Assembly (NCBI RefSeq): GCF_000425705.1
Contig: NZ_AUDY01000008.1
Location: 310,001 to 374,000, forward strand
DNA length: 64,000 nucleotides
Source: Halobacillus kuroshimensis DSM 18393
GTDB lineage: Bacteria > Bacillota > Bacilli > Bacillales > Halobacillaceae
Reading direction: 5' to 3'
Of the stretch, positions 1 to 64,000 are shown piece after piece. Numbering within the stretch: the stretch's first letter is position 1; each line of letters starts with the position of its first letter. The translations under genes were made by a program, and so were the position numbers. The notes under the pieces were generated by a model. That model was not told the DNA's origin. It did not search any database and worked only from the letters and a program-made list of their open reading frames with translations.

Positions 1-1536
1 ACAGATGCAAAATGGCGCGATATGGCCGGGCGGTGCAGCTTTTTAAAATCTAAATTTAATACGATGATGGTTTCGTTCCGCCTGTTCCTGGCAAAGGTTT
101 CGATCACTCAATGGGAACAACTCGTAGAACATCCGGAGGTTCGATCCGCCCGATTTTATTTAAATGAAGAAAGAAGAAAAATGGAGGACCAGCTTTCTCC
201 TGAGATGGAAGCACTTATTCATGACCTTGCTGTGGATGGGTTTGATGGGTGGGAAGATCATTACGAGCAGGAATTATCGAACCTCCGCGTAAGGGTGGAA
301 GCGAACGGAGAAGCTCAGAGTATTCCTTTCAGCCAGGCTTTTGTACAAGCGGCCTTTTCTCACGATCGTCGTGTAAGGAAAGCTGTAGGTGAAGAAATCT
401 TAAACACCTGTGAAGCGAATGCCGATCGGTTTGCTTCTATTTTCAATCACTTTGCTGGATTTCGAAACGAGCTTTACCGAATTCGTGACTGGTCTAATCC
501 GTTGAAGGAAATGCTGGATCAAAACCGCATACGTGAAACGACCATCTCGAGTTTGATGAACACTCTGCATGAACATAAACACTTGCTGCATCAATTTTTC
601 CAAAGAAAAGCTGAATTGAGTAAGGTCGATAAGCTGACATGGTATGACACGCAGGCGCCGACGTATACCTCAGAAACATCGCTCACCTATGACGAAGCGG
701 CACAAATTATTATTCGTCAGTTCCACTCTTTCAGTGAAAAACTGGGGGTGTTTGCTGAACGCGCATTCGAACAGGGGTGGATTGATGCAGAGCCTTCTGA
801 ACATAAACGTCATGGTGCCTTTTGTGCATCACTTCCGGCGGCTGAAGAAAGCCGCGTGCTTCTGTCGTTTACAGGCAGTTATCAGGATGTGGTCACGCTT
901 GCCCACGAACTGGGGCATGCCTACCATAATTTAATCCTACATGAACAGCCGGGTTTTGCCAGACAGATTGGTACAGGACTTGCAGAAACAGCTTCTACAT
1001 TCCTTGAAAATCTTGTCCTTGATGCAGCAATTGAACATGCGGAAACAAAAAATGATCAACTCTCTCTTTTGGAGATGAAAATTACTAATGGACTGAAGTA
1101 TACCGCCTTTATCCCGGCAAAGTTTGAGTTTGAAAGAGCTTTTTATGAACGTCGGAAGCATGGGGCCCTTTCAGCTGATGAACTCGTTCAATTGAATACT
1201 GAAAAAGAAGAGGAGTGGTTCAAAGGCACCTTGGCGGATGTAAATGGATATACATGGATGACGATTCCACATTTCTATAGTACAGAAAAGGCCTATTATA
1301 ACCTTCCGTACACGATAGGTTACTTGTTCAGTAACGGTCTATATTCGATGTACTTAAAGGAACGGGAGGGCTTTCCAATAATGTATGACCAACTGCTTGA
1401 GAATTCTGGAAAGCGTACGATGGAAGAACTGGGAAGGGAATTTCTGAATGAGGATTTGACTGGATCAGACTTCTGGGAAGCTTCTTTAGAACCTTTAAAG
1501 GATGCAGTAGAAAAGTATATAAAACTTACAAAGTGA
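1..1536 (+). CDS. M3-family oligoendopeptidase (PepF-like), 5' end outside the window
   Basis: This is a cytoplasmic zinc metallopeptidase that cuts short peptides. The zinc motif HELGH lies at residues 295-299 counted from the internal ATG at 22, followed by the GLAETAST segment that supplies the third zinc ligand. The reading frame is open from base 1 (Thr-Asp-Ala-Lys...), and family members are near 600 residues, so roughly 90-100 N-terminal residues lie before the window. The ATG at 22 is therefore probably internal and not the start. The C-terminal half is typical of the pepF/M3 group. The family call is firm; the exact substrate is not known. Confidence 0.93.
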   Translation, partial: TDAKWRDMAGRCSFLKSKFNTMMVSFRLFLAKVSITQWEQLVEHPEVRSARFYLNEERRKMEDQLSPEMEALIHDLAVDGFDGWEDHYEQELSNLRVRVEANGEAQSIPFSQAFVQAAFSHDRRVRKAVGEEILNTCEANADRFASIFNHFAGFRNELYRIRDWSNPLKEMLDQNRIRETTISSLMNTLHEHKHLLHQFFQRKAELSKVDKLTWYDTQAPTYTSETSLTYDEAAQIIIRQFHSFSEKLGVFAERAFEQGWIDAEPSEHKRHGAFCASLPAAEESRVLLSFTGSYQDVVTLAHELGHAYHNLILHEQPGFARQIGTGLAETASTFLENLVLDAAIEHAETKNDQLSLLEMKITNGLKYTAFIPAKFEFERAFYERRKHGALSADELVQLNTEKEEEWFKGTLADVNGYTWMTIPHFYSTEKAYYNLPYTIGYLFSNGLYSMYLKEREGFPIMYDQLLENSGKRTMEELGREFLNEDLTGSDFWEASLEPLKDAVEKYIKLTK

Positions 1537-1714
1537 CTTTTTAGAGTGAATGCCTCATAATTCCGTCGATTTCGTACATCTGCGGAGGATTGTCTATCGA
1601 TAATTTCATTGATCTTTCTGGACTTATTGTGATGTCTAATCCTAAATTACTTCATGAGGACCATGGATTAATCAGAGGAACCACAAATGACTGAAAAACG
1701 GAAGGCAGGGTACT

Positions 1715-2386
1715 ATGACAAAAGCCATCATTTTTGATATGGACGGAACACTATTTCAAACGAATCAAGTCCTGGAAGCCTCTCTTGAAGATACTTTCCA
1801 GAAGTTGAGGAAAATCAACAAATGGGAGGGAGATGCCCCGCTGGCTGAATATCAGCAGATTATGGGGGTACCTCTTCCAAAAGTGTGGGAGACACTGCTG
1901 CCTGAGTTTACTCCATACGAAAGAAACGAAGTGGACGCGCTCTTTTTAGACAGGCTCATCAGCCATATTCGAAACGGCAGAGGCGCCTTGTACCCCGGTG
2001 TGAAAGAGACGATGGGACAACTGACGAATCAGGGCTTTTCTGTATACATAGCCAGTAATGGCCTCAAACGTTACCTGCAGACGATTGTAGAATATTACCG
2101 TCTCAATAGCTGGGTAGCGGAGACGTTCAGTATTGAACAGATTGATTCCCTTGATAAATCCAGTCTTGTACAGGAGATCATCCAAAAGCATCATATACAG
2201 GAAGGGGCAGTTGTCGGGGACAGACTGTCTGATATCAGGGCGGCCAAGGAAAATGGTCTTACAGCGGTGGGGTGCCGCTTTGATTTTGCGCAGGAGGAAG
2301 AACTCGCGCAGGCGGATCATGTCATTGAAGATCTGCGTGAGTTGAAGCACGTCATACCGTTACTGGAAGGAACAACCTATCCATAA
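1715..2386 (+). CDS. HAD-superfamily hydrolase, phosphatase type
   Basis: A 223-residue haloacid-dehalogenase-fold phosphatase. Motif I DMDGT is at residues 8-12 (nucleophile Asp8, general acid Asp10). Motif II (S/T) is in the YIASNG segment, and motif III/IV in the VVGDRLSDIRAA segment, which carries the metal-binding aspartates. The helical cap between motifs I and II fits the phosphoglycolate phosphatase/beta-phosphoglucomutase subgroup. The start follows GGCAGGGT at a suitable distance. It stands alone and ends at a strong terminator. The substrate cannot be told from the sequence. Confidence 0.9.
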   Translation: MTKAIIFDMDGTLFQTNQVLEASLEDTFQKLRKINKWEGDAPLAEYQQIMGVPLPKVWETLLPEFTPYERNEVDALFLDRLISHIRNGRGALYPGVKETMGQLTNQGFSVYIASNGLKRYLQTIVEYYRLNSWVAETFSIEQIDSLDKSSLVQEIIQKHHIQEGAVVGDRLSDIRAAKENGLTAVGCRFDFAQEEELAQADHVIEDLRELKHVIPLLEGTTYP

Positions 2387-2403
2387 CAACTTGTAAGCGT
2401 AAG

Positions 2404-2434
2404 GGCTGTACACACATGTGTAGTACAGCCTTTT
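2404..2434 (+). terminator. Terminator after the HAD hydrolase gene
   Basis: An 8-bp stem GGCTGTAC/GTACAGCC is followed by TTTT, 17 bases after the stop codon of the phosphatase gene. Confidence 0.8.
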
Positions 2435-2454
2435 GATTTCGGAGAGGGGCCCGG

Positions 2455-2547
2455 GTGCAATGGGCGGTCGGGATGGTATTGATCAGCGCTACGAATGCTG
2501 TTGCCATGGTTGTATTTATTGTGGCGGCATCTGCCGGAACGTCATGA
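2455..2547 (+). CDS. Possible 30-residue membrane peptide
   Basis: A GTG-started frame encodes 30 residues, nearly all hydrophobic, enough for one membrane helix. A GGAGAGG ribosome binding site lies 7 bases before the GTG, and a terminator follows right after the stop. It sits alone between two terminators. No known family was recognised. It could be a genuine small membrane protein or a leftover piece of a larger transporter. Confidence 0.35.
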   Translation: MQWAVGMVLISATNAVAMVVFIVAASAGTS

Positions 2548-2550
2548 GAA

Positions 2551-2583
2551 AAAAAGATCGTTCTTAAGGAACGATCTTTTTAT
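2551..2583. terminator. Bidirectional terminator
   Basis: The stem AAAGATCGTTC/GAACGATCTTT with a four-base loop is flanked by A-run and T-run, so it can work in both directions. Confidence 0.85.
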
Positions 2584-2696
2584 TATTTTCTGAGCTCTCG
2601 CGAGAGAATGATGGAACTGAGAAGAGAGGGTGTGACAAAAACACCCATAACTTATAGAATTTAGGTAGCTGTATAACAAAGGAAGAGGGATTCATC

Positions 2697-3149
2697 ATGA
2701 AAACCAATGAAAATAAGACATGGAAAAGGAAGCTGGGTTATGCAGGCTTTGTACTGGCTGCCTTCGGTCTATCCTACTTCCTCGCTTATTCGCTCAGCTA
2801 TACGCCCCTCGGTTATGATGCTGTCGGATTTAAGATGGTTAATGAGGATTTCACAACGGTCACGGTTGAGAAAAACAATGCATTCGGAATGACAGAGGAA
2901 ACCGTGATGTATGATCCACCTGAAGAAGATCAATGGAAAGCCAACATGCTCGTAGATCAGCTCAATGACCAGTCCATTCACTACTGGCTGTTTTTCACTT
3001 CCATCTTCGCAGCGTTGTACTGGGTTGCCGTTGATGTGAAAAAAGGGGAGAGCGTTCGGAAAACCATTCTATACAGTTCCTTTGGGGTTGTGTTGACGGG
3101 TCTTTCTTTAATGGATCAGCTGTATGATATTAAAGACATCCTGTCATGA
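2697..3149 (+). CDS. Small integral membrane protein, unknown function
   Basis: 150 residues with a basic N-terminus, one membrane helix at about residues 13-32, a soluble acidic loop of about 60 residues, then two more helices (about 98-112 and 124-140). The loop between the first and second helices is probably outside the cell. No family recognised. GGAAGAGG precedes the ATG at normal spacing. The next small membrane gene begins 22 bases downstream, so the two are probably cotranscribed. Confidence 0.75.
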   Translation: MKTNENKTWKRKLGYAGFVLAAFGLSYFLAYSLSYTPLGYDAVGFKMVNEDFTTVTVEKNNAFGMTEETVMYDPPEEDQWKANMLVDQLNDQSIHYWLFFTSIFAALYWVAVDVKKGESVRKTILYSSFGVVLTGLSLMDQLYDIKDILS

Positions 3150-3171
3150 ATGGAAGAGAGGAGGAGAGACG

Positions 3172-3336
3172 GTGTACGGGTGGCTGACAGGGATATCGAT
3201 TCTTTTACTTGCTTTCATGCTGTATCTTAATCGCAGGACATTGTTTACAGACGTGGAAAATGTGAAGGTGCTGATCATGATCTTTGTTTTCCTTCCTCTT
3301 TTGCTCGTTTTTATCACAGGGGCTGTGTTTTTATAA
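3172..3336 (+). CDS. 54-residue two-helix membrane protein
   Basis: The GTG at 3172 follows GAGGAGAG, which is a better start than the ATG at 3124 inside the previous gene. The protein has two hydrophobic helices (about residues 3-20 and 33-53) and a short basic/acidic linker. It lies between another small membrane protein and a PPOX flavoprotein. No family recognised. Confidence 0.65.
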   Translation: MYGWLTGISILLLAFMLYLNRRTLFTDVENVKVLIMIFVFLPLLLVFITGAVFL

Positions 3337-3359
3337 GAAAACAGAAGGGTGGAAACGGG

Positions 3360-3989
3360 ATGTATCGGTTCAAGAAGACGATTTCGGATGAGCAAGAGCT
3401 CCGGAGTCTTGTCGGAGCTCCAAGTGATCTCGTTCGCAACAAGGTGATTGACAGCCTGGATGACAGCTGTATGGATTTTATCTCTAAATCTCCGTTTCTC
3501 GTGCTCACGACTTCAGGTGAAAAAGGGCAGCCGGACGCCTCTCCGAGAGGGGACTACCCAGGCTTTGTCCACATCCTAAACGAAAAACAGCTGGTTATAC
3601 CGGAAAGGCCGGGGAATAAACGGGTGGATTCCCTGCGTAATATTATTGCTAATCCACGTGCCGGTCTGCTTTTTTTCATTCCGGGACTTGGAGAAACGCT
3701 CCGTATTAAAGGTCGTGCGGAGATCATACAGGATCCGGATGTGCTGAAGAAAATGGCAGTCAAAAATCGTCTGCCTGAGCTCGGCATTGCTGTGGAGGTA
3801 GAGGAGTGTTTTATTCACTGTGCCAAAGCCTTCATCCGCTCGAAGCTCTGGCAGCCGGAAGCATGGATCGCAGAAGGGAAACATCCGAATGCCGCCCGGA
3901 TGCTTTTTACACATGTCAAGCTCCCTGGTTCCACGATGGACTCCATTCAGGACCGTCTGGATGAGAGTTATCATTACAGACTGTATTAG
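3360..3989 (+). CDS. PPOX-class FMN-dependent flavoprotein, MSMEG_1061 type
   Basis: 209 residues with the split-barrel fold of the pyridoxamine-5'-phosphate oxidase superfamily. The core region around FLVLTTSGEKGQPDASPRGD and the later VIPERPGNKRVDSLRNI segment match the MSMEG_1061-like group, which binds FMN or F420 and acts as a general oxidoreductase. This is not true PdxH: the vitamin B6 binding pattern is missing. The start has GGGTGG 10 bases upstream. The substrate is unknown. Confidence 0.85.
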   Translation: MYRFKKTISDEQELRSLVGAPSDLVRNKVIDSLDDSCMDFISKSPFLVLTTSGEKGQPDASPRGDYPGFVHILNEKQLVIPERPGNKRVDSLRNIIANPRAGLLFFIPGLGETLRIKGRAEIIQDPDVLKKMAVKNRLPELGIAVEVEECFIHCAKAFIRSKLWQPEAWIAEGKHPNAARMLFTHVKLPGSTMDSIQDRLDESYHYRLY

Positions 3990-4006
3990 TTGGAGGTGGG
4001 CTTGAG

Positions 4007-4096
4007 ATGGATGTGATTATGAACATCTTAATTGGCGTCGGCCTTGTTTATTTTGTTTTCTTTCTTATCGCTTTCATTTCCGCAGTGAAAAAGTAA
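4007..4096 (+). CDS. 29-residue membrane peptide
   Basis: A very strong ribosome binding site (GGAGGTGGG) lies before an ATG that opens 29 codons, ending with Lys-Lys. It encodes one hydrophobic helix of about 22 residues with a charged tail. The gene starts 18 bases after the PPOX gene, so they probably share a transcript. No family recognised; the strong start site is the main support. Confidence 0.5.
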   Translation: MDVIMNILIGVGLVYFVFFLIAFISAVKK

Positions 4097-4250
4097 AGGG
4101 TATTTATAATAGGCGGAGTTAAGTTTTAGTGTTGCTTACCTTTGGAAAATAACTCTCCTATCATTGGAGTTTATAATGGTTATTCAGGGGCTGCTGTTGT
4201 ACAGATATCTACAGGAGTTAAATTTTCGCAGAAACAAAAGGGGAATTGGG

Positions 4251-4463
4251 ATGAACAAAAAGACTATTTTGATTTCAGCTATCATTTTCGCAGCTGTGAC
4301 CTTAATCTTAAACAATGTCCTGCAGACGGCTGTTGGGGGATTTTTGATGACTTTAAGTTTTTCAGCATTTGTAGTGCTGATTACTGGGGCTGTTTACTAC
4401 ATTAGTAAGTTCTACATTAATCAAATTCATTACAATCAAAAGAACCGGGAAAACATTAAATAA
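4251..4463 (+). CDS. 70-residue two-helix membrane protein
   Basis: The ATG at 4251 follows AAAAGGGGAA. The reading frame is open further upstream to 4164, but that part has no ribosome binding site and is poor in hydrophobic pattern, so the later start is preferred. Helices lie at about residues 5-25 and 29-52, and the tail is basic and rich in Asn and Gln. Unknown function. It ends just before a bidirectional terminator. Confidence 0.65.
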   Translation: MNKKTILISAIIFAAVTLILNNVLQTAVGGFLMTLSFSAFVVLITGAVYYISKFYINQIHYNQKNRENIK

Positions 4464-4500
4464 AATCGTCAACTATCCATATAAACCCTAAAGCCTTATA

Positions 4501-4542
4501 AAAAGAAAAGCCGTCCAGTAACTGGAACGGCTTTTCTTTTTG
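4501..4542. terminator. Bidirectional terminator between convergent genes
   Basis: A stem AAAAGCCGT.CCAG / CTGG.ACGGCTTTT flanked by A-rich and T-rich runs lies between the small membrane gene and the oppositely oriented transporter gene. Confidence 0.85.
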
Positions 4543-4545
4543 GAT

Positions 4546-5418
4546 TCAATCTTGAGCCTGTTTAAAGGATAGCAGGGTGATGGTCACCAGAATAATAACC
4601 ATGCCGGCACCTTGGATGAGCGATAAACTGTCACTGAGAATAAGGACGCCGAAAATGGAGGCGGTGACCGGTTCCACCATAGCAACAATGGAAGCTGTAG
4701 TAGGAGCTGTCCGTTTAATCCCGAATACATAGAGGACGAAGGAAATGCCTGCACCAATCAATCCGAGTACGATGAACAGAGGCAGGTCCTCTGATGTAAG
4801 AACGGAAGCCGCTTCCTGAATATCCATATAGAAAAACAACAGGATGCTGAAAACGATGAAGGAAATCGTCAGAGTCGTTGGTGCGCTTCCTTCTGCAGCT
4901 GCTTTTTTGAAGGCGAAAATGAACAGAGCGTAGGACAGGCCTGAGCCGAGTCCAGTGAGTGCGCCGGTCAGGTTGACGGATGCCCCGCTGCTGCTATAGG
5001 CTCCGGTAAGCAGTACGACCCCGATCAATACGGAAACGATACAGCCCCATTTCAGCCAGGATGACCGTTCGATCCCTAAAAAGAAAGAAGCAAGCAGCAC
5101 AAACACAGGTGCGGTGTACATGAGGGTCGCCGCTACCGCAATACTGGATGATTCTATACTAAGAAAATAAAGTGTGAAGTTCCCGGCGACGCCGACACCA
5201 GCCAGAGCTGCCCATAAAACGAGCGAATACGTGCGCGGCATATGCTGGCGGGGCTTGATGATAAACCAAATGAAAACACAGACGAGACCGACGGCTCCCC
5301 TGTAAAAGGAAATGACGCCTGGGCTCCATCCTTTATCCATTAAAATGTCTGCAACACCACCGGTCATCCCCCATAAGATAGCGGCGGTCAAAATGAATGT
5401 GACACCGATATATTTCAT
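4546..5418 (-). CDS. EamA-family (DMT superfamily) transporter
   Basis: 290 residues with ten predicted membrane helices arranged as two EamA repeats of five. The first repeat begins with the typical AAILWGMTGGVADIL stretch and the second near GALTGLGSGLSYALF. DMT proteins of this kind export or import metabolites such as amino acids or cysteine pathway compounds; the substrate cannot be assigned. The start has GAGGAGG upstream on the minus strand. It is a single gene. Confidence 0.9.
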   Translation of the reverse strand: MKYIGVTFILTAAILWGMTGGVADILMDKGWSPGVISFYRGAVGLVCVFIWFIIKPRQHMPRTYSLVLWAALAGVGVAGNFTLYFLSIESSSIAVAATLMYTAPVFVLLASFFLGIERSSWLKWGCIVSVLIGVVLLTGAYSSSGASVNLTGALTGLGSGLSYALFIFAFKKAAAEGSAPTTLTISFIVFSILLFFYMDIQEAASVLTSEDLPLFIVLGLIGAGISFVLYVFGIKRTAPTTASIVAMVEPVTASIFGVLILSDSLSLIQGAGMVIILVTITLLSFKQAQD

Positions 5419-5807
5419 AAGCTTCCTCCTCTATTTACCATATCTATTTAGGGCATATTCCATCAGGAAACCCTTATTAAACGTAGAATCATCAACAACT
5501 ATAACAATCGGTATAATGGAGTAGGGACTTTGGGGGATGAAGATATTCTGAGATAACATATTGTGTTGATTTTTAGATTTTTTAATGCGTGCAATACCTG
5601 TAACTATTCCTTTCCATGGAGGGGAAGGGTTTCTCCGATATTAAGAAGTCATTAGCGGTACGAAGTTGATAGGAAATCCCTTATGATACGAGAAGAGCTC
5701 AGTTTGCCCTGTAAACGGGCAAAAGGATAACTTGGATAATAATGGAGCGTATACATTGCAGAAAATGCGCCCTTGCTGTACATTGGTGCCAAGGTGGTGG
5801 AGAATAG
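5419..5807. other. Intergenic region with one inverted repeat
   Basis: No convincing gene is seen in these 389 bases. The only structure noted is TTTGCCC-7-GGGCAAA at 5703-5723, about 85 bases before rpiA. It has no T-run, so it may be an operator for rpiA and not a terminator. A convincing sigma-A promoter was not identified. Confidence 0.4.
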
Positions 5808-6491
5808 ATGGATGTGAAACAGCGTTGTGCGGAGAAGGCACTGGAATACATAACCGAGGGCAGCATTATCGGGCTTGGTGGAGGAAGTACAATCAAGCAC
5901 TTGATTACGTTGATTAATGAAAACAAGATTTATGTGAAAGTAGTGACGCCGTCCTGGGAGACGAAACAGCACTGCATCGACGCCGGCCTGGAGGTCGTTT
6001 CCATCACAGACGTTAGTAAGATCGATACAGCATTTGACGGCTGTGACCAGGTCGATGAACAGTTTCACGCCTTGAAAAGCGGGGGAGGCATACATTCGAT
6101 GGAAAAACTGGTCGCTGAACTTTCAGAAGAATATATTCTGCTTGTCGATAAAACGAAAATCGTCCCGGTATTAACCTATGACCACCCGGTCGCTTTGGAA
6201 GTACTACCGCAGGCGCTGCATTTTGTAAATCAAAAGATGAAATCGTTCCCGGCCCGCGCATCTCACGTCCGTCAAAGCAGCGGACAGGATGGACCGGTAT
6301 ATACCGGGAATGGAAACCTCTTAGTAGACGTTTATATGGAAGCGGGGCAGGACGGTGCTGATTTGGAACGCCGGTTCAAAGGGATGACCGGTGTGGTCGA
6401 TACATCGCTGTTTACGTCTGTCGTTACCAAGGTACTGGTAGCTGGAGAAACAGGAGTACAGGAAATGAAAAAAGGAGGAGATGTAAGATGA
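5808..6491 (+). CDS. rpiA: Ribose-5-phosphate isomerase A
   Basis: RpiA interconverts ribose-5-phosphate and ribulose-5-phosphate in the pentose phosphate pathway. At 227 residues it has the family length. Visible motifs are the phosphate loop GLGGGST (residues 22-28), the catalytic aspartates Asp77 and Asp80, Lys90 and the base Glu99. The usual DGADE motif is DGCDQ here and the lysine motif reads KSGGG where most have KGGGG, so this is a divergent member, but the catalytic set is kept. GGTGGAGAA precedes the ATG. The gene overlaps the following oxidoreductase by four bases (ATGA), so the two are translationally coupled. Confidence 0.88.
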   Translation: MDVKQRCAEKALEYITEGSIIGLGGGSTIKHLITLINENKIYVKVVTPSWETKQHCIDAGLEVVSITDVSKIDTAFDGCDQVDEQFHALKSGGGIHSMEKLVAELSEEYILLVDKTKIVPVLTYDHPVALEVLPQALHFVNQKMKSFPARASHVRQSSGQDGPVYTGNGNLLVDVYMEAGQDGADLERRFKGMTGVVDTSLFTSVVTKVLVAGETGVQEMKKGGDVR

Positions 6492-7459
6492 CACAAGTAG
6501 ATTGGGGAATTATAGGACCCGGCGGGATTGCCGGAAGCTTTGCCAAAGCGATCCAGGAGGTGAATGGAAGCGTATACGCGGTATGGGGCCGCAACCCTGA
6601 GAAGACGCAAGCCTTTGCTGATGAATACCAAGTCGAGCACGTCTATGCAGAAACCGCACAGCTGCTTCAGGATGACAACGTGGATGTGGTATATATAGCT
6701 ACCCCGCACAGCATTCATTATAACTATATTATGGACGCACTAAAGCACGGCAAGCACGTCTTCTGTGAAAAAGCGATTACGATGAACGGCAAGCAGCTTC
6801 AGGAAATTATTGATTTCGCAGAAGCTGAAAACCTCATCGTTGCTGAAGCGATGACGCTGTACCATATGCCTTTGTATCAGAAGCTTGCTGAAATGATACA
6901 AACAGGAAAAATCGGAAAGGTGAACATGATCAACGTGACATTCGGAAGCTGTAAGGAGGATGATCCATCCAACCGCTTCTTCAACCCGGATCTGGCCGGC
7001 GGCGGAATGCTGGATATCGGCACCTATGCGCTGTCGTTTGTCCGTTTCTTCCTGTCCAGCCAGCCGACAGAGCTTCATACGACAGTGAAAAAATATCAAA
7101 CGGGCGTCGATGAACAGTCCGGCATTGTCATGAAGAATGAAGATGACGAAATGGGTGTCATCTCCCTTGCGATGCGGGCGAAGATGCCGAAGCGCGGGAT
7201 TGTTGCCGGTGATGAAGGTTTCATTACTGTGGATGATTTCCCGAGGGCCCAGCAAGCGACGATCACATATACTGCGGATGGCTCTGTTGAAACGATCGAG
7301 GCCGGTGATACGAAGAAGGCGCTGCAGTATGAGGTCGAGGCTGTAAACCGTTTGATACTGGAAAAAGGGGAAAACTGGACCCTTCCGCTTTCCCGCCAGG
7401 TGATGGAGTTAATGGATGAAGCCCGCCAGCAGTGGGAGTTAACGTACGATTTTGAATAA
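6488..7459 (+). CDS. Gfo/Idh/MocA-family NAD(P)-dependent oxidoreductase
   Basis: 323 residues. The N-terminal Rossmann domain (residues 1-120) starts with GIIGPGGIAGSFA, the dinucleotide-binding loop, and contains the EKAI segment with the conserved lysine of the family. The C-terminal alpha/beta domain (about 130-320) contains GGGMLDIGTYAL, where the acidic and histidine-type catalytic positions normally lie. Such enzymes oxidise sugars, inositols or trans-dihydrodiols. Coupling to rpiA suggests a sugar or sugar-phosphate substrate, which is an inference. Confidence 0.88.
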   Translation: MTQVDWGIIGPGGIAGSFAKAIQEVNGSVYAVWGRNPEKTQAFADEYQVEHVYAETAQLLQDDNVDVVYIATPHSIHYNYIMDALKHGKHVFCEKAITMNGKQLQEIIDFAEAENLIVAEAMTLYHMPLYQKLAEMIQTGKIGKVNMINVTFGSCKEDDPSNRFFNPDLAGGGMLDIGTYALSFVRFFLSSQPTELHTTVKKYQTGVDEQSGIVMKNEDDEMGVISLAMRAKMPKRGIVAGDEGFITVDDFPRAQQATITYTADGSVETIEAGDTKKALQYEVEAVNRLILEKGENWTLPLSRQVMELMDEARQQWELTYDFE

Positions 7460-7463
7460 ATGA

Positions 7464-7498
7464 AAAGGCAGCGCCCGATTTTGGCGCTGCCTTCTTTA
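7464..7498. terminator. Terminator between convergent genes
   Basis: The stem AAGGCAGCGCC/GGCGCTGCCTT with a short loop and TTTAT tail follows the oxidoreductase gene and can also serve the gene on the minus strand. Confidence 0.85.
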
Positions 7499-7500
7499 TA

Positions 7501-7878
7501 TCAATAGCTGGCGAACAAGTCCTGTTGATCGGGAATGTTTTCGAGGTAGGTGATTTCCCCATTCTCATTGAGCATCGCCTTATCAATGCCGGTCTGGGTG
7601 TACACTTTGCCGGAAGCAAGCTTCCCGCAGACGGCCCATTTCGTTACATAAAGGTCTGTTCCCTCGTGTTTTCTCCAGCCTTCATACATATGCTTCAAAT
7701 CCACGTTGTTTTCATAAATGCTGCGTACGAAGGATTTCCAGTTGTCTATTCCTTCATTACGGTCTCCGTTCAGGACAAAAACCATATCTTCACTGAACAG
7801 CTGATGAAGCTCTTCTTCCGCTTGTTCACTCGTTCTGGAACGGTCAAATAAGTCGAAATACAGATCTAAGTTTTTCAT
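7501..7878 (-). CDS. NTF2-like (SnoaL-type) protein
   Basis: 125 residues that fit the cone-shaped NTF2/SnoaL fold: an N-terminal helix with DLYFDLFDRS, a short LFSEDMVFVLNG strand pair, then a series of beta strands ending in a tryptophan- and charge-rich sheet. Members may be isomerases, dehydratases or simple ligand binders. AAGGAGAGA lies before the start on the minus strand. Function is unassigned. Confidence 0.75.
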   Translation of the reverse strand: MKNLDLYFDLFDRSRTSEQAEEELHQLFSEDMVFVLNGDRNEGIDNWKSFVRSIYENNVDLKHMYEGWRKHEGTDLYVTKWAVCGKLASGKVYTQTGIDKAMLNENGEITYLENIPDQQDLFASY

Positions 7879-8043
7879 GATGTCTCTCCTTCAATAGATC
7901 CCGTGCAGGATATGTGATACGCGTTTAAACATATAGAATAAGGGGGCCTGTTGTCAAAAAAACGGCCTGACATTAAGATTTTTCCTCTGGATGACTGTGA
8001 TAAAATAATTGGTATACCGTTTGATCACAAAGGGGACGTACGT

Positions 8044-8406
8044 ATGATTTCATTTCTATTAACATTGAAGCGGCTGTTGACCGCCTTAGTCCGGAGTATG
8101 AAGGAGCCCGTCTTCCGCTCGCTGCTGACGACACTAGCTTTCATTCTGCTTTCCGGTACGTTATTTTACAGAGGGGTGGAGGGCTGGACGTATCTGGATG
8201 CCTTTTATTATGCCTTCAGCAGTCTGATTCCAACCAGCGGCAATACCGGCCTTGTCCCCCAGGAGGACTTGAGTAAATGGTTTACGATGATCTATCTGTT
8301 TGTCGGGATGGGCGTCATGGCTATGGTGTTAATCAAAGTGGGATTGGCGGTTGCGGATTTCGAGAAGCACGAGGGAAACCAAACTCAGCGCAGAAAGACA
8401 TTATAA
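8044..8406 (+). CDS. Two-helix ion-channel-like protein with atypical selectivity filter
   Basis: 120 residues with the layout of a two-transmembrane potassium channel pore: outer helix (about residues 24-40), pore loop, then inner helix (about 78-100). In the pore loop the expected TVGYGD is replaced by PTSGNTGLVP, so the aromatic of the filter and the usual Gly-Tyr-Gly are missing. It may conduct another ion or not be a channel. The ATG at 8044 follows AAAGGGG; the frame is open back to a TTG at 7951, but that extension is charged and lacks family resemblance. Confidence 0.7.
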   Translation: MISFLLTLKRLLTALVRSMKEPVFRSLLTTLAFILLSGTLFYRGVEGWTYLDAFYYAFSSLIPTSGNTGLVPQEDLSKWFTMIYLFVGMGVMAMVLIKVGLAVADFEKHEGNQTQRRKTL

Positions 8407-8474
8407 AATTTTTGTTGACCGGACAACCGTCTCTGCTTACAATAGAAAACAATATCTTTAAACACAACTTCAGA

Positions 8475-8549
8475 ACGACTCGTATATCGTTGGAAATAAG
8501 GTCCAAAAGTCTCTACCAAACTACCGTAAATAGTTTGACTACGAGGAAC
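8475..8549 (+). promoter_or_regulatory. Purine riboswitch aptamer, guanine type
   Basis: The core matches the purine aptamer: P1 CTCGT/ACGAG, J1/2 starting TATAT, P2 TTGGA/TCCAA, J2/3 TCTACC, P3 CAAACTA/TAGTTTG with loop CCGTAAA, and J3/1 GACTAC. The base that pairs with the ligand is the C in GACTA, which predicts guanine or hypoxanthine; adenine aptamers have U there. It sits about 150 bases before the adenine deaminase start and is followed by a terminator at 8611-8643, so it probably shuts expression when ligand is bound. Confidence 0.9.
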
Positions 8550-8610
8550 GAATGAGAGGGGAACGTCTAACTATGGACAGGTTCCCGTTTATTCATTACT
8601 CCTTAACGTC

Positions 8611-8643
8611 AAACTCCAGGTCTGTTTCCTGGAGTTTTTTTAT
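8611..8643 (+). terminator. Riboswitch-controlled terminator
   Basis: The stem AAACTCCAGG/CCTGGAGTTT with a T-run lies between the purine aptamer and the adenine deaminase gene. It is the likely expression platform. Confidence 0.85.
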
Positions 8644-8698
8644 ATCGATGACCAGCCGGCGGTACGTGCTTATCTCGTTCAAAGAAAGGGGCAGAAGC

Positions 8699-10444
8699 AT
8701 GGATCAACACAAAGAGCAGTTACGAAAACGTATAGAGGTGGCAGCCGGAAAACGACCCGCTGACAAGGTAATCAAGAATGGCCGGGTGATCGACGTCTTT
8801 AACCAGCGGGTGATGGAAAAGGATATCGCCATATTGGATGGTCTCATTGTCGGTCTGGGAAGCTATGATTCAGCTGCAGAAATCGTGGATGCCGGTGGAA
8901 AGTTCGTAGCTCCCGGCTTCATTGACGGACACGTTCATATGGAATCGTCCATGGTAAGACCGAGTGAATTTGCCAAAGTCGCTCTTTCTTGTGGAGTTAC
9001 GTCTGTTGTGACGGATCCACATGAAATCGCCAACGTCTGCGGAAAGGAAGGGATCCAGTTCATGATGGATGATGCGGCAGACAGCCTCTTAGATGTTTAT
9101 TTTATGCTGCCGTCCTGTGTGCCCGCCGCAAGCCTTGAACAGAACGGAGCGCACCTTTTGGCTGATGACCTCGAAGGTTTTTACAAAAATAAACAGGTGC
9201 TCGGACTCGCTGAAGTCATGGACTTCCCGGCTGTCGCATCAGGGGCAGAGGATATGGTGGACAAGCTGCTTACCGCGTCCCGTCTCGGTGTTCCGATTGA
9301 CGGCCATGGTGCAGGATTTGATGAGAGTGCCCTGAACATTTATAAGGCCGCCGGCATCACGACGGATCATGAATGCAATACAGGCGACGAAGCACTGGAG
9401 CGCATTGAACGGGGCATGCATGTCCTCATCCGGCAGGGATCGGCTTCCAAGGATCTTGCGTCCATTGTTCCTGTTGTGAACCAGCGCAATGCGCACAGGT
9501 TCCTTTTCTGCACCGATGATAAAGGCCTTGACGAATTAATGGAGGAAGGCAGCATCGATGATAACGTCCGGTTAAGCATAAAACATGGGATCGATCCGAT
9601 TCAGGCCGTGCAGATGGCGACAATCAACGCCGCGGAATGCTACGGTCTGAAGCGGAAGGGAGCAGTCGCCCCGGGGTATGAAGCGGACCTTGTTTTCTAT
9701 GATGATTTAGAAAACATACAGGTTCAAGCAGTGTATAAAGCAGGAGTGAAGGTGGCGGAGGCAGGGAGCTATGTTAGTGACCAGCGTGAAGCTGATCCTG
9801 TTGTTCCATCAGTCTGTGACACCGTTCATATTCCTGAAATGACAGAGGGTTCTCTTGATATCCCTGTCTCCAATCAGCAAGCCACGGTTATTGAAGTTGT
9901 TCTTAACCGTCTGCTGACGCACAAACGGAGCGAACGTGTGGATGTCGAAAACGGGTTGTTTGTCCCGTCACAGGAACATGACCAAAGCAAACTCGTCGTG
10001 GTCGAGCGTCATAAGAACACCGGGGACAGGGGCCTTGGTATTGTGAAAGGCCTTAAAATTGAGAACGGTGCGATTGCTTCAACAGTCGCCCATGACTCCC
10101 ACAACCTGGTGGCCGCAGGGACAAGTGACCAGGATATTTTAACAGCGGTCCATCACCTTCACGAGACAGGCGGAGGTCTTGCCGTCGTTCAAAACGGGGA
10201 AGTCCTTGCATCCGTGAAGCTGGAAATTGCCGGACTGATGTCTAAACAGGACGCCCCAATGCTTTATCAAGGATTGAAAAAAATCGACGGAGCCTTGGAA
10301 CGCGTATTAAAAAATGATGTGGATATCCACCCATTTTTGACCTTATCGTTCTTAACGCTCCCGGTCATACCAGAGCTCAAGCTGACAACGAAAGGATTGT
10401 TTGATACGACCCAGCAGAAGCATATCCCCGTCAGTTCATCCTGA
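8699..10444 (+). CDS. ade: Adenine deaminase
   Basis: Converts adenine to hypoxanthine and ammonia in purine salvage. It is 581 residues, the normal AdeC length. The amidohydrolase metal motif HVH is at residues 78-80 in GFIDGHVHMESSM, followed by TDPHEIANV and later DGHGAG and FCTDDK, which supply the other metal ligands and catalytic Asp. A C-terminal AdeC-specific domain follows (about 420-580). The ATG at 8699 has AAAGGGGC upstream; the longer frame from 8552 runs through the riboswitch terminator and is not coding. Expression is controlled by the purine riboswitch. Confidence 0.95.
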   Translation: MDQHKEQLRKRIEVAAGKRPADKVIKNGRVIDVFNQRVMEKDIAILDGLIVGLGSYDSAAEIVDAGGKFVAPGFIDGHVHMESSMVRPSEFAKVALSCGVTSVVTDPHEIANVCGKEGIQFMMDDAADSLLDVYFMLPSCVPAASLEQNGAHLLADDLEGFYKNKQVLGLAEVMDFPAVASGAEDMVDKLLTASRLGVPIDGHGAGFDESALNIYKAAGITTDHECNTGDEALERIERGMHVLIRQGSASKDLASIVPVVNQRNAHRFLFCTDDKGLDELMEEGSIDDNVRLSIKHGIDPIQAVQMATINAAECYGLKRKGAVAPGYEADLVFYDDLENIQVQAVYKAGVKVAEAGSYVSDQREADPVVPSVCDTVHIPEMTEGSLDIPVSNQQATVIEVVLNRLLTHKRSERVDVENGLFVPSQEHDQSKLVVVERHKNTGDRGLGIVKGLKIENGAIASTVAHDSHNLVAAGTSDQDILTAVHHLHETGGGLAVVQNGEVLASVKLEIAGLMSKQDAPMLYQGLKKIDGALERVLKNDVDIHPFLTLSFLTLPVIPELKLTTKGLFDTTQQKHIPVSSS

Positions 10445-10448
10445 ACAC

Positions 10449-10485
10449 GAAAAGCTGAAGAAGCACGTGTCTTCAGCTTTTTTCT
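10449..10485 (+). terminator. Terminator after ade
   Basis: The stem AAAGCTGAAGA/TCTTCAGCTTT is followed by a T-rich run. Confidence 0.9.
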
Positions 10486-10601
10486 TTTTTCCAGAGAGGA
10501 TATTGAGGATTGTGAGGGATTCTGAAATAATTGTCATAACCTGGGTTTCATCTGTTGCAGACAGCACATACTCTGCAAACCCTACAGAAAGAAGGGGTGC
10601 T

Positions 10602-10991
10602 ATGAAAAAGAAGGGATGGGTCATGACCGCCGTACTCGCTTTACTCATCATGAGCAGCTGTTCCAATCAGGAACGATATATCTATGAAGGGGATAGTGAA
10701 CATTGGCATGGAGAAATGGAAGTGAATGTCACGGAGAAAGAAACGACTGAAGATTTTGCTTTGATATTCAACGGTGATGTGGAGCAGCTGGGGGAAGCTG
10801 GTTATGTAACATACGAATATGAAATGATCACGTCTGGGGGGCGTGGAGAAATCAACTTCGAGAATACACCGGAAAGCAGGACATTTACGCACCATTCCGG
10901 CAGTAACTCTTCCGTGTTCACCAGTGATCAGACCATCCTAGTGACCGTCGAATGGGGAGGAAACAAAGAAGAATTTGAGTTGGAGAAGTAA
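10602..10991 (+). CDS. Small lipoprotein, unknown function
   Basis: 129 residues. A lysine-rich N-terminus, a hydrophobic stretch and the lipobox-like end IMSSC (Cys21) indicate a lipoprotein signal peptide, so the mature protein is anchored on the outer face of the membrane. The mature part is acidic and beta-rich, without recognised motifs. GAAGGGG lies before the ATG at 10602. The reading frame extends upstream to 10401 but overlaps the ade terminator. Confidence 0.75.
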   Translation: MKKKGWVMTAVLALLIMSSCSNQERYIYEGDSEHWHGEMEVNVTEKETTEDFALIFNGDVEQLGEAGYVTYEYEMITSGGRGEINFENTPESRTFTHHSGSNSSVFTSDQTILVTVEWGGNKEEFELEK

Positions 10992-11142
10992 CAGTCACGT
11001 CATTGCTTATTGGCTGCAAAACAGGTTTATCTATGTACCTCAAAGTGAATCATTTACGGACCTGCCTTTTCTATTCGCTCCCAATATAAGAAGCTGCTAG
11101 AAAAGGAAGATGACATTTTTGTTGGAGATGGGAGGAAAATCT

Positions 11143-11958
11143 ATGAAAAACACCTTGTACATTATTATTGGATCTCTTCTATTTGCGCTGGCTGTCACGC
11201 AGCTGGCGATGCCGAACTCCATTGCTGAAGGCGGCATTGTCGGTGCTTCTCTTTTGATTTACTACAGCACCGGAGTCTCCCCCGGGATTACCACACCGAT
11301 CATATTCGTCGCCCTGCTTGGTGTCGGCATCCGGTATCTACCGAAGTCGATGGTAATCAAAACTGTTTTTAATGTGGCCTTATTTTCCTTTTTCCTATGG
11401 TTTTTCGAACACATCTGGGCGTATCCGATCGAAGATGCCCTGCTTGCCGCCATTTTTGCCGGGGTTATTACCGGAATCGGTTTCGGTTTCATTTATCAGG
11501 CCGGCAGTTCAGTCGGAGGGACCTCTATTATCGCCCGGATGCTCAACCATCAGCTCGGGTGGGATTTGACCGGAGTGACGTTCGCGCTTGATGCGATGGT
11601 CGTTGTTGCGGGTATCTTTATCATCGGTCCCATCTCCACCATGTACACGCTGATTACCTTGTACGTTGGAAAGATCGTGACGGACTTTGTGCTCGGTGGC
11701 TTTGACTCTAAAAAAGCGATCAATATCATTTCTCCGAAGACGGAGGAAATTTCTCAGCGGATTACAACGGAACTTGCCTCCAGTGCGACGCTGTTTTATG
11801 GAACAGGTGAATATTCCAAGGAGGAGCGCCGGGTGCTGTACATCATTGTCCATACCCACCGTCTTCTTAAGCTGAAGCGGGTTGTAAAAGAAACCGACCC
11901 TGACGCCTTTATTGTTGTGCACAATGTGAAGGACGTGTCGGGTGGATTTATTTCATAG
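11143..11958 (+). CDS. YitT-family membrane protein
   Basis: 271 residues: five membrane helices in about residues 5-180 (YitT/DUF161 part, with the EGGIVGASL and AGSSVGGTSI motifs) and a soluble C-terminal DUF2179 domain (about 200-270). Family members are common in Firmicutes, often in several copies; a transport role is suspected but unproven. GGGAGG precedes the ATG at 11143, which begins a proper membrane N-terminus; the earlier ATG at 11110 adds eleven residues and is less likely. Confidence 0.88.
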   Translation: MKNTLYIIIGSLLFALAVTQLAMPNSIAEGGIVGASLLIYYSTGVSPGITTPIIFVALLGVGIRYLPKSMVIKTVFNVALFSFFLWFFEHIWAYPIEDALLAAIFAGVITGIGFGFIYQAGSSVGGTSIIARMLNHQLGWDLTGVTFALDAMVVVAGIFIIGPISTMYTLITLYVGKIVTDFVLGGFDSKKAINIISPKTEEISQRITTELASSATLFYGTGEYSKEERRVLYIIVHTHRLLKLKRVVKETDPDAFIVVHNVKDVSGGFIS

Positions 11959-11964
11959 GTTCTT

Positions 11965-12003
11965 AGAAAAGCAGTTATTCGTTTTGAATAACTGCTTTTC
12001 TTA
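11965..12003 (+). terminator. Terminator after the yitT-like gene
   Basis: The stem GAAAAGCAGTTATTC/GAATAACTGCTTTTC is a perfect 15-bp repeat with a short loop and T-rich tail. Confidence 0.9.
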
Positions 12004-12153
12004 GCCTTCTTGTAAACCATTCTCATTGATTACGATAGATGGACCGTCTGATAAACACTCTATATTTAAATGGTAATTAAAGGATTGTGACACACTCTCA
12101 TAGAAATTATTTTATATAATTAATTTCGCATTTGAAAGGAGCGCATCCATTAA

Positions 12154-12615
12154 ATGAAACGTACATTTGATTTTAAATATGGTGGTAAGGTGCATGTTAT
12201 TGTAGATGATGAATTCGTAACATTTTATAGAAAAAGAAAATCTGCTAAATTTTATAAAAAGAATGGCTTAAATCCTCAAGATTCCATTCGGATTGCTGAT
12301 ATCAACGGTATCCAGTATAAGGAGCCCAAAATGCTTTCCGGTTACATTCGTTTTGTAATTGAAACAGACAACCAAGTTAAAATTCATAAACCATTAACTG
12401 ATCCCAATACTATTGTTTTTGATAAAAAGGAAGTACGCCAAGCAGAGCAGCTGAAAGCGCTTATGGAAGGGTTGATTCAAAACCATGCTGGTAAACAAGA
12501 GGCGGCGTCTTCTATAGGTGCCGCAGGTGAAATTGAAAAACTGTATGAATTAAAAGAAAAGGGCATTATAACTAATAAGCAATTTGAAGAGCGAAAAGAA
12601 AAATTACTGCGGTGA
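12154..12615 (+). CDS. PH-like protein with C-terminal SHOCT domain
   Basis: 153 residues. The N-terminal part (about 1-110) resembles DUF4429/PH-like beta-sandwich domains (strand-rich, with phospholipid-binding type folds). The last 28 residues form the SHOCT motif (L..LKEKGIIT..QFE..K..LL), a short helical hairpin found at the ends of many bacterial proteins and thought to drive oligomerisation. GAAAGGAG precedes the ATG. A stand-alone gene of unknown function. Confidence 0.8.
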   Translation: MKRTFDFKYGGKVHVIVDDEFVTFYRKRKSAKFYKKNGLNPQDSIRIADINGIQYKEPKMLSGYIRFVIETDNQVKIHKPLTDPNTIVFDKKEVRQAEQLKALMEGLIQNHAGKQEAASSIGAAGEIEKLYELKEKGIITNKQFEERKEKLLR

Positions 12616-13267
12616 TTCCCCCATCGATCTTTAATAGTTTATCTATATTGCTCTTGTAGGAGACGAATAATCAGTTATTATAGTACTAAGTCTCATTTGG
12701 AGCAATCATCCTTTTTGTATTGCCATTAATCTTCTGTTCTATAAATGAGTTTTTACATCCCCTGGAAAATAAACTGAGAATATATCAGTAACCCAACAGA
12801 GTAACTTCCCTCACGTAATGTGGAAGTTACTCTTTTTTCTAATCCAAAAACACGAAGCATTTATTATGTATTTGAATCAGGAAGGTGATTTTAATTCTTT
12901 GTCGAAGAGGAGCGTAAGAAGAGAAAGGATATAGGGTAAACAAGGAAGCATGGAAAAAGACCAGATCCAGCTCACGACCATTGGGGACACTGTTAAAAAG
13001 GTTTGTGAACAAAGACGGCTGAACGATGCCATATAAGGCCATTCCGGTCCGTTTCTGCAAGCGTACATTTTCCCAGCGATGAGTGGGAGTCAGGAACACG
13101 AGTTCCTTATCTTTCTGTCAATACCCGGAAGATCAATGGCAGGAGAGAGTTACCAGTATACGGAGGAATGGTGAGTAAAAACAATTCTACGATTTATTAT
13201 GAAAATCGTAGAATGAATGGAACAAGCTTATATGTTAGACAACATCCAAAGATAAGGAGAGGGTATC
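12616..13267. other. Long non-coding or decayed region
   Basis: A clear terminator lies at 12801-12838. After it no reading frame looks convincing on either strand. A plus-strand run of about 28 codons starts at the ATG at 12950 after AAGGAAG and then hits a stop, with further open stretches in other frames to about 13160. This looks like a decayed gene, but its family was not recognised. Confidence 0.4.
12801..12838 (+). terminator. Terminator
   Basis: The stem GTAACTTCC/GGAAGTTAC is followed by TCTTTTTT. It lies about 185 bases after the SHOCT protein gene. Confidence 0.8.
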
Positions 13268-13425
13268 ATCGATTTCGCTCTTTTATTTGGTGTGCTGCTG
13301 ACCTTGTTTTCACTCGTCACCATTGGGAAGGTAAAGGAGAAAATACTTTTCAGCGGATCATTCACATCGGGTGTCTGATCACAGGCATCGTTTTATTAAC
13401 TGGTTTTATCATTCAGTTTCAATAA
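13268..13425 (+). pseudogene. Frameshifted two-helix membrane protein
   Basis: A good ribosome binding site (AAGGAGAG) is followed by ATC where a start codon is expected. The frame then encodes a membrane helix ending in GKVKE, and after the run GAGAAAATAC the next helix (IGCLITGIVLLTGFI) continues in another frame. One extra A in the AAAA run would restore a single protein of about 53 residues. The missing start codon and the frameshift together suggest a dead gene; a sequencing error in the A-run is possible. Confidence 0.45.
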
Positions 13426-13457
13426 TTTATTGGAAAATATTAAGAGGAGGCTCATGC

Positions 13458-13574
13458 TTGATTACCATCGCTTTAGCATTCATCGCTATCGTCCTTATTG
13501 TCATTGCCCGTAACCTGCAGTTTATTGGCAAACAGTTGAAAAAGATTGCGGAAAATGATCGTCATGATGGATAA
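13458..13574 (+). CDS. 38-residue membrane peptide, TTG start
   Basis: GAGGAGG lies 8 bases before TTG at 13458. The peptide has one hydrophobic helix (about residues 2-18) and a charged amphipathic tail rich in Lys, Glu and Asp. It follows the broken two-helix gene by 32 bases. No family recognised. Confidence 0.55.
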   Translation: MITIALAFIAIVLIVIARNLQFIGKQLKKIAENDRHDG

Positions 13575-13694
13575 AAGGCTCCGTCCGTGTCTGAGCCTGT
13601 GCTGACCATCCAGCGCCCTATTTGGAAAAAAGGGAGCACTATATTTTGGGTTGAGATATGATAGGAACAAAGGAACGGTAAAGGAGGAAAAAGT

Positions 13695-14258
13695 ATGTCT
13701 AAGGGAAAGCTTTTATCTCAAGAGGAAAGTGATCAGCTTCTATCTTCATTGAAGCAGCGTTTTAAGAAGCACCCGGAACGTCATCAGGAAATTCAGTGGG
13801 GTGATGTAGAAAGAAAGCTGAACGCACATCCTGAGAAAACAGCTGTGCTTTATCGTATGGAAGAGACGGGCGGTGAGCCGGATGTGGTGCTTTACGATGA
13901 AGAGAAAGATGAGCTTGTCTTTTTTGACTGTGTGAAGGAAAGTCCAAAAGGGCGGAGAAGCGTCTGCTATGATCGGGAGGCGCTGGATACGAGAAAGAAA
14001 TACAAACCGGAAACCTCGGCAGTGGATCTGGCCGGGGACATCGGCATCGAAATGCTTTCTGAACAGGAATACCGTTTTCTTCAGGAAACGGGAGAATATG
14101 ATACGAAAACATCCAGCTGGGTAAAAACGCCGGACGATATCCGCTCCAAAGGTGGGGCCATTTTCTGCGACCTCCGTTACGGACGTGTATTCACCTATCA
14201 TAACGGTGCGGAATCCTACTATGCCGCCCGCGGATTCAGAGGGTCACTCCGGTTATAA
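13695..14258 (+). CDS. DUF4256 family protein
   Basis: 187 residues, soluble and charged. It matches the DUF4256 layout: an N-terminal helix with LKQRFKKHPERH, the W(G)DVE..L.....K...L..ME.TGGEPDVV segment, a FFDC..ESP.GRRS.CYD core and the C-terminal DLRYGRVF.YHNGAESYY segment. The conserved Cys, Asp and His residues suggest an enzyme, but no activity is known. GGAGGAAAAAGT precedes the ATG. The next gene begins 18 bases on, so they are probably cotranscribed. Confidence 0.88.
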   Translation: MSKGKLLSQEESDQLLSSLKQRFKKHPERHQEIQWGDVERKLNAHPEKTAVLYRMEETGGEPDVVLYDEEKDELVFFDCVKESPKGRRSVCYDREALDTRKKYKPETSAVDLAGDIGIEMLSEQEYRFLQETGEYDTKTSSWVKTPDDIRSKGGAIFCDLRYGRVFTYHNGAESYYAARGFRGSLRL

Positions 14259-14276
14259 AAAGAGAAAGGGGATTCG

Positions 14277-15068
14277 ATGAAATACGCCGTATCCGTAACC
14301 GATACATCCAAAGTACAATCTATTGAAAAAAGCGGAAAGCTGATATTGAAAGAGCTTGAAAGGTTTTCTGAGCAGCTCAGGACAATTTCCTCGTATAATT
14401 CACCGCGGGGCATCGTTTTTCATGATGTTCCGTCTGCAACAGAACTTTATTCGACCATTCCGCTTCCGGCGTATACGTCCAGGGATCTGATTCATCTTCA
14501 TCCTGTGGTAGAGACGTGGAAAGAGCTGTATAGACCAAGTGCTGCAGGAGTACCGGAAGCGGAGAAGTATTATGACAGCCTGACCGTAAAAGATGTGGCT
14601 GTGATTGCCGCTCATGAACTCACTCACCACGCCGATGTTTTTCACTCTGAATTTGAAACATGGGATGAAGAAGATGCCCGGGATATGTGGTTTGAAGAGG
14701 GGCTCTGCTTTTACATACCGAGAATGCTGATGTTGAGTAAAGACAGGTGCCAAACCATCATGGAAGTGGAACGCTTATTGATCGACAAATATAAGGAAGA
14801 ATACGGCACATATCCGCTTGATCAATTCGGAGCTGCGGGATACCGGGGAGGAAGCAGTGAGGCGCTATCCGCCGCTTTTTATGATTACTGGAGAAGTACC
14901 CACGTCGTCTCCGTACTCGTAGAAAAATACTGCGGAGGAAGTGTCCATTCGCTACTGGGTATCTATCGTGAGTGGGTGGAGGGGACTTCGGATGAAAGTC
15001 TGCAGCAGTTTTTTGTGACGTACTTCTCTCTTACAAAAAAAGAGTCGGAAGCGCTGTGGTTGCTGTAG
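14277..15068 (+). CDS. Putative HEXXH zinc metallopeptidase
   Basis: 263 residues, no signal peptide. The segment AAHELTHHADV (about residues 112-122) contains the HEXXH zinc motif, and the GLCFYIPRM segment with the preceding Glu-Glu about 22 residues later resembles the third-ligand helix of gluzincin-like peptidases. A C-terminal helical part contains GGSVHSLLG. The architecture resembles the peptidase-MA group, but a specific family was not recognised. It follows the DUF4256 gene. Confidence 0.65.
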   Translation: MKYAVSVTDTSKVQSIEKSGKLILKELERFSEQLRTISSYNSPRGIVFHDVPSATELYSTIPLPAYTSRDLIHLHPVVETWKELYRPSAAGVPEAEKYYDSLTVKDVAVIAAHELTHHADVFHSEFETWDEEDARDMWFEEGLCFYIPRMLMLSKDRCQTIMEVERLLIDKYKEEYGTYPLDQFGAAGYRGGSSEALSAAFYDYWRSTHVVSVLVEKYCGGSVHSLLGIYREWVEGTSDESLQQFFVTYFSLTKKESEALWLL

Positions 15069-15443
15069 ATCGGACTATGTCTCTGATGAAAGTGCCGGCG
15101 GCGATGGCTCTGAGAGAGGATGTGACCGCTTTGTACATAGCATGGGAGATCCCCCGGATGGAAGGGCTTCCCGCTCCTGGTGGGTTGCATTTCAATCAAT
15201 CAACCACTACCCATTTATCTCCATAATCTTCTCTGCTTCTCTCTTGATTTTCTTACTGGTTGGGTACGGTTACTGGTTAGAAAGCTGCCGGTTCGATATG
15301 TGGCATTGTTCCTGTATTCATTGTTTTAGAAATGAAGATTGCGCTTATATCAAGGATAGTCTATCAGAGAAAACATCCTTGCATGTAAATAAGAATATCT
15401 TGGAGTTAAAAGAAGGCTGGAAAATGGGATGAGGGCAGAAATC
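15069..15443. other. Intergenic region with open-frame fragments
   Basis: Several short open stretches occur: a 46-codon frame from ATG 15086 and a longer frame from 15142 with one hydrophobic segment. None has a ribosome binding site, and codon use is poor. A membrane-like stretch continues in different frames (15200-15390), so this may be a decayed membrane gene. Confidence 0.35.
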
Positions 15444-15803
15444 ATGAATAAATTCATGAGATATTTAATGGAGCATAAAAGGCTTACAATTTTAATAGGG
15501 ATTATCTGCGTGATAGTAGGTTTTATCCTGCAAGAATTTCTCTTACACTTAGAGTTTTACTTCGTTAATGATACTCTAACTATAATCTTTATGGGAATTG
15601 GATTTTGTTTACTCATTATACCTATTCTTAGTGAAAATGTAGATAGAATTAAAGTAGTCGTCATTAAATCATTGTCAATCTTTTTTCTAATAATATTAGT
15701 TAGTAGCATTCTTACAAAAATGAATGTGTCTAATGATTCATGGGTTAGAACTATATGTATTGTTTCGACCAGTTTGTTACTGTTAGTGAAAGTTAAGAAA
15801 TAG
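15444..15803 (+). CDS. Small integral membrane protein
   Basis: 119 residues with four predicted helices (about 14-32, 42-60, 76-92, 103-117) and short loops. The region is much richer in A+T than the flanks. ATG at 15444 has GAGGGC upstream; an ATG at 15429 in the same frame is also possible. No family recognised. Confidence 0.6.
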   Translation: MNKFMRYLMEHKRLTILIGIICVIVGFILQEFLLHLEFYFVNDTLTIIFMGIGFCLLIIPILSENVDRIKVVVIKSLSIFFLIILVSSILTKMNVSNDSWVRTICIVSTSLLLLVKVKK

Positions 15804-15924
15804 CATTCCTGTTCAATTAATTATTATTCCAGTAGGGGTTTTTTCAGCTCTATGAGGTCGATGTAAGTATATTTCGTTGACTTCTTCAGCTATTTTCCTA
15901 AATCCAGTTTTAATAAAAAGAAGG

Positions 15925-15967
15925 ATACAACGGCAGACCATAATAATTAAATGGTCTGCCGTTGTAT
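15925..15967. terminator. Long perfect inverted repeat, likely terminator
   Basis: Two perfect 17-base arms (ATACAACGGCAGACCAT and its complement) enclose a 9-base loop. The T-rich sequence after it (TAGTTTGTTTG) is compatible with a terminator for the preceding membrane gene. Confidence 0.6.
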
Positions 15968-16097
15968 TAGTTTGTTTGTAGAGGACTTAGTTTCGAGGTA
16001 ACTACAATGAAGAAGACTTCTTTAATCTCAAAAAATTTTGGTCCGTTGAAAAAGTAGATGATAATATGTGTGTGAATATATTTCGAGGAGATGGACA

Positions 16098-16721
16098 ATG
16101 AAAAGGTTTATACTGACTTCTTTAATGCTTCCTTGTTTATTTTTAGTAGGTTGCAGTGAAGTAAACCAAAAAGATGAGGTAAATCAATCTCAAAAAGAAG
16201 GGGATACGATTCAAGAGCATCAAAAAAAACAAAATGTTGAGAAGGACCATGAAGAAAGTGAAAAAAATACATCTGGTGGGAACTTTGAAGCAGTTGCTCA
16301 AAAGGAAGATATAGAAGAAGTTAAAATAGGCCCTTTAACTATAAATGTGGTTGTCTCTAATTTAGTTACAGGTACCATAACAGATCCAATCATACTTAAT
16401 AAAATAGGAAAAGAAAATATTGACTACATAAACATAGGATTGGACATTGATACAACAGATGAGGATATTAACTTCTCTAGTGAGCACTTAAAGTTAACTA
16501 CCAATACAGGTGAAACCTTTGAATCCCCTCACGACTTTATGAGTGATCAAGTGGAAATGCAGTATATTAAGGAAAGTTTTACAAGGTCTCGAATGATTGC
16601 TTATCTGTTCGAAACTTCGACAGTCGAAGATATTGAAAGTGTTGATTTACTTATAAAGGCTCCTACGGATAGTAATGGTCAACCTCTGGGTGAAGATGCG
16701 AATATAAAAATCGATTTTTAG
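16098..16721 (+). CDS. Lipoprotein, unknown function
   Basis: 207 residues. The start at 16098 follows CGAGGAG and opens a clean lipoprotein signal (MKRF..., lipobox LVGC). Residues about 22-75 are a low-complexity Lys/Glu/Gln/Asn linker, and the remainder is a beta-rich domain that resembles immunoglobulin-like extracellular domains in spacing (similar to DUF5068-type lipoproteins), without firm assignment. Anchored outside the membrane. Confidence 0.75.
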   Translation: MKRFILTSLMLPCLFLVGCSEVNQKDEVNQSQKEGDTIQEHQKKQNVEKDHEESEKNTSGGNFEAVAQKEDIEEVKIGPLTINVVVSNLVTGTITDPIILNKIGKENIDYINIGLDIDTTDEDINFSSEHLKLTTNTGETFESPHDFMSDQVEMQYIKESFTRSRMIAYLFETSTVEDIESVDLLIKAPTDSNGQPLGEDANIKIDF

Positions 16722-16931
16722 CGGTCTATGGACTATGTCCTTAAGATTTTGAAAAATTGTATTTTCATCTCGATATCATGCTTTACGCGTAAGGGGGCTG
16801 TATTGTAATATCGTGAAACGGATGGAAATGATGTCACATTAGAACGTCAACACTGTTCTTTGTAGACACCTTAATGATGTAGATTGATTAAAATCATTAA
16901 ATTGTTACATTTGGAAGGTAGGAGGTCTATA

Positions 16932-17201
16932 ATGGCGAATAAATACATACATACGATTAATATAATTATAGGCGTATTGGTTGTAGGTTTCAGCGTTTTC
17001 TTAGCTTGGGCTGTCGCAGCATTTGCTCCTGAAGAAAATGCTGCAATAATTTTTATTCCAATACTGGTAACGGCCGTTTGGGGTGTAGGTTATTTGGTAC
17101 AGCTTAAATATAATACATTAAAAAATGTAATGATTATGGTCCCTATTGAAGCCATCATATTTTACCTGATCATAACAAAAACCTCATCACTTATTAATTA
17201 A
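16932..17201 (+). CDS. Small three-helix membrane protein
   Basis: 89 residues with helices at about 9-32, 35-52 and 64-84. AGGAGG lies 8 bases before the ATG at 16932; an upstream in-frame ATG at 16884 lacks such a site. No family recognised. Confidence 0.7.
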   Translation: MANKYIHTINIIIGVLVVGFSVFLAWAVAAFAPEENAAIIFIPILVTAVWGVGYLVQLKYNTLKNVMIMVPIEAIIFYLIITKTSSLIN

Positions 17202-17466
17202 ATCTGCACTAAAACCCCATTTTATGAAAAGAGGGGGCTCTTGTTCAATAAAAGCGTTCGCCTTATTAAATAAGTATTGGATTATATGCGTAATCGATCT
17301 ACTCATCATTCATAATCTATGGGTTTACTGGGGCTTGCTAGCGCTTACCTATTATTTCCGGTTGGATACAGGGATTATTTCAGATATGGGGTGTCTTTTT
17401 ATGTGAACGATGGCGGTTGCATTTATTTTCATAACAATAATATTGAAACAAGGAAGGAAGAATCTA

Positions 17467-17628
17467 ATGGAAAAGCTTATTGAGCAAAATAATGATGAAA
17501 TAATCATAAAGTATATGGTAGTTAGTGTTTTCTCCTTGCTGACTTTAAGGAAGTTTAAGAAAGTAGAGAAAATAAGAAAAGATTTAAAAAAACAGCAAAA
17601 ACTAAACCGTGATTCTCATAGAATGTAA
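17467..17628 (+). CDS. Small basic protein with one hydrophobic segment
   Basis: 53 residues: an acidic N-terminus, a hydrophobic segment (about 14-26) and a very basic C-terminal half (Lys/Arg about one in three). AAGGAAGGA precedes the ATG at 17467. The frame is open to 17410 but without a start site. Unknown function. Confidence 0.5.
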   Translation: MEKLIEQNNDEIIIKYMVVSVFSLLTLRKFKKVEKIRKDLKKQQKLNRDSHRM

Positions 17629-17801
17629 GGAATAACATAAATTGCACTAATAAGGGGCTGTTTCTCGATAGATTTTTTGTTTATATACAAAACATCATGT
17701 TTGCAAAGCTGACATGTCAAAGGGAGATTTAAGTAGTCAGAGGTCCTGCAGGATATAAGATAATTGATAATAATGTTCTTCATAATCTTGTAAACGACGG
17801 T

Positions 17802-18347
17802 CTACTTAACTTCTAGTTTAGCAGCTTTGGAAACGCTACCTCCAAACTCTCCATTTTCATCTTCCCATTGTGCTGTTAGAAGAATACTGTACTCTCCTTT
17901 ACTGCTAATTACGAATGAATTACCATCGACAACCTCATCCGAAATAGATGCTGTATCGTTCTTTAGAGTTTTTGTTATATAACTTATTTTCTTGGGTTGT
18001 GGGCCATCAATGTTAATTGTGATTTCTTCATCTTCTTTAACAGAAGTGATACTTACATCTTCAGTCATTTTATATAAGTTAACATTACCTAATTCTCGGT
18101 TTACAGTTTCTTCATAGCAACTGTTTGATGGGAAACAATTTAGAACTGATTCAGAGGTAATGTTCTGCTCATTTTGGGACAATGAAACGTTCACATTGTC
18201 TAAAGGAATGGATTTCTCTTTATTTTCTTCATATGTTTGTTCATTTTTTGTTGTGTTTTCGGGATTCGTTGAGTTTTGGTTATTTGGTTGGCAGGCTCCG
18301 AGTCCAACGATGAGTGATAATAAAGCTATGGTTTTAAGATATGACAT
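17802..18347 (-). CDS. Lipoprotein, unknown function
   Basis: 181 residues. A short lipoprotein signal ends in LGAC (Cys19), followed by an Asn/Glu/Lys/Thr-rich linker. The mature domain has two cysteines about seven residues apart (CFPSNSC) that may form a disulfide, and ends in beta strands. AAGGAG lies before the start on the minus strand. No family recognised. Confidence 0.72.
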   Translation of the reverse strand: MSYLKTIALLSLIVGLGACQPNNQNSTNPENTTKNEQTYEENKEKSIPLDNVNVSLSQNEQNITSESVLNCFPSNSCYEETVNRELGNVNLYKMTEDVSITSVKEDEEITINIDGPQPKKISYITKTLKNDTASISDEVVDGNSFVISSKGEYSILLTAQWEDENGEFGGSVSKAAKLEVK

Positions 18348-18787
18348 ATATATACTCCTTATAGTTAAATGGTCATTTATTTGTTATATATGCTTTAAGG
18401 AAACGTTACTATTTTATTCCATTAATATTAAACGATAAAACATAAAATTTACCAGTTAGGATTAATAGTAGGCGTTTATTCTGGGAGAAATATAGGATTG
18501 TTAGAAGGACGCTGCAGAAATATAGAGGGTGGGCTTAATTATTTCTAAAGTATTGTATGTAATAAAAGTATAGAGTTTTGAATAGAGGTAATGGATAAAT
18601 CATTGATAATCATCTTAATATCAAGTTTTTCATGCAAAGGAGGTCGTTCTTTCCAAGGAGAATGACCTCCTTCTTAATGCTCTGATAAGGCTTGCGGAAG
18701 ACTCAGTTTTGATGTACCAGATAAAGTTGGATAATTTTTGAAACTTCAAAGTATGGTGTTCGTAATAAATATTAGGAGGTTCTTAAG
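18348..18787. other. A+T-rich intergenic region
   Basis: No gene found. A hairpin at 18637-18673 (AAGGAGGTC..TTCT/AGAA.GACCTCCTT) may be a terminator. The left end probably holds the promoter of the minus-strand lipoprotein gene. Confidence 0.4.
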
Positions 18788-18976
18788 TTGAGTAATAAAT
18801 ATGTTTATTATTCAATCCTTGCAGGTTGGGTAACTTTTGTTTTATGTCTAATCATTTTCTTTGGATTTGACTCTCCCTCTCCATATATTGCAGGACTAAT
18901 TGTAGGCTTTATCATATTTGAAATAAGCTTTCATCACTTGTTCGGAAAGGAAAAGGAGAGACGAAAACTGATGTGA
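18788..18976 (+). CDS. 62-residue two-helix membrane protein
   Basis: TTG start at 18788 preceded by TTAGGAGG at ideal spacing. Two helices (about 7-25 and 32-50) and a basic tail ending KEKERRKLM. Unknown function; one of several small membrane proteins in this stretch. Confidence 0.65.
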   Translation: MSNKYVYYSILAGWVTFVLCLIIFFGFDSPSPYIAGLIVGFIIFEISFHHLFGKEKERRKLM

Positions 18977-19145
18977 CGAGTAATTAGATGCTTTCTTTGG
19001 GGATCAAGTTTGCACCTTTTGGATCATTAGTTAAAGGAGTCCAAAAAATTGACCCTCTTAAGATTGAAGATTGTTATTAATACTAAACCTCTAGTATTAA
19101 AAGAAATAGAAATGAGGGTTCTGGAAGAAGGGAGGACTGCACGGT

Positions 19146-19445
19146 ATGTCATTTGTAGTTCCTGGTGTTATATCCGCCATCGTCATCGCTGTCTTATCTT
19201 CTCGTTACAAAAATAAAGAAAAAACAGACAAAGGCTTTAAATTGAATTACTTTGCTCTTTCATATAGAAGGAAATGGATAAGAACCGCCATTATTGGTCC
19301 GTTTATCATTTCCTCCGCGTTTTATCTTTATTACTCTCCGGGATTTACGACGATGGCAAAAATGTTGGTTATCCCAACAATGCTGATTGTTTTCGTTCTT
19401 CAACTTATCTATAACTTATATATGTGGAAGAAAAAAGAAGATTAG
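19146..19445 (+). CDS. 99-residue membrane protein
   Basis: Three predicted helices (about 3-18, 48-64, 72-92) and a basic cytoplasmic loop between the first and second helices. GAAGGGAGG precedes the ATG. Unknown function. Confidence 0.7.
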   Translation: MSFVVPGVISAIVIAVLSSRYKNKEKTDKGFKLNYFALSYRRKWIRTAIIGPFIISSAFYLYYSPGFTTMAKMLVIPTMLIVFVLQLIYNLYMWKKKED

Positions 19446-19525
19446 AAATCCCCATTTAAATAATAGCCTTTGATAAAAGTTTGTTGTTGGTATCTGGACA
19501 TTGAGCAGGAAGCTGGAGGTGAGTG

Positions 19526-19711
19526 ATGAACTTTTTAAAATGGAAAATACAAATGAATATATTATGTGAAGTCTTCTTGGTATTTCTAATCTCGTTAGTA
19601 AGTTATTTTGTTTTAGGTCGTCCTAATACTGTACTTCTTATATTACTCGGTGGGATATCAGGTTGGGCACTTGTTAAGTTAATAAGCAGGGTCTGGAGCC
19701 CAAAGAGATAG
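19526..19711 (+). CDS. 61-residue two-helix membrane protein
   Basis: GGAGG lies 6 bases before the ATG at 19526. Two helices (about 11-30 and 33-52) are followed by a basic end. Unknown function. Confidence 0.65.
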   Translation: MNFLKWKIQMNILCEVFLVFLISLVSYFVLGRPNTVLLILLGGISGWALVKLISRVWSPKR

Positions 19712-19795
19712 CGTTTCTTATCGTATCTTGAAAACAATCCTTGTAGTTAAGGAAAAAGTCTATAATAGGATAGTTACAAAAAGAAGGGTGAAATA

Positions 19796-20374
19796 ATGGA
19801 AATAGTATTTATTAGACATGGGCAGGGTGAACATACATTAAATGTGCCAAAAACCTTACATATTTCTGACCCATCATTAACAAACGAAGGTATTAACCAA
19901 GCAACAGCTCTAAAGAAAGAGCTTTCACTCACTGGTAAAGATGTAATTCTATCTAGTCCTACACAAAGAACGTTGCAAACAGCTTCGATATTGTGTGAAG
20001 ATATTCCAGTCAGGAAATTGATTAGTCCATTAGTTGCCCCAAGAATGTTCCCACAACTTCCAGAAGGGAAAACTTTACCATGTGATGAAATCCTGTCCAA
20101 GGAAGAGGCAGTAGGTAGATTTCCAGATTTTTATCTACATGAAAGCTTACGTGGTGACTTATGGGAATTGGGAATTAATACTATGCCACCAAAAAAGTTC
20201 AAAGTGCTGGCAGAAGAATTCCTTAAAGCATGTGAACAGCTTACTATAAATAACAGAATTCATATCGTTTCTCATGATGGCACAATCACCTCTATTAGAG
20301 AGGTAATTACAGGTAGAACATTAACTAGAGAGGATTTCCCTAAAGAGACTGGGTGGTTAAGTGTAATTGTTTAG
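19796..20374 (+). CDS. Histidine phosphatase family protein
   Basis: 192 residues with the RHG motif at residues 7-9 (phosphate-accepting His8) and the second catalytic histidine in VSHDG near residue 161. SSPTQRTLQTA (about 53-63) supplies the arginine that binds phosphate. It belongs to the phosphoglycerate-mutase-like branch; it may be a phosphatase for sugar phosphates or nucleotides, and the substrate is unknown. GAAGGGTG precedes the ATG. Confidence 0.88.
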   Translation: MEIVFIRHGQGEHTLNVPKTLHISDPSLTNEGINQATALKKELSLTGKDVILSSPTQRTLQTASILCEDIPVRKLISPLVAPRMFPQLPEGKTLPCDEILSKEEAVGRFPDFYLHESLRGDLWELGINTMPPKKFKVLAEEFLKACEQLTINNRIHIVSHDGTITSIREVITGRTLTREDFPKETGWLSVIV

Positions 20375-20471
20375 AGAAAGTGTTACTCATTCCTCAATGA
20401 TTAGAGATAAGATTTATCATAATACTTTCAGGTACTCACAAATTATAAAAAACAAACAGGAGAGATACGAA

Positions 20472-20660
20472 ATGAGTAAAAGAACAAGAAATGGTATTAT
20501 CGCTGCCCTTGTTTTTGCCATCATTTCTATTCTCTTCGGATATTTTATATACGGGGAAATAGAGTGGTCAATTGTCATAGGATTAATAATAGGAGGTTTT
20601 GTTTCTTGGTACTTTATTTTTCCAAAAATTGAAAAGCTGGGGCGTAAAGGTCAATCGTAA
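20472..20660 (+). CDS. 62-residue two-helix membrane protein
   Basis: AGGAGAG precedes the ATG at 20472. Basic start (MSKRTRN), two helices (about 7-27 and 30-50) and a basic tail. It starts 97 bases after the phosphatase gene. Unknown function. Confidence 0.65.
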   Translation: MSKRTRNGIIAALVFAIISILFGYFIYGEIEWSIVIGLIIGGFVSWYFIFPKIEKLGRKGQS

Positions 20661-20901
20661 AATCCCTTTAATCTTAGTTTCTACGAAAATTAAGATATTA
20701 CTTGAATAGTTGCTTCCTGAGCTGACATTCAAGAACATATAGGTCGTTCCCGTTGGTGAATGTTCATTGGAGCCGTTTGCTCTCAATAAAGAAATGGGAG
20801 GTCAGTTATCGGAAATTTCCGAGCAGAAAACCTCTTTACGCTGGTCATTCTAGTTGGCCCCTTTTAAACCAATAATGATAGATGTTTAGACTCTGGAATA
20901 C

Positions 20902-20936
20902 AAAAGCTTGGACATGGACATGTTTCCAAGCTTTTT
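20902..20936. terminator. Terminator between convergent genes
   Basis: The stem AAAAGCTTGGA/TCCAAGCTTTT with T-run tail lies just after the EamA-type gene on the minus strand and downstream of plus-strand genes. Confidence 0.75.
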
Positions 20937-20939
20937 CAG

Positions 20940-21833
20940 TTACTTCCGATTCATAACCATGACGCCTGCTAAAATAATGGACATGGCTATCCAATCACTG
21001 AGCAGAATCACTTCACCGGCAAGAAAAGCTCCTATAAGCAGTGAGATAACAGGGGGAATATACGTAACTGTAGAGGCTGTCACAGCGCCCAGCTGATTGA
21101 CAATAACATAGTAAAGGATGTAAGCGAGGCCTGTTCCGATTATCCCGAGACCGATGATGACGCCCGCAAGCGCTGTTGTGTTTGATTGAATACTGCCTAA
21201 TCCATCAAGATCTCCAAAGATCCAAAGGAAAAGGATGGCAAACAGAATCTGATAACTCGTCAATGCAGCAGGAGCTATGGCCGTTCCGGAGAGGAACTTC
21301 TTAGCATAAACGAAAGAGGCTCCAACGCTTAAGGATCCAATCAGCATATACATGACACCTGATACATCAAGGGAGGAAGTTCCACTTTCCCATGGTCTTG
21401 CAATGATGAACACCCCGCTCAGCCCGATGCATACCCCTGTTACGCCCCTGATGGTTACTCGTTCATCCTTCAATGCGAAAAAGGTCAATAGTGTGGAAAA
21501 GATGGGTATGGCTCCACTCAGCGCGCCTGCTATCCCAGAGTTTAACAAGGCAGTCCCTTTGGCGAAGCAGTAAAAATAAATAACCGTCGCAAGCAGTGAC
21601 ATCACAAAGAAGTGATGAATGAAGGATAGGTGGCTGAACTTCAGCTGCCTTTTTAACAGTGCATAAAGAAACACAGGGATAAAGCCGGCTGACACTCTTA
21701 GAAATACGATTTGTAAGGGGCTGATATGGACGGCTGCCCATTTCATAAATAAAAAGTTCGTCCCCCATATGATGCCTAAGGCTGAGTAGGCGATATAATA
21801 GGCGTTGAATAATCTGGGTAAGTGTGCGTTCAT
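20940..21833 (-). CDS. EamA-family (DMT superfamily) transporter
   Basis: 297 residues, ten predicted helices in two EamA repeats. The first repeat contains ALGIIWGTNFLFMKWA and the second SLSVGASFVYAKKFL. It is related to but clearly different from the EamA protein at 4546-5418. Substrate unknown; amino acid or metabolite export is typical. A weak ribosome binding site (AAGGAG) lies before the start. Confidence 0.9.
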   Translation of the reverse strand: MNAHLPRLFNAYYIAYSALGIIWGTNFLFMKWAAVHISPLQIVFLRVSAGFIPVFLYALLKRQLKFSHLSFIHHFFVMSLLATVIYFYCFAKGTALLNSGIAGALSGAIPIFSTLLTFFALKDERVTIRGVTGVCIGLSGVFIIARPWESGTSSLDVSGVMYMLIGSLSVGASFVYAKKFLSGTAIAPAALTSYQILFAILFLWIFGDLDGLGSIQSNTTALAGVIIGLGIIGTGLAYILYYVIVNQLGAVTASTVTYIPPVISLLIGAFLAGEVILLSDWIAMSIILAGVMVMNRK

Positions 21834-21919
21834 CCTGGCAGCACTCCTTGTTCAAGGGTTTAACCTATACCTTATACCAGATTTAATCATCGTGAAAACA
21901 AATAATTTCGATAATTACA

Positions 21920-21947
21920 ATCGTTTCCTTCGATTGTAGGAAACGAT
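21920..21947. promoter_or_regulatory. Inverted repeat between divergent genes, possible operator
   Basis: ATCGTTTCCT and AGGAAACGAT form a perfect 10-base inverted repeat with an 8-base spacer, in the gap between the divergent EamA and YnfA genes. There is no T-run, so an operator is more likely than a terminator. Confidence 0.4.
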
Positions 21948-22058
21948 CACAAAGGATTGCCTCCTATACAATAATTTGGAATACTATACCTATAAAGAAG
22001 TGGGGAGTATCCCTTCATAAATAGAAAAAGATAAATCATAGACTTGATAGTTTAGGAA

Positions 22059-22397
22059 GTGATTAAGATTATCCTACATACGATTTTGCTTTTTGTCCTT
22101 GCAGGAATAGCGGAGATAGGAGGAGGGTATTTGATTTGGCTGTGGCTGAGAGAAGGGAAACCGCTGTATTGGGGATTGGGCGGAGGAGCAGCTTTAGCTT
22201 TGTATGGTGTGATTGCTGCATTTCAAGCTTTTCCGTCCTTCGGGAGAGTTTATGCGGCATATGGGGGAGTGTTTATCATTCTCTCTGTTCTATGGGGATG
22301 GGGCGTAGATAAAAAAACACCTGATTTATATGATTGGATTGGTGCAGGAATATGCATGGTCGGTGTAGCTGTCATGCTACTCGCCCCACGTGAGTAG
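22059..22397 (+). CDS. YnfA family membrane protein
   Basis: 112 residues with four helices. It has the UPF0060/YnfA signature [16 protein letters not shown] near residue 20 and [11 protein letters not shown] in the middle. The family is distantly related to small multidrug-resistance-type DMT proteins; function unproven. The GTG start at 22059 has a poorly placed site (AGGAA), so the true start might differ by a few residues. Confidence 0.88.
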
Positions 22398-22476
22398 TTA
22401 CATATATTCTAAAAGAAAAGCGGTTGGTGTTCGTGTGAAACTATTCCGTGTCCATACTTTATATCCGTGTTTAAAA

Positions 22477-22512
22477 AAGAGGAACGTCCAAAAGTGGAGG
22501 TTCCTCTTCTTT
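22477..22512. terminator. Terminator between convergent genes
   Basis: The stem AGAGGAAC/GTTCCTCT with T-rich tail lies between the YnfA gene and the minus-strand symporter gene. Confidence 0.75.
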
Positions 22513-22549
22513 AGTAAGACCAACTCTGGTCTTTAACAAAGTCTATCGA

Positions 22550-23893
22550 TTAAAATACATCAAGCACATCAAGCATGACGATGATAATCAGAAGCGGGGC
22601 AACATAGCGGAGCAGGATAAACCATGTTTGGAACAAGCCTTTTTTCATCCGGCTGCCGCTTTGCAGTTCTTCATACAGTGCTGACTTTTTCATTTTATTC
22701 GGTACATACAAGGCAATCAAAAGCGACCCGATCGGGAACAGGATGTTGCTGACTACATAATCCATGTTGTCAAAGAACGTCCGTCCGAACAGGGTGGCCT
22801 CTGCCAGCACACCGTAGGACAACGTCGATGGGATCCCGACAGCGAAGATGGCGAGGCCGATGATCCACGCCCATTTTTTCCTCTTCGCTTTGTCGCCCTT
22901 CGAGAGAACGGATACGATGATTTCAAGCATAGAGAAAGCCGAGGTCAACGTCGCAAACAGGAACAGCAGCAGGAAGCCGGCAAAGAAAATCATGCCGCCC
23001 GGAAGCTGGCTGAATACGGTCGGAAGAACCTGGAACAACAGGACAGGTCCAGCATCCGCCTGGAGGTCAAATGCGAACACAGCCGGGAAAATGGCCAGTC
23101 CCGCAAGCAGAACGATGAAAATGTTCATGCCGCCGATGGATAAGGCAGCGCGGGGCAGGTTTTCTGTTTTAGGCAGGTATGAACTGTACGTTACCATAAC
23201 GGAAACTCCGACACTCAAGGTGAAGAAGGACTGCCCCATCGCCTCTAGAATCGTCTGCGAGGTTACTTTTGTAAAGTCAGGCATCAACAGGAAGGTAATG
23301 CCTTCCATCGCGCCATCAAGAGACACGGCCCGGATGACAAGCAGGATAAACAATACAAACAAGGCAGGCATCATGATTTTACTGGCTTTTTCAATGCCCT
23401 GCTGGACACCCCGGGAGACCACAAGAATGGTCATGACCATGAAGATCAGCTGGACAAGCACACTTCCGAACGGATGGGAAATGGTACTTCCGAATATCTC
23501 TGCGTAGGATGAGGCATCCACGGACGCCAGCTGCCCGGTCAGTGTTTTATACAAATAAGCGACGATCCAGCCGCCGATCACACTATAGAACGACAAAAGC
23601 AGGAAGGATGTGATCATCCCCATGATGCCGATCCAGTGCCACTTCGTTCCAGGTGAGATCGTTTTGTAGGATTCTACTGCGTTTTTTTGTGCGGTGCGTC
23701 CGATGGAGAACTCTGCTAACAGCAGGGGTAATCCGAGAAACAATGTAAAGATAATGAATAATAGAAAGAATGCTCCGCCTCCGTTTTGGCCGGCGATATA
23801 AGGGAATTTCCAGATGGCGCCGAGTCCGATGGCGGAACCGGCGGCAGCTAATATAAATCCGATCTTGGATGTCCACTGCTCTTGTTGTTTCAT
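22550..23893 (-). CDS. Sodium-dependent amino acid symporter, NSS family; predicted phenylalanine or aromatic amino acid uptake
   Basis: 447 residues and about eleven helices. The first helix carries [14 protein letters not shown] and the NGGGAF motif that form the sodium and substrate sites in LeuT/MhsT-type transporters. Size and pattern resemble bacterial MhsT/YocR-like symporters. The T-box leader upstream has a TTC specifier, so expression should rise when tRNA-Phe is uncharged, pointing to phenylalanine import; this is an inference. The start at 23893 follows AAAGGAGC; the frame upstream is open but lies in the leader. Confidence 0.9.
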
Positions 23894-23959
23894 AATGACA
23901 TAAGCTCCTTTACCTTCTTTTTTACTTTGACGCATCTATGCGCCAAAGGGGCGACAAAT

Positions 23960-24198
23960 AAAAAAACCGCCCCTACATGACGTAGGGACGGTTGAACCGC
24001 GGTACCACCCTTGTTATGAGCATACACTCATCACTTGTGCGTATAACAGTCGCCACTGTTTTCCACCGCGGTGGAAAAAGCTCCAGAAGTGAAATTCACA
24101 GTCAGGATGTGTGCCGGTTTTCACCACGCACCGGCTCTCTGGGACAGGGATCCTGACGGCTACTTGATTTCTCTCTCAGCCGTTCTTTTATTAACAGT
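23960..24198 (-). promoter_or_regulatory. T-box riboswitch, predicted phenylalanine specifier
   Basis: On the minus strand the leader has AGTA, a stem I with helix GTCAGGAT/ATCCTGAC and apical AGAGAGCCGGT...ACCGGC, then GTGAATTTCA, the T-box core GGGTGGTACCGCGG (complement at 23997-24010) and a terminator with the stem AACCGTCCCTAC/GTAGGGGCGGTT and a T-run. After GAA and one spacer base the specifier reads TTC (complement at 24091-24093), so tRNA-Phe is predicted. It controls the NSS symporter gene. Confidence 0.92.
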
Positions 24199-24206
24199 TG
24201 GATACT

Positions 24207-24236
24207 ATTTTAATCATGGGTCATTCTTCTTGTCAA
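24207..24236 (-). promoter_or_regulatory. Sigma-A promoter of the T-box transcript
   Basis: On the minus strand TTGACA (24231-24236) and TAAAAT (24207-24212) are 18 bases apart, just before the T-box leader. Confidence 0.75.
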
Positions 24237-24308
24237 TGTAAAAAATATGAAATTACCCGATTGAACGCTTCTCTTCCGGGTATACCTTTACAAAAGGGGG
24301 GAAGTCAT

Positions 24309-24563
24309 ATGACGACAGGTGCTGTCATTGTTTTTGCTGCTGCGCTCATTCTGGCCGCGGTCGGATGGAAGAAATGGAAGTCCTTGAAGTACGGACGTTC
24401 GGTTATTTTGACGCTGTTGTTTGTTACTTTTGGCATCGGCGGGGCTATCCTGCTTCTGTTCTACCTCGGATCCTCCGGTGTTCCGGGCGCGCTGGTCATC
24501 ACGATTGCTGTGTTTGCTATTGCGGTGCTTGGGGCCAGTGAATACTTAAGCAGACGTACATGA
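24309..24563 (+). CDS. 84-residue membrane protein
   Basis: AAAAGGGGGG precedes the ATG at 24309. Three helices (about 3-19, 29-47, 53-72) with KKWKSLKYGR between the first two. No family recognised. It lies between the T-box and the M23 peptidase gene, on the strand opposite to the T-box. Confidence 0.65.
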   Translation: MTTGAVIVFAAALILAAVGWKKWKSLKYGRSVILTLLFVTFGIGGAILLLFYLGSSGVPGALVITIAVFAIAVLGASEYLSRRT

Positions 24564-24660
24564 AGAGGGACAGCCTGAAACCTATGAAACTTTTTCCATT
24601 GCAGAACGTATAAATGATTAAAGAGCGTCATCGTTCTAATTTGGCGAAGGGAATGATTGG

Positions 24661-25563
24661 TTGATCTGGTTTCAGGCTTTTATCCACCTCGTACTGCCCG
24701 TACTATTGTTTGTCCATTTATTGAAATCAGCGTATTCGAAACGTACATACCTCTTGATAGACTGGGTTGCGGCTCTTATGTTCATGGCATTTATTTTTAT
24801 CATCGGGCCGTGGCACATGTTTACCCACTACATGCGCTGGCTTCTGCCTCTTGGTTTTTTGGTAGTCAGCGTTTTTGTCTACAGGCGCTGGCGCAGCCTG
24901 CCTGAAAAAGCTGAAGAGAAGAATAAAGGGTCCGTATTTTCCATGGTAATCAGCATTCTTCTTATTCTTTATTTTGGTTCCATTGCGGTTTCAGGGCTGT
25001 CAGGATATACCCTGCCGGAAAAAGACAAGATCGTCGACATGGAATTTCCGTTGAAGGATGGGGTCTATGCAATCGGTCATGGGGGAGCCAGTACGTCCAT
25101 CAACTATCACCATGAATCCAAGACACAGGCTTATGCTTATGACATTCTTAAAGTCAATGCGCTTACCGCCCGTGCTGACGGCATATCCCCTGCCAGACTG
25201 GAAGATTATGAAATTTATGGGGAGCCGCTGTACAGTCCGTGCGCAGGTGATGTGACAGCAGTGGTGGACGAATATGAAGACATTCTTCCGCAGGCGGAGC
25301 CGGACAAGGAGCAGCACCCCGCCGGAAATCATGTCATTCTTTCCTGTCAGGGCGTGGATGTTCATATCGCTCATATGAAACCGGGCACAGTTCATGTCCA
25401 GGAGGGAGATGCGGTTGAGGCGGGTCATCTCTTAGGGGAAGTGGGAAACACAGGAAATACGACAGAGCCGCACCTTCACATTCATGCAGAAAAAGATGGA
25501 GAAGGCGTGCCCCTGACGTTTCATGACCGCTTCTTGAAACGAAACAGCCTCGTATTTCAGTGA
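24661..25563 (+). CDS. Membrane-anchored M23 family metallopeptidase
   Basis: 300 residues. The N-terminal part has four helices (about 3-20, 29-45, 48-65, 82-100); the C-terminal part (about 135-295) is a LytM/M23 beta-sheet peptidase. Catalytic features: HH...YAYDI near residues 142-160, which supplies a zinc His and Asp, and HLHIH (about 277-281) with the second pair. M23 enzymes cut peptidoglycan peptide bridges, so cell wall remodelling outside the membrane is likely. TTG start after GAAGGGAA; a later start is possible. Confidence 0.85.
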   Translation: MIWFQAFIHLVLPVLLFVHLLKSAYSKRTYLLIDWVAALMFMAFIFIIGPWHMFTHYMRWLLPLGFLVVSVFVYRRWRSLPEKAEEKNKGSVFSMVISILLILYFGSIAVSGLSGYTLPEKDKIVDMEFPLKDGVYAIGHGGASTSINYHHESKTQAYAYDILKVNALTARADGISPARLEDYEIYGEPLYSPCAGDVTAVVDEYEDILPQAEPDKEQHPAGNHVILSCQGVDVHIAHMKPGTVHVQEGDAVEAGHLLGEVGNTGNTTEPHLHIHAEKDGEGVPLTFHDRFLKRNSLVFQ

Positions 25564-25617
25564 GGAAACCCGGGGTGGAGTCATCTTTGACGGGCTGCAC
25601 CGGACTTTTAAGCCTGA

Positions 25618-25648
25618 GACAGCACACATGTGCTGTCTTTTTTTATTT
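25618..25648 (+). terminator. Terminator after the M23 peptidase gene
   Basis: The stem GACAGCACA/TGTGCTGTC is followed by a run of seven T. Confidence 0.9.
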
Positions 25649-25652
25649 TTGT

Positions 25653-25677
25653 AAAACTATTTATGCACCTGTATCGT
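25653..25677 (+). promoter_or_regulatory. Candidate ECF-type promoter
   Basis: AAAAC and CGT are separated by 17 bases just before the sigma factor gene, which fits the GAAAC-N16/17-CGT pattern of Bacillus ECF promoters. It would make the operon autoregulated. The match is short, so this is a candidate only. Confidence 0.4.
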
Positions 25678-25700
25678 TTAATGGGGCAGGAGGGGACAAC

Positions 25701-26240
25701 GTGGAACACTCAATGAATACATCTATCGAACATGAAAACAAAGAAGCAATCATCCAGGATCTGATGGAAAACTACGGAACAGCCATCCTCCACCTTGTCT
25801 ATTCCTACGTCAAGGATGCGGCACTGGCGGAGGATCTAACGCAGGAGATTTTCGTGAAAAGCTATCACCACCTGCATACATACAACGGAACGTCGAAAAT
25901 GACGACGTGGCTGTGGCGGATTGCCATCAATCACTGTAAGGATCATCTGAAAAGCTGGTATAACCGGAAAGTCACTGTGTCGGAACAGGAACAGCTGGAA
26001 CAGACGAAAGATGCTTCCACTACGGAAGACGCAGTCATCCAGAACCATATCGATCATGAATTGGCCGGCGCTGTGATGGACCTGCCGGACAAATACAGGG
26101 AGGTCATCTATCTTCATTACTACGAAGACTTATCGACGAGAGAGATGGCCGACGTTTTAAAGAAAAATGAAAATACGTTAAAGACACGGTTGAAACGCGC
26201 GAGAGTTTTACTTAAACAACGCCTGGGAGGGACGCTTTGA
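25701..26240 (+). CDS. ECF-type RNA polymerase sigma factor
   Basis: 179 residues with sigma region 2 (about 25-90: LVYSYVKDAALAEDLTQEIF, then MTTWLWRIAINHCKDHLK) and region 4 (about 115-170: LPDKYREVIYLHYYEDLSTREMADVL, then the ENTLKTRLKRAR recognition helix). No region 3 or 1.1, as expected for ECF factors. The GTG at 25701 follows AGGAGGGG. It overlaps the PadR gene by one base, so it should be coupled. The partner anti-sigma factor is not obvious. Confidence 0.92.
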   Translation: MEHSMNTSIEHENKEAIIQDLMENYGTAILHLVYSYVKDAALAEDLTQEIFVKSYHHLHTYNGTSKMTTWLWRIAINHCKDHLKSWYNRKVTVSEQEQLEQTKDASTTEDAVIQNHIDHELAGAVMDLPDKYREVIYLHYYEDLSTREMADVLKKNENTLKTRLKRARVLLKQRLGGTL

Positions 26241-26653
26241 TGGAAAATCGATTAAGAAAGTTGAAGCAGGCACTCAATCATACATCATTTAATACGTTGA
26301 CATTCGATCAGGAGCATCGAAATCAAGTGATGGAGAAAATAGCTGGTCAGGACACGAGACCCGAACAAATCCGTCTGTCTATTTTACAGCTCCTCGTACA
26401 GGAGGAGACAGGCTATACGCTGGCTGGTAAAATCCGGTCAAGAGGGATCAAAACGTTTGAAAACGATCAAGGTGCGCTGTATACGACGCTTCACATTCTT
26501 GAACAGAAGCGCTGCATCCAGTCGGAGTGGAAAGAGGACGGGCAGAAATTTTATCAACTGACGAGAAAAGGGAGAAAGCTGCTTAAGAAATATGAGTCTT
26601 CGCCCGACAAACCCCGGGTGCTGCGTACACTCGTGGAGGCGGGTCAGATTTGA
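26240..26653 (+). CDS. PadR-family regulator with N-terminal extension
   Basis: 137 residues. An N-terminal extension of about 38 residues (MENRLRKLKQALNHTSFNTL...) precedes a PadR winged helix (about 42-115: IRLSILQLLVQEETGYTLAGKI, then GALYTTLHILEQKR and YQLTRKGRKLLKKY). PadR proteins bind DNA as dimers and often control a neighbouring HAAS-domain protein. The start overlaps the sigma stop (TGATG) and its stop overlaps the next gene, so all three are coupled. The N-terminal part could bind the sigma factor; that is a guess. Confidence 0.85.
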   Translation: MENRLRKLKQALNHTSFNTLTFDQEHRNQVMEKIAGQDTRPEQIRLSILQLLVQEETGYTLAGKIRSRGIKTFENDQGALYTTLHILEQKRCIQSEWKEDGQKFYQLTRKGRKLLKKYESSPDKPRVLRTLVEAGQI

Positions 26654-27942
26654 TATCACGAAACGATTATCTTCAGACCGTCCAGTCCTATATTAAAAAC
26701 AAAGAAACAGGTGGTATGATCGCCCGTGAGTTGAACAGCCATATCCAACAGGAAAAAGAAAGCTTGATGAACAAGGGGTACAGTGCAGACGAGGCCGAGG
26801 AGGAAGCGGTCCGCCGGATGGGGAGTGCACCGGAAACCGGCCGTCATTTCGAGGACGTGTACAAGGAAAAAATCGACGGATGGCTGGTCTTTCTTCTTGC
26901 TGCGTTGATGGGCTGCGGTTTTCTGACGGCCCTGATCTTCAGCGGAGAAAACGGCTATTCATTCAACGGGAAATTCTTCTTCACTGTGGTCGGTATCTTG
27001 GTGGCAGGGGCTCTCCTGTTTATCGACTATAGGAAACTCCAGCCATTAGGGTGGCTGTTTTATGGGCTGGGTCTGGCGGGAGCCATGTTTCTGACGTGGG
27101 GGCCGATGTCGATGACCACGCTTATTTTGGGGAGCGTGGGTATCCAAGTCGGACCCTTTCATGTGACCAGCATTGACTTCATTCCATTGCTCCTCATTGG
27201 TCTTGCTGCTATCGGCAGTAAAGGTCCCGTAAAGGTGTGGAAGGGGATCCTGTTGTATCTGTTTCCCGTCTACTTTTTCATGGAAGCTGCAGATCCGAAT
27301 GCTGCGTTCATTTATACGCTGCTCTTTACAGCCCTGTTTGTCCATAAGCAGGTGAACAAAAAGATCCTCTGGTCGTTGGTTTCATTAGGAGTCATCGGAG
27401 CTGTATCTGTTGGAATGTGGTTCTTTACAGCTGCTGCCATCTATCAAAAAGAGCGGCTGCTGTCGTTCTTTTCTCCTGAGAAATTCTCAAACGGGGGCGG
27501 GTACATGTATCTGCGAATGGAGGAAGTCATCAGGGATGCCGCATGGATAGGAGAGGGAGCACAAGCGGAGCCGCTGCCTTCCGGTCACACCGATTTTGTC
27601 TTTCTTTCAGTACTGAATCAGCTGGGCTGGGGCGCTGCGCTCCTTCTCCTGATTCTTCTGAGCCTTGTGCTTGGCCGCCTGTTCTGGATGTCAAGGAAGA
27701 TCAAAGAACCTTTCGGTCAGCTGCTTGTAAGAGGGAGCCTGGTTTTCTATGCTGTTCCAGTTTTTTATCACGTGCTGATGTCTATGGGAATCCTGCCAAC
27801 CGCTTCCTTCCCGCTTCCGTTTCTCAGCTACGGGATGGACGCTACCGTTCTTCATGCTGTTTTATTCGGGCTGGTGTTGAGTGTATACAGGAAGAAACAT
27901 CCCGCTTCCTTTGCTGCCCAAGGGAAAACGATGGTTCAATAA
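26650..27942 (+). CDS. HAAS domain fused to an FtsW/RodA/SpoVE-type (SEDS) membrane protein
   Basis: 430 residues. Residues 1-75 form an HAAS-type helical domain (YIKNKETGGMIARELNSHIQQ, then GYSADEAEEEAVRRMGSAPETG) of the kind found beside PadR regulators. Residues 80-420 carry about nine to ten helices with SEDS features: HTDF at 313-316, with Asp315 at the position of the RodA catalytic aspartate, and LPFLSYG near the C-terminus. SEDS proteins polymerise peptidoglycan. No partner PBP is nearby. The TTG start overlaps the PadR stop by four bases. Confidence 0.85.
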   Translation: MISRNDYLQTVQSYIKNKETGGMIARELNSHIQQEKESLMNKGYSADEAEEEAVRRMGSAPETGRHFEDVYKEKIDGWLVFLLAALMGCGFLTALIFSGENGYSFNGKFFFTVVGILVAGALLFIDYRKLQPLGWLFYGLGLAGAMFLTWGPMSMTTLILGSVGIQVGPFHVTSIDFIPLLLIGLAAIGSKGPVKVWKGILLYLFPVYFFMEAADPNAAFIYTLLFTALFVHKQVNKKILWSLVSLGVIGAVSVGMWFFTAAAIYQKERLLSFFSPEKFSNGGGYMYLRMEEVIRDAAWIGEGAQAEPLPSGHTDFVFLSVLNQLGWGAALLLLILLSLVLGRLFWMSRKIKEPFGQLLVRGSLVFYAVPVFYHVLMSMGILPTASFPLPFLSYGMDATVLHAVLFGLVLSVYRKKHPASFAAQGKTMVQ

Positions 27943-27954
27943 TCACAGCAGTCA

Positions 27955-27989
27955 GACGGCTTCCTTGTAGAGGGAGGTCGTCTTTTTTT
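27955..27989 (+). terminator. Terminator of the sigma/PadR/SEDS operon
   Basis: The stem AGACG.CTTCC/GGGAGG.CGTCT is followed by eight T. Confidence 0.75.
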
Positions 27990-28035
27990 TAGTCTCAATG
28001 GCTCCTGGCCTGAGTAAGGAAAGCAATGAAGATAT

Positions 28036-28053
28036 TACGAAACCGGTTTACTA
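28036..28053 (+). promoter_or_regulatory. LacI-family operator, upstream copy
   Basis: TACGAAACCGGTTTACTA has the same AACCGGTT core as the operator at 28148-28171 and lies about 30 bases before the -35 box. With the second operator on the other side of the promoter it could allow DNA looping by the LacI protein. Confidence 0.7.
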
Positions 28054-28081
28054 AAACTATCAGGAAAATAGAAAAAAGATA

Positions 28082-28110
28082 TTGAAAACGGATACATTTG
28101 TCGTTATAAT
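28082..28110 (+). promoter_or_regulatory. Sigma-A promoter of the beta-glucoside operon
   Basis: TTGAAA and TATAAT are 17 bases apart, with an operator on each side. Confidence 0.85.
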
Positions 28111-28147
28111 CAAGCTAACCTTATAAATCAATTGATTTTTTTTAAGA

Positions 28148-28171
28148 ATTAACGAAACCGGTTTCGTTAAT
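28148..28171 (+). promoter_or_regulatory. LacI-family operator, perfect palindrome
   Basis: A perfect 24-base palindrome centred on AACCGGTT lies about 38 bases after the -10 box and before the solute-binding protein gene. It is the expected target of the LacI protein encoded at 31414. Confidence 0.85.
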
Positions 28172-28192
28172 CGAAGGGGAGCATCTAAATTG

Positions 28193-29485
28193 ATGGTTAC
28201 GAAAGGGATGATCAATGTGAAAAAGAGGTTAACACTCGTTTTATTACTGGTCTTATCTATGTTTCTTGCTGCCTGCAGCAGTGATGAGGAAGCAGCATCT
28301 GGAGAAGGGAAAGTGACACTGGACTTCTGGGTGTTCGGGGCGACGAATTATGAGGCGCTTGCTGATGAATATGAAAAAGAAAACCCGGATGTCACGATCA
28401 ACATTAAAAATTCTGAGCTTGGCGATCACCACGACAGCTTGTTTACAGCCATCTCTGCAGGCACGGGCGCACCGGATCTGACAATGATAGAAGTCGATCA
28501 GCTGGACCGCTACCGCGAAGCCCAGGACCGTTTCGTAAACTTGTATGATTTGGGAGCGGACGAAATTCAGGATCAATACTTAGATTGGAAATGGAAAATG
28601 GCAGAAAACGGGGAAGGCGATTTCCTCTTTGGTCTTCCGACAGATATCGGACCTAAAGCAATGTATTTCCATACCGACGTTTTTGAAGAGGCCGGCCTTC
28701 CGACAGATCCAGATGAAGTGAGTACCATGATTTCTTCTCCGGAAGAATTTGCAGAGGCTGCAGAGACGGTTATGGAGGAAACAGGCAAGCCGATGGTCGA
28801 CAGCATGGAAATGGCTTTTCGTGCCAATATGGATGCCTTGCAGGTAAGCTATTTCAATCGTGATGGAGAGCTTCTTATCAATGAAGCTGATAACGGAGTC
28901 AAAGAAGCTTATGACTATGCGGTGAAGCTCCAGGAGAAAGGTGTTGTCGGATCCTTTGAAATGTGGACACCGGAATGGGCCAACGCCTTGAATAAAGGAG
29001 AGTTTGCTGTAGAAATGGCACCGGCCTGGCTGAAAGGCTACATGACGGAAAATGCGCCGGAGGGCGAAGGGAAATGGAAAGTGACGACACTTCCAACGGA
29101 TTTTGCCGGTAACTGGGGCGGTTCTTATGTGGCCATTCCTTCTGAAACGAAAAACAGTGAAGAAGCCTATGCCTTTGCCCAGTGGATGCTTTCTCCTGAA
29201 AACCAGTTGAAGTCCTTCACGGAAAGCGGTTTGTTCCCTTCTGCTCCTGAAGTATATGAAATGGAAGAGTTCGTGAACAATTCCGACGAGTATTTCGGTG
29301 GACAGAATACCGCGGCTTATTTCGCAGAGGCGGCCAAGGAAATTCCTGAGGTCTACAAGGGACCGAAATATGTCACCGTGAATAATGAAGTGTTGACGGC
29401 GCTGCGCAATGTACAGGAAGGGGCCGATCCTGAGAAGGAATGGGAAGCGGCAGTCAAACGAATCGAAGATCTTATGAACCGCTAA
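28193..29485 (+). CDS. Sugar ABC transporter substrate-binding lipoprotein
   Basis: 430 residues. A lipoprotein signal peptide ends in LAAC and the acidic mature protein has the family-1 extracellular solute-binding fold (TLDFWVFG, later FAEAAETVMEE and GGSYVAIPSETKNSEEAYAFAQWML). It captures a sugar outside the membrane and delivers it to the two permeases encoded next. With a GH1 glucosidase in the same operon, cellobiose or another beta-glucoside is the likely ligand. The start is uncertain: TTG 28190, ATG 28193, ATG 28208 and GTG 28217 are all possible. Confidence 0.92.
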   Translation: MVTKGMINVKKRLTLVLLLVLSMFLAACSSDEEAASGEGKVTLDFWVFGATNYEALADEYEKENPDVTINIKNSELGDHHDSLFTAISAGTGAPDLTMIEVDQLDRYREAQDRFVNLYDLGADEIQDQYLDWKWKMAENGEGDFLFGLPTDIGPKAMYFHTDVFEEAGLPTDPDEVSTMISSPEEFAEAAETVMEETGKPMVDSMEMAFRANMDALQVSYFNRDGELLINEADNGVKEAYDYAVKLQEKGVVGSFEMWTPEWANALNKGEFAVEMAPAWLKGYMTENAPEGEGKWKVTTLPTDFAGNWGGSYVAIPSETKNSEEAYAFAQWMLSPENQLKSFTESGLFPSAPEVYEMEEFVNNSDEYFGGQNTAAYFAEAAKEIPEVYKGPKYVTVNNEVLTALRNVQEGADPEKEWEAAVKRIEDLMNR

Positions 29486-29542
29486 ACAGTCACCGGGCTG
29501 GGTGGGGAACATCCAGCCCTCCTACATAAAGGAGGGAAAGAA

Positions 29543-30505
29543 GTGGAGAGTGTACAGAAACGTCAGCATGCATCCAAAGCTGCAGCGAAGACACCATTGT
29601 CTGAAAAAAAGAAAGATATGCTGTCCGGTTATTTGTATATGGCACCCTTTTTCATCATATTTGCCATTATCGGTCTTTATCCCGCTGTTTTCAGCATCAT
29701 TCTTGCCTTTCAGAAATGGACCGGCCTTGGGGCCATGGAGTTTGTCGGGTTCAGCAACTTTGTTGTCGTCCTTCAGGATCCGTTGTTCTGGAAGTCGTTG
29801 TATAACACAGTCATCATCGGCTTGATGGGAACGGCTCCTCAGCTGGTTGTCGGCATTATTCTTGCTTATTTTCTTAATATGGCTGTCATCCGCTTTACGA
29901 ATTTTTTCCGGGTCACCATATTTATGCCTTACATTACATCGATGGTAGCTGTCGCATTAGTATTCGGGGTGTTTTTCAGCAGCAGTGAAACCGCGCTTGC
30001 CAACTATGTCATCGGTTTGTTCGGAGTTGATCCAGTCAGCTGGAAAACATCGGAGTGGGGAGCGAAAATTGCTATTTCCCTCATGGTCTTCTGGAGGTGG
30101 GTCGGCTATAATACGATCATTTATTTAGCTGGTCTTCAAAGCATACCGAAGGACTTGTACGAAGCGGCTACCATCGATGGTGCCGGGAAAGTACAGCAGT
30201 TCCTTCACATCACGATTCCTTTGTTGAAGCCGTTTATCGTCCTTACGGTATTCATGTCGACCGTTGGAGCGCTGCAGTTGTTTGCTGAACCGGCTGTGTT
30301 TCTCGGTTCCTCTGCTTTCAACAGGGATGAGGCGATGACCGTGGTCATGTACCTGTATCGTGATGCGTTCAATCTGGGATCTTTCGGAACAGCGTCTGCA
30401 ACGGCTGTACTGCTGTTAATCATCATCGTGGCCGCTGCCGCAATCAATACGTGGCTCACTTCCGGGTTCGGTCGTAAGCAGAAGAGGAGGGCGTTTACCA
30501 AATGA
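29543..30505 (+). CDS. Sugar ABC transporter permease, MalF type
   Basis: 320 residues with six helices after a basic cytoplasmic start. The EAA loop (LYEAATIDGAGKVQQFLHITIPLL, about residues 210-235), which contacts the ATPase, is clear. The GTG at 29543 follows AGGAGGG. It forms the membrane channel with the next gene, overlapping it by four bases. No ATPase gene is in the operon, so a shared MsmX-type ATPase encoded elsewhere is likely. Confidence 0.93.
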   Translation: MESVQKRQHASKAAAKTPLSEKKKDMLSGYLYMAPFFIIFAIIGLYPAVFSIILAFQKWTGLGAMEFVGFSNFVVVLQDPLFWKSLYNTVIIGLMGTAPQLVVGIILAYFLNMAVIRFTNFFRVTIFMPYITSMVAVALVFGVFFSSSETALANYVIGLFGVDPVSWKTSEWGAKIAISLMVFWRWVGYNTIIYLAGLQSIPKDLYEAATIDGAGKVQQFLHITIPLLKPFIVLTVFMSTVGALQLFAEPAVFLGSSAFNRDEAMTVVMYLYRDAFNLGSFGTASATAVLLLIIIVAAAAINTWLTSGFGRKQKRRAFTK

Positions 30506-31335
30506 ATAACATGAAACGTGCTGCAAAAGGAACGCTCCCTGTTTATATTGCCCTTGGGTTTGCGTCACTCGTCTCGATCTTTCCATTTTACTGGATGTTT
30601 GTAATGGCCACACAGCCAAGTGCGGCGTACAATTCCATTCCACCGACGCTTCTTCCCGGTGATCAGCTGGTGGAGAACTTCATGAAAGTGCTGGATACGA
30701 TTCCATTCTTCCAGGCGATGTGGAATACGATCGTACTGTGCTCGACGGTGACCTTGGCTGTCTTATTTATTAGCTCACTGGCGGGTTTTGCCTTTGCGAA
30801 GTTTCAGTTCCCGGGAAAGAACTTCTTTTTCATCCTGATTCTCTTAACGATGGTGATTCCGCCGCAGCTCGGCTTGATTCCTCAGTTTTACCTTGTTTCC
30901 CAGCTGGGATGGCTCGATACCCTGTTAGGGGCAGGCGTGCTGTTTTTACTCAACCCGCTCGGGATTTTCCTGATGCGGCAGTACATCAGTGAGTCCGTTC
31001 CCGATGAGCTGATGGAAGCAGCAAAGCTGGATGGCTGCTCCAACTTCAGGATCTACAGGAGCATCGTTCTGCCCATCATCAAACCTGCGTTTGCGACGCT
31101 CGGCATTATCGTGTTCACGCTTGTCTGGGGTGAATTTTTGTGGCAGTTTACGGTTCTTCGTGATCCGGCTTCCTATACGCTCCAGGTGGCTCTTGCTTCC
31201 TTGAACAATGCCTTCCGTGTGGACTTCGGGATGCTGTTGAGCGGTGTCTTCTGGGCAACGGTTCCTCTTATTCTCATTTTCCTGATTTTCAACAAGTGGT
31301 TCATCTCAAGTATTACGGAAGGTTCCATTAAGTAA
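30502..31335 (+). CDS. Sugar ABC transporter permease, MalG type
   Basis: 277 residues, six helices, EAA loop DELMEAAKLDGCSNFRIYRS near residues 170-190. It pairs with the MalF-type permease. The start ATG overlaps the stop of that gene. The stop is followed by a short gap before the regulator gene. Confidence 0.93.
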   Translation: MNNMKRAAKGTLPVYIALGFASLVSIFPFYWMFVMATQPSAAYNSIPPTLLPGDQLVENFMKVLDTIPFFQAMWNTIVLCSTVTLAVLFISSLAGFAFAKFQFPGKNFFFILILLTMVIPPQLGLIPQFYLVSQLGWLDTLLGAGVLFLLNPLGIFLMRQYISESVPDELMEAAKLDGCSNFRIYRSIVLPIIKPAFATLGIIVFTLVWGEFLWQFTVLRDPASYTLQVALASLNNAFRVDFGMLLSGVFWATVPLILIFLIFNKWFISSITEGSIK

Positions 31336-31359
31336 ATCTGTCCCGCTTCTCCATATTGT

Positions 31360-31368
31360 TGATACAAT
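31360..31368 (+). promoter_or_regulatory. Candidate extended -10 promoter of the lacI-type gene
   Basis: TGATACAAT fits an extended -10 (TG-N-TACAAT) between the permease and the LacI-type gene. It lies inside the inverted repeat TATTGT-4-ACAATA (31354-31369). No good -35 is seen, as is usual for extended -10 promoters. Confidence 0.4.
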
Positions 31369-31413
31369 AGATGGTAATGACATGGAGGCTGTATTTGAAG
31401 GAGAGAAAGAGAT

Positions 31414-32427
31414 ATGGATTTGACAATACGCGACATAGCTAAGATGGCAGGAGTGTCTCCGGCCACTGTTTCCAAAATTATCAACAATTATGGAGGCATC
31501 AGTGAATCGACACGAAAGAAAGTCTATAAAATTATCGAAGATACGAAGTACCAGCCGACGTTTTCGGCAAAGTCGCTGGCGACGAAAAAATCAAATTTGA
31601 TCGGACTTATCTATGCGGGAAAAATCAATGTTGATTTCACCCACCCTTTTTTCAACGAAGTCGTCAATTCGTTCAAAAAAGCGGTCGGGTCGCTCGGGTA
31701 TGACCTGCTGCTGTTCTCGAATGAAAAGATTTATCAAGGAGAAAGCAAGTATTTGGAAAGGTGCAAGCATTTTCATGTGGACGGGTGTCTGATCATCGCA
31801 GGGGATGAAATTGAAGAGGCCGTCCATGACATTGCCCAAAGTGACATTCCAAGCGTCGGCATTGATTTGAAGCTGGAAGGCCCGCGATCCAGCTATATTA
31901 TGACCGACAACGCAAAGATAGGTGCTAAAGTCGTCGAGCATTTATATTTGAATCAGGTCCGGACTATCGCCTATATCGGAGGGAAACAGGACTCGCTGGT
32001 GTCCAGTATCCGGAACATCGGCTTTATTGATGCGATGAATCAGTTCGGCCTTTCTGTGGAAAAGGACTGGCTATATTACGGGGATTTTTTCGAAGAAAGC
32101 GGCTATGAAGGAATGAAAGGGATACTGAAAGCCGATCGTCTTCCGGAAGCTGTTTTCGCAGCGTCCGATATGATGGCGCTTGGTGCGCTTAAAGCGATCA
32201 AGGAAGAAGGATTATCCGTTCCTGAGGATATCCAGCTGATCGGCTGTGATGACATAGAAGCATGCCGGTACAGCGATCCACCGCTGACAACAGTCAAACA
32301 GGACAAACAAAAGCTCGGAAAGCTGGCTGCTTATATGCTGGAGGATTTGATCAAAGAAGATCATGACATACAGGATATGAAAGTAGATCCGGAGCTTGTG
32401 CTCAGGGCTTCTACGAAGGAAAGCTGA
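31414..32427 (+). CDS. LacI-family transcriptional regulator of the beta-glucoside operon
   Basis: 337 residues. The DNA-binding helix-turn-helix is at residues 4-23 (TIRDIAKMAGVSPATVSKII), the hinge follows near 45-60, and the periplasmic-binding-like effector domain fills residues 60-330. Its position in the importer/glucosidase operon and the AACCGGTT palindromes upstream indicate that it represses this operon until the sugar binds. AGGAGAG precedes the ATG. Confidence 0.92.
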   Translation: MDLTIRDIAKMAGVSPATVSKIINNYGGISESTRKKVYKIIEDTKYQPTFSAKSLATKKSNLIGLIYAGKINVDFTHPFFNEVVNSFKKAVGSLGYDLLLFSNEKIYQGESKYLERCKHFHVDGCLIIAGDEIEEAVHDIAQSDIPSVGIDLKLEGPRSSYIMTDNAKIGAKVVEHLYLNQVRTIAYIGGKQDSLVSSIRNIGFIDAMNQFGLSVEKDWLYYGDFFEESGYEGMKGILKADRLPEAVFAASDMMALGALKAIKEEGLSVPEDIQLIGCDDIEACRYSDPPLTTVKQDKQKLGKLAAYMLEDLIKEDHDIQDMKVDPELVLRASTKES

Positions 32428-32458
32428 ACGTTCCGGGTGAAAACTGGAGGAATCGCTT

Positions 32459-33805
32459 ATGACAACTATTCAATTTCCAGAACAACTCAAGTGGGGCGCG
32501 GCTACCGCGTCCTACCAAATCGAAGGGGCAGCGAAAGAGGGGGGCAGGACCCCGTCGATCTGGGACGTCTTCGCCCATACTCCCGGCAACGTAAAAAACG
32601 GGGATCACGGCGATGATGCCTGCAACAGTTATCATATGTACAAGGAAGATGTACAGCATTTGAAGAGCCTGGGAGTCGATATCTACCGCTTCTCGATATC
32701 TTGGTCGCGCGTCATTCCTAATGGGACTGGAGAGTTGAATGAAGAAGGAGTGGCCTATTATCGTCATCTGATTGATGATCTGATCGAAAACGGGATCGAG
32801 CCGATGATCACCCTTTATCATTGGGATCTTCCCCAGGTGCTTCAGGAAAAGGGCGGATGGGAGAACCGCGACACGACAGACGCGTTCTTATCCTATGCCG
32901 AAGCGATGTTTCAGGCGTTCGGTGGACAGGTGAAAAAGTGGCTGACCATCAATGAACCGTGGTGTGCCTCCTTTTTATCCAACTACCTCGGCATTCATGC
33001 TCCGGGAAAAACGAGCCTGCAGGCCGCGGTCGATGTTTCCCACCACCTTCTGCTCGCCCACGGAAAAGCGGTCCAATCATTCCGGAGACTCGTGCCGGAC
33101 GGCGAAATCGGATATGCTCCGAACGTCGGGTGGCTCGAGCCCTTTACTTCGGATGAAAAAGATGTGGAGGCCTGCCGGAGAGGGATGATGTGGCAGAAGG
33201 AATGGTTCATGGATCCCGTTTTCAAAGGTACATATCCAGAGACGCTGCAGGACATTTTTGCTGAGCAGGATGCCGTGCTGCGTATGGAAAATGGAGATCT
33301 TGATATCATCTCCCAGCCGATCGATCTCATGGGGATCAACTACTACACAGGAAGCATCGGCCGCTACAAGGAAGACGGAGGCATGTTCCAGGTCGAGGAA
33401 ATCCCCGTCGATGACCGACGCACAGATATTGACTGGCCGATTTATGCAGAAGGCTTCTATAAAACGTTGAAGGATATTCATGAGACTTACGGGAATGTGC
33501 AGCTGTACATCACAGAAAACGGAGCCTGCTACAACCACGGCGTGGAAGAGGATGGAAAGGTGCACGACCAGGAGCGAATCGAATACTTGAAGCAGCACCT
33601 GACATCGCTGAGCCGGGCGATTGAGGCCGGCGTCCCGATTGCCGGTTACATTGTTTGGTCACTTTTAGATAATTTTGAGTGGGCGGAAGGCTATGACAAG
33701 CGCTTCGGAATCATCCACGTTAATTTTGATACGTTTGAGCGGACGCGGAAAGACAGCTATTACTGGTATAAAGATACGGTGGAAAACCACAAGTTTGATC
33801 TATGA
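32459..33805 (+). CDS. bglA: GH1 family beta-glucosidase
   Basis: 448 residues, a cytoplasmic (beta/alpha)8 barrel that hydrolyses beta-glucosides or cellobiose to glucose. Family motifs: GAATASYQIEGA at the N-terminus, acid/base Glu166 in TINEP, nucleophile Glu353 in ITENG, and the C-terminal WSLLDNFEWAEGY. No 6-phospho-beta-glucosidase phosphate-binding pattern is evident, which fits import by an ABC transporter and not a PTS. TGGAGG precedes the ATG. Last gene of the operon. Confidence 0.95.
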   Translation: MTTIQFPEQLKWGAATASYQIEGAAKEGGRTPSIWDVFAHTPGNVKNGDHGDDACNSYHMYKEDVQHLKSLGVDIYRFSISWSRVIPNGTGELNEEGVAYYRHLIDDLIENGIEPMITLYHWDLPQVLQEKGGWENRDTTDAFLSYAEAMFQAFGGQVKKWLTINEPWCASFLSNYLGIHAPGKTSLQAAVDVSHHLLLAHGKAVQSFRRLVPDGEIGYAPNVGWLEPFTSDEKDVEACRRGMMWQKEWFMDPVFKGTYPETLQDIFAEQDAVLRMENGDLDIISQPIDLMGINYYTGSIGRYKEDGGMFQVEEIPVDDRRTDIDWPIYAEGFYKTLKDIHETYGNVQLYITENGACYNHGVEEDGKVHDQERIEYLKQHLTSLSRAIEAGVPIAGYIVWSLLDNFEWAEGYDKRFGIIHVNFDTFERTRKDSYYWYKDTVENHKFDL

Positions 33806-33928
33806 ATCTAAATGAACGATGAGCCGCGCTGTCAAGGGACAGCGTGGTTTGTTTTATGGATAACGCCCAGACCACACCTTCCCGCCCGGCATAGGCTAAG
33901 GTTGAAGCAAACGGAAGGGGCGATCGTT

Positions 33929-34207
33929 GTGGAGCGAATTTATCATCATGGACACGGCACCTACGTACCCGGCGTAGGCTACCATCACGGGCACGGGACT
34001 TATATCCCTGGGTATGGCTATCACCATGGACATGGCACCTATGTCCCGGGCTACGGGTATCACCACGGGCAGGGAACGTATGGTGGATACGGCTTCGAGC
34101 ACGGACACAGCAGCTATGCACCCGGATACGGTTATCATTACGGCCAGGGGAATTATTATCCGTGGGGCGGAGTTCATCACAGCCACGGTGGATGGTACCA
34201 CCCATAA
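33929..34207 (+). CDS. His/Gly/Tyr-rich tandem repeat protein
   Basis: 92 residues made almost wholly of a repeat of about 13 residues, consensus YHHGHGTYVPGYG, present about six times, the last copies degenerate. At DNA level the repeats are 39 bases long. The GTG at 33929 follows GGAAGGGG at good spacing; an upstream frame from 33812 lacks repeat character. The high His, Gly and Tyr content suggests metal binding or a spore coat or surface protein. No signal peptide or membrane helix is present. Confidence 0.7.
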   Translation: MERIYHHGHGTYVPGVGYHHGHGTYIPGYGYHHGHGTYVPGYGYHHGQGTYGGYGFEHGHSSYAPGYGYHYGQGNYYPWGGVHHSHGGWYHP

Positions 34208-34216
34208 TCACTCACA

Positions 34217-34242
34217 AAAAGGCCCGCAGGGGTCTTTTTTTC
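34217..34242 (+). terminator. Terminator after the repeat protein gene
   Basis: A short stem AAGGCCC/GGGGTCTT is followed by seven T. Confidence 0.65.
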
Positions 34243-34343
34243 TGACCATAAACAAGAAGAGATGGTGAACGAAAAGGATAAAAAAGGAAAAGTGTAGAAC
34301 TAATCTTTATAAAGGGGCGGTAAGCAGAAGAGGGGGAGTATAG

Positions 34344-34694
34344 ATGAAAGAACTCAAAACCCATCTTAGAGAATTGGAAGGAGCGCATATCAGTCTGGGC
34401 GTCAAGTCTTCCGCTGAAAAGCTGGATCAGATCCTTGCAGATGATTTTTGGGAGATTGGCAGTTCAGGAATCATTTATACGAAAAAAGACTGTCTGAATC
34501 TTGGGGTCGTTCTGTCAGAAATGACGCTGCATCATTATGAGATTCAGATTCTGGCAGAGGATACGGTTCTGAGTACATATAAAGTCAAGGATACGACGCG
34601 GAAGAGGAACACGTGGAGGAGCTCGATCTGGAAGCAAACCCATGGCAGATGGCAGCTGTATTTCCATCAAGGGACAATCATCCCGGGTCAGTGA
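34344..34694 (+). CDS. DUF4440/NTF2-like protein
   Basis: 116 residues that match the DUF4440 part of the NTF2-like superfamily: an N-terminal helix, LDQILADDFWEIGSSG, then alternating strands ending RNTWRSSIWKQTHGRWQLYFHQGT. Such proteins are often small ligand-binding or enzyme-like units. AGAGGGGGAG precedes the ATG. The next gene starts 16 bases later. Confidence 0.82.
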   Translation: MKELKTHLRELEGAHISLGVKSSAEKLDQILADDFWEIGSSGIIYTKKDCLNLGVVLSEMTLHHYEIQILAEDTVLSTYKVKDTTRKRNTWRSSIWKQTHGRWQLYFHQGTIIPGQ

Positions 34695-34710
34695 CAAAGG
34701 AGGTGTGCTT

Positions 34711-35133
34711 GTGGAACCTGTATGGAAAGTCTATGGATATATCACCCGCTTTTATAAAGAAAAGCCGCAGGTGCTTGTTTTTCAACATTCAGTTCCTGAG
34801 GCCGGCATTCAAATTCCTAAAGGAACTGTGAACCCGGGGGAAGATCCTCTTCATGCTGTTGTAAGGGAAATGGTGGAGGAGACAGGGCTGACTTCCGTCT
34901 ATGTAGAAAAATTACTGGCGGTGGATACGGGGATGAATACCGATAGTAAACAGCAAAAGCGTTATTTTTATCAACTCAACACCACGGAATTAAAAGACAA
35001 CTGGGCACATCACCCAATCGGAGGCGGAGAAGAAAGGGGACTGACTTTTCATTTCTTTTGGATTTCGTCTGAAGAGGAAGTAAGGTTAATTCAGGGACAT
35101 GGAGACTACCTCCACCTTATATTTGCAAAGTAA
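34711..35133 (+). CDS. Nudix hydrolase
   Basis: 140 residues. The Nudix box G-x5-E-x7-REMVEETGL is intact, with the metal-binding Glu pair in the middle. Such enzymes cleave nucleoside diphosphate-linked compounds. The GTG at 34711 follows AAAGGAGGTG, an almost perfect site; the longer frame from 34642 overlaps the preceding gene and was not used. Substrate unknown. Confidence 0.88.
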   Translation: MEPVWKVYGYITRFYKEKPQVLVFQHSVPEAGIQIPKGTVNPGEDPLHAVVREMVEETGLTSVYVEKLLAVDTGMNTDSKQQKRYFYQLNTTELKDNWAHHPIGGGEERGLTFHFFWISSEEEVRLIQGHGDYLHLIFAK

Positions 35134-35166
35134 ACAAAACGGTTTGAAGAGACAGGGGGAACAATA

Positions 35167-35868
35167 ATGAAACAGATCATCGCTGTAGGTGGAGGAGGAT
35201 TTTCGATGGATCCTGAAAATCCGCTGTTGGATACGTACTTGTTGGAGCAGTCATCGAAAACAAAGCCCCACATCTGTTTTATTCCGACCGCCAGCGGAGA
35301 TTCTGGCAGTTATATGGCCAGATTTTACAACTTTTTCGAAAACTATGCCTGTCAGCCTTCCCACCTTTCTTTATTTCACCCACCAACAAGAGATCTCAAC
35401 AGTTTTCTACTGGAAAAGGATATCATTTTCGTCGGTGGTGGAAATACGAGGAATATGCTGGCGTTATGGAGAGAATGGGGAGTGGATGTGATCTTGAAGA
35501 AAGCGTGGGAGCAGGGCGTCATCCTTGCAGGTGTCAGTGCCGGATCGATCTGCTGGTTTGAGGAAGGCATCACGGATTCTTTCGGCGGGGAACTGGAACC
35601 GCTTCAAGGGCTCGGCTTTCTTCCAGGAAGCCACTGCCCTCATTACGATGGAGAACCGAAAAGAAGACCCGCTTATAAGAAATTAATGGCTGAAGGGAAA
35701 ATCAAGCCTGGACTGGCCGTTGATGACCACGCCGCTGCCCACTATATTGATCACCATCTGCACAGAGTGGTGAGTTCTAAGCCGAACGCGCGGGTTTACC
35801 GGCTTTATCACAACCGTGGTATAGAGGAAGAGGAGCTGGAGACGCTTTACTTAGGAAGGGATGAATGA
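35167..35868 (+). CDS. Peptidase E family protein (S51, dipeptidase E-like)
   Basis: 233 residues with a class-I glutamine-amidotransferase-like fold. Catalytic serine in GVSAGSICWFEEG near residue 125, with the HCPHYDGE and DDHAAAHY segments that hold the histidine and aspartate. Family enzymes cut Asp-X dipeptides or act on related compounds. Signals for secretion are absent. AGGGGGAA precedes the ATG. Confidence 0.85.
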   Translation: MKQIIAVGGGGFSMDPENPLLDTYLLEQSSKTKPHICFIPTASGDSGSYMARFYNFFENYACQPSHLSLFHPPTRDLNSFLLEKDIIFVGGGNTRNMLALWREWGVDVILKKAWEQGVILAGVSAGSICWFEEGITDSFGGELEPLQGLGFLPGSHCPHYDGEPKRRPAYKKLMAEGKIKPGLAVDDHAAAHYIDHHLHRVVSSKPNARVYRLYHNRGIEEEELETLYLGRDE

Positions 35869-35873
35869 ACATA

Positions 35874-35891
35874 CATCAAAAAAAATTGATG
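35874..35891 (+). promoter_or_regulatory. ArsR-type operator 1
   Basis: CATCAA and TTGATG are separated by six A, a perfect inverted repeat of the ATCAA-N6-TTGAT type, just upstream of the arsR-like gene promoter. Confidence 0.75.
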
Positions 35892-35898
35892 CTTTCAA

Positions 35899-35928
35899 TT
35901 GACATCTTTCCTGAGAGGTGAATATAAT
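35899..35928 (+). promoter_or_regulatory. Sigma-A promoter of the arsR-like gene
   Basis: TTGACA and TATAAT, 18 bases apart, lie between operator 1 and operator 2. Confidence 0.75.
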
Positions 35929-35936
35929 GCGGTTAG

Positions 35937-35952
35937 ATCAAAAAAAATTGAT
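35937..35952 (+). promoter_or_regulatory. ArsR-type operator 2
   Basis: ATCAA-N6-TTGAT, just after the promoter and before the arsR-like start. Confidence 0.75.
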
Positions 35953-35966
35953 GCAGAGGTGAAACG

Positions 35967-36290
35967 ATGAAAACAGTAGAAAGTAAAGCAGGAACTGAAG
36001 GGGATTTTTCCTTTGACGTGTATGAAAAGAAATTCAAGGCACTCGCAGATGAGCTTCGTCTTAAAATCATGTATGAACTGAATCAGAAGGGACAGCTGTG
36101 TGTCTGTGATCTGACAGAGCTTGTCGGACTCCCGCAGTCCAAACTTTCCTACCATTTGAAAATCCTTCACGATGCCGGTTTTATTCAGAGGGAAAAGAAG
36201 GGGACCTGGAACTATTACCAGTTGAATGACCCGGAAGTCAAAGCGATCTTGTCGCCGGAACTCTGCTGCATCTTTTACCCTGGTCAGTAA
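35967..36290 (+). CDS. ArsR-family metal(loid)-sensing repressor
   Basis: 107 residues with the winged helix (about 25-90: LRLKIMYELNQKGQLCVCDL, then PQSKLSYHLKILHDAGFI). The CVCDL motif matches the arsenite-binding site in helix 3 of ArsR, and a second cysteine pair (ELCCIF) lies near the C-terminus. It should release DNA on binding As(III), Sb(III) or a related thiophilic ion. Four matching operators surround it and the permease gene. Confidence 0.9.
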   Translation: MKTVESKAGTEGDFSFDVYEKKFKALADELRLKIMYELNQKGQLCVCDLTELVGLPQSKLSYHLKILHDAGFIQREKKGTWNYYQLNDPEVKAILSPELCCIFYPGQ

Positions 36291-36314
36291 ACAGGGTAAA
36301 TCTACACATTATAC

Positions 36315-36330
36315 ATCAAAAAAAGTTGAT
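36315..36330 (+). promoter_or_regulatory. ArsR-type operator 3
   Basis: ATCAA-N6-TTGAT between the arsR-like and permease genes. Confidence 0.75.
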
Positions 36331-36344
36331 ATATTGTGATTTTT

Positions 36345-36364
36345 ACATCAAAAAAAGTTGATGT
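36345..36364 (+). promoter_or_regulatory. ArsR-type operator 4
   Basis: ACATCAA-N6-TTGATGT, 14 bases before the permease start, close to or overlapping its ribosome binding site. Confidence 0.75.
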
Positions 36365-36377
36365 AGGGAGGGATCTT

Positions 36378-37259
36378 ATGAATGCTTTTCTCGAGTTTAT
36401 GAAAACATTCCTTATTTTGTTTGCGGAGTTGACCGCATTGTTTATTTTAATCAGTTTTCTCGTCAGTCTTCTGCAGCAGAAGGTGACAGAGGAGCGGATT
36501 AAACGGGTGTTGGAACGACCGAATAAGTGGAGCGGTTACCTGTATGGAACGGTGCTCGGGGCACTGACGCCATTTTGTTCGTGTTCGACGATCCCCATTC
36601 TGGCGGGGCTGCTTTCTTCTAAAGCACCGTTTGGACCGTCGATGTCCTTCTTAGTAGCCTCACCATTATTGAACCCTGTCATTGTCCTTCTGCTGTGGAC
36701 ACTGCTCGGGTGGGAGTTGACGTTGTATTATGTTCTGATTGTCGGTGCTTTCTCCCTTCTGATTGGAGTGGTATGGGATCTGCTCGGGCTTGAAAGGTTC
36801 GTGAAAAACGTAAGGGTCCGGAAAGGAAACCCGGATGTTGAAGCGGATGAGCCGAAATGGAAGGTGGCCCTCCGGGACGCCTGGGGATTCTTTTATCCTG
36901 TCCTGCCGTTCCTTCTTCTCGGCGTATTCATCGGAGCGTTCATCCACGACTTCATTCCTCAAGGGATGATTGCCAGGTTTGCTGGTGGAGATCAACCGTG
37001 GGCGATTCCGGTCGCTTCCGTCATTGGTATCCCCATGTACATTCGAGCGGAAGCGATTCTGCCCATTGCCGATGCACTGGTGGGTAAGGGCATGGGGATC
37101 GGCGCCATTATCGCATTGGTCATCGGTGGTGCGGGCGCCAGTATTCCCGAGGTGGTTCTGTTGAATAAATTGTTCAAGCCGAAGCTCGTCACTGCTTTTG
37201 TTGTCTCCATCCTCGTGGTGGCGGTATCCACAGGGTTTATCGTGCAGGCGGTACTTTAA
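36378..37259 (+). CDS. Permease of the ArsP/SO_0444 type (UPF0718)
   Basis: 293 residues, about eight helices in two halves joined by a charged cytoplasmic loop. PFCSCSTIP near residue 62 is the signature of this family, whose members include the organoarsenical efflux permease ArsP; its cysteines may bind the metalloid. The second half has the mirrored GIPMYIRAEAILPIADALVGKG motif. GGGAGGG precedes the ATG at 36378. ArsR control predicts efflux of a thiophilic compound. The exact substrate is unproven. Confidence 0.88.
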   Translation: MNAFLEFMKTFLILFAELTALFILISFLVSLLQQKVTEERIKRVLERPNKWSGYLYGTVLGALTPFCSCSTIPILAGLLSSKAPFGPSMSFLVASPLLNPVIVLLLWTLLGWELTLYYVLIVGAFSLLIGVVWDLLGLERFVKNVRVRKGNPDVEADEPKWKVALRDAWGFFYPVLPFLLLGVFIGAFIHDFIPQGMIARFAGGDQPWAIPVASVIGIPMYIRAEAILPIADALVGKGMGIGAIIALVIGGAGASIPEVVLLNKLFKPKLVTAFVVSILVVAVSTGFIVQAVL

Positions 37260-37273
37260 AGGAGGTGAAATCC

Positions 37274-37423
37274 ATGGCTGAAAAAAAGAAAGGCCTTCGC
37301 GGTTTGTTTTCCAAATCTGATAAAAACTGCTGTCATGTAGACATTGAAGAGGTAGAGGAAAAAGAAACAAAGGAAAACGATAGCGAAGAGGACCGGGAAG
37401 AAGATCGTCAGGAAAACGCATAG
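37274..37423 (+). CDS. 49-residue acidic protein with a vicinal Cys-Cys pair
   Basis: GGAGGTGAAATCC lies before the ATG at 37274, 14 bases after the permease gene. A basic N-terminus (MAEKKKGLRG) leads to NCCHVDI (Cys19, Cys20), then an extremely acidic tail of Glu and Asp. A vicinal cysteine pair with acidic flank would suit binding of As(III) or a related ion, like ArsD. No domain was matched; function is inferred from the neighbour genes. Confidence 0.7.
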   Translation: MAEKKKGLRGLFSKSDKNCCHVDIEEVEEKETKENDSEEDREEDRQENA

Positions 37424-37492
37424 AGTCTGATGGGAGAGTCTTTAAGGAAGGCTCTCCTGCTTTTGTTATGGTAAATGAGGAGGGAAGTATGA

Positions 37493-37702
37493 ATGCTCCA
37501 TAAATCGGGCGCATTGACGAAGGATTATTTTAAGTCTTATCTAAAGCTCGTTTTAAACAGTGGAGACCTCTCTATCGAGCAAGCGCAGGAAATCGTCCTG
37601 CAGCGATTGTTCGGCGGGGACAGGTCTGTTTTAGGAAAAGAATCACTGGAAAACTTCCAACGAGCCTGTGAGGAAATAAAGCAGATAAAGCCTTCTTTAT
37701 AA
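37493..37702 (+). CDS. 69-residue soluble protein, unknown function
   Basis: ATG at 37493 follows GGAGGGAAG; a nearer ATG at 37487 in another frame gives only four codons. The protein is predicted helical with two amphipathic segments (KDYFKSYLKLVLNSGDLS, SLENFQRACEEIKQI). No family recognised. The gene is followed by a terminator. Confidence 0.6.
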   Translation: MLHKSGALTKDYFKSYLKLVLNSGDLSIEQAQEIVLQRLFGGDRSVLGKESLENFQRACEEIKQIKPSL

Positions 37703-37712
37703 AAAAGGAGGC

Positions 37713-37750
37713 AGCTTGTAGAGAAACCCCTGTTTCTTTACAAGCTTTTT
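37713..37750 (+). terminator. Terminator
   Basis: The stem AGCTTGTA.AGAAAC/GTTTCT.TACAAGCT with a short loop is followed by TTTTTTC. Confidence 0.85.
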
Positions 37751-37762
37751 TCTTTCTTACCG

Positions 37763-37888
37763 CCAGGAGCGAAAGCCCCTTCCCTTTCCGCGGACGAGCG
37801 CCCGAGCTTCCTCGCAAAACCCACGCTCGGCGATCTCGGACCACTCGTTCTTCCGCAGGAGTGGAAGGGGCACCGCTCCTTTGGAATT
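37763..37888. repeat. Long imperfect palindromic element
   Basis: AGGAGCGaaaGCCCCTTCC at the left pairs with GGAAGGGGCaccGCTCCT at the right; inner parts also pair. Length about 125 bases. No promoter or gene. It resembles the other folded repeats in the window in layout, but the sequence differs. It lies directly downstream of the transposase remnant on the minus strand and may be part of its decayed end. Confidence 0.5.
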
Positions 37889-37928
37889 CTTTAAAATCGA
37901 AAAAGATTCTCCTTCACCCAGCTCACCC

Positions 37929-38090
37929 TTATTGGATTTCCATCTTTTTCATATTCCGGCAGGCAGCCGTTATCAGCGCCTGTGCTTTCCCTTTTTCCTT
38001 TCCACGCAATCGGCAATCGCGCAGCCCATGCCGTGCTTTTGAATCTGCGAAGTTACGCTCGACTTTTTCTTTTCTCATACGGTATATCTA
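37929..38090 (-). pseudogene. Remnant of an IS1182-family transposase, C-terminal tail
   Basis: On the minus strand the frame from 38078 reads MRKEKVERNFADSKARHGLR..RLRGKEKGKAQALI and ends at a stop at 37929. This matches the extreme C-terminus of IS1182-type DDE transposases (R-K-E-x-x-E-R-x-F-A-D-x-K-x-x-H-G-x-R). A stop codon lies a few codons upstream in the same frame, so the rest of the element is gone or broken. It is a pseudogene. Confidence 0.7.
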
Positions 38091-38141
38091 CTTTCCTTCA
38101 TTTTATCGTAGCGTAAAGTTGTTTTCCACAGGGACCGGCAC

Positions 38142-38277
38142 GAAGAGCGTTCGGTGGTGACGCCTGCGGGAACAGCGCGAGCCGAAGATCCACTTGGTCA
38201 AATGGTTTCTTGACCAAGTTAGCTGAGGTCGTGCCCGCGGCAAGCATCCGCCGATAAGCGGAACGTGCCCTCTCAAC
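38142..38277. repeat. Dispersed palindromic repeat, copy A (full)
   Basis: About 136 bases. The outer arms (CGTTCGGTGG and CCGCCGATAAGCGGAACG type) pair, next CTGCGGG pairs with CCCGCGG, and the central hairpin is CACTTGGTCAA...TTGACCAAGT. Copy B at 48145-48281 differs in the hairpin by paired changes. No gene inside. Confidence 0.75.
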
Positions 38278-38330
38278 AAGACATGCGGACAACTCTAATC
38301 GGATAGGGCGAACTTTTTCTACAGACTGCC

Positions 38331-38357
38331 TTCTTTATAAAAAAGAAGTTTTTTTAA
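38331..38357 (+). terminator. Weak terminator-like hairpin
   Basis: The stem CTTCTTTAT..AAAAAGAAG is followed by seven T. Confidence 0.5.
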
Positions 38358-38416
38358 TGATTGAGTTCAGGGGAATCTTTTGAAATAATTGGAATCGTAG
38401 AAGAGGAGGGAAGCGT

Positions 38417-38962
38417 ATGTTTACGATGCATGTGGATGACGAAGTAGAGCTGTCCATTTTTGAACCGAGACACGCGGAGTCCTTGTTCCAGCTGGTCGAC
38501 AAAAACAGGGACCGCCTCGGGGTGTGGCTTTCCTTCCCCGAAAAGACGAGAGAAAAAGCGGACTCACTAGCTTTCATCAGAAGGTCCCTGACAAGGATGG
38601 CCGATGGAGATGGTTTCTGGGCAGGTATCCTGTATAAAGGAGAGCTGGCCGGTTCCACTGGATTTCTATACATAGATCAGGAAGCGGGAAGGACGGAAAT
38701 CGGCTACTGGATTGGAGCTGACTTTACGGGCAGGGGTCTTGTAACGAAAGCGGTCCGGAAGATGGTCGATTACGCATTTTTTGAGCTTGGGTTAAGAAAA
38801 GTGAACATTCAGACATCCGGAGGAAATGGAAAAAGCAGGGCGGTTCCCGAACGGCTCGGATTCACGAAGGAAGGAGTCCTGCGTGAGTATGAATATTTGA
38901 ACGGGAGCCATCACGACAGGATCGTTTATGGTTTGCTGAAAGAGGAGTGGGGGGGATTTTAA
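38417..38962 (+). CDS. GNAT acetyltransferase, RimJ/RimL-like
   Basis: 181 residues, an acetyl-CoA-dependent N-acetyltransferase of the group that modifies ribosomal or other proteins. Visible are the EIGYWIGADFTGRGLVTKAV segment with the Gly-x-Gly of the CoA loop, and NGKSRAVPERLGFTKEG near the C-terminus. The closest layout is the YdaF/RimL type. GAGGAGG precedes the ATG. The target is unknown. Confidence 0.88.
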   Translation: MFTMHVDDEVELSIFEPRHAESLFQLVDKNRDRLGVWLSFPEKTREKADSLAFIRRSLTRMADGDGFWAGILYKGELAGSTGFLYIDQEAGRTEIGYWIGADFTGRGLVTKAVRKMVDYAFFELGLRKVNIQTSGGNGKSRAVPERLGFTKEGVLREYEYLNGSHHDRIVYGLLKEEWGGF

Positions 38963-39165
38963 CGAACTATTATAGGCTGAAAAAGGTTCTGCGGATTGTC
39001 GTTTTAGGTATTGGTCTAATGGTAATAACAGCAGGCATTTATCAAATCATTCATCCAAATTCGTCTTCTCCCTTTCTGTTCCTCCTATCAATTCAAATGA
39101 CAGCATTGGCTCTTTATTGGAGCGTCCAAAGGAAACTGGAACGGTTGGGAGGTGAGCAGTCATGA
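38947..39165 (+). CDS. 72-residue membrane protein, start uncertain
   Basis: GTG at 38947 overlaps the end of the acetyltransferase gene; the only ribosome binding site is close to it (AAAGAGGA), so the true start may be later. Two helices (about 17-34 and 43-60) and a basic end. The next gene overlaps by four bases (ATGA), indicating an operon of membrane proteins. No family recognised. Confidence 0.55.
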   Translation: MGGILTNYYRLKKVLRIVVLGIGLMVITAGIYQIIHPNSSSPFLFLLSIQMTALALYWSVQRKLERLGGEQS

Positions 39166-39599
39166 GCTATTCCATCAATCCGAAGAGAATCAGGGATACG
39201 GTCACAGTTCTCTTTCCCCTTCTGTGGTTACTCCTCTCCAGCGCATTCGGTGCATCGGTTCAACTGTTCCTGGTGATTCTATTATTTTTAGCGATGGGCA
39301 GTTTATTTCGATTTCAAATTGATATTCAGGATCAGCGATTGATTTATACCGTTACCTACCTGAAGAAGCGGGTTTTAAATAAAGAACTGGTACCTGAGCA
39401 TATCCAAACGCTTAAATTCTTCCGGACCGGCTGGAAAAAGAAAGCGGCTGCCATCAAAACCTATAAGGGCTTGAACATCCCGTTAGTGGTGATGACAGAG
39501 CCGGAGGGGTATGACGAATTACTGGCTTTTGGCAGGAGAAATCAAATCAATGTAGAAAAAACAAAGGACTACATGCTTTTGGAACGGATGGATTCCTAA
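39162..39599 (+). CDS. Membrane protein with PH-like soluble part
   Basis: 145 residues. Two helices near the N-terminus (about 14-31, 35-51), then a soluble beta-rich part like the bacterial PH/bPH2 domains seen after two-helix anchors. Coupled to the previous gene; GGAGGTGAG precedes the ATG. Function unknown. Confidence 0.7.
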   Translation: MSYSINPKRIRDTVTVLFPLLWLLLSSAFGASVQLFLVILLFLAMGSLFRFQIDIQDQRLIYTVTYLKKRVLNKELVPEHIQTLKFFRTGWKKKAAAIKTYKGLNIPLVVMTEPEGYDELLAFGRRNQINVEKTKDYMLLERMDS

Positions 39600-39624
39600 A
39601 AGGAAATGAAAGAGGAGGAGTTCT

Positions 39625-40092
39625 ATGTATCGATCCTTTGTCGTATGTGTTCTTCTTTCCGTTGTTTTCATTTTTTCTGCCCTCGTTTCCTGGTATGAAG
39701 GAAGTGCGCTTCTGGATAAATCATGGGAATGGGCTCATTCCGCCCCTTTTTCCCAAATGATTAACGGGGAGGTCATGGGAGAGGAGCAGATTGTCCAGCT
39801 GGATTACTTCGTGTATGCCGCTAAGTTCAGACCGCTGTTTCCGATGCTGATGTTCAGCAGCTTCATTTTACTGCTTTTGGCGGTGGGCTCGATCTTGACG
39901 AAAGGCCGGTGGAAAGGGTCGATGGTTTTACTGGCTTTATTAGGGGCGGGACTGTTTGCTTTCAGTTTTCTCAGCTATGCTTCTTCCACAATTGGCGGAC
40001 ATCTCTTTTTTTACTTCGGAATAGCTGCCGGGATGTTTGCCGTGGGAAGTGCCCTGTTGATGTATGTCCGGTTTGGTCGGAGAACAGTATAA
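39625..40092 (+). CDS. DUF4306 family membrane protein (YjdJ-like)
   Basis: 155 residues with four helices (about 5-22, 71-90, 100-120, 127-145) and an extracellular-like loop after the first helix containing WYEGSALLDKSWEW. The pattern fits DUF4306, present in B. subtilis YjdJ. GAGGAGG precedes the ATG. Function unknown. Confidence 0.75.
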   Translation: MYRSFVVCVLLSVVFIFSALVSWYEGSALLDKSWEWAHSAPFSQMINGEVMGEEQIVQLDYFVYAAKFRPLFPMLMFSSFILLLLAVGSILTKGRWKGSMVLLALLGAGLFAFSFLSYASSTIGGHLFFYFGIAAGMFAVGSALLMYVRFGRRTV

Positions 40093-40202
40093 AAGTGTGT
40101 AAGAAATACGGTCCTTTTCCTTTAACTGGGATTCCGTGCGGGTGTTCTGTTGGCCCCCGCCTTGGGATTTGGGCGTAGGATAGGTAATACGGAGGTGATT
40201 AA

Positions 40203-40427
40203 GTGTTTCTCGCACAGCTAGGTGTATTCCTGGCAGTCGCAGGCATATCAGCTCTAGGAGCGGGACTCTTCGGACCTTATAAGTCATACTTCTACGTAGG
40301 TATGATTGCTCTGTCCCTCGTAGGAATCGCTTTTGTAGATAGAGGTCCATGGAACCTTCCGTTTATGTTCGGGATCATTGCATTGTCAGGCATCCTTTAT
40401 ACTATCAAGAGGCTTAGAGTCCGTTAA
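40203..40427 (+). CDS. 74-residue membrane protein
   Basis: GTG start after GGAGGTGA. Three helices (about 3-22, 28-44, 50-67) and a basic tail. No family recognised. Confidence 0.7.
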   Translation: MFLAQLGVFLAVAGISALGAGLFGPYKSYFYVGMIALSLVGIAFVDRGPWNLPFMFGIIALSGILYTIKRLRVR

Positions 40428-40587
40428 ACAAAAAACTCCAGTTGTGTTTAAATAGTGTTCGAAGTTTTTCGAAGATTTCATTACGGTATAAATCCAGCGC
40501 TGTGCCCTGTCTTTTATTTGCGACGGGGCTGTTTGATTTAGAGAACAACAAAGATGAGTAAAGGTTTCGTTTAGGAGGTCCGGACGT

Positions 40588-40770
40588 ATGAAAACGTATG
40601 GAGTTTTATTTGCCCTTTTATTAATTACACATACGATGACACTTGTAAACATTACGATTTTTGATGGTCAATGGAACGGCATTGTTCTGTTTTTATCCAG
40701 TATCCTTTTTCTTATTGGAGCGGTGTTCTTTGGGACAGAATTCAAAGCTCGCAGAAAAGTGAACACATAA
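40588..40770 (+). CDS. 60-residue two-helix membrane protein
   Basis: TAGGAGG precedes the ATG at normal spacing. Two helices (about 5-22 and 31-50) and a basic end. Unknown function; followed by a strong terminator. Confidence 0.7.
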   Translation: MKTYGVLFALLLITHTMTLVNITIFDGQWNGIVLFLSSILFLIGAVFFGTEFKARRKVNT

Positions 40771-40788
40771 GTCCAGGAAAGGACTCCA

Positions 40789-40813
40789 GCCCGCCATTAT
40801 GGCGGGCTTTTTT
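40789..40813 (+). terminator. Terminator
   Basis: The stem GCCCGCC/GGCGGGC is followed by TTTTTT. Confidence 0.9.
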
Positions 40814-40843
40814 ACGCTTCATCTCTCATGATCTGCTGTTTTT

Positions 40844-40910
40844 CCCAAGAGCGCTCTGTAATCCTGCCCGCAAAAGGCACCCAACGATAAGCGGAACATT
40901 ACTATGGACA
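40844..40910. repeat. Dispersed palindromic repeat, copy D (right half only)
   Basis: This matches the right arm of copies A and B: CCAAG...GCCCGC..GGCACCCAACGATAAGCGGAACATTACTAT. The left arm and most of the central hairpin are missing. Confidence 0.55.
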
Positions 40911-41087
40911 TCTATAGGTGCTTTTTCTAATGGCTGAGACCGTATCGAGTCCAGTACTCTTTTACAGGTATTCACCTGCCTTTCTATCAAGTGGAACGTT
41001 GTATCCTTTAGACAGATTAGCATTGAGAAATATGTATATATTTGGAATAATAGATAGAGAGAATAATAGAAAAGGGATGAAGGGGAT

Positions 41088-42368
41088 ATGGCAGGAAGAA
41101 AACCACTGATCAAAAGGATTAAATGGCCTGGCTGGGTCGTTCTTCTGCTGATTGCCGGTCTAATAGGAACGGGAATGGTGAAATGGCTTACGCCTGTATC
41201 TGGTAAAAGCAGCAGCGCCCCCTACCTCTATTTCCAGGAGGAGACGGAGGAAGCGGATACCTACACGCTCTCCATCAGCACCGCCTCTATGGAAGAGGAT
41301 GAACAGAACGAGGAAATCCAAGCGTGGATTGAACAGGAAAAAGAAAGCTTTTTCAACAAAGTGGAAAAGTATGGCGGGGAGCTCGGCGGCGGCCGCCGTG
41401 CGCATTTAACCATTGAGGTTGATGCTCATCAGGGGCGCGGGGGTACATACAGCTTTATTTTCCGCTCCCACAAAAGGGTGGAGGAAAAGCAGTCCGAGTC
41501 AAAGGTGCGGGTCTTTACACTGAACAAGGAAAATCAAAGCGTGAAGCTTACGAGCCTGCTGGATAACCCTGAAGCTGTCCGAGGTATTCAGGAGGGCGTG
41601 GAGCAGCAGTTGAAAAAGGAAAGCCCTGATGGAGAGGCGCTTGCAGATATTATAAACCGGCCGGATGATTGGAACTGGTCCATACGAGGTAAGAATTTGA
41701 CCGCTTATTTCAATCCGGAAGACCTCGGAATAGATAAGGAAGATTTTTTTCAAGTGAACATACCTCTGGAACGGATTCTTTCTTTTAAAGACTCCGGACA
41801 AAAAGTGGTGGCGCTTACCTTTGATGATGGCCCTAATCGGAATGTGACACCGGAAGTTCTGGATATTTTAAAGCATCACAACGCCAAAGCTACTTTTTTC
41901 ATGATGGGTGAACAGGTGGATAAATCTCCCGACCTTGCCAAAAGGGTGGCTGATGAGGGGCATGAGATCGGCAATCACACCGATCAGCACAAGGATTTAA
42001 CGAAGATGGGTATGCCGGCCGTCAAGAATGAAATGCAGGCGTCCCGTAATAAAATTATCGAGGTAACCGGGCAGCAACCGTCTGTTTTTCGCCCTCCTTA
42101 CGGTGCTGTCAATGATACCGTGGAGGAGGCAGCCCGGCACTTTGGGTCATCGGTCGTATTATGGTCCGTCGATTCCCACGACTGGAAGAGCAGAGATCCG
42201 GAGGCCGTGAATAAAGTGATCGAGAAAGAAGTCGTTCCCGGATCGATAGTCCTGCTGCATGATGTGCATAAGGAAACGGCCGAAGCTCTGCCGACGCTGC
42301 TGGACTATTTGGAGAAGGAAGGCTATCAGTTCGTGACAGTGTCTGAACTGCTTTCCATCCAAGGGTGA
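41088..42368 (+). CDS. Membrane-anchored peptidoglycan deacetylase, PdaC-like
   Basis: 426 residues. An uncleaved signal/anchor helix (about 13-32) leads to an extracellular DUF4163/DUF3298-like domain (about 50-235) and a NodB polysaccharide deacetylase domain (about 238-425). Catalytic features: TFDDGP (244-249), HEIGNHTDQH, RPPYG, WSVDSHDW and LLHDVH. These enzymes remove acetyl groups from cell-wall glycan, giving lysozyme resistance. The domain order matches PdaC. AAGGGGATATGG lies near the ATG. Confidence 0.9.
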   Translation: MAGRKPLIKRIKWPGWVVLLLIAGLIGTGMVKWLTPVSGKSSSAPYLYFQEETEEADTYTLSISTASMEEDEQNEEIQAWIEQEKESFFNKVEKYGGELGGGRRAHLTIEVDAHQGRGGTYSFIFRSHKRVEEKQSESKVRVFTLNKENQSVKLTSLLDNPEAVRGIQEGVEQQLKKESPDGEALADIINRPDDWNWSIRGKNLTAYFNPEDLGIDKEDFFQVNIPLERILSFKDSGQKVVALTFDDGPNRNVTPEVLDILKHHNAKATFFMMGEQVDKSPDLAKRVADEGHEIGNHTDQHKDLTKMGMPAVKNEMQASRNKIIEVTGQQPSVFRPPYGAVNDTVEEAARHFGSSVVLWSVDSHDWKSRDPEAVNKVIEKEVVPGSIVLLHDVHKETAEALPTLLDYLEKEGYQFVTVSELLSIQG

Positions 42369-42381
42369 GAAGGAGAATGAT

Positions 42382-43017
42382 ATGAAAAAATTATGGTTGG
42401 TGATGATGTTTTGTCTTCTGCTGTCCGCCTGTTCAAATGAAGCGGCAGAACAGGATCAGGGTATGACGTCGAAAGATACCTTGAAGATAAAACCGGCGGA
42501 ATTGTCAGAAAGGGAAGAGACGATCATCTCCCATCTGGGGAATGGTTTTGAATCCTTTTTTACAATGGATGGGAAGATCCCGGAAGGAGAAGGATTAAAG
42601 ACGACGGTGCTTGTGATAGAAAATGGTAGCGAACCGGAAGAACGGCTGTCATCATTCTCCGGGGAAGAAGGGGAGGAGACCTATAAAAAAGACCTCCTCA
42701 GCTTTCACATGGGTGATATGGAAGAACAAACGAACGTCAGCATCGGAACAAGCGGGACGCTGGCAGGAGGAACGGTTCAGGTGCCGGAAGCGTTAACCGG
42801 GTATGCGTTTACTGGAATAAATCAAGCATTCAAAATGAAAAAAGGGGTTTCCTATTATCCTGCTTTCATGATTGCTGCCAAAGGGGATATTCTGCGGGAT
42901 CCTGGAATTGAAGATGCCCGTCAGATTCCGGAGGCTGTAAAAGAGGCGGATTATGCGGTCGTCTTTCAATTGGAATGGACTGAGGATGAAACGTATCATC
43001 AGTCTGTGACGGAATAA
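42382..43017 (+). CDS. Lipoprotein, unknown function
   Basis: 211 residues. Signal peptide with lipobox LLSAC (Cys17), then an acidic extracellular domain without recognised motifs. It starts 13 bases after the deacetylase gene (AGAAGGAG before the ATG), so both are probably cotranscribed and both face the outside of the membrane. Confidence 0.78.
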   Translation: MKKLWLVMMFCLLLSACSNEAAEQDQGMTSKDTLKIKPAELSEREETIISHLGNGFESFFTMDGKIPEGEGLKTTVLVIENGSEPEERLSSFSGEEGEETYKKDLLSFHMGDMEEQTNVSIGTSGTLAGGTVQVPEALTGYAFTGINQAFKMKKGVSYYPAFMIAAKGDILRDPGIEDARQIPEAVKEADYAVVFQLEWTEDETYHQSVTE

Positions 43018-43057
43018 AAAGGGGGCTTAGTTACAGAAAGAGCATGACTATGCCCCC
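43014..43057 (-). terminator. Minus-strand terminator overlapping a small gene's end
   Basis: On the minus strand GGGGGC...GCCCCC is followed by TTTTTA. It overlaps the last codons of the small minus-strand gene and supports that gene being transcribed. Confidence 0.6.
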
Positions 43058-43135
43058 GATTAGTAAAATGATGGACACGGAGATCAGGGCCATTTTCTTT
43101 GGACGGTCGAGTTTGTGGAAGAGCCGGAAGAACAT
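43031..43135 (-). CDS. 34-residue membrane peptide on the minus strand
   Basis: GGAGGTGACCAGC precedes the ATG at 43135 (minus strand). The peptide has a basic start (MFFRLFHKLDRPKK) and one helix of about 18 residues. A terminator with T-run overlaps its end. It lies between a plus-strand lipoprotein gene and another plus-strand gene. No family recognised. Confidence 0.65.
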   Translation of the reverse strand: MFFRLFHKLDRPKKMALISVSIILLIGGIVMLFL

Positions 43136-43260
43136 GCTGGTCACCTCCATAAGGAAATCAGTCTTTGTTATACATACGCTGACCAACATGATTGGGTTTC
43201 GGAATCATTTGGTTAAGGGAAAATATAGCAGATACTTACATTTGGAGGGGGATTTGATGA

Positions 43261-43749
43261 ATGCCGACGAATGAGGAAGTGAAGGCTGAAGGATGGGACG
43301 TTAAACATATCCGGCGTTTGAAAAAGCGACTGCTGCTTCAACAGAATATTGTTATGTTATTCATCGTTATTTTCTTCAGCATATACGCAATTAACGGCTG
43401 GCCGGTTGCTCACTTTTTAGTTCTGTGTGCGGTCGTGCTTTCAGGGATCGGGTTTTTTGCTCTTCTTTCTTTATGGAAAGGAGAGCCCCAAGGGACGAAA
43501 ATGGTCAGAACTATTCAGGCCTACGAAAAAGATGTGAAAGGGACTCAAAGGTGGCGGAGAAAGAAGTGGATGGAGTCCATTTTTATTTTCCTTTTCGTTT
43601 CTGCCATCATAGCTTTTCTTATTTTCCTTAATCATGATGCAATTCAACAATCTCAACAGGGTTTTCCAGGTGACGTTATTCCTTTACTGGGAGCTTGGAT
43701 AGGTATGAATATTGGATCTTTTGTGCGCATCAAAGATTTGCGAGAATGA
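43261..43749 (+). CDS. Four-helix membrane protein
   Basis: 162 residues with helices at about 29-46, 50-67, 107-124 and 138-155, and a basic stretch RRLKKRLLL before the first. GGAGGGGG precedes the ATG at 43261. No family recognised. Confidence 0.7.
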   Translation: MPTNEEVKAEGWDVKHIRRLKKRLLLQQNIVMLFIVIFFSIYAINGWPVAHFLVLCAVVLSGIGFFALLSLWKGEPQGTKMVRTIQAYEKDVKGTQRWRRKKWMESIFIFLFVSAIIAFLIFLNHDAIQQSQQGFPGDVIPLLGAWIGMNIGSFVRIKDLRE

Positions 43750-43797
43750 ATATTGAAGAAGTGCTTCGATTCATGAACAAAGGGGAGCGGATCATTT

Positions 43798-43983
43798 ATG
43801 ACCAAATCCGATAAAGCTTATGATAGAGAGAGGATGAGGCAGAAGGATTTAAAAAGAAACAGCCCCGGCCGTGAACACAGCGGCGGACTGATGGATTTAG
43901 CCGGCGGTCTCGGCTGGAAGGGAACGGGGCTGATTCTTGTCGGTTTGATTCTGGCCTTCCTTCTTTTTTCGATTTTTCGCTGA
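43798..43983 (+). CDS. DUF6366 family small membrane protein
   Basis: 61 residues. The N-terminal half is charged (DRERMRQKDLKRNSPG), followed by the family pattern DLAGGLGWKGTGLILVGLI leading into a single C-terminal helix. AAAGGGGAG precedes the ATG. Function unknown. Confidence 0.75.
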   Translation: MTKSDKAYDRERMRQKDLKRNSPGREHSGGLMDLAGGLGWKGTGLILVGLILAFLLFSIFR

Positions 43984-44003
43984 TAAAGAGCTGCATTATA
44001 ATG

Positions 44004-44038
44004 AAAAGGCTGCCTGGGACATCCCGGGCAGCTTTTTT
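44004..44038 (+). terminator. Terminator after the DUF6366 gene
   Basis: The stem AGGCTGCC.GGGA/TCCCGGGCAGC. is followed by six T. Confidence 0.85.
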
Positions 44039-44121
44039 CATTATTACGAAAACAGAGAAGTGCAAAAGCCTACATGAAAAATAGGGGTCGTTACATGTGC
44101 CTGGAGCCCATCTTGTTTGTT

Positions 44122-44832
44122 CTAGGATGATTCAAGCCACTTCACCAACTCTTTGACAATAATGTCCTGCTGTTCTTGAACAGGAATATCAGCAAGATTG
44201 TCCCCCTTTTGCTCTCCATACCAGCCAGATTGGGCGTGGTTGCCACCCTTGATTTCATAGAGGACAGCAGCATTTGAAAGAAGAGGTTTCTTTTCCTCAA
44301 TGTTTGAAAGCGTAGTCAGTCCATCCTTTTCTCCATAGATGGACAGCATCGGGAAGTCGGAGTCCGAAAAGTCATTTTGATCAGCCGGGTAGGAAGCTAG
44401 GAAAAACAAGCCGTCCAGTTGTTCTTGATTGTCATCGGCATAAGAGGCAGCGGCAACACCGCCGAGAGAGTGACCGCCGATGAACCACTCATCAAGGGGA
44501 TAGCGTTCCAATATGTCATCCACTTTCTGTGCTTCAAGGATCGGGAAATTGAACCTCATGGACGGAATTGCCGTCAGGTATCCTTGTTCCCGCAGTTGGT
44601 TTCCGATATAGCTGTACGATTCGGGTTCGACTTTCGCTCCGGGATATAGCACGACCCCGGCCTTCGGCTCCCCGTCCGGTTCAAAGATTACCCAGTCTTC
44701 CTGGCGCTCCGGAATGTCTGATAGTTGGTCCGAGGGTTCGTAAGTCTGCTCCGCCCATATATAGAAAGCTCCAAAGGCAAGTAGAGCGAGGGTGAACATA
44801 CCAGTAAGGATATACAGAAGCCATTTTTTCAT
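44122..44832 (-). CDS. Membrane-anchored alpha/beta hydrolase
   Basis: 236 residues. An N-terminal anchor helix (about 4-26) precedes an alpha/beta hydrolase domain. Nucleophile elbow GGHSLGG (about 118-124, Ser121), probable acid in YGEKDG and base His in GGNHAQSG. The usual dienelactone-hydrolase-like order is kept. The catalytic domain probably faces outside. AAGGAGAAGG precedes the start. Substrate unknown. Confidence 0.85.
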   Translation of the reverse strand: MKKWLLYILTGMFTLALLAFGAFYIWAEQTYEPSDQLSDIPERQEDWVIFEPDGEPKAGVVLYPGAKVEPESYSYIGNQLREQGYLTAIPSMRFNFPILEAQKVDDILERYPLDEWFIGGHSLGGVAAASYADDNQEQLDGLFFLASYPADQNDFSDSDFPMLSIYGEKDGLTTLSNIEEKKPLLSNAAVLYEIKGGNHAQSGWYGEQKGDNLADIPVQEQQDIIVKELVKWLESS

Positions 44833-44938
44833 AAGCCTTCTCCTTCTCTTTATCTGTTGTTATTCTATTCTACTAAAGACTTTACAAAAAAGCCGCTTTG
44901 ATGAATGGCGGATCCTGTTTTGTGTGTTTTCTACAAAA

Positions 44939-44973
44939 GAAGGAAGACCTGCACAAGGCAGGTCTTCCTTTAT
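44939..44973. terminator. Terminator between minus-strand genes
   Basis: The stem AGGAAGACCTGC/GCAGGTCTTCCT with A- and T-rich flanks lies at the end of the SGNH esterase gene. Confidence 0.9.
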
Positions 44974-46598
44974 TTGTGTACTGATTTCATCAGCTCTTCT
45001 GTTACGGAAGGGCCGACCGCTCCTGTTCCGCCTAAAATGGTGAAGTGACGGATGCCGAGCTCCTCTGCTGCTTCTGCAATGGAAGCATCAAGGTAATTAG
45101 GAGGAACAAGCAGAAACGTGCTGTTTTCTTTAGCAGCCAGGATCGATCCTGTCAAAGCATCGGCGAAATCTGAACCGGTGGCTATAAATGCCCGGTCTGC
45201 CGGATTCAACTCCTTAGCGATCAAGGCTGAAGTTTCATAGCGATTTTCGCCGCCGTAACGGACGGCTGAAGGGAGCGCATGAAAAACTTCATCAGAGATT
45301 ACACGCGTGCCGCCGACCGCTATCGACGCATCCACATCGGTTAGGGCCAGGGCCGTAACGTCGGGGAGTCGGATGTCTTTCGTAAGTAAAACCGGAGATC
45401 CTTTTCCTGCAGCGTAGGAGGCGATGGCCAGGGCATCAGGGAAATCCATACCATTCGCTACTACAGCTTGTTGAGGATTCCCGTTTAAGACAGCAGCAAT
45501 ATTAGCTGCTGTTACGAACCGGTCTTTACCACCAATCCGCTGAACGGAAAGGCCCATTCCCTTTAACTGATTTTCAACAAAAGGAGAGACCGCTTCTGTT
45601 CCGCCCAGAATGACGGCTTTGTCCGCTCCGAGTCGCTGGATCTCTTCCATGACTTCAGCTGGCAGGCGTTCTTTCGTAAGCAGGATGGGCGCATCCATTT
45701 GGTAGGCAAGTGGAGCTCCTGCCAATGCATCTGGAAAATGGTCTCCTCTGGCAAGGACGATGGTGTCTGATTCGTCCCAGCCCTGTTTAGAAATTTCAAC
45801 AGCTGTTTCATACCGGTTCTCTCCGGCAATCCGGTCTGTGGCAATAGGGAGGAATGGTTTGACCGCTTTCCAGAACTCCTCAGCAATTCGTTCATAGCCC
45901 TTTTCACCAGGATGGACGTTCTGCGGGTTCGGGAGGTAGGTGTCATAATTCTCAGCCACTGCCTCGAACGTAGCGACATATTCACTTCCTGATGCAGACG
46001 CCACCTTCTGGATGGTTTGATTCAATGCGTTCATCAACTGAATGAACTGCTGCTGGTCTTCTTCAGGGTAGGCAGGAAATGAATTGTAGTAGCCCATAAG
46101 GAAGATCTTCGCATCCGGATTGACGGTTCGAATCTGATGGACGACTTTTCCATAATTCTCGCCCACATTCTGCAGGATTGCTTGAACGACTTCCGGATTT
46201 TTAAGCTCGTCAGGGTCTTTACTGAATACCTTTAAAAAATCGTTGGCTCCAATACTGATCGTAATCAAGTCGGCTTCAGCGGCTGATTTTACAGCCTCCT
46301 CATTCGTCTGCATCTGACTGAGCAGCCCCTCCGAGGTCAGCCCCGGAACAGCGAAGGCCTTCGTGAACTCTTCAAGCCTGTCGACATTTCTTAAATCGTC
46401 GGCTAAAAAGTCGGCATAGCTGAGTCCTGCAGAACCGTCGGATTGGATACCGTAGGCGAGGGAATCGCCAAGCGCCGTGTATCTCCATTTTCCGTTATCT
46501 GTTGAATCTGCTGCCCATCCATGGGCAGGGAAGACCAACAGGGCCACAAGGAAAAGGATGGGCCATAACCGACGCCGCTTCTGTTTGCTTCTATTCAC
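44970..46598 (-). CDS. Secreted SGNH/GDSL esterase with three cell-wall-binding repeats
   Basis: 542 residues. A Sec signal peptide (residues 1-29, ending AHGWAA) precedes a GDSL esterase domain (about 38-245) with the nucleophile Ser46 in GDSL, the ISIGANDF block III and the final NVHPGEKGYERIA block V. The C-terminal half (about 250-540) has three CWB2-type repeats (DRIAGENRYETAVEISKQGW, and similar), which bind anionic cell-wall polymers. Likely a surface-bound esterase. AGGAGGAAAGC precedes the ATG. Confidence 0.93.
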   Translation of the reverse strand: MNRSKQKRRRLWPILFLVALLVFPAHGWAADSTDNGKWRYTALGDSLAYGIQSDGSAGLSYADFLADDLRNVDRLEEFTKAFAVPGLTSEGLLSQMQTNEEAVKSAAEADLITISIGANDFLKVFSKDPDELKNPEVVQAILQNVGENYGKVVHQIRTVNPDAKIFLMGYYNSFPAYPEEDQQQFIQLMNALNQTIQKVASASGSEYVATFEAVAENYDTYLPNPQNVHPGEKGYERIAEEFWKAVKPFLPIATDRIAGENRYETAVEISKQGWDESDTIVLARGDHFPDALAGAPLAYQMDAPILLTKERLPAEVMEEIQRLGADKAVILGGTEAVSPFVENQLKGMGLSVQRIGGKDRFVTAANIAAVLNGNPQQAVVANGMDFPDALAIASYAAGKGSPVLLTKDIRLPDVTALALTDVDASIAVGGTRVISDEVFHALPSAVRYGGENRYETSALIAKELNPADRAFIATGSDFADALTGSILAAKENSTFLLVPPNYLDASIAEAAEELGIRHFTILGGTGAVGPSVTEELMKSVHK

Positions 46599-46774
46599 TT
46601 GCTTTCCTCCTTCTCACGTGATCTTTATAGAAAGAACGTGTGGTTTATATATTTGCGCTTTTTTCCTTTATACCTGCAAATCGTCGAAAAGAAAACCTGT
46701 TTTTTGTTCTCTCTTGGGATGGAATATACTGGATGATTTATGGTAAGGTGAAAATAATGGAGGGAGGAAGGCCG

Positions 46775-46945
46775 ATGATACCAGCACTCCTGATTATTAT
46801 TATCTCAGTGGTCGTCGATTATTTCTGGCTTGACGTGGACAGAAAAAGGTGGGGATGGATGAAATCGTGGAGCAGTTCCAAAAAAGCGGTTTTCATCTCA
46901 GGGTTCCTGCTCGTTACCATTCTTATCTATACTGGAATGGGATGA
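46775..46945 (+). CDS. 56-residue membrane protein
   Basis: GGAGGGAGG precedes the ATG at 46775. Two helices (about 3-18 and 34-53) with a basic, Trp-rich linker (DRKRWGWMKSW). The longer frame from 46640 has no start signal. Unknown function. Confidence 0.65.
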   Translation: MIPALLIIIISVVVDYFWLDVDRKRWGWMKSWSSSKKAVFISGFLLVTILIYTGMG

Positions 46946-47047
46946 CCTCAGAAAATGGGATGACAGTCAGCTTTGGAGGGAGGCAGCCGTTCCGGTATCG
47001 GGGATGGTGGTTGAAAGATTGATTTTGGAATAAAAGGGGAGGATCCA

Positions 47048-47491
47048 ATGTCTTCTGTTCTTATCCGATGGATGCTTGTCTTTGTCCTTAGTTTATTGGC
47101 GACGCTCGGCATCTATTATACGATGAATTTCAGTTATTTGGATTATAGTGTAACAGACAAAGATCAGCTCGTTATCCATGAAGGATGGAGAGAGCCCGGG
47201 CCAATCATGAATTCAGACGTTTCCGGTGAAGAGGCTGGTTTAAATAAGCTTGGCACACATATGGAAGCCTTCAACCAATGGGTGCTCGCGGCAGCCGTTC
47301 TCCTCCCGGTTTTTATCGCGGCATACGCCGTACTGCTGAGTAAGAAAGCCCTCGGCAGACATCCGAGGAAAAAGGGGCTGTTGTGGTTAACAGTTGTTGT
47401 CCATACAGCTGTCTGTGTGTTCTTCCTGGTCCAGTGGATCCGTTACGCGGACCTGATCAATACGACTGTACATAACGTTATGTTCGGATGA
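47048..47491 (+). CDS. Three-helix membrane protein
   Basis: 147 residues. Helix 1 (about 8-24), an external-like loop of about 50 residues, helix 2 (about 78-96), a basic internal loop and helix 3 (about 108-128). The layout resembles the protein at 2697-3149 (first helix, acidic loop, two helices). GGGGAGG precedes the ATG. Unknown function. Confidence 0.7.
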   Translation: MSSVLIRWMLVFVLSLLATLGIYYTMNFSYLDYSVTDKDQLVIHEGWREPGPIMNSDVSGEEAGLNKLGTHMEAFNQWVLAAAVLLPVFIAAYAVLLSKKALGRHPRKKGLLWLTVVVHTAVCVFFLVQWIRYADLINTTVHNVMFG

Positions 47492-47672
47492 CCGCACAGA
47501 AAAAAGGGCCCATGGGTAAAGAAAGCATCCCAACTATCGGCCGAACCCTTTCATAAGCTGGCAGCTCTCTATATCATGGCAGCGATTTTTTTCGTAATGG
47601 GAAGGTCCTGGAAAGGTCATAGAGAGGTCCAGTGCCGTAATCGTTTAGAAAAAAGAGAAAAAGGGGGCGTGA

Positions 47673-47975
47673 ATGATGCCTGTATGCAGAAACTGTGGAC
47701 ATGAATGGCCTTGGAAAGATACCCAGAGGCTGTCCATACGAACACATCGCGGAGCGGTCTGTCAGTTCTGCGGAGAGAAACAGTTCCAATCCCGAAAAAG
47801 CATGCGCAAAGTGTCGCTTTTTCATCTGATTCCATTATTGGTTCTGCCGTTTGTCATCGTGATGGATGTCTCGATAGTTTCCGGACTGGCTTTGCTATTT
47901 ACAGCGGAAGCCGTCTTTTTAACCGCTTTTCCATGGATGGTGGAACTGACGAATAAAGAAGAACCGCTTTGGTAA
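47673..47975 (+). CDS. TIGR04104-type CxxC zinc-ribbon membrane protein
   Basis: 100 residues. A short zinc-ribbon (CRNCGHEWPWK, then CQFCGEKQF) with two CxxC pairs is followed by two helices (about 48-63 and 68-84). This matches the cxxc_20_cxxc family of Bacillus. AAGGGGGC precedes the start; ATG at 47673 or 47676. Function unknown. Confidence 0.82.
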   Translation: MMPVCRNCGHEWPWKDTQRLSIRTHRGAVCQFCGEKQFQSRKSMRKVSLFHLIPLLVLPFVIVMDVSIVSGLALLFTAEAVFLTAFPWMVELTNKEEPLW

Positions 47976-47978
47976 AGC

Positions 47979-48017
47979 AAACGTCTGTTGGGAAGATCCC
48001 CGGCAGACGTTTCTTTT
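47979..48017 (+). terminator. Terminator after the zinc-ribbon gene
   Basis: The stem AAACGTCTG/CAGACGTTT is followed by CTTTTTC. Confidence 0.8.
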
Positions 48018-48144
48018 TCCCTTCCGCTACCAAAAAACTCTCCTTTTTCATCAGATACCTGTTCGAGTGAAGATGAGGTTTTGTATATCCTGATAAATAG
48101 ACGTCGCTAACGCCAATACTTAAACCTGATCATTAGGTGTGGTT

Positions 48145-48281
48145 ACGAGGAGCGTTCGGTGGTGACGCCTGCGGGAACAGCGCGAGCCGAAGATCCACTT
48201 GGGCAGATGTTCTTCCTGCCCAAGTTAGCTGAGGCCGTGCCCGCGGCAAGCACCCACCGATAAGCGGAACGTAACTATCAA
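48145..48281. repeat. Dispersed palindromic repeat, copy B (full)
   Basis: Same element as copy A. Outer arms CGTTCGGTGG and CCACCGATAAGCGGAACG pair; the central hairpin is CACTTGGGCAG...CTGCCCAAGT. Compared with copy A the hairpin differs at matching positions in both strands, so pairing is kept. The surrounding 47976-48425 has no gene. Confidence 0.75.
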
Positions 48282-48390
48282 CACGGTACAGACAGAAATG
48301 GTTGTCCCGAGTAGGATTCGACGATCGTATGCGGGAAGGGAATGGTCAATGTTCCGGGAGGTAATGGCATATCAACGTTTTTCAACACAT

Positions 48391-48418
48391 GAAAAGACCT
48401 GCCAATATGGCAGGGCTT
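48391..48418 (-). terminator. Terminator of the AGCS symporter gene
   Basis: On the minus strand the stem CCTGCCA/TGGCAGG is followed by TCTTTTC. Confidence 0.65.
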
Positions 48419-48425
48419 TGCTTAG

Positions 48426-49841
48426 TCAGCTTGCTTTCCGGCTGCTGTGATGAGGTTTCATCAAATAATCGTTAAAGAACGAATCGGTCTCTCTGACAAT
48501 CACTTTATAAAGCAGCAGGAGGGCGATTAAGTTCGGAATCATCATAAGCGCATTAGCCATATTGGCGAAGGCCCAGACAAGATCCAGCTGCATGACAGCC
48601 CCCATGAAAGTGGCCCCGACGTAAACAAGACGGTAAGGCACGATATACTTCAATCCAGCCAGGTATTCAAAGCATTTTTCCCCGTACATATACCAGCCTA
48701 CAATCGTTGAGAATCCGAAAAAGATCACCGAAAAGGCGACGATATATTCTCCGGCAGTTCCCAGCGCATGACCGAAGGCTGCACTGGTAAGCGCACCACC
48801 GTCAAGGCCGGCCGCGTGCTGGACGCCTGAAATGTCTCCGCCGGATGGATCCCAGAATCCGGTCATGAGAAGGACAAGTCCTGTCATTGTACAAACGATG
48901 ATCGTCACAATAAACGTACCGGTCATCGCTACAAGCGCCTGTTTTACTGGGTGGTCGGTTTTGGCATTCCCTGCAATCAAAGCCGCTGTACCCAGCCCTG
49001 CTTCGTTGGAAAAGATTCCTCTGGAAACACCGCTTCGGACAGCTTCCATAACAACGACACCAGCGAAACCACCGACGGCAGAAATAGGTTGGAAGGCGTA
49101 GGTGAAGATCATCTCAAACGCTGGTATGATCGCATTGTAGTTCATTGTAATAATCAGCAGGGCTCCGCCTATGTACAGAAAAGCCATGACTGGTACAAAA
49201 AAGCCGGCCACCGTACTGATCCGCTGAATCCCGCCGAAAATGATCAGGGCCGTAAACAGGACGAGCACTGTACCTGTAATCCAACCGTTAATATGAAAAC
49301 TTTCGTTCATCACATCCGCAATGGTGTTGGACTGAACACTGTTGCCGATTCCGAGCGCAGCAAAGGCACCGAAGAAGGCGAAAGCGACAGCGAGCCATTT
49401 CCACTTGCTTCCAAGACCGCGTTCCACGTAATACATCGGTCCCCCTGAGTATTCGCCATTTTCATTTTTTACGCGGTATTTCATAGCAAGAAGGGCTTCG
49501 GCATACTTGGTAGCCATCCCGAGAAGACCGACAATCCACATCCAGAAGATCGCCCCGGGTCCTCCTAGCGTCAATGCTGTTGCCACACCGGCAATGTTTC
49601 CATTTCCAATTGTCGCAGATAAAGCCGTCATCAGTGTTTTGAAGTTACTGATATCTCCTTCGGCACTTTCGGTTTTATCCGTTTTTTCCTCTTTTGTGAA
49701 GGCGAGCTTGAAGGCATACAACAGTTTTCGGAACTGCAGTCCCCGCAGCATCACCGTTAAAAATAAGCCTGTCCCGAATAATAGTATAAGACTGGGTGTT
49801 CCCCATAGGACATCGTTGATTTGATTTAATAGTTCCAGCAT
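48426..49841 (-). CDS. Sodium:alanine symporter, AGCS family
   Basis: 471 residues and about eleven helices, importing alanine, glycine or glutamine with sodium. The family signature GGPMYYVERGLGSKW is near residue 110, with the NEAGLGTAALIAG segment further on. The start at 49841 follows GGGGGG on the minus strand; 25 extra codons upstream are open but unsupported. A cre site lies 43 bases upstream, so CcpA probably controls it. It is divergent from nagE. Confidence 0.93.
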   Translation of the reverse strand: MLELLNQINDVLWGTPSLILLFGTGLFLTVMLRGLQFRKLLYAFKLAFTKEEKTDKTESAEGDISNFKTLMTALSATIGNGNIAGVATALTLGGPGAIFWMWIVGLLGMATKYAEALLAMKYRVKNENGEYSGGPMYYVERGLGSKWKWLAVAFAFFGAFAALGIGNSVQSNTIADVMNESFHINGWITGTVLVLFTALIIFGGIQRISTVAGFFVPVMAFLYIGGALLIITMNYNAIIPAFEMIFTYAFQPISAVGGFAGVVVMEAVRSGVSRGIFSNEAGLGTAALIAGNAKTDHPVKQALVAMTGTFIVTIIVCTMTGLVLLMTGFWDPSGGDISGVQHAAGLDGGALTSAAFGHALGTAGEYIVAFSVIFFGFSTIVGWYMYGEKCFEYLAGLKYIVPYRLVYVGATFMGAVMQLDLVWAFANMANALMMIPNLIALLLLYKVIVRETDSFFNDYLMKPHHSSRKAS

Positions 49842-49883
49842 GAAATCCCCCCTGAAATCGGTTGCTACATTGTTGTGTGGTGG

Positions 49884-49898
49884 ATGTAAACGGTTTCT
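49884..49898 (-). promoter_or_regulatory. cre site (CcpA) upstream of the AGCS symporter gene
   Basis: ATGTAAACGGTTTCT matches the WTGNAANCGNWNNCW consensus at every fixed position. Confidence 0.65.
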
Positions 49899-49951
49899 CC
49901 TTTCACACTTTATCATTCCTGTTTCTATAACTATTTGTGTAGATGTGAAAT

Positions 49952-49965
49952 TCTAAGCGCTTACA
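49952..49965. promoter_or_regulatory. Second cre-like site
   Basis: TCTAAGCGCTTACA, reading on the minus strand TGTAAGCGCTTAGA, has one mismatch to the cre consensus. It lies in the gap shared by the divergent AGCS and nagE genes. Confidence 0.5.
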
Positions 49966-50059
49966 TTTGTAAAAAAACACAAAAGTTTGTAGAAAAGGCA
50001 GAACGGTGGGGAACCAATCTATTGGAATTGAATGAAGTTTAAATATTCTAATAATTGAA

Positions 50060-50075
50060 ACTGGTATAGACAACT
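50060..50075 (+). promoter_or_regulatory. NagR/DasR-type operator upstream of nagE
   Basis: ACTGGTATAGACAACT resembles the DasR/NagR (dre-type) operators, consensus ACTGGTCTAGACCAGT-like, and the operon carries its own GntR-family regulator (53981-54703). It lies just after a weak sigma-A promoter (TTGGAA-16-TATTCT, 50022-50049). A cre-like sequence around 50104-50118 overlaps the start region. Confidence 0.65.
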
Positions 50076-50137
50076 ATAAGGGGATGGTGGTACGATAGCT
50101 TCAATGAAACGTTTTCATATATTAGAGGAGGTACACC

Positions 50138-52072
50138 ATGATGTTGAACTTTTTACAAAGAATCGGAAAGTCGCTCATGTTTCCGATTGCTACGCTGCCG
50201 GCTGCTGCACTGCTTGTCAGGCTCGGGATGGAGGATTTTCTCGATCTTCCGTTTATTACAGCAGCGGGAAACGGAATTCTGGGCAACCTTGCCCTTATAT
50301 TCGCCATCGGTATAGCGATGGGGTTATCCAAGGATGGAAGCGGTGCTGCTGCTTTGGCGGGGGCCGTCGGGTACCTGGTTCTTGATAATGGAATCGGTGC
50401 CATAAATGAAGATGTAAAGATGGGTGTCTTTGCCGGGGTGATTGCCGGGATTGCGGCTGGTTTGCTTTACAACCGCTACAATGATGTCAAGTTTCCGGAA
50501 TTTTTATCCTTCTTCGGAGGAAAGCGATTTGTACCTATCATTACGTCCGCCGTTATGGTTGTCGCCGCTTTTGTTCTTGGTTATGTCTGGGTCTATCCAC
50601 AGGCACTGTTGGATTCAACAGCGGACTGGATATTAAACGGTGGAGCCGCTGGTGTTGGAATATACGGATTCTTAAACCGTCTGTTGATTCCAGTTGGACT
50701 GCACCACGTGATGAATACATTGATCTGGTTCGATTTTGGTACTTTTACAACGACTGGAGGAGAAGTCGTACGCGGGGAAATCAACCGCTTCTTGAACGGC
50801 GATCCGTCTGCTGGCAGCTTCCTTGCCGGTTTCTTCCCTGTCATGATGTTCGGTCTGCCGGCGGCATGTCTCGCTATGTACGCTGCTGCGAAAAAAGAAC
50901 GTAAGGCAGCCGTCGGGGGGATGTTCCTGAGTATCGGTCTTACATCGTTCCTGACCGGTGTAACAGAACCGATCGAATTTTCCTTCATGTTCCTGTCTCC
51001 ACTCCTTTATGTCGTTCACGCCGCTTTAACAGGAGTATCGATGATTCTGGCCTATCTCTTTGATGTTCGTCACGGTTTTGGATTTTCTGCCGGATTGATC
51101 GACTACGTATTGAATTACAATATTGCACAAAACCCGTTCACTCTTGTTTTCATCGGCTTGTTCATGGCTGCTGTCTATTTCTTTGTGTTCTACTTCCTGA
51201 TCATCAAGCTCAATTTGAAAACGCCGGGTCGTGAAGACGAAGAAGAAGTAGAAACAGAAATAGAAGAAGGTACAGACGAATATGAAGCGAAAGCTTATCA
51301 TTATTTAGAAGCTCTTGGTGGTAGAGATAATATTGAAACGCTCGACTATTGTACAACCCGTCTCCGTCTTGAAATGAAGGACCGTGACATCGTCAATGAA
51401 GCTGCGTTGAAGCGTTCCGGCGCCCGCGGTGTAATGAAGATCGGCCGTAAGAACCTGCAGGTCATCGTTGGAACGACGGTGGAGTTTGTAGCAGAAGCCA
51501 TTAAAAAACAGATGCAGAACCCAGGAATGACGGCTCCATCTGCTCCAAGGACCGAACAGGAAAAAGCTCCTGGTTCCACCGGAAGAAGATTGAACAAACA
51601 AGAGTTCGCCATGCCGGTCAACGGACGGATTCTGCCGCTTGAAGAAGTACCGGATCAAGTCTTCGCAGAAGGTATGATGGGGCCGGGATTTGCGGTGGAT
51701 CCAGCGGATGGCACGATCGCTTCTCCTGTGAAAGGTAAGGTAGTTCAAGTCTTCCCTACAAAGCATGCGGTTGGTCTGGAAACGGACAAAGGTCTTGAGC
51801 TGTTGATTCACGTTGGTCTGGATACGGTGAAGCTGCAAGGTAACGGATTTGAAGCTCTTGTTGAAGCCGGCGATCTTGTCGATCAGGGGACGGCGCTATT
51901 ACAGGTGGATCTTGATTTCGTGAAGAAAGAAGCTCCCTCTGTCATTACGCCAATCATTTTTACAAACCTGGAAAGTGAAGAGGTTCAACTGCTCCAACAG
52001 GGTGAAGCGGTGCGTGGAGACAAAGGTATTATGGAAGTGACAGATAAAAAGGAGGGCGTCAGTGATGAATGA
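50138..52072 (+). CDS. nagE: PTS N-acetylglucosamine transporter, EIICBA fusion
   Basis: 644 residues. EIIC (about 1-350) with the glucose/GlcNAc-family transport helices, EIIB (about 380-460) with the phosphorylated Cys405 in DYCTTRL, and EIIA (about 500-640) with His558 in LLIHVGLD. It brings GlcNAc in as GlcNAc-6-phosphate. All three domains are joined by linkers; many relatives have EIIA on a separate chain. GAGGAGG precedes the ATG. First gene of the nag operon. Confidence 0.95.
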   Translation: MMLNFLQRIGKSLMFPIATLPAAALLVRLGMEDFLDLPFITAAGNGILGNLALIFAIGIAMGLSKDGSGAAALAGAVGYLVLDNGIGAINEDVKMGVFAGVIAGIAAGLLYNRYNDVKFPEFLSFFGGKRFVPIITSAVMVVAAFVLGYVWVYPQALLDSTADWILNGGAAGVGIYGFLNRLLIPVGLHHVMNTLIWFDFGTFTTTGGEVVRGEINRFLNGDPSAGSFLAGFFPVMMFGLPAACLAMYAAAKKERKAAVGGMFLSIGLTSFLTGVTEPIEFSFMFLSPLLYVVHAALTGVSMILAYLFDVRHGFGFSAGLIDYVLNYNIAQNPFTLVFIGLFMAAVYFFVFYFLIIKLNLKTPGREDEEEVETEIEEGTDEYEAKAYHYLEALGGRDNIETLDYCTTRLRLEMKDRDIVNEAALKRSGARGVMKIGRKNLQVIVGTTVEFVAEAIKKQMQNPGMTAPSAPRTEQEKAPGSTGRRLNKQEFAMPVNGRILPLEEVPDQVFAEGMMGPGFAVDPADGTIASPVKGKVVQVFPTKHAVGLETDKGLELLIHVGLDTVKLQGNGFEALVEAGDLVDQGTALLQVDLDFVKKEAPSVITPIIFTNLESEEVQLLQQGEAVRGDKGIMEVTDKKEGVSDE

Positions 52073-53237
52073 AATGGTCATAATCAATGTGGATATCGTC
52101 TCTACTGACTGCACCATCACATCCGGCTCCGTCCGGATCCAAGAGGGGAAAATCGCTGAAGTTTCGACTGGGACACTGAAAAGCTCTGGAACGGTTGTTG
52201 ATGGGAAGGGCAGGAAGATGATGCCTGGGTTCATCGATGTACACATTCATGGTGCGGCTGGGCATGACGTGATGGATGCTACGCCGGAAGCTCTTCATGG
52301 GATGAGTGTACAGCTGCCGGGGGAAGGTACGACGAGCTTCCTTGCAACAACGATGACCCAGTCACGTGAAAACATAACGAATGCTATCAAAAACGCCGGG
52401 TCATTCATGGAATCTCAGGTTTCCGGAGAGGGGGCCGAAATGCTCGGCATCCATTTGGAAGGTCCGTTCATTTCTGAGAAAAAGGCTGGCGCCCAGCATC
52501 CGGATCACATTATCAAACCATCCGTCGAGTTGTTTCAAGAGTGGCAGCAGGAAAGCCGCGGTCACATCAAGCTTGTTACGGTTGCCCCTGAAACCGAGGG
52601 AGCCTCTGCTTTCATTGAAGAAGTAAGTCGGACAGGCGTCGTCTGCTCACTCGGTCACAGTGATGCCCGTTTCGATCAGGTAACAGAAGCCGTCGAAAAA
52701 GGAGCGCGTCATGTGACGCATTTGTATAACCAGATGAGTGGCCTGCATCACCGTGAGCCGGGTCTTGTTGGGGCGGCCTTCATGAACGATCATCTCCTTG
52801 TAGAAATGATTGTCGATCATATTCATGTCCATCCCGATGCCGTCAAATTGGCTTATCAAAATATCGGAAGCGGACGGTCAATTTTGATCACTGACGCGAT
52901 GCGTGCCAAATGTCTTCCGCCGGGGACGTATGATCTCGGCGGGCAGGATGTTTTTGTAGAAAACAATGAAGCCAGGTTGTCCGATGGAACCCTTGCCGGC
53001 AGCATTTTAACGTTGGAGGAAGCCGCTAAAAAGATGAAACAGGACGCTGGATTGTCATGGCAGGAACTGGTCAGTATCACTTCTTGGAACGCCGCCGTCC
53101 AGCTGGGTCTCGAAAACCGTAAGGGGAGCATTGAACAAGGAAAGGATGCGGACCTTGTGCTGGTGGATGAGCAAGGGAATGTCACCCTTACGATGTGCAG
53201 AGGAACGATCAGCTACAACGCAGAGGAGGGGCTGTAA
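52065..53237 (+). CDS. nagA: N-acetylglucosamine-6-phosphate deacetylase
   Basis: 390 residues. Removes the acetyl group of GlcNAc-6-phosphate to give glucosamine-6-phosphate. Amidohydrolase fold with HIHG near residue 59 (DVHIHG), HLEGPF, GHSDA and TDAM, which provide the metal ligands and catalytic Asp. It overlaps nagE by eight bases and nagB by one, so it should be coupled. GGAGGG precedes the ATG. Confidence 0.95.
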   Translation: MNEMVIINVDIVSTDCTITSGSVRIQEGKIAEVSTGTLKSSGTVVDGKGRKMMPGFIDVHIHGAAGHDVMDATPEALHGMSVQLPGEGTTSFLATTMTQSRENITNAIKNAGSFMESQVSGEGAEMLGIHLEGPFISEKKAGAQHPDHIIKPSVELFQEWQQESRGHIKLVTVAPETEGASAFIEEVSRTGVVCSLGHSDARFDQVTEAVEKGARHVTHLYNQMSGLHHREPGLVGAAFMNDHLLVEMIVDHIHVHPDAVKLAYQNIGSGRSILITDAMRAKCLPPGTYDLGGQDVFVENNEARLSDGTLAGSILTLEEAAKKMKQDAGLSWQELVSITSWNAAVQLGLENRKGSIEQGKDADLVLVDEQGNVTLTMCRGTISYNAEEGL

Positions 53238-53974
53238 TGGAAATCATCGTTACGAACAACTATGAGGAACTCAGTAGAAAAGCGGGAGAGATCATCGACA
53301 GCCAGCTGAAGAAAGACCCTGCTTCTGTGCTCGGTTTAGCTACAGGCAGCACCCCCCTTGGAACGTACAAGGAGCTTGTAATGAGTTATGAAAAAGGGGA
53401 GACGGACTACAGCTTTGTATCTACATTAAATCTGGATGAATATGTCGGCTTGAGTCCGGACCACCATCAAAGCTACCGTCACTTTATGAACGAACATCTC
53501 TTTGACCAGATTAACATTCAGATAGGAAATACCTACATTCCTGATGGCAAAGCAGATAACCTGGCTGAGGAATGTGAGCGTTATGAGCAGGTGATTGATG
53601 AGATCGGCCCGCCGGACCTGCAGCTGCTTGGTATCGGGGAAAACGGCCATATCGGTTTCAATGAGCCGGGAACGTCATTTGAGAGCGACACCCATGTGGT
53701 GGAATTGACTCCTTCTACGCGTCAGGCGAATGCCCGCTTTTTTGATACAATGGAGGAAGTACCGACGCATGCGGTTACGATGGGGATTCAATCCATTCAC
53801 AAAAGTAAAAAAATCATTCTTCTGGCCTCCGGAAAGCGCAAGGCTGAAGCTACCCGTCAGCTGATTTACGGAGAGAGGGATGAGCAGTTTCCGGCTTCCT
53901 CCTTAAAGGAGCACCGGGATTTGACGCTGATCGTCGACCGTGAGGCTTATGCGTTAGTAAACGAGAAAGGGTGA
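53237..53974 (+). CDS. nagB: Glucosamine-6-phosphate deaminase
   Basis: 245 residues. Converts glucosamine-6-phosphate to fructose-6-phosphate and ammonia. LATGSTPLGTYK near residue 38 holds the phosphate loop, TLNLDEYVG the Asp of the active site, and LGIGENGHIGFNEPG the catalytic block. The ATG overlaps the last base of nagA (TAATG). GAGGAGGGG precedes it. Confidence 0.95.
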   Translation: MEIIVTNNYEELSRKAGEIIDSQLKKDPASVLGLATGSTPLGTYKELVMSYEKGETDYSFVSTLNLDEYVGLSPDHHQSYRHFMNEHLFDQINIQIGNTYIPDGKADNLAEECERYEQVIDEIGPPDLQLLGIGENGHIGFNEPGTSFESDTHVVELTPSTRQANARFFDTMEEVPTHAVTMGIQSIHKSKKIILLASGKRKAEATRQLIYGERDEQFPASSLKEHRDLTLIVDREAYALVNEKG

Positions 53975-53980
53975 GCGATT

Positions 53981-54703
53981 GTGCTGAAAAAGAATCATCC
54001 GCTCCCGATGTATTATCAAATCGAAGAGTTTTTAAAGCTGGAAATCAATGAAGGAGCGTTCCATCCGGGAGATATGATCCCTTCGGAAAGAGAGTTGTCG
54101 GAACGCTTTCAAGTCAGCCGGATGACCGTTAGACAGGCGGTATCCAACATGGTAAATGACGGCATTCTGTATAGGGAAAAAGGAAGAGGAACGTTCGTCG
54201 CAGAAAAGAAAATTGAACAGCCTCTGAAAGGGCTGACAAGCTTTACCGAGGATATGAAGCTGCGCGGCATGAGTTCATCCAGCCGTCTTTTATCGTTTGA
54301 TGTGATGCAGGCCCCTCAGGACATCGCCTCTAAATTGAACCTGGAAGATGACGGGGATGTATATGCCGTCAAACGTATCCGATTCGCTGAAAAGCAGGCG
54401 ATGGCAGTAGAAACTTCTTTTCTTCCTGTTTCTCTGCTTCCGGATCTTACGGAGGAAATCGTCCATGGATCGATGTATGAGTATTTGGAGAACGTACTTG
54501 ATCTTAGAATCAGTCATGCGCGTCAGGAGATTGAAGCTCGTGCGGCGGATGAAAAAGAGAGTGAAGATCTTCAAATTGAAGCGCACTCGCCTGTCCTCCA
54601 TATTGAGCGGTGCAGTTACCTTGATAACAGAGTTCCGTTCGAAGTTGTCAAATCCACCTACAGGGCGGATCGCTATAAGTTCATTAGTGATATTGAGCGG
54701 TAA
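53981..54703 (+). CDS. nagR: GntR-family regulator, NagR type
   Basis: 240 residues. Winged helix (about 10-72: PMYYQIEEFLKLEINEGAFHPG, then SERELSERFQVSRMTVRQAV) and a UTRA effector domain (about 90-235) that usually binds GlcN-6-P or GlcNAc-6-P. Seven bases after nagB, GTG start. The operator at 50060-50075 is its likely target, so it should repress the operon until the aminosugar phosphate appears. Confidence 0.92.
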   Translation: MLKKNHPLPMYYQIEEFLKLEINEGAFHPGDMIPSERELSERFQVSRMTVRQAVSNMVNDGILYREKGRGTFVAEKKIEQPLKGLTSFTEDMKLRGMSSSSRLLSFDVMQAPQDIASKLNLEDDGDVYAVKRIRFAEKQAMAVETSFLPVSLLPDLTEEIVHGSMYEYLENVLDLRISHARQEIEARAADEKESEDLQIEAHSPVLHIERCSYLDNRVPFEVVKSTYRADRYKFISDIER

Positions 54704-54713
54704 GGAGGATGTC

Positions 54714-55427
54714 ATGAGTTATTTAATGGATGTGACCCGCCGTCTTCAAGCATTGGCAGGGAGCCAGTCAGAGGCTTTTGAGGTCATCAGTCGTCGATAT
54801 GCGGAAGTAATCAGCAGGGGCGGCGTGATTCATATGTTCGGCTGTGGGCATTCCAGTTTGATTGCCCAGGAAGCGTATTACAGGGCTGGAGGTCTGGTTC
54901 CAGTCCGTCCAATCATGATTGAACCTCTTATGCTTCATCAGGGAGCTGCCATGGCCAGTCGCAATGAGAGGACCCCCGGGTTTGTCCATCCTTATTTAGA
55001 AAAGGAAGACGTGAAGCCTGAAGATGCGGTACTGGTCATTTCCACCTCAGGCCGAAATCCAGCTCCAGTGGAAGCAGCGGAGTTTTTCAAGGAGATGGGT
55101 GTGTATACGACAGCTCTGACATCGCTCCGCTATGCTGACTCCCAGCCTTCCCGGATGGATTCAGGGAAACGGCTGGAAGATGTGGCTGAGAACGTCATTG
55201 ATATGGAAGTTCCCGTCGGTGACGCAGTCATGAAAGGGAAGGGAACTGATTATTCCCCCGTATCCACGGTACTTGGAACGGCCATCATCCACGAACTTTT
55301 GACCCGCACCATTCAGCACTTGGAGAGGAGCGGTAACGAAGTGCCGATATTCAAAAGTGGTAATGTGGATGGCTCTGACGAACATAACCAAAGAATGATG
55401 GAGCATTATACACGGATTCGTTTTTAA
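54714..55427 (+). CDS. SIS-domain protein (UPF0309 type)
   Basis: 237 residues with a sugar isomerase (SIS) fold: VIHMFGCGHSSLIAQEAYYRAGG near residue 38 and VISTSGRNPAPVEAAEF near residue 108, the phosphosugar-binding serines. It could isomerise or bind an aminosugar phosphate. AAGGAGG precedes the ATG at 54714, ten bases after nagR. The frame upstream is open by chance inside nagR. Its place in the operon suggests a role in GlcNAc-derived sugar use. Confidence 0.85.
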   Translation: MSYLMDVTRRLQALAGSQSEAFEVISRRYAEVISRGGVIHMFGCGHSSLIAQEAYYRAGGLVPVRPIMIEPLMLHQGAAMASRNERTPGFVHPYLEKEDVKPEDAVLVISTSGRNPAPVEAAEFFKEMGVYTTALTSLRYADSQPSRMDSGKRLEDVAENVIDMEVPVGDAVMKGKGTDYSPVSTVLGTAIIHELLTRTIQHLERSGNEVPIFKSGNVDGSDEHNQRMMEHYTRIRF

Positions 55428-55477
55428 CGTGAAGGCACGTTTTAAGTATGCATGGCGGTTCGTGGAATAGTGAAATC

Positions 55478-55525
55478 AAAAACCCCGTCCGGTGAACAGG
55501 TTTCGTTCACCGGACGGGGTTTTTT
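55478..55525 (+). terminator. Terminator of the nag operon
   Basis: A long stem AACCCCGTCCGGTGAAC/GTTCACCGGACGGGGTT with six T after it; it can also serve the redoxin gene on the minus strand. Confidence 0.95.
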
Positions 55526-55527
55526 GT

Positions 55528-56034
55528 TCAGTTTTTTAAGTTGCTGCGGATATACTGGATGATTTTTCTCAGTTCTGTCGGTGCCGGGCGGCCGAACGGA
55601 CTCGTCTGTCTCTGCTGGTACAACACCCGTCCCTCAGCGTCGGTCAGAAAGTAGGCCGGATCTCCGTGCGTGCCGTGATCCTCATAAGGCGCATTTTCAT
55701 CGTGGAAGTGCACCTGGTAGTCTTTTAAAAACTGGAAGTTCGTATCATTCAGCACAGGAAAACTGAATTGATGTTCCTGCTGCATTTTTTCAAGATCGGC
55801 TTGTTCATCGTGGGTAACTGTAATCAGGTGGATCTTTTTATCGTTAAAGTATCCCTGGTCCTTTTCCAGCTGGTCAAGCTCATTCATGCAGGCAGGGCAC
55901 CACGATCCTCGGAAAAATATAATCAAATGCCAGTGATCCTCTTCATGGCTTTTTAAATCCTCATAAAAACAGAATTCCCCGCCGGTAATTTTCGGAAGGG
56001 TAAAATCAGGTGCTTTTTCATTCAATGTAAACAT
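55528..56034 (-). CDS. Redoxin/peroxiredoxin-like protein
   Basis: 168 residues, thioredoxin fold of the AhpC-TSA/redoxin type. WCPAC gives Cys46 and Cys49 of a CxxC active site, placed after FTLPKITGGEFCFYEDL. It probably reduces peroxides or disulfides in the cytoplasm; there is no signal peptide. The start at 56034 follows AAGGAGTG on the minus strand; the open frame to 56094 is unlikely to be translated. Confidence 0.85.
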   Translation of the reverse strand: MFTLNEKAPDFTLPKITGGEFCFYEDLKSHEEDHWHLIIFFRGSWCPACMNELDQLEKDQGYFNDKKIHLITVTHDEQADLEKMQQEHQFSFPVLNDTNFQFLKDYQVHFHDENAPYEDHGTHGDPAYFLTDAEGRVLYQQRQTSPFGRPAPTELRKIIQYIRSNLKN

Positions 56035-56104
56035 CCAAACACACTCCTTTATCCATACTTCTTTTCTAAAATGCCCACAATCAAATGTAAACATGTGTGA
56101 AGTT

Positions 56105-56124
56105 TTTGTAATTTACCTTACAAA
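56105..56124. promoter_or_regulatory. Inverted repeat overlapping a promoter, possible redox operator
   Basis: TTTGTAA-6-TTACAAA, a perfect 7+7 repeat, lies between the divergent redoxin and FMN-reductase genes. It overlaps the -35 of a plus-strand promoter (TTACAA-17-TAAAAT, 56118-56146). The form resembles MarR/HxlR-type operators such as those of YodB-like redox sensors. Confidence 0.5.
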
Positions 56125-56198
56125 TTGGAAAAAGCAGGATTAAAATAAAGTCAGAAGGGAATGAACATTCAATATACTTAAGAGGAGGGTTTGACACG

Positions 56199-56831
56199 AT
56201 GACAGGTTTGAAAGCGCTGCTCTTGAACTGTAGTTTAAAGAAAACATCGGAGGAGACATCCCATACCGAAGCACTCGGGCGGGAGGTTCTCGATATCCTG
56301 GAAAACGAAGGGGTACATACGGAAACCGTCCGTCTGGCGGATTATCATATTCCAAACGGCGTGGCGAAGGACCTCGGGGACGGAGATGAGTGGCCGGAGA
56401 TTTTTGAAAAGGTCAAAGAAGCGGACATCCTTCTGATCGGAACACCGCTTTGGCTCGGGGAGAAAAGCAGCATCGCAAGTGTGGCGATGGAACGTTTGTA
56501 TGGAAGCAGCAGTGAAACGAATGAAAAAGGACAGGCGGTCTACTACAACAAAGTCGGAGGCGTCGTCATTACTGGGAACGAAGATGGAGCCAAGCACGCC
56601 GCTGCCTCTATGATTTACGGCCTTTCCCATATAGGTTTCGTCATTCCTCCGAATGTGGATGCCTACTGGGTCGGAGAAGCCGGTCCCGGCGCGTCTTATC
56701 TGGATGAAGGCGGCGGACAGGAGAATGAGTTTACAAAAGGTCATGTGAAGATGCTTGCCTACAATACGCTGCACCTGGCCCGTATTTTTAAGAAAAATCC
56801 TATCCCTGCTGTTGGCAATACCACAGAGTAA
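56199..56831 (+). CDS. NAD(P)H-dependent FMN reductase / flavodoxin-like protein
   Basis: 210 residues. Flavodoxin-like fold: LLLNCSLKKTSEETSHT near residue 7 is the phosphate-binding loop for FMN, and LIGTPLWLGEKSSIAS near 73 the isoalloxazine loop. Enzymes of this group reduce flavins or quinones. GAGGAGGG precedes the ATG. Short spacing to egtB (13 bases) indicates one transcript. Confidence 0.85.
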   Translation: MTGLKALLLNCSLKKTSEETSHTEALGREVLDILENEGVHTETVRLADYHIPNGVAKDLGDGDEWPEIFEKVKEADILLIGTPLWLGEKSSIASVAMERLYGSSSETNEKGQAVYYNKVGGVVITGNEDGAKHAAASMIYGLSHIGFVIPPNVDAYWVGEAGPGASYLDEGGGQENEFTKGHVKMLAYNTLHLARIFKKNPIPAVGNTTE

Positions 56832-56844
56832 AAGGAGCTGCTAT

Positions 56845-58095
56845 ATGGAAACGACCCATCAAAGTGTATTAAGTCTCTATACAGAAACGAGAACATTTAC
56901 GGAAAAGCTTGTTGAAACGCTGAAGACGGAAGACTTTGTTGTACAGGCGGCCAAGCATGTGAGTCCGACGAAATGGCACCTGGCGCATACAACCTGGTTT
57001 TTCGAGAAATTCATTTTGGAAGTGTACATTCCTGATTACCGGCATTATAACGAGGCTTTCTTATTCCTCTTCAACTCCTACTATGAAACCGTCGGAGAAT
57101 TCCACCCGCAGGAGAGGCGGGGTTTGATTACCCGCCCTACGGTGGAGGAAACGATGGATTACCGCCGTCATGTGGATCAGGAAATGAGCCGCCTGCTTGC
57201 TGAACGTGTCGGTGACGCAGATATTGACGGGCTTGTGGAAATTGGTCTGCAGCACGAGCAGCAGCACCAGGAGCTTATCTTAATGGACATCAAATACAAC
57301 TTTTCCTTTAACCCGCTTTATCCGGTATTCAAGGAGCAGGTGGATGCTTCCTATGGCCGTGCCCCTGAGCTTTCGTTCTTTGAATTCAAAGAAGGGGTAG
57401 CGGATATCGGTCATAACGGGGAGGGGTTTGCTTTTGATCATGAAGGGCCGCGGCACAAAACGTATCTTCATCCGTACCGCATTGCCAACAGGCCGGTAAC
57501 GAACGGGGAGTTCATTCAGTTTATGGAATCGGGTGGCTATGAACAGCCCGAGCACTGGCTTTCAGACGGCTGGGGAACGGTGAAGGAAAATCAGTGGAAA
57601 CATCCTCAGTACTGGGTGAACAAAGACGGGGAGTGGCACATGTTCACACTTTCCGGTCTGCAGAAAATCGATCTCGATGCTCCGGTCAGCCATGTGAGCT
57701 TTTACGAAGCCGACGCGTATGCGAGATGGTCCGGCCGCAGGCTTCCGACTGAACAGGAGTGGGAGCATGCCATGGAAAATCTTGAAGTGGATGGTCACTT
57801 TATGGAGCACGAACAGTATCAGCCGCATTCCATTTATAAGGGAGACGGAACGATGGAAAAGGCATACGGCGATGTATGGGAATGGACCCAGAGCCCATAC
57901 GTTCCCTACCCGGGAAATAAACCACTGGACGGGGCTCTAGGTGAATACAATGCCAAATTCATGGCGAATCAGCTCGTCCTCCGAGGAGGCGCCTGTGTCA
58001 CGCCGCAGTCCCATATCCGGGCGACGTACCGCAACTTTTTCCATCCGCAGATGCGCTGGCAGTTCAGCGGCTTCCGATTGGCGGAGGATGTATGA
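56845..58095 (+). CDS. egtB: Ergothioneine biosynthesis sulfoxide synthase EgtB
   Basis: 416 residues. Iron(II)-dependent enzyme joining trimethylhistidine (hercynine) and a thiol (gamma-glutamylcysteine or cysteine). N-terminal DinB-like domain with the iron ligands His48 (WHLAH), His137 and His141 (HEQQH), spaced as in known EgtB, then the FGE-sulfatase-like domain (about 190-415: GGYEQPEHWLSDGW, RWSGRRLPTEQEWEHAM, QFSGFRLA). AAAAGGAG precedes the ATG. Overlaps egtD by four bases. Confidence 0.95.
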   Translation: METTHQSVLSLYTETRTFTEKLVETLKTEDFVVQAAKHVSPTKWHLAHTTWFFEKFILEVYIPDYRHYNEAFLFLFNSYYETVGEFHPQERRGLITRPTVEETMDYRRHVDQEMSRLLAERVGDADIDGLVEIGLQHEQQHQELILMDIKYNFSFNPLYPVFKEQVDASYGRAPELSFFEFKEGVADIGHNGEGFAFDHEGPRHKTYLHPYRIANRPVTNGEFIQFMESGGYEQPEHWLSDGWGTVKENQWKHPQYWVNKDGEWHMFTLSGLQKIDLDAPVSHVSFYEADAYARWSGRRLPTEQEWEHAMENLEVDGHFMEHEQYQPHSIYKGDGTMEKAYGDVWEWTQSPYVPYPGNKPLDGALGEYNAKFMANQLVLRGGACVTPQSHIRATYRNFFHPQMRWQFSGFRLAEDV

Positions 58096-59024
58096 AGACG
58101 CATTTGAATGTAAAGGCGCCATCCAATATACTCAGCGGTCTTTTTGAAGAAAAGAAATGGATTTCCTCTAAATTTCTATACGATGAGCAGGGATCGCAGC
58201 TGTTTGAACAGATTACAGATCTGCCGGAGTATTACCAGACACGGACAGAAGCGCGGATTCTTCTGGAAAACCTGAGCACATGGAAATCAGTTTTCCATGA
58301 ACCATCCGCCTTGATTGAGCTGGGCAGCGGCAGCAGTAAAAAGACGAAAATTCTGCTGGATCATGTGAAGAACATTGAAAGCTATATCCCGATCGATATT
58401 TCTGAAGAATTTCTGGCGGATACGGTGACTCAGCTGCAGACATCCTATCCGGAGATTCACATTCAGGGCGTCAGTGCGGACTATACACAGCCGTTTACAC
58501 TCCCTGATTTGAAAGGGAAGAAGAAAGTCATATTCTTTCCAGGCTCCACGATCGGAAATTTTGAACCGGGGGAGGCAGAGCGTTTTCTCGGAAATATCCG
58601 AAGTCTCCTGGAACCCGGCGATGAGCTGATCCTCGGAGTTGATCGCAAAAAAGATGAAACGGTCATTGAAGCGGCCTATGATGATGCGGCAGGGGTGACC
58701 GCCGCGTTTAATAAAAATCTGATCACAAGGATTAATCGTGAGCATGAAGCGTCCATTGATGTGGAGAGTTTTTCCCATGTGGCTTTTTATAATTCAAGTG
58801 CCGGAAGGATTGAAATGCATCTGGAAAGCGTCAGGGATCAAGTTCTTTCCGTCGGAGGGCATACCATTGAAGTGAAGAAGCAGGAAAGAATCCATACAGA
58901 GAACTCCTATAAATACGATCCAGAAGACATCATCCAGCTGGGCAGATCGAGCGGATTTCTGCTTCAGCGTGTCGTATCAGATGAAAGAGAGTATTTCAGT
59001 GTCTGTCTGATGGAAGTGGTTTAG
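58092..59024 (+). CDS. egtD: L-histidine N-alpha-methyltransferase EgtD
   Basis: 310 residues. Trimethylates histidine to hercynine with SAM. The N-terminal LYDEQGSQLFEQITDLPEYYQTRTE and the SAM loop LIELGSGSSKKT (about 75-86) are family hallmarks, as is FFPGSTIGNFEPGEA. The ATG overlaps the egtB stop. With EgtB it makes the core of ergothioneine synthesis; the last lyase (EgtE) and EgtA/EgtC are not seen here. Confidence 0.95.
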   Translation: MKTHLNVKAPSNILSGLFEEKKWISSKFLYDEQGSQLFEQITDLPEYYQTRTEARILLENLSTWKSVFHEPSALIELGSGSSKKTKILLDHVKNIESYIPIDISEEFLADTVTQLQTSYPEIHIQGVSADYTQPFTLPDLKGKKKVIFFPGSTIGNFEPGEAERFLGNIRSLLEPGDELILGVDRKKDETVIEAAYDDAAGVTAAFNKNLITRINREHEASIDVESFSHVAFYNSSAGRIEMHLESVRDQVLSVGGHTIEVKKQERIHTENSYKYDPEDIIQLGRSSGFLLQRVVSDEREYFSVCLMEVV

Positions 59025-59095
59025 GAGGAAGGCCCGGACTCTTTTTAAGGGTCTGGATTTCCTTTTTCAAATAGAGTTAAGGGAGGAAGAGAAGG

Positions 59096-59554
59096 GTGAT
59101 TTTAATCAGTTCCTGTCTGGCTGGTATGAAAGTGCGCTATGATGGCACCGACTGCCTCCAGGAGAAAATTCAAAAGTTAATATTGGAAAAGAAAGCGGTT
59201 CCCGCCTGCCCGGAACTGCTGGGAGGGTTCATGGTCCCGCGTCCCCCGGCAGAGATTGTCGGCGGTGATGGGGAGGATGTGCTGAAAGGACGGGCCCGTG
59301 TAATGGAAAAGACAGGAAGCGATGTAACAGAGACGTACATAAGAGGCGCTTATTTGACATTGGAAACAGTAAGAGATCTGCAGATTGATACGGTGGTGTT
59401 GAAGGAGGGAAGCCCGTCCTGCGGCAGTACCCTCGTCTATGACGGCACGTTCAGCGGCAGGCAGGTTGCCGGAAAAGGGGTCACAGCGGCCCTGCTTGAA
59501 CGGAACGGCATTCAAGTGATGAGTGAGATCGATTTTATCCATACGTTGGTGTAA
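59096..59554 (+). CDS. DUF523 family protein
   Basis: 152 residues. Cys-containing family with SSCLAG.KVRYDG at the N-terminus, CPELLGGF.VPRPPAEI and GSPSCGST. Conserved cysteines suggest a metal or redox site. GTG start after GGAAGAGAAGG. Often found as a single-domain protein; function unknown. Terminator follows. Confidence 0.88.
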   Translation: MILISSCLAGMKVRYDGTDCLQEKIQKLILEKKAVPACPELLGGFMVPRPPAEIVGGDGEDVLKGRARVMEKTGSDVTETYIRGAYLTLETVRDLQIDTVVLKEGSPSCGSTLVYDGTFSGRQVAGKGVTAALLERNGIQVMSEIDFIHTLV

Positions 59555-59555
59555 A

Positions 59556-59578
59556 GAGCCCCCTCTTAGGGGGCTCTC
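59556..59578 (+). terminator. Terminator after the DUF523 gene
   Basis: The stem AGAGCCCCC/GGGGGCTCT is followed by a short pyrimidine run. Confidence 0.75.
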
Positions 59579-59621
59579 CTCATGTAGAAAAAGTATTTCT
59601 CCAAGAGTGAGTCTGCGATTG

Positions 59622-59730
59622 TCACGTTCCGCTTATCGGTGGACCTTCGGCTCGTGCTTTCCCGCAGGCGTAACCACCGAACCCTCCACTTGAACTCCCC
59701 TGATCCAATTTAGCTCGTCCACGGGAAGGG
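59622..59730. repeat. Dispersed palindromic repeat, copy C (rearranged)
   Basis: Contains GTTCCGCTTATCGGTGG fused directly to CTTCGGCTCGTGCTTTCCCG and CGCAGGCGTAACCACCGAAC, i.e. the outer right arm next to the left arm in reverse orientation, with the central hairpin missing there. A further stretch (GATCCAATTTAGCTCGTCC) matches the part after the hairpin. Confidence 0.55.
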
Positions 59731-59808
59731 AAAGGTCGCAGCTTCTGAAGGCACTGGAATAACAACAGGTCCTTCTAAAAGCTGAGAGCCCTTCTCATGG
59801 AACACTTT

Positions 59809-60042
59809 TTACTGGATGAATCCCGCAATAGAAGTAAACAGACAGAAAACAGAGACGGCATAGTATAATGAGGCGCGTCTTTTGGTTGTTTCTCTCTGTT
59901 CTTCAACACCAAGAATAACCATGAGAACGGCTAAACATGCGAGAGTGAAAGACAAAAGGTCTCCTGATGTACCTGACCATAATCCGTAGCCGGACATAAA
60001 GACGATTATGACGGACAGGAAGATTCGAATCTTTTTTAACAT
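59809..60042 (-). CDS. DUF3953-type small membrane protein
   Basis: 77 residues. Three helices (about 5-20, 29-45, 58-75) with LGVEEQRETTKR between the second and third; this fits DUF3953. ATAAGGAGC precedes the start on the minus strand. Function unknown. Confidence 0.7.
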   Translation of the reverse strand: MLKKIRIFLSVIIVFMSGYGLWSGTSGDLLSFTLACLAVLMVILGVEEQRETTKRRASLYYAVSVFCLFTSIAGFIQ

Positions 60043-60092
60043 ATGTATCCGCTCCTTATAAGTGGATGGTTCTCTTTCCTTACTGCCTTCCT

Positions 60093-60341
60093 TTAAAGGA
60101 CATAAAAAAACAGGGCAAGGCTGACAGCACTCAGGCCCAAGTTCAAGAAGGCATGCTTTTTCTGACGGATTAAATAATACCTCCAGCCGTCCAGCCCACT
60201 TTTCACGGCCCAGAACAGGATAAGAAGGGTGGCTGCGGTGTCGTTATTGGCAGAGCTGTCATCCAGCAGGTACCATCCAGCTGTGATCAAAAGCGCAGCG
60301 GGAAGGATGTTCCACGCAGAAAGGACCTTCAGTTGTGTCAT
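60093..60341 (-). CDS. 82-residue membrane protein
   Basis: Three helices (about 10-26, 36-48, 65-82) and the loop WRYYLIRQKKHAF. AGAGGAGG precedes the start. It lies 51 bases upstream (in minus-strand order) of the DUF3953 gene and is probably cotranscribed with it. No family recognised. Confidence 0.7.
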   Translation of the reverse strand: MTQLKVLSAWNILPAALLITAGWYLLDDSSANNDTAATLLILFWAVKSGLDGWRYYLIRQKKHAFLNLGLSAVSLALFFYVL

Positions 60342-60384
60342 TGATTTCCTCCTCTCCGAGCCATATTTTACCTGAGATGAGCAT

Positions 60385-60420
60385 AAAAAAACACCCGTCC
60401 TGAAAGAACGGGTGTTTTTA
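60385..60420. terminator. Bidirectional terminator
   Basis: The stem AAAACACCCGT..TG / A..ACGGGTGTTTTT is flanked by an A-run and a T-run. Confidence 0.85.
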
Positions 60421-60459
60421 GAATGGATAAAATGACCTGCCTTCCGTGCAGATAGCCAT

Positions 60460-60556
60460 TATCAGTGGATAACTGACTTGGAAAGGAAACCCTTTGATCC
60501 AGTGGATCTTCGGATTGTGTTTTCCCCGCAGGCGTCACCACCCAATGTTCTTCGTA
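60460..60556. repeat. Dispersed palindromic repeat, copy E (half element)
   Basis: Reverse orientation. It keeps the central hairpin (ACTTGGAAAG...CTTTGATCCAGT) and the left arm (GGATCTTCGG, CCCCGCAGGCGTCACCACC). The right arm is lost. Confidence 0.5.
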
Positions 60557-60653
60557 AGCGAAACAGATTCCGCAGAAAAAGAAGGGCTTCTAGAGAAAAC
60601 GATCTTTGATTTGCTCTAGAAAGTGTTGCCGCTGTGTCTGGAAGACATTCATG

Positions 60654-61445
60654 TTACACAGATCGGATGATGCCGCCTTCGACTTTCTGCATTGCTCCAT
60701 TAATGGCAGAAGCTTTCGGAGAAGCGAGGTAGACAACGACACTTGCCACTTCTTCCACCGTACCAAAGCGCTGGATCAGAGAGGTCGGCTCATTGTTTTT
60801 GAAGTAATCCTTCGTAAAGGATTCCAACTCTTCGCCTGCGTTCTCTGCTGCTCCCTTCATGAACCCGGCTACTCCCTCGGTCCATGTCGGTCCAGGAAGG
60901 ACGGCGTTAACGGTTACGCTGGTGCCTTTTGTACGCTCCGCCAGGCCGCGGGTCAAGGAGTTAATCGCACCTTTTGTTGTGGAATAAGGAATCATTTCCG
61001 CCAGCGGTTTCACGCCGGCTTCACTGGAAATGTTCAGGATCCGGCCGGTATCCCGTTCAAGCATTTTGGGAAGGAAATGACGCGACAAACGCACGGCACT
61101 CATGATGTTGGTTTCAAAGTAACTCATCCAATCCTCATCGGTTACATCTTCGACATCTTTCACTTCAAACATGGCTGTATTATTCACAAGTACATCCAGG
61201 TCACCGATGGCCTCGACTTTTTGGATCAGCGCATCTGCGCCTTCTTTGGTCGACACGTCAGCAGCAAATCCTTGAATATCTCCGTGAGGATTTAATTCGT
61301 TTACAATACGATCGAGCTTTTCCTGAGTACGTCCATTAATGACGACGCGTGCACCTTCCTCAAGGAAAGTTTTCGCAATTTCTTTTCCGATTCCTTGTGT
61401 AGATCCGGTCACAAGGACAAGTTTATTTCTAAGTTGTAAATCCAT
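60654..61445 (-). CDS. SDR-family oxidoreductase
   Basis: 263 residues. Rossmann fold with TGSTQGIGKEIA at residues 14-25 (NAD(P) binding), NNTAMFE near 88, catalytic Ser in ILNISSEAG and YxxxK as YSTTK near 155-159. Substrate unknown; the group includes 3-oxoacyl-ACP reductase-like enzymes. AGAGGTG precedes the start at 61445. Confidence 0.92.
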   Translation of the reverse strand: MDLQLRNKLVLVTGSTQGIGKEIAKTFLEEGARVVINGRTQEKLDRIVNELNPHGDIQGFAADVSTKEGADALIQKVEAIGDLDVLVNNTAMFEVKDVEDVTDEDWMSYFETNIMSAVRLSRHFLPKMLERDTGRILNISSEAGVKPLAEMIPYSTTKGAINSLTRGLAERTKGTSVTVNAVLPGPTWTEGVAGFMKGAAENAGEELESFTKDYFKNNEPTSLIQRFGTVEEVASVVVYLASPKASAINGAMQKVEGGIIRSV

Positions 61446-61604
61446 GGTTGGAACACCTCTTTATCTTTTATTGCAAAGAGTATCGTACGGCTTTTGAGAA
61501 AGATGCACAATGAATATGCTCACCAACCTTTTCTCCGGGAAGGAGAGGAGTTTGGTGTGTCGTGTCGAATTTGGTAAGGATTGGTTAAAAAAGGAGGTTT
61601 GTAT

Positions 61605-62045
61605 ATGTCGTATTCTTATATCATAAACGTAGAAGCGGCCATTATGAAAAACGGTCAGTTTCTGCTCATTCAGCGGTCACCGGAAGAGCAGCATGCCGGC
61701 GGCCTCTATTCGCTGCCTGGAGGGAAAATGGAGTTCAGTCCGGATTCCCTTGATGTGCTGGAAGATAACGTCCGCCGTGAAATCAAAGAGGAAATCGGCC
61801 TCATTTTGGATGGGGACCTTACCTATGTGCACAGCAATACTTTTTTAATCGGGGATATCCAGGTTCTGAATGTCGTATTTTTAACTGCCGATTTTAAAGG
61901 AGAGCCTTATATAAAGAGTCCGGAAGAAGTGGCGGACATGGTCTGGGTAGAGCCCGATCTGAACGAGAGTCCCGTCCCGATTCCTCCCTGGACAGCCAAC
62001 AGTATCCAGAAAGCAGTGGAACGGCAGTCGAAAATCTGTTTTTGA
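61605..62045 (+). CDS. Nudix hydrolase
   Basis: 146 residues. Sheet and box typical of the family: LYSLPGGKMEF, then REIKEEIGL with the metal-binding glutamates. The spacing between the two halves of the box is longer than usual because of a SPDSLD insert. AAAAAAGGAGG lies before the ATG at 61605. The stop codon overlaps the promoter of the following thiamine operon. Confidence 0.85.
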   Translation: MSYSYIINVEAAIMKNGQFLLIQRSPEEQHAGGLYSLPGGKMEFSPDSLDVLEDNVRREIKEEIGLILDGDLTYVHSNTFLIGDIQVLNVVFLTADFKGEPYIKSPEEVADMVWVEPDLNESPVPIPPWTANSIQKAVERQSKICF

Positions 62046-62069
62046 CAAAAAATTCTAACGTGTTACGAT
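62042..62069 (+). promoter_or_regulatory. Sigma-A promoter of the thiamine operon
   Basis: TTGACA and TACGAT are 16 bases apart and the -35 overlaps the Nudix stop codon. Confidence 0.7.
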
Positions 62070-62084
62070 GAAAGAGAATTGAAT

Positions 62085-62186
62085 AGCGAGCGATCCACTA
62101 GGGGTGCCTTCTCAAAGGCTGAGATTAAAGTAATGCTTTAAGACTCTTGGAACCTGATCTGGTTTATACCAGCGTAGGGAAGTGGC
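62085..62186 (+). promoter_or_regulatory. TPP riboswitch (THI element)
   Basis: Core features: ACTAGGGGTGCC, GGCTGAGA, a variable arm, then CTTGGAACCTGATCTGG, TACCAGCGTAGGGAAGT. Binding thiamine pyrophosphate should favour the terminator at 62222-62262 and switch off tenA-tenI-thiO. Confidence 0.97.
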
Positions 62187-62221
62187 CGATACCTATACAT
62201 GTCTATGAAAATAAATGTATA

Positions 62222-62262
62222 TCAGCCACTTTTCCTATGCCGGGGAAAGTGGCTTTTTTAGT
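62222..62262 (+). terminator. Riboswitch-controlled terminator
   Basis: The stem AGCCACTTTTCC/GGGGAAAGTGGCT with a run of T follows the TPP aptamer. Confidence 0.9.
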
Positions 62263-62306
62263 GGGAAAAATCAGTGGCGGATCGTTCAACAAAGGAGAGA
62301 GTGGAC

Positions 62307-63002
62307 ATGAAATTTTCAGAAGAAATTAGAAAAGCCGTAGATGAGATTTGGGAGGGAAGCTTTCAGCATCCTTTTGTAACGGGGATTGGAGAGGGAACGC
62401 TTCCTCTCGAAAAGTTCCGCTATTATGTGCTTCAGGATTCCTATTACCTGTCCCATTTTGCCCGTGTCCAGTCATTGGGAGCTGCAAAGTCTGAAGATAT
62501 GGCTGTCATGGCCAATATGGCGTCTCATGCTCAGAGTACGTACGAAGCAGAGCTTGGGCTTCATGAGAATTTTTCGAAGCAGCTGGGCATTACGCAGGAA
62601 GAGCGGGAGCAGTTCAAACCGGCACCAACGGCCTATGCTTATGCGTCCCATATGTACAGAGGAGCGTATAACGGGGACTTAGGGGATGTGATTGCGACGA
62701 TTCTTCCATGCTACTGGCTGTATTATGAAGTCGGCGAACATTTGAAAGAGTCGTCGCCGGAAGAACCGGTCTACCAGGAATGGATCGCGGCTTACGGCGG
62801 GGATTGGTTCCGGACGCTTGTAGAGGAGCAGATCCAGCGCCTCGATGAACTGGCAGAAGCGAAAACAGATGGCGGCAGAGCCAGGATGAAGGAATTGTTT
62901 ATCATCAGCAGTCAGTATGAATATATGTTCTGGGAAATGGCTTACCGTATGGAGGAATGGCCATTTGATATAAAACAGTCGATCGCAGCCGGACGTGAAT
63001 GA
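62307..63002 (+). CDS. tenA: Aminopyrimidine aminohydrolase / thiaminase II
   Basis: 231 residues, all-helical TenA fold. It recycles the pyrimidine part of degraded thiamine. Catalytic Cys135 in TILPCYWLYYEVG, the same position as in B. subtilis TenA, and a C-terminal SSQYEYMFWEMAYR that holds the general acid/base Glu. AAAGGAGAG precedes the ATG at 62307. First gene of the TPP-controlled operon, overlapping tenI by four bases. Confidence 0.95.
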   Translation: MKFSEEIRKAVDEIWEGSFQHPFVTGIGEGTLPLEKFRYYVLQDSYYLSHFARVQSLGAAKSEDMAVMANMASHAQSTYEAELGLHENFSKQLGITQEEREQFKPAPTAYAYASHMYRGAYNGDLGDVIATILPCYWLYYEVGEHLKESSPEEPVYQEWIAAYGGDWFRTLVEEQIQRLDELAEAKTDGGRARMKELFIISSQYEYMFWEMAYRMEEWPFDIKQSIAAGRE

Positions 63003-63598
63003 AACTGCATGTCATATCCACTGGGCGGCAGTCCCGGGAGGAACTGTGCACAAGGGTGGCTGCGATTGAACCAATGATTGATTTCTTCCACCTTCGAGAA
63101 AAGCAGTGGTCCGCAAGTGAAATAGCGGGAACTATAGATGCTTTGACAGAGCTCGGGTTTCCGACTGAAAAGCTCGTGATCAATGACAGGGTGGATGTGG
63201 CGGTGGCAAAAGCAGTGCCTCACGTGCAGCTGGCCGGGCACAGCCTTCCGGTCGAAGAGGTTAAGCGGGCTTTTCCTTTTTTAAACGTTGGGTGTTCGGT
63301 CCATTCCATGGAAGAAGCTATCACCGCGGAAAAGCGGGGAGCAGATTTTATTTTGTTCGGACATGTCTTTGAGACAGCGTCCAAGCCTGGATTGACGGGC
63401 CGCGGGCTAGAGGCTCTGCAGAGGGTCACACAGGCAGTATCTCTGCCTGTCACCGCAATAGGAGGATTGAAACCGGAAAATGTCAGCCGCCTTCAGAGGT
63501 CTGGAGCATCGGGAGCGGCTGTACTGTCCGGCATTCTCTTAGCAGACGATGCGGAAGAGGCGGTCCGCCGTTATCGATACCGATTAGGAAGGAGATGA
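62999..63598 (+). CDS. tenI: Thiazole tautomerase
   Basis: 199 residues, TIM barrel related to ThiE but lacking full ThiE motifs. It aromatises the thiazole phosphate during thiamine synthesis. His122 in FGHVFETASKPG is the catalytic histidine of TenI. The ATG overlaps the tenA stop. Confidence 0.92.
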   Translation: MKLHVISTGRQSREELCTRVAAIEPMIDFFHLREKQWSASEIAGTIDALTELGFPTEKLVINDRVDVAVAKAVPHVQLAGHSLPVEEVKRAFPFLNVGCSVHSMEEAITAEKRGADFILFGHVFETASKPGLTGRGLEALQRVTQAVSLPVTAIGGLKPENVSRLQRSGASGAAVLSGILLADDAEEAVRRYRYRLGRR

Positions 63599-63602
63599 AG
63601 GG

Positions 63603-64000
63603 ATGTTTTACGATGCAATCGTTGTAGGTGGAGGAGTCATTGGCAGTTCTGTGGCCTATCAGCTTGCCAGGCGGCAGAAAAAAGTGCTCGTCATCGACCG
63701 GGGGAAAACCGGACAGAAGGCATCAAGCGCCGCCGCCGGTATGCTCGGTGCTCAGTCCGAACTGAAAGGGGACGATTCACTCTTTCAAATGGCCAGAACG
63801 AGCCGGGCGATGTTTCCTTCCTTGGCAGTCGAGTTGAAGGAGCTCAGCGGAATAGACATCGGGCTGCAGCAGAAAGGGCTGTATAAAATCGCCTCCTCCA
63901 AAGGGGAAGCGGAATCGCTGCAGCAGCTGGGGCGGTTCCAGGAGACTGCCGGGGAGAAGGCCGAGTGGATGGATGCCGGGGAGATGCGTCAAAAAGAGCC
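63603..64000 (+). CDS. thiO: Glycine oxidase ThiO, 3' end outside the window
   Basis: The first 132 codons are present. FAD-binding Rossmann motif VVGGGVIGSSVAYQLA lies at residues 7-22, followed by LVIDRG and SSAAAGMLGAQ, typical of glycine/D-amino acid oxidases. ThiO makes iminoglycine for the thiazole in Bacillus. GAAGGAG lies before the ATG at 63603. The rest of the thiamine operon probably continues beyond the window. Confidence 0.93.
   Translation, partial: MFYDAIVVGGGVIGSSVAYQLARRQKKVLVIDRGKTGQKASSAAAGMLGAQSELKGDDSLFQMARTSRAMFPSLAVELKELSGIDIGLQQKGLYKIASSKGEAESLQQLGRFQETAGEKAEWMDAGEMRQKE

Follow-up and report, generated by a model that had tools for sequence, protein, structure and literature searches.

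A SigC-type ECF sigma factor operon of Halobacillus kuroshimensis with a probable anti-sigma domain on its PadR regulator

The stretch of 64,000 nucleotides of the genome of Halobacillus kuroshimensis DSM 18393, a salt-loving relative of Bacillus, that was analysed here (the window) carries an operon for an ECF sigma factor, a PadR-family regulator and a HAAS-SEDS membrane protein, which resembles a switch responding to membrane stress. PadR neighbours have been recorded for sigma factor group ECF265, and ECF265 members with such neighbours were reviewed among the groups without anti-sigma factor (PMC8999054); for Listeria SigC, which is presumably of this ECF265-PadR kind, no inhibitor was found in the available literature on it. 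The operon as such is not new. It is the Halobacillus form of sigC-lstR-lmo0421 of Listeria monocytogenes, a member of another genus, in which the identical three gene families stand in the identical order (PMC6624303). New here is the nature of the N-terminal extension of the PadR. An initial annotation of the window had described the genes, their coupling and a promoter, all of which were confirmed, and had interpreted the membrane protein as possibly holding the PadR or the sigma factor at the membrane and reporting on peptidoglycan synthesis; this interpretation as a whole was partly supported.

Organization and promoter of the operon

The sigma factor gene (25701..26240), the PadR gene (26240..26653) and the HAAS-SEDS gene (26650..27942) are all located on the forward strand, with the start codons GTG at 25701, ATG at 26240 and TTG at 26650 and with stop codons ending at 26240, 26653 and 27942. 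The three genes are coupled, the stop codon of the sigma factor gene overlapping the start codon of the PadR gene. Each product passed the cut-off of its family: the SigC-like sigma factor matched NCBIfam NF006930 'sigma C' with 250 bits against a cut-off of 198, with Sigma70 regions 2 and 4 matched as well, the LstR-like PadR matched NF006931 (139.6 bits, cut-off 112) and the Lmo0421-like membrane protein matched PF01098 (75.8 bits, cut-off 26.4). The arrangement is that of a SigC-type operon, with an NF006931 PadR directly downstream of an NF006930 sigma factor and an FtsW/RodA homologue in third place. By its PadR neighbour, the sigma factor is presumed to belong to ECF265. Terminator-like sites were found five times versus 2.6 times in shuffled sequences, and two of them, hairpins with a T run on the forward strand, flank the unit, one 3' of the upstream M23 peptidase gene (25616..25639) and the other 3' of the operon (27954..27983). 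In agreement with the initial annotation, a Pfam scan of 19 of the window ORFs revealed no PBP gene.

The proposed check of gene order in related genomes spoke for a conserved unit: the order sigma-PadR-HAAS-SEDS was kept in 78 of 80 named loci, which are the best 80 of 153 relatives collected via one C-terminal peptide pattern and include one locus (L038) scored as having the sigma factor despite an in-frame stop in its frame. Pairs of PadR and HAAS-SEDS genes without a sigma factor gene were found as well; these are three only and similar to each other in sequence.

The candidate ECF-type promoter ahead of the operon, AAAC-N17-CGT at 25654..25677 of the forward strand, is supported by its conservation. 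Of the 120 sigma-PadR operons that are distinct, 109 have the pattern, the mean for shuffled sequences being 1.5. Within the window it was matched 12 times with 6.6 matches expected, so the pattern alone is common, and the evidence for this predicted promoter is its conservation, not its rarity in the window. For the extended form of the promoter, a single site within three mismatches was present in the genome, namely the operon's own. The promoter is probably autoregulatory, and in Listeria SigC is fully required for its own promoter, while LstR represses its own operon (PMC6624303). Inverted arms of at least six pairs were present in 61 of 117 promoter stretches versus 36 of 117 after simple single-base shuffling, and the comparison of 15 promoter stretches revealed no common arm position and no recognisable PadR operator.

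The N-terminal extension of the PadR regulator

As the initial annotation had pointed out, the PadR is unusual at its N-terminus. In the window protein, 47 residues stand ahead of the winged-helix domain (residues 48-116, 26381..26587 on the forward strand; PF03551, 48.3 bits, cut-off 27), only about 20 residues follow it, and a membrane helix was not predicted. Among the nine PadR-like places of the host genome, eight of which are above the cut-off, this extension occurs once. It comprises residues 1-36 (26240..26347, forward strand) and is proposed here as an anti-sigma domain. In an alignment of 45 extension sequences M1 and F22 are invariant, and L5 and L8 are present in at least 90%. All 45 sequences matched NF006931; the Pfam and NCBIfam scans of these 45 yielded no model of the extension's own, and the other models matched few members. 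A search of the PDB with the extension gave nothing significant (best E 0.82). In the AlphaFold model of the single chain, the block means were 81-94 for residues 41-120 and low, 52-64, for the extension.

The extension goes together with the sigma factor. Where loci had been retrieved only through similarity of the SEDS protein, it is carried by all 78 sigma-linked PadRs; a total of 118 operons have both sigma factor and extension, part of which were fetched through the extension, and therefore only the 78 of 78 count as unbiased. The PadRs of the three distinct sigma-less pairs are plain, with the extension absent.

In order to search for the extension outside this operon type, a profile of its 36 residues (A2) was built from PadRs only, omitting near-copies, three PadRs whose extension is shortened by a small deletion (L067, L082, L089) and rows with a mis-set start, L092, L093, L102, L107 and L110 among these. 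Matches at E <=0.05 were obtained in 74 of 150 whole genomes, the four weakest rows lying outside the set of loci examined, and besides PadRs they include single-pass membrane proteins. An ECF sigma factor gene is located directly upstream of the extension at 103 of the 109 loci examined; the six others are three fragments (L204, L210, L223), two chance-like matches (L219, L221) and one locus near a contig start (L225). The longer ORFs with the extension, picked at E below about 5e-4, have an ECF sigma factor gene directly upstream in 39 of 39 cases (10 of the 39 were scanned with Pfam). Altogether, 182 distinct sigma-extension pairs were obtained, 120 with a PadR winged helix and 62 without. 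For 61 of these 62 non-PadR carriers a single membrane helix is predicted, which begins at residue 34-50, as membrane-bound anti-sigma factors are laid out. The extension and the N-terminus of single-pass proteins whose genes adjoin ECF sigma factor genes are thus one module, and the window PadR, itself next to such a gene, shares it. The module is rare beyond the order, with matches in 29 of 398 genomes of the class at E 0.001, order members included. To our knowledge, no tested anti-sigma factor is among its membrane carriers. As the 182 pairs are related, coevolution of extension and sigma factor could not tell contact apart from common ancestry in this set.

In a sigma factor tree rooted at the midpoint, the 45 PadR-linked sigma factors sampled from 120 formed one clade (support 100/94) among sigma factors with a membrane-form partner. 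The sigma factor at 737 of locus L113 groups with the membrane-type sigma factors, its partner being unrecognised by the extension profile.

Taken together, the co-occurrence of sigma factor and extension, the presence of the module in single-pass proteins and its absence from the sigma-less pairs indicate that a PadR has probably acquired an anti-sigma domain in the form of this extension. The statement of the initial annotation that no classic anti-sigma factor is present overlooked this module. A comparable neighbourhood is known from sigmaP-RsiP of Bacillus thuringiensis (ECF265), where the gene of the inhibitor, a tested anti-sigma factor, is also adjacent to the sigma factor gene (PMC8092216); RsiP is membrane-bound and cleared by proteolysis, whereas the module in the window sits on a protein without predicted membrane helix. 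RsiP was looked for in two large genomes (L251, L252), which do not show it. An anti-sigma factor with a single helix accompanies roughly half of the ECF265 sigma factors (PMC8092216).

A possible but doubtful alternative is that the PadR is a DNA-binding autorepressor only, the extension serving dimerisation or being an anti-sigma relic and sigma factor activity being set by amount alone. The few residues after the winged helix make another dimerisation element plausible, the ECF265 PadR repressors have been grouped without anti-sigma factor (PMC8999054), and in Listeria, where the promoter is fully SigC-dependent, three combined mutations in the helix with which LstR reads DNA derepress as strongly as the lstR deletion (PMC6624303). 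The conservation of the extension, its occurrence in sigma-adjacent membrane proteins without a PadR part and its absence from the PadRs of the three HAAS-SEDS pairs that have no sigma factor argue against this account. LstR itself may have about 41 extra N-terminal residues, as suggested by its residue numbers 90, 92 and 93 versus 49, 51 and 52 in LltR; the terms 'anti-sigma', 'N-terminal' and 'HAAS' are absent from the main text of PMC6624303 as available.

The HAAS-SEDS membrane protein

The N-terminal HAAS domain of the membrane protein (residues 1-66, 26650..26847, forward strand) was rightly recognised by the initial annotation. It matched NCBIfam NF038403 'permease prefix domain 1' over residues 13-66 with 40.9 bits (cut-off 30) and the AlphaFold model shows four helices in the stretch from residue 4 to residue 71, the Pfam HAAS model staying under its cut-off (18 versus 27 bits). 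The earlier remark that HAAS domains are known beside PadR proteins fits published proposals (PMC11237479, PMC12419801). In the HAAS-PadR dyad described by Ravi et al. in 2024, HAAS is fused to FtsW/RodA, e.g. in CAC98500.1, with a PadR neighbour, and the dyad was proposed as an alternative to two-component systems (PMC11237479). The PadR described there stands alone; the window PadR is likewise adjacent but carries the 36-residue module. In the available text of PMC11237479 'ECF' was not found, although a figure legend has SIGMA-HTH among the regulators, and its passages on the dyad name no anti-sigma module.

It has been considered, by the initial annotation among others, that the SEDS part is active. 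As an alternative to a sensor, it would then be a back-up peptidoglycan polymerase under stress that is merely induced by the circuit, a role also considered by the Listeria authors, who refer to an L-form, lacking a cell wall, in which lmo0421 had mutated spontaneously (PMC6624303). The SEDS-type transmembrane domain (residues 76-416, 26875..27897, forward strand) has the RodA/FtsW fold according to Foldseek (6pl6, E 1.1e-12) and keeps Asp315 (codon 27592..27594, forward strand), Asp215 and Pro310, which are aligned with the catalytic Asp262 and with Asp159 and Pro257 of E. coli RodA. At the positions of Trp102, Glu114 and Lys117, conserved cavity residues of E. coli RodA (PMC10449877), it has Ile165, Asp176 and Pro179 instead. 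Among 158 HAAS-SEDS sequences, which include repeat fetches (124 after removal of copies), 45 have the Trp and 2 the Glu at these positions and none has the Lys, while Lys and Glu were present in 18 of 18 canonical SEDS proteins. The catalytic position is Asp in 103 of the 124 distinct family members and Asn, Glu or Ile in the other 21. Lmo0421 is a non-canonical FtsW/RodA homologue which, when overproduced, substitutes for none of the RodA and FtsW proteins tested and leaves the tested cell-wall drug sensitivities unchanged (PMC6624303). Asp315 is therefore a weak indication of activity, and a back-up polymerase is unlikely. With the loss of two canonical residues, Lys and Glu, and the occasional replacement of the catalytic Asp, the SEDS part has probably degenerated into a sensor.

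It was also considered whether the HAAS-SEDS protein is itself the anti-sigma factor and the PadR an independent repressor. The HAAS domain is expected to be cytoplasmic, and the initial annotation had raised this option. It was rejected because HAAS-SEDS-PadR pairs without an adjacent sigma factor gene exist; in addition, several membrane proteins that are unrelated to each other share the link between HAAS and PadR (PMC11237479), and the sigma-linked module sits on the PadR, which leaves this option very improbable.

A proposed circuit

The reading that we favour, at somewhat better than even chances, is a SigC-type ECF operon with an anti-sigma domain on its PadR and a degenerate SEDS sensor with HAAS-bound PadR. 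In the resting cell, residues 1-36 of the PadR would hold the sigma factor and the winged helix would be bound at the operon's own promoter, so that the PadR would act as anti-sigma factor and repressor at once. The degenerate SEDS protein would serve as the sensor, its HAAS domain binding the PadR. An envelope signal would alter the HAAS-PadR contact, by capture or by release, and the PadR would leave both promoter and sigma factor; the freed sigma factor would then transcribe its own operon in a positive feedback, and newly made PadR would reset the circuit. The steps that we infer are the contact of the extension with the sigma factor, that of HAAS with the PadR, and the envelope signal.

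Against this model stand the low AlphaFold confidence of the extension, its lack of a family model and of a significant PDB match, its rarity beyond the order, the small number of sigma-less pairs and the failure to recognise a PadR operator, as well as two points from the literature. The equivalence of the Listeria DNA-reading-helix mutant and the deletion (PMC6624303) means that the extension alone does not silence SigC in Listeria; either repression by DNA binding alone matters there, or the anti-sigma effect requires DNA binding. In the sketch of PMC12419801 a stimulus frees PadR from HAAS, the reverse of capture by the membrane. A promoter-bound anti-sigma factor is put forward tentatively: the PadR would tie the sigma factor at its own promoter, and the pair would be steered via HAAS by a receptor that was once a peptidoglycan polymerase. 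If true, this would be a three-protein circuit in which ECF signalling and HAAS-PadR signalling are merged and cell-wall precursors are read.

If residues 1-36 bind the sigma factor, this would bear on the window operon as well as on about 120 collected relatives. An anti-sigma domain would have been transferred from membrane proteins to a DNA-binding repressor, merging two styles of signalling, and a SEDS enzyme would become a probable sensor.

Organization, promoter and conservation of the operon

The genes of the ECF sigma factor (25701-26240, plus strand, GTG start; NCBIfam 'RNA polymerase factor sigma C', over cut-off), the PadR regulator (26240-26653, plus strand, ATG start; NCBIfam NF006931, PadR family, over cut-off) and the HAAS-SEDS membrane protein (26650-27942, plus strand, TTG start) form a compact, coupled three-gene operon in the window, flanked at both ends by terminator-like hairpins. 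In the membrane protein, the SEDS domain was detected over the Pfam cut-off and the N-terminus matched NCBIfam 'permease prefix domain 1' over cut-off and Pfam HAAS under cut-off. Among named relatives, Halobacillus litoralis is the closest, its SEDS protein being 85% identical. An M23 peptidase gene (24661-25563, same strand) is located directly upstream of the operon with a terminator-like site in between, and one protein encoded at 44970-46598 on the minus strand contains a GDSL lipase domain and three stretches of cell wall binding domain 2.

SEDS relatives were sought by a C-terminal peptide pattern with one genome per species, and the best 80 of 153 loci found were kept. The sigma and PadR genes were present directly upstream of the SEDS gene in unchanged order in 78 of these best 80 loci, including one (L038) with a sigma gene broken by an in-frame stop; the three-gene unit of the initial annotation is thus conserved in related genomes. 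The exceptions, L069 and L076, were HAAS-SEDS genes with neither sigma nor PadR. Among 124 HAAS-SEDS genes, distinct by the sequence of the SEDS part, 118 were accompanied by sigma, PadR and the N-terminal PadR extension, three by a PadR with both sigma and extension missing, and three stood alone; this tally was made on another stretch, and the 118 operons were partly fetched via extension searches and hence are not independent of the extension. The HAAS-SEDS genes without neighboring PadR or sigma were L076 (4884-6308), L285 (2649-4019, minus) and L069 (4971-6254), and a complete operon (L116) is present elsewhere in the L076 genome (G041). Sigma-less PadR-HAAS-SEDS pairs with a plain PadR were found at L117 (3053-4742), L044 (9239-10899, minus) and L284 (2764-4418, minus), in each case as a second unit in a genome that also carries the full operon.

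The proposed ECF-type promoter ahead of the sigma gene (AAAC-N17-CGT; 25654-25677, plus strand) was borne out by its conservation, since 109 of the 120 distinct sigma-PadR operons carry the pattern ahead of the sigma gene, where dinucleotide shuffles gave 1.5 on average. The N16-17 form was present in 118/120 of these operons (shuffled, 3.3) and in 34/62 operons of the membrane type, in which the extension-bearing protein lacks the PadR winged helix. When the extended motif was allowed up to 3 mismatches, the whole genome gave a single match, at this operon. This agrees with Listeria, where SigC is reported to activate no promoter other than its own (PMC6624303), although a few more proteins affected by SigC are listed in a proteomic study (PMC3721983).

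The N-terminal extension of the PadR regulator

At the named loci, PadRs linked to a sigma gene have about 40 additional N-terminal residues with one common pattern (78/78 by profile), in which M1 and F22 are invariant in a 45-sequence alignment. The genome contains nine PadR-like places, eight of them over cut-off, and the extension only once. A six-frame search with the 36-residue extension profile yielded matches in 74 of 150 genomes of the order and, at a stricter limit, in 29 of 398 genomes drawn from the class, and matched longer proteins as well as PadRs. An ECF sigma gene was located directly upstream in 39/39 longer proteins chosen for inspection and at 103 of the 109 extension loci examined; of the remaining six, three were fragments, two probably matched by chance and one was a gene close to the start of its contig.

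The PadR winged helix was absent from the extension-bearing protein in 62 of 182 distinct sigma-extension pairs, and 61 of these 62 proteins were predicted to have a single membrane helix, which begins at residue 34-50. Their later parts differ: among ten scanned with Pfam, one protein each passed the cut-off for DUF4030, DUF4367, a signal peptidase and an LCP domain, and matches to DUF4179 and DUF4871 fell slightly short of it. The layout of these membrane-form carriers, in which a short N-terminal module is followed by a single helix and an outer part that varies, is also that of membrane anti-sigma factors such as RsiW and RsiV. The window PadR can be aligned with them at conserved positions. 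The view that the operon lacks a classic anti-sigma factor has to be revised, as the PadR extension matches the N-terminus of single-pass proteins beside ECF sigma genes and is probably an anti-sigma-type module. In a tree of 114 sigma factors, the 45 sampled PadR-linked sigmas formed one clade (100/94) placed alongside and among the membrane-form sigmas, so that a single graft of the extension onto PadR would explain the data.

The module carrier at L165 (1424-2236, minus) is anti-sigma-like with a signal peptidase I domain (PF10502, E 1.9e-25); since RsiV and RsiP are first cleaved by signal peptidases (PMC8844934), it may be an anti-sigma factor carrying its own cutter. The protein at L179 (1365-2225, minus) resembles it by sequence and is a candidate for the same domain layout. 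Another carrier, L162 (2052-2912, plus), has a domain of the LCP (LytR-CpsA-Psr) family of cell-wall glycopolymer transferases.

The SEDS part

In a Foldseek comparison, the AlphaFold model of the SEDS protein (pLDDT 80, 15 sequences) matched structures of RodA and FtsW (6pl6, E 1.1e-12). Residues aligned with Asp262, Asp159 and Pro257 of E. coli RodA are retained, and Trp102, Glu114 and Lys117 are replaced by Ile165, Asp176 and Pro179. Across the family, Lys is kept in 0/158, Glu in 2/158 and Trp in 45/158 sequences, and 21 of the 124 distinct members have Asn, Glu or Ile in place of the catalytic Asp; Trp, Glu, Lys and Asp are all kept in 18/18 canonical SEDS proteins compared. The Asp is reported as essential in E. 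coli RodA, where changes of Glu114 and Lys117 had modest in vitro effects; the equivalent changes in B. subtilis SpoVE caused a severe drop in sporulation (PMC10449877). Of the earlier suggestion of an active SEDS part, the retained catalytic Asp stands and the protein encoded here may yet be active, but the family-wide loss of conserved residues makes a degenerate, sensor-like role more likely than that of a working polymerase.

Known counterparts and proposed regulation

The core of the finding is not new, because Listeria monocytogenes has an operon with identical gene order, sigC-lstR-lmo0421 (PMC6624303), and a HAAS-FtsW/RodA fusion adjoining PadR was already described by Ravi et al. 2024, who proposed HAAS-PadR as an alternative to two-component systems (PMC11237479). 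A later paper sketches HAAS as holding PadR until a stimulus frees it (PMC12419801). The Listeria operon promoter is reported to depend fully on SigC, the operon rises about 140-fold once LstR is lost, and overproduced Lmo0421 substitutes for no RodA or FtsW protein tested (PMC6624303). The window sigma is presumed to belong to ECF265 on account of its PadR neighbor. PadR repressors of ECF265 are listed under ECF groups without a cognate anti-sigma factor (PMC8999054), and a single-helix anti-sigma factor, for which RsiP of sigmaP serves as the model, is stated for about half of the group (PMC8092216). No anti-sigma role for PadR was recognized in the partially covered literature on PadR, ECF265 and LstR-SigC, and the word anti-sigma is absent from the accessible text of the Listeria operon paper (PMC6624303).

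A pure anti-sigma role for PadR has as the main result against it a Listeria LstR mutant in the DNA-reading helix, which was as derepressed as the deletion (PMC6624303); this leads us to favor an anti-sigma action that would require DNA binding, or a double lock. When the PadR was modeled alone, the winged helix was confident and the extension appeared as two low-confidence helices (block means 52-64), which is no evidence of binding and would suit a domain folding on its partner. In the scheme that we consider probable, with either direction for the HAAS step, PadR residues 1-36 would bind sigma, the winged helix DNA, and the HAAS domain of the membrane protein PadR. The SEDS fold would read an envelope signal and alter the HAAS-PadR contact, upon which PadR would leave both promoter and sigma, and the freed sigma would amplify its own operon.
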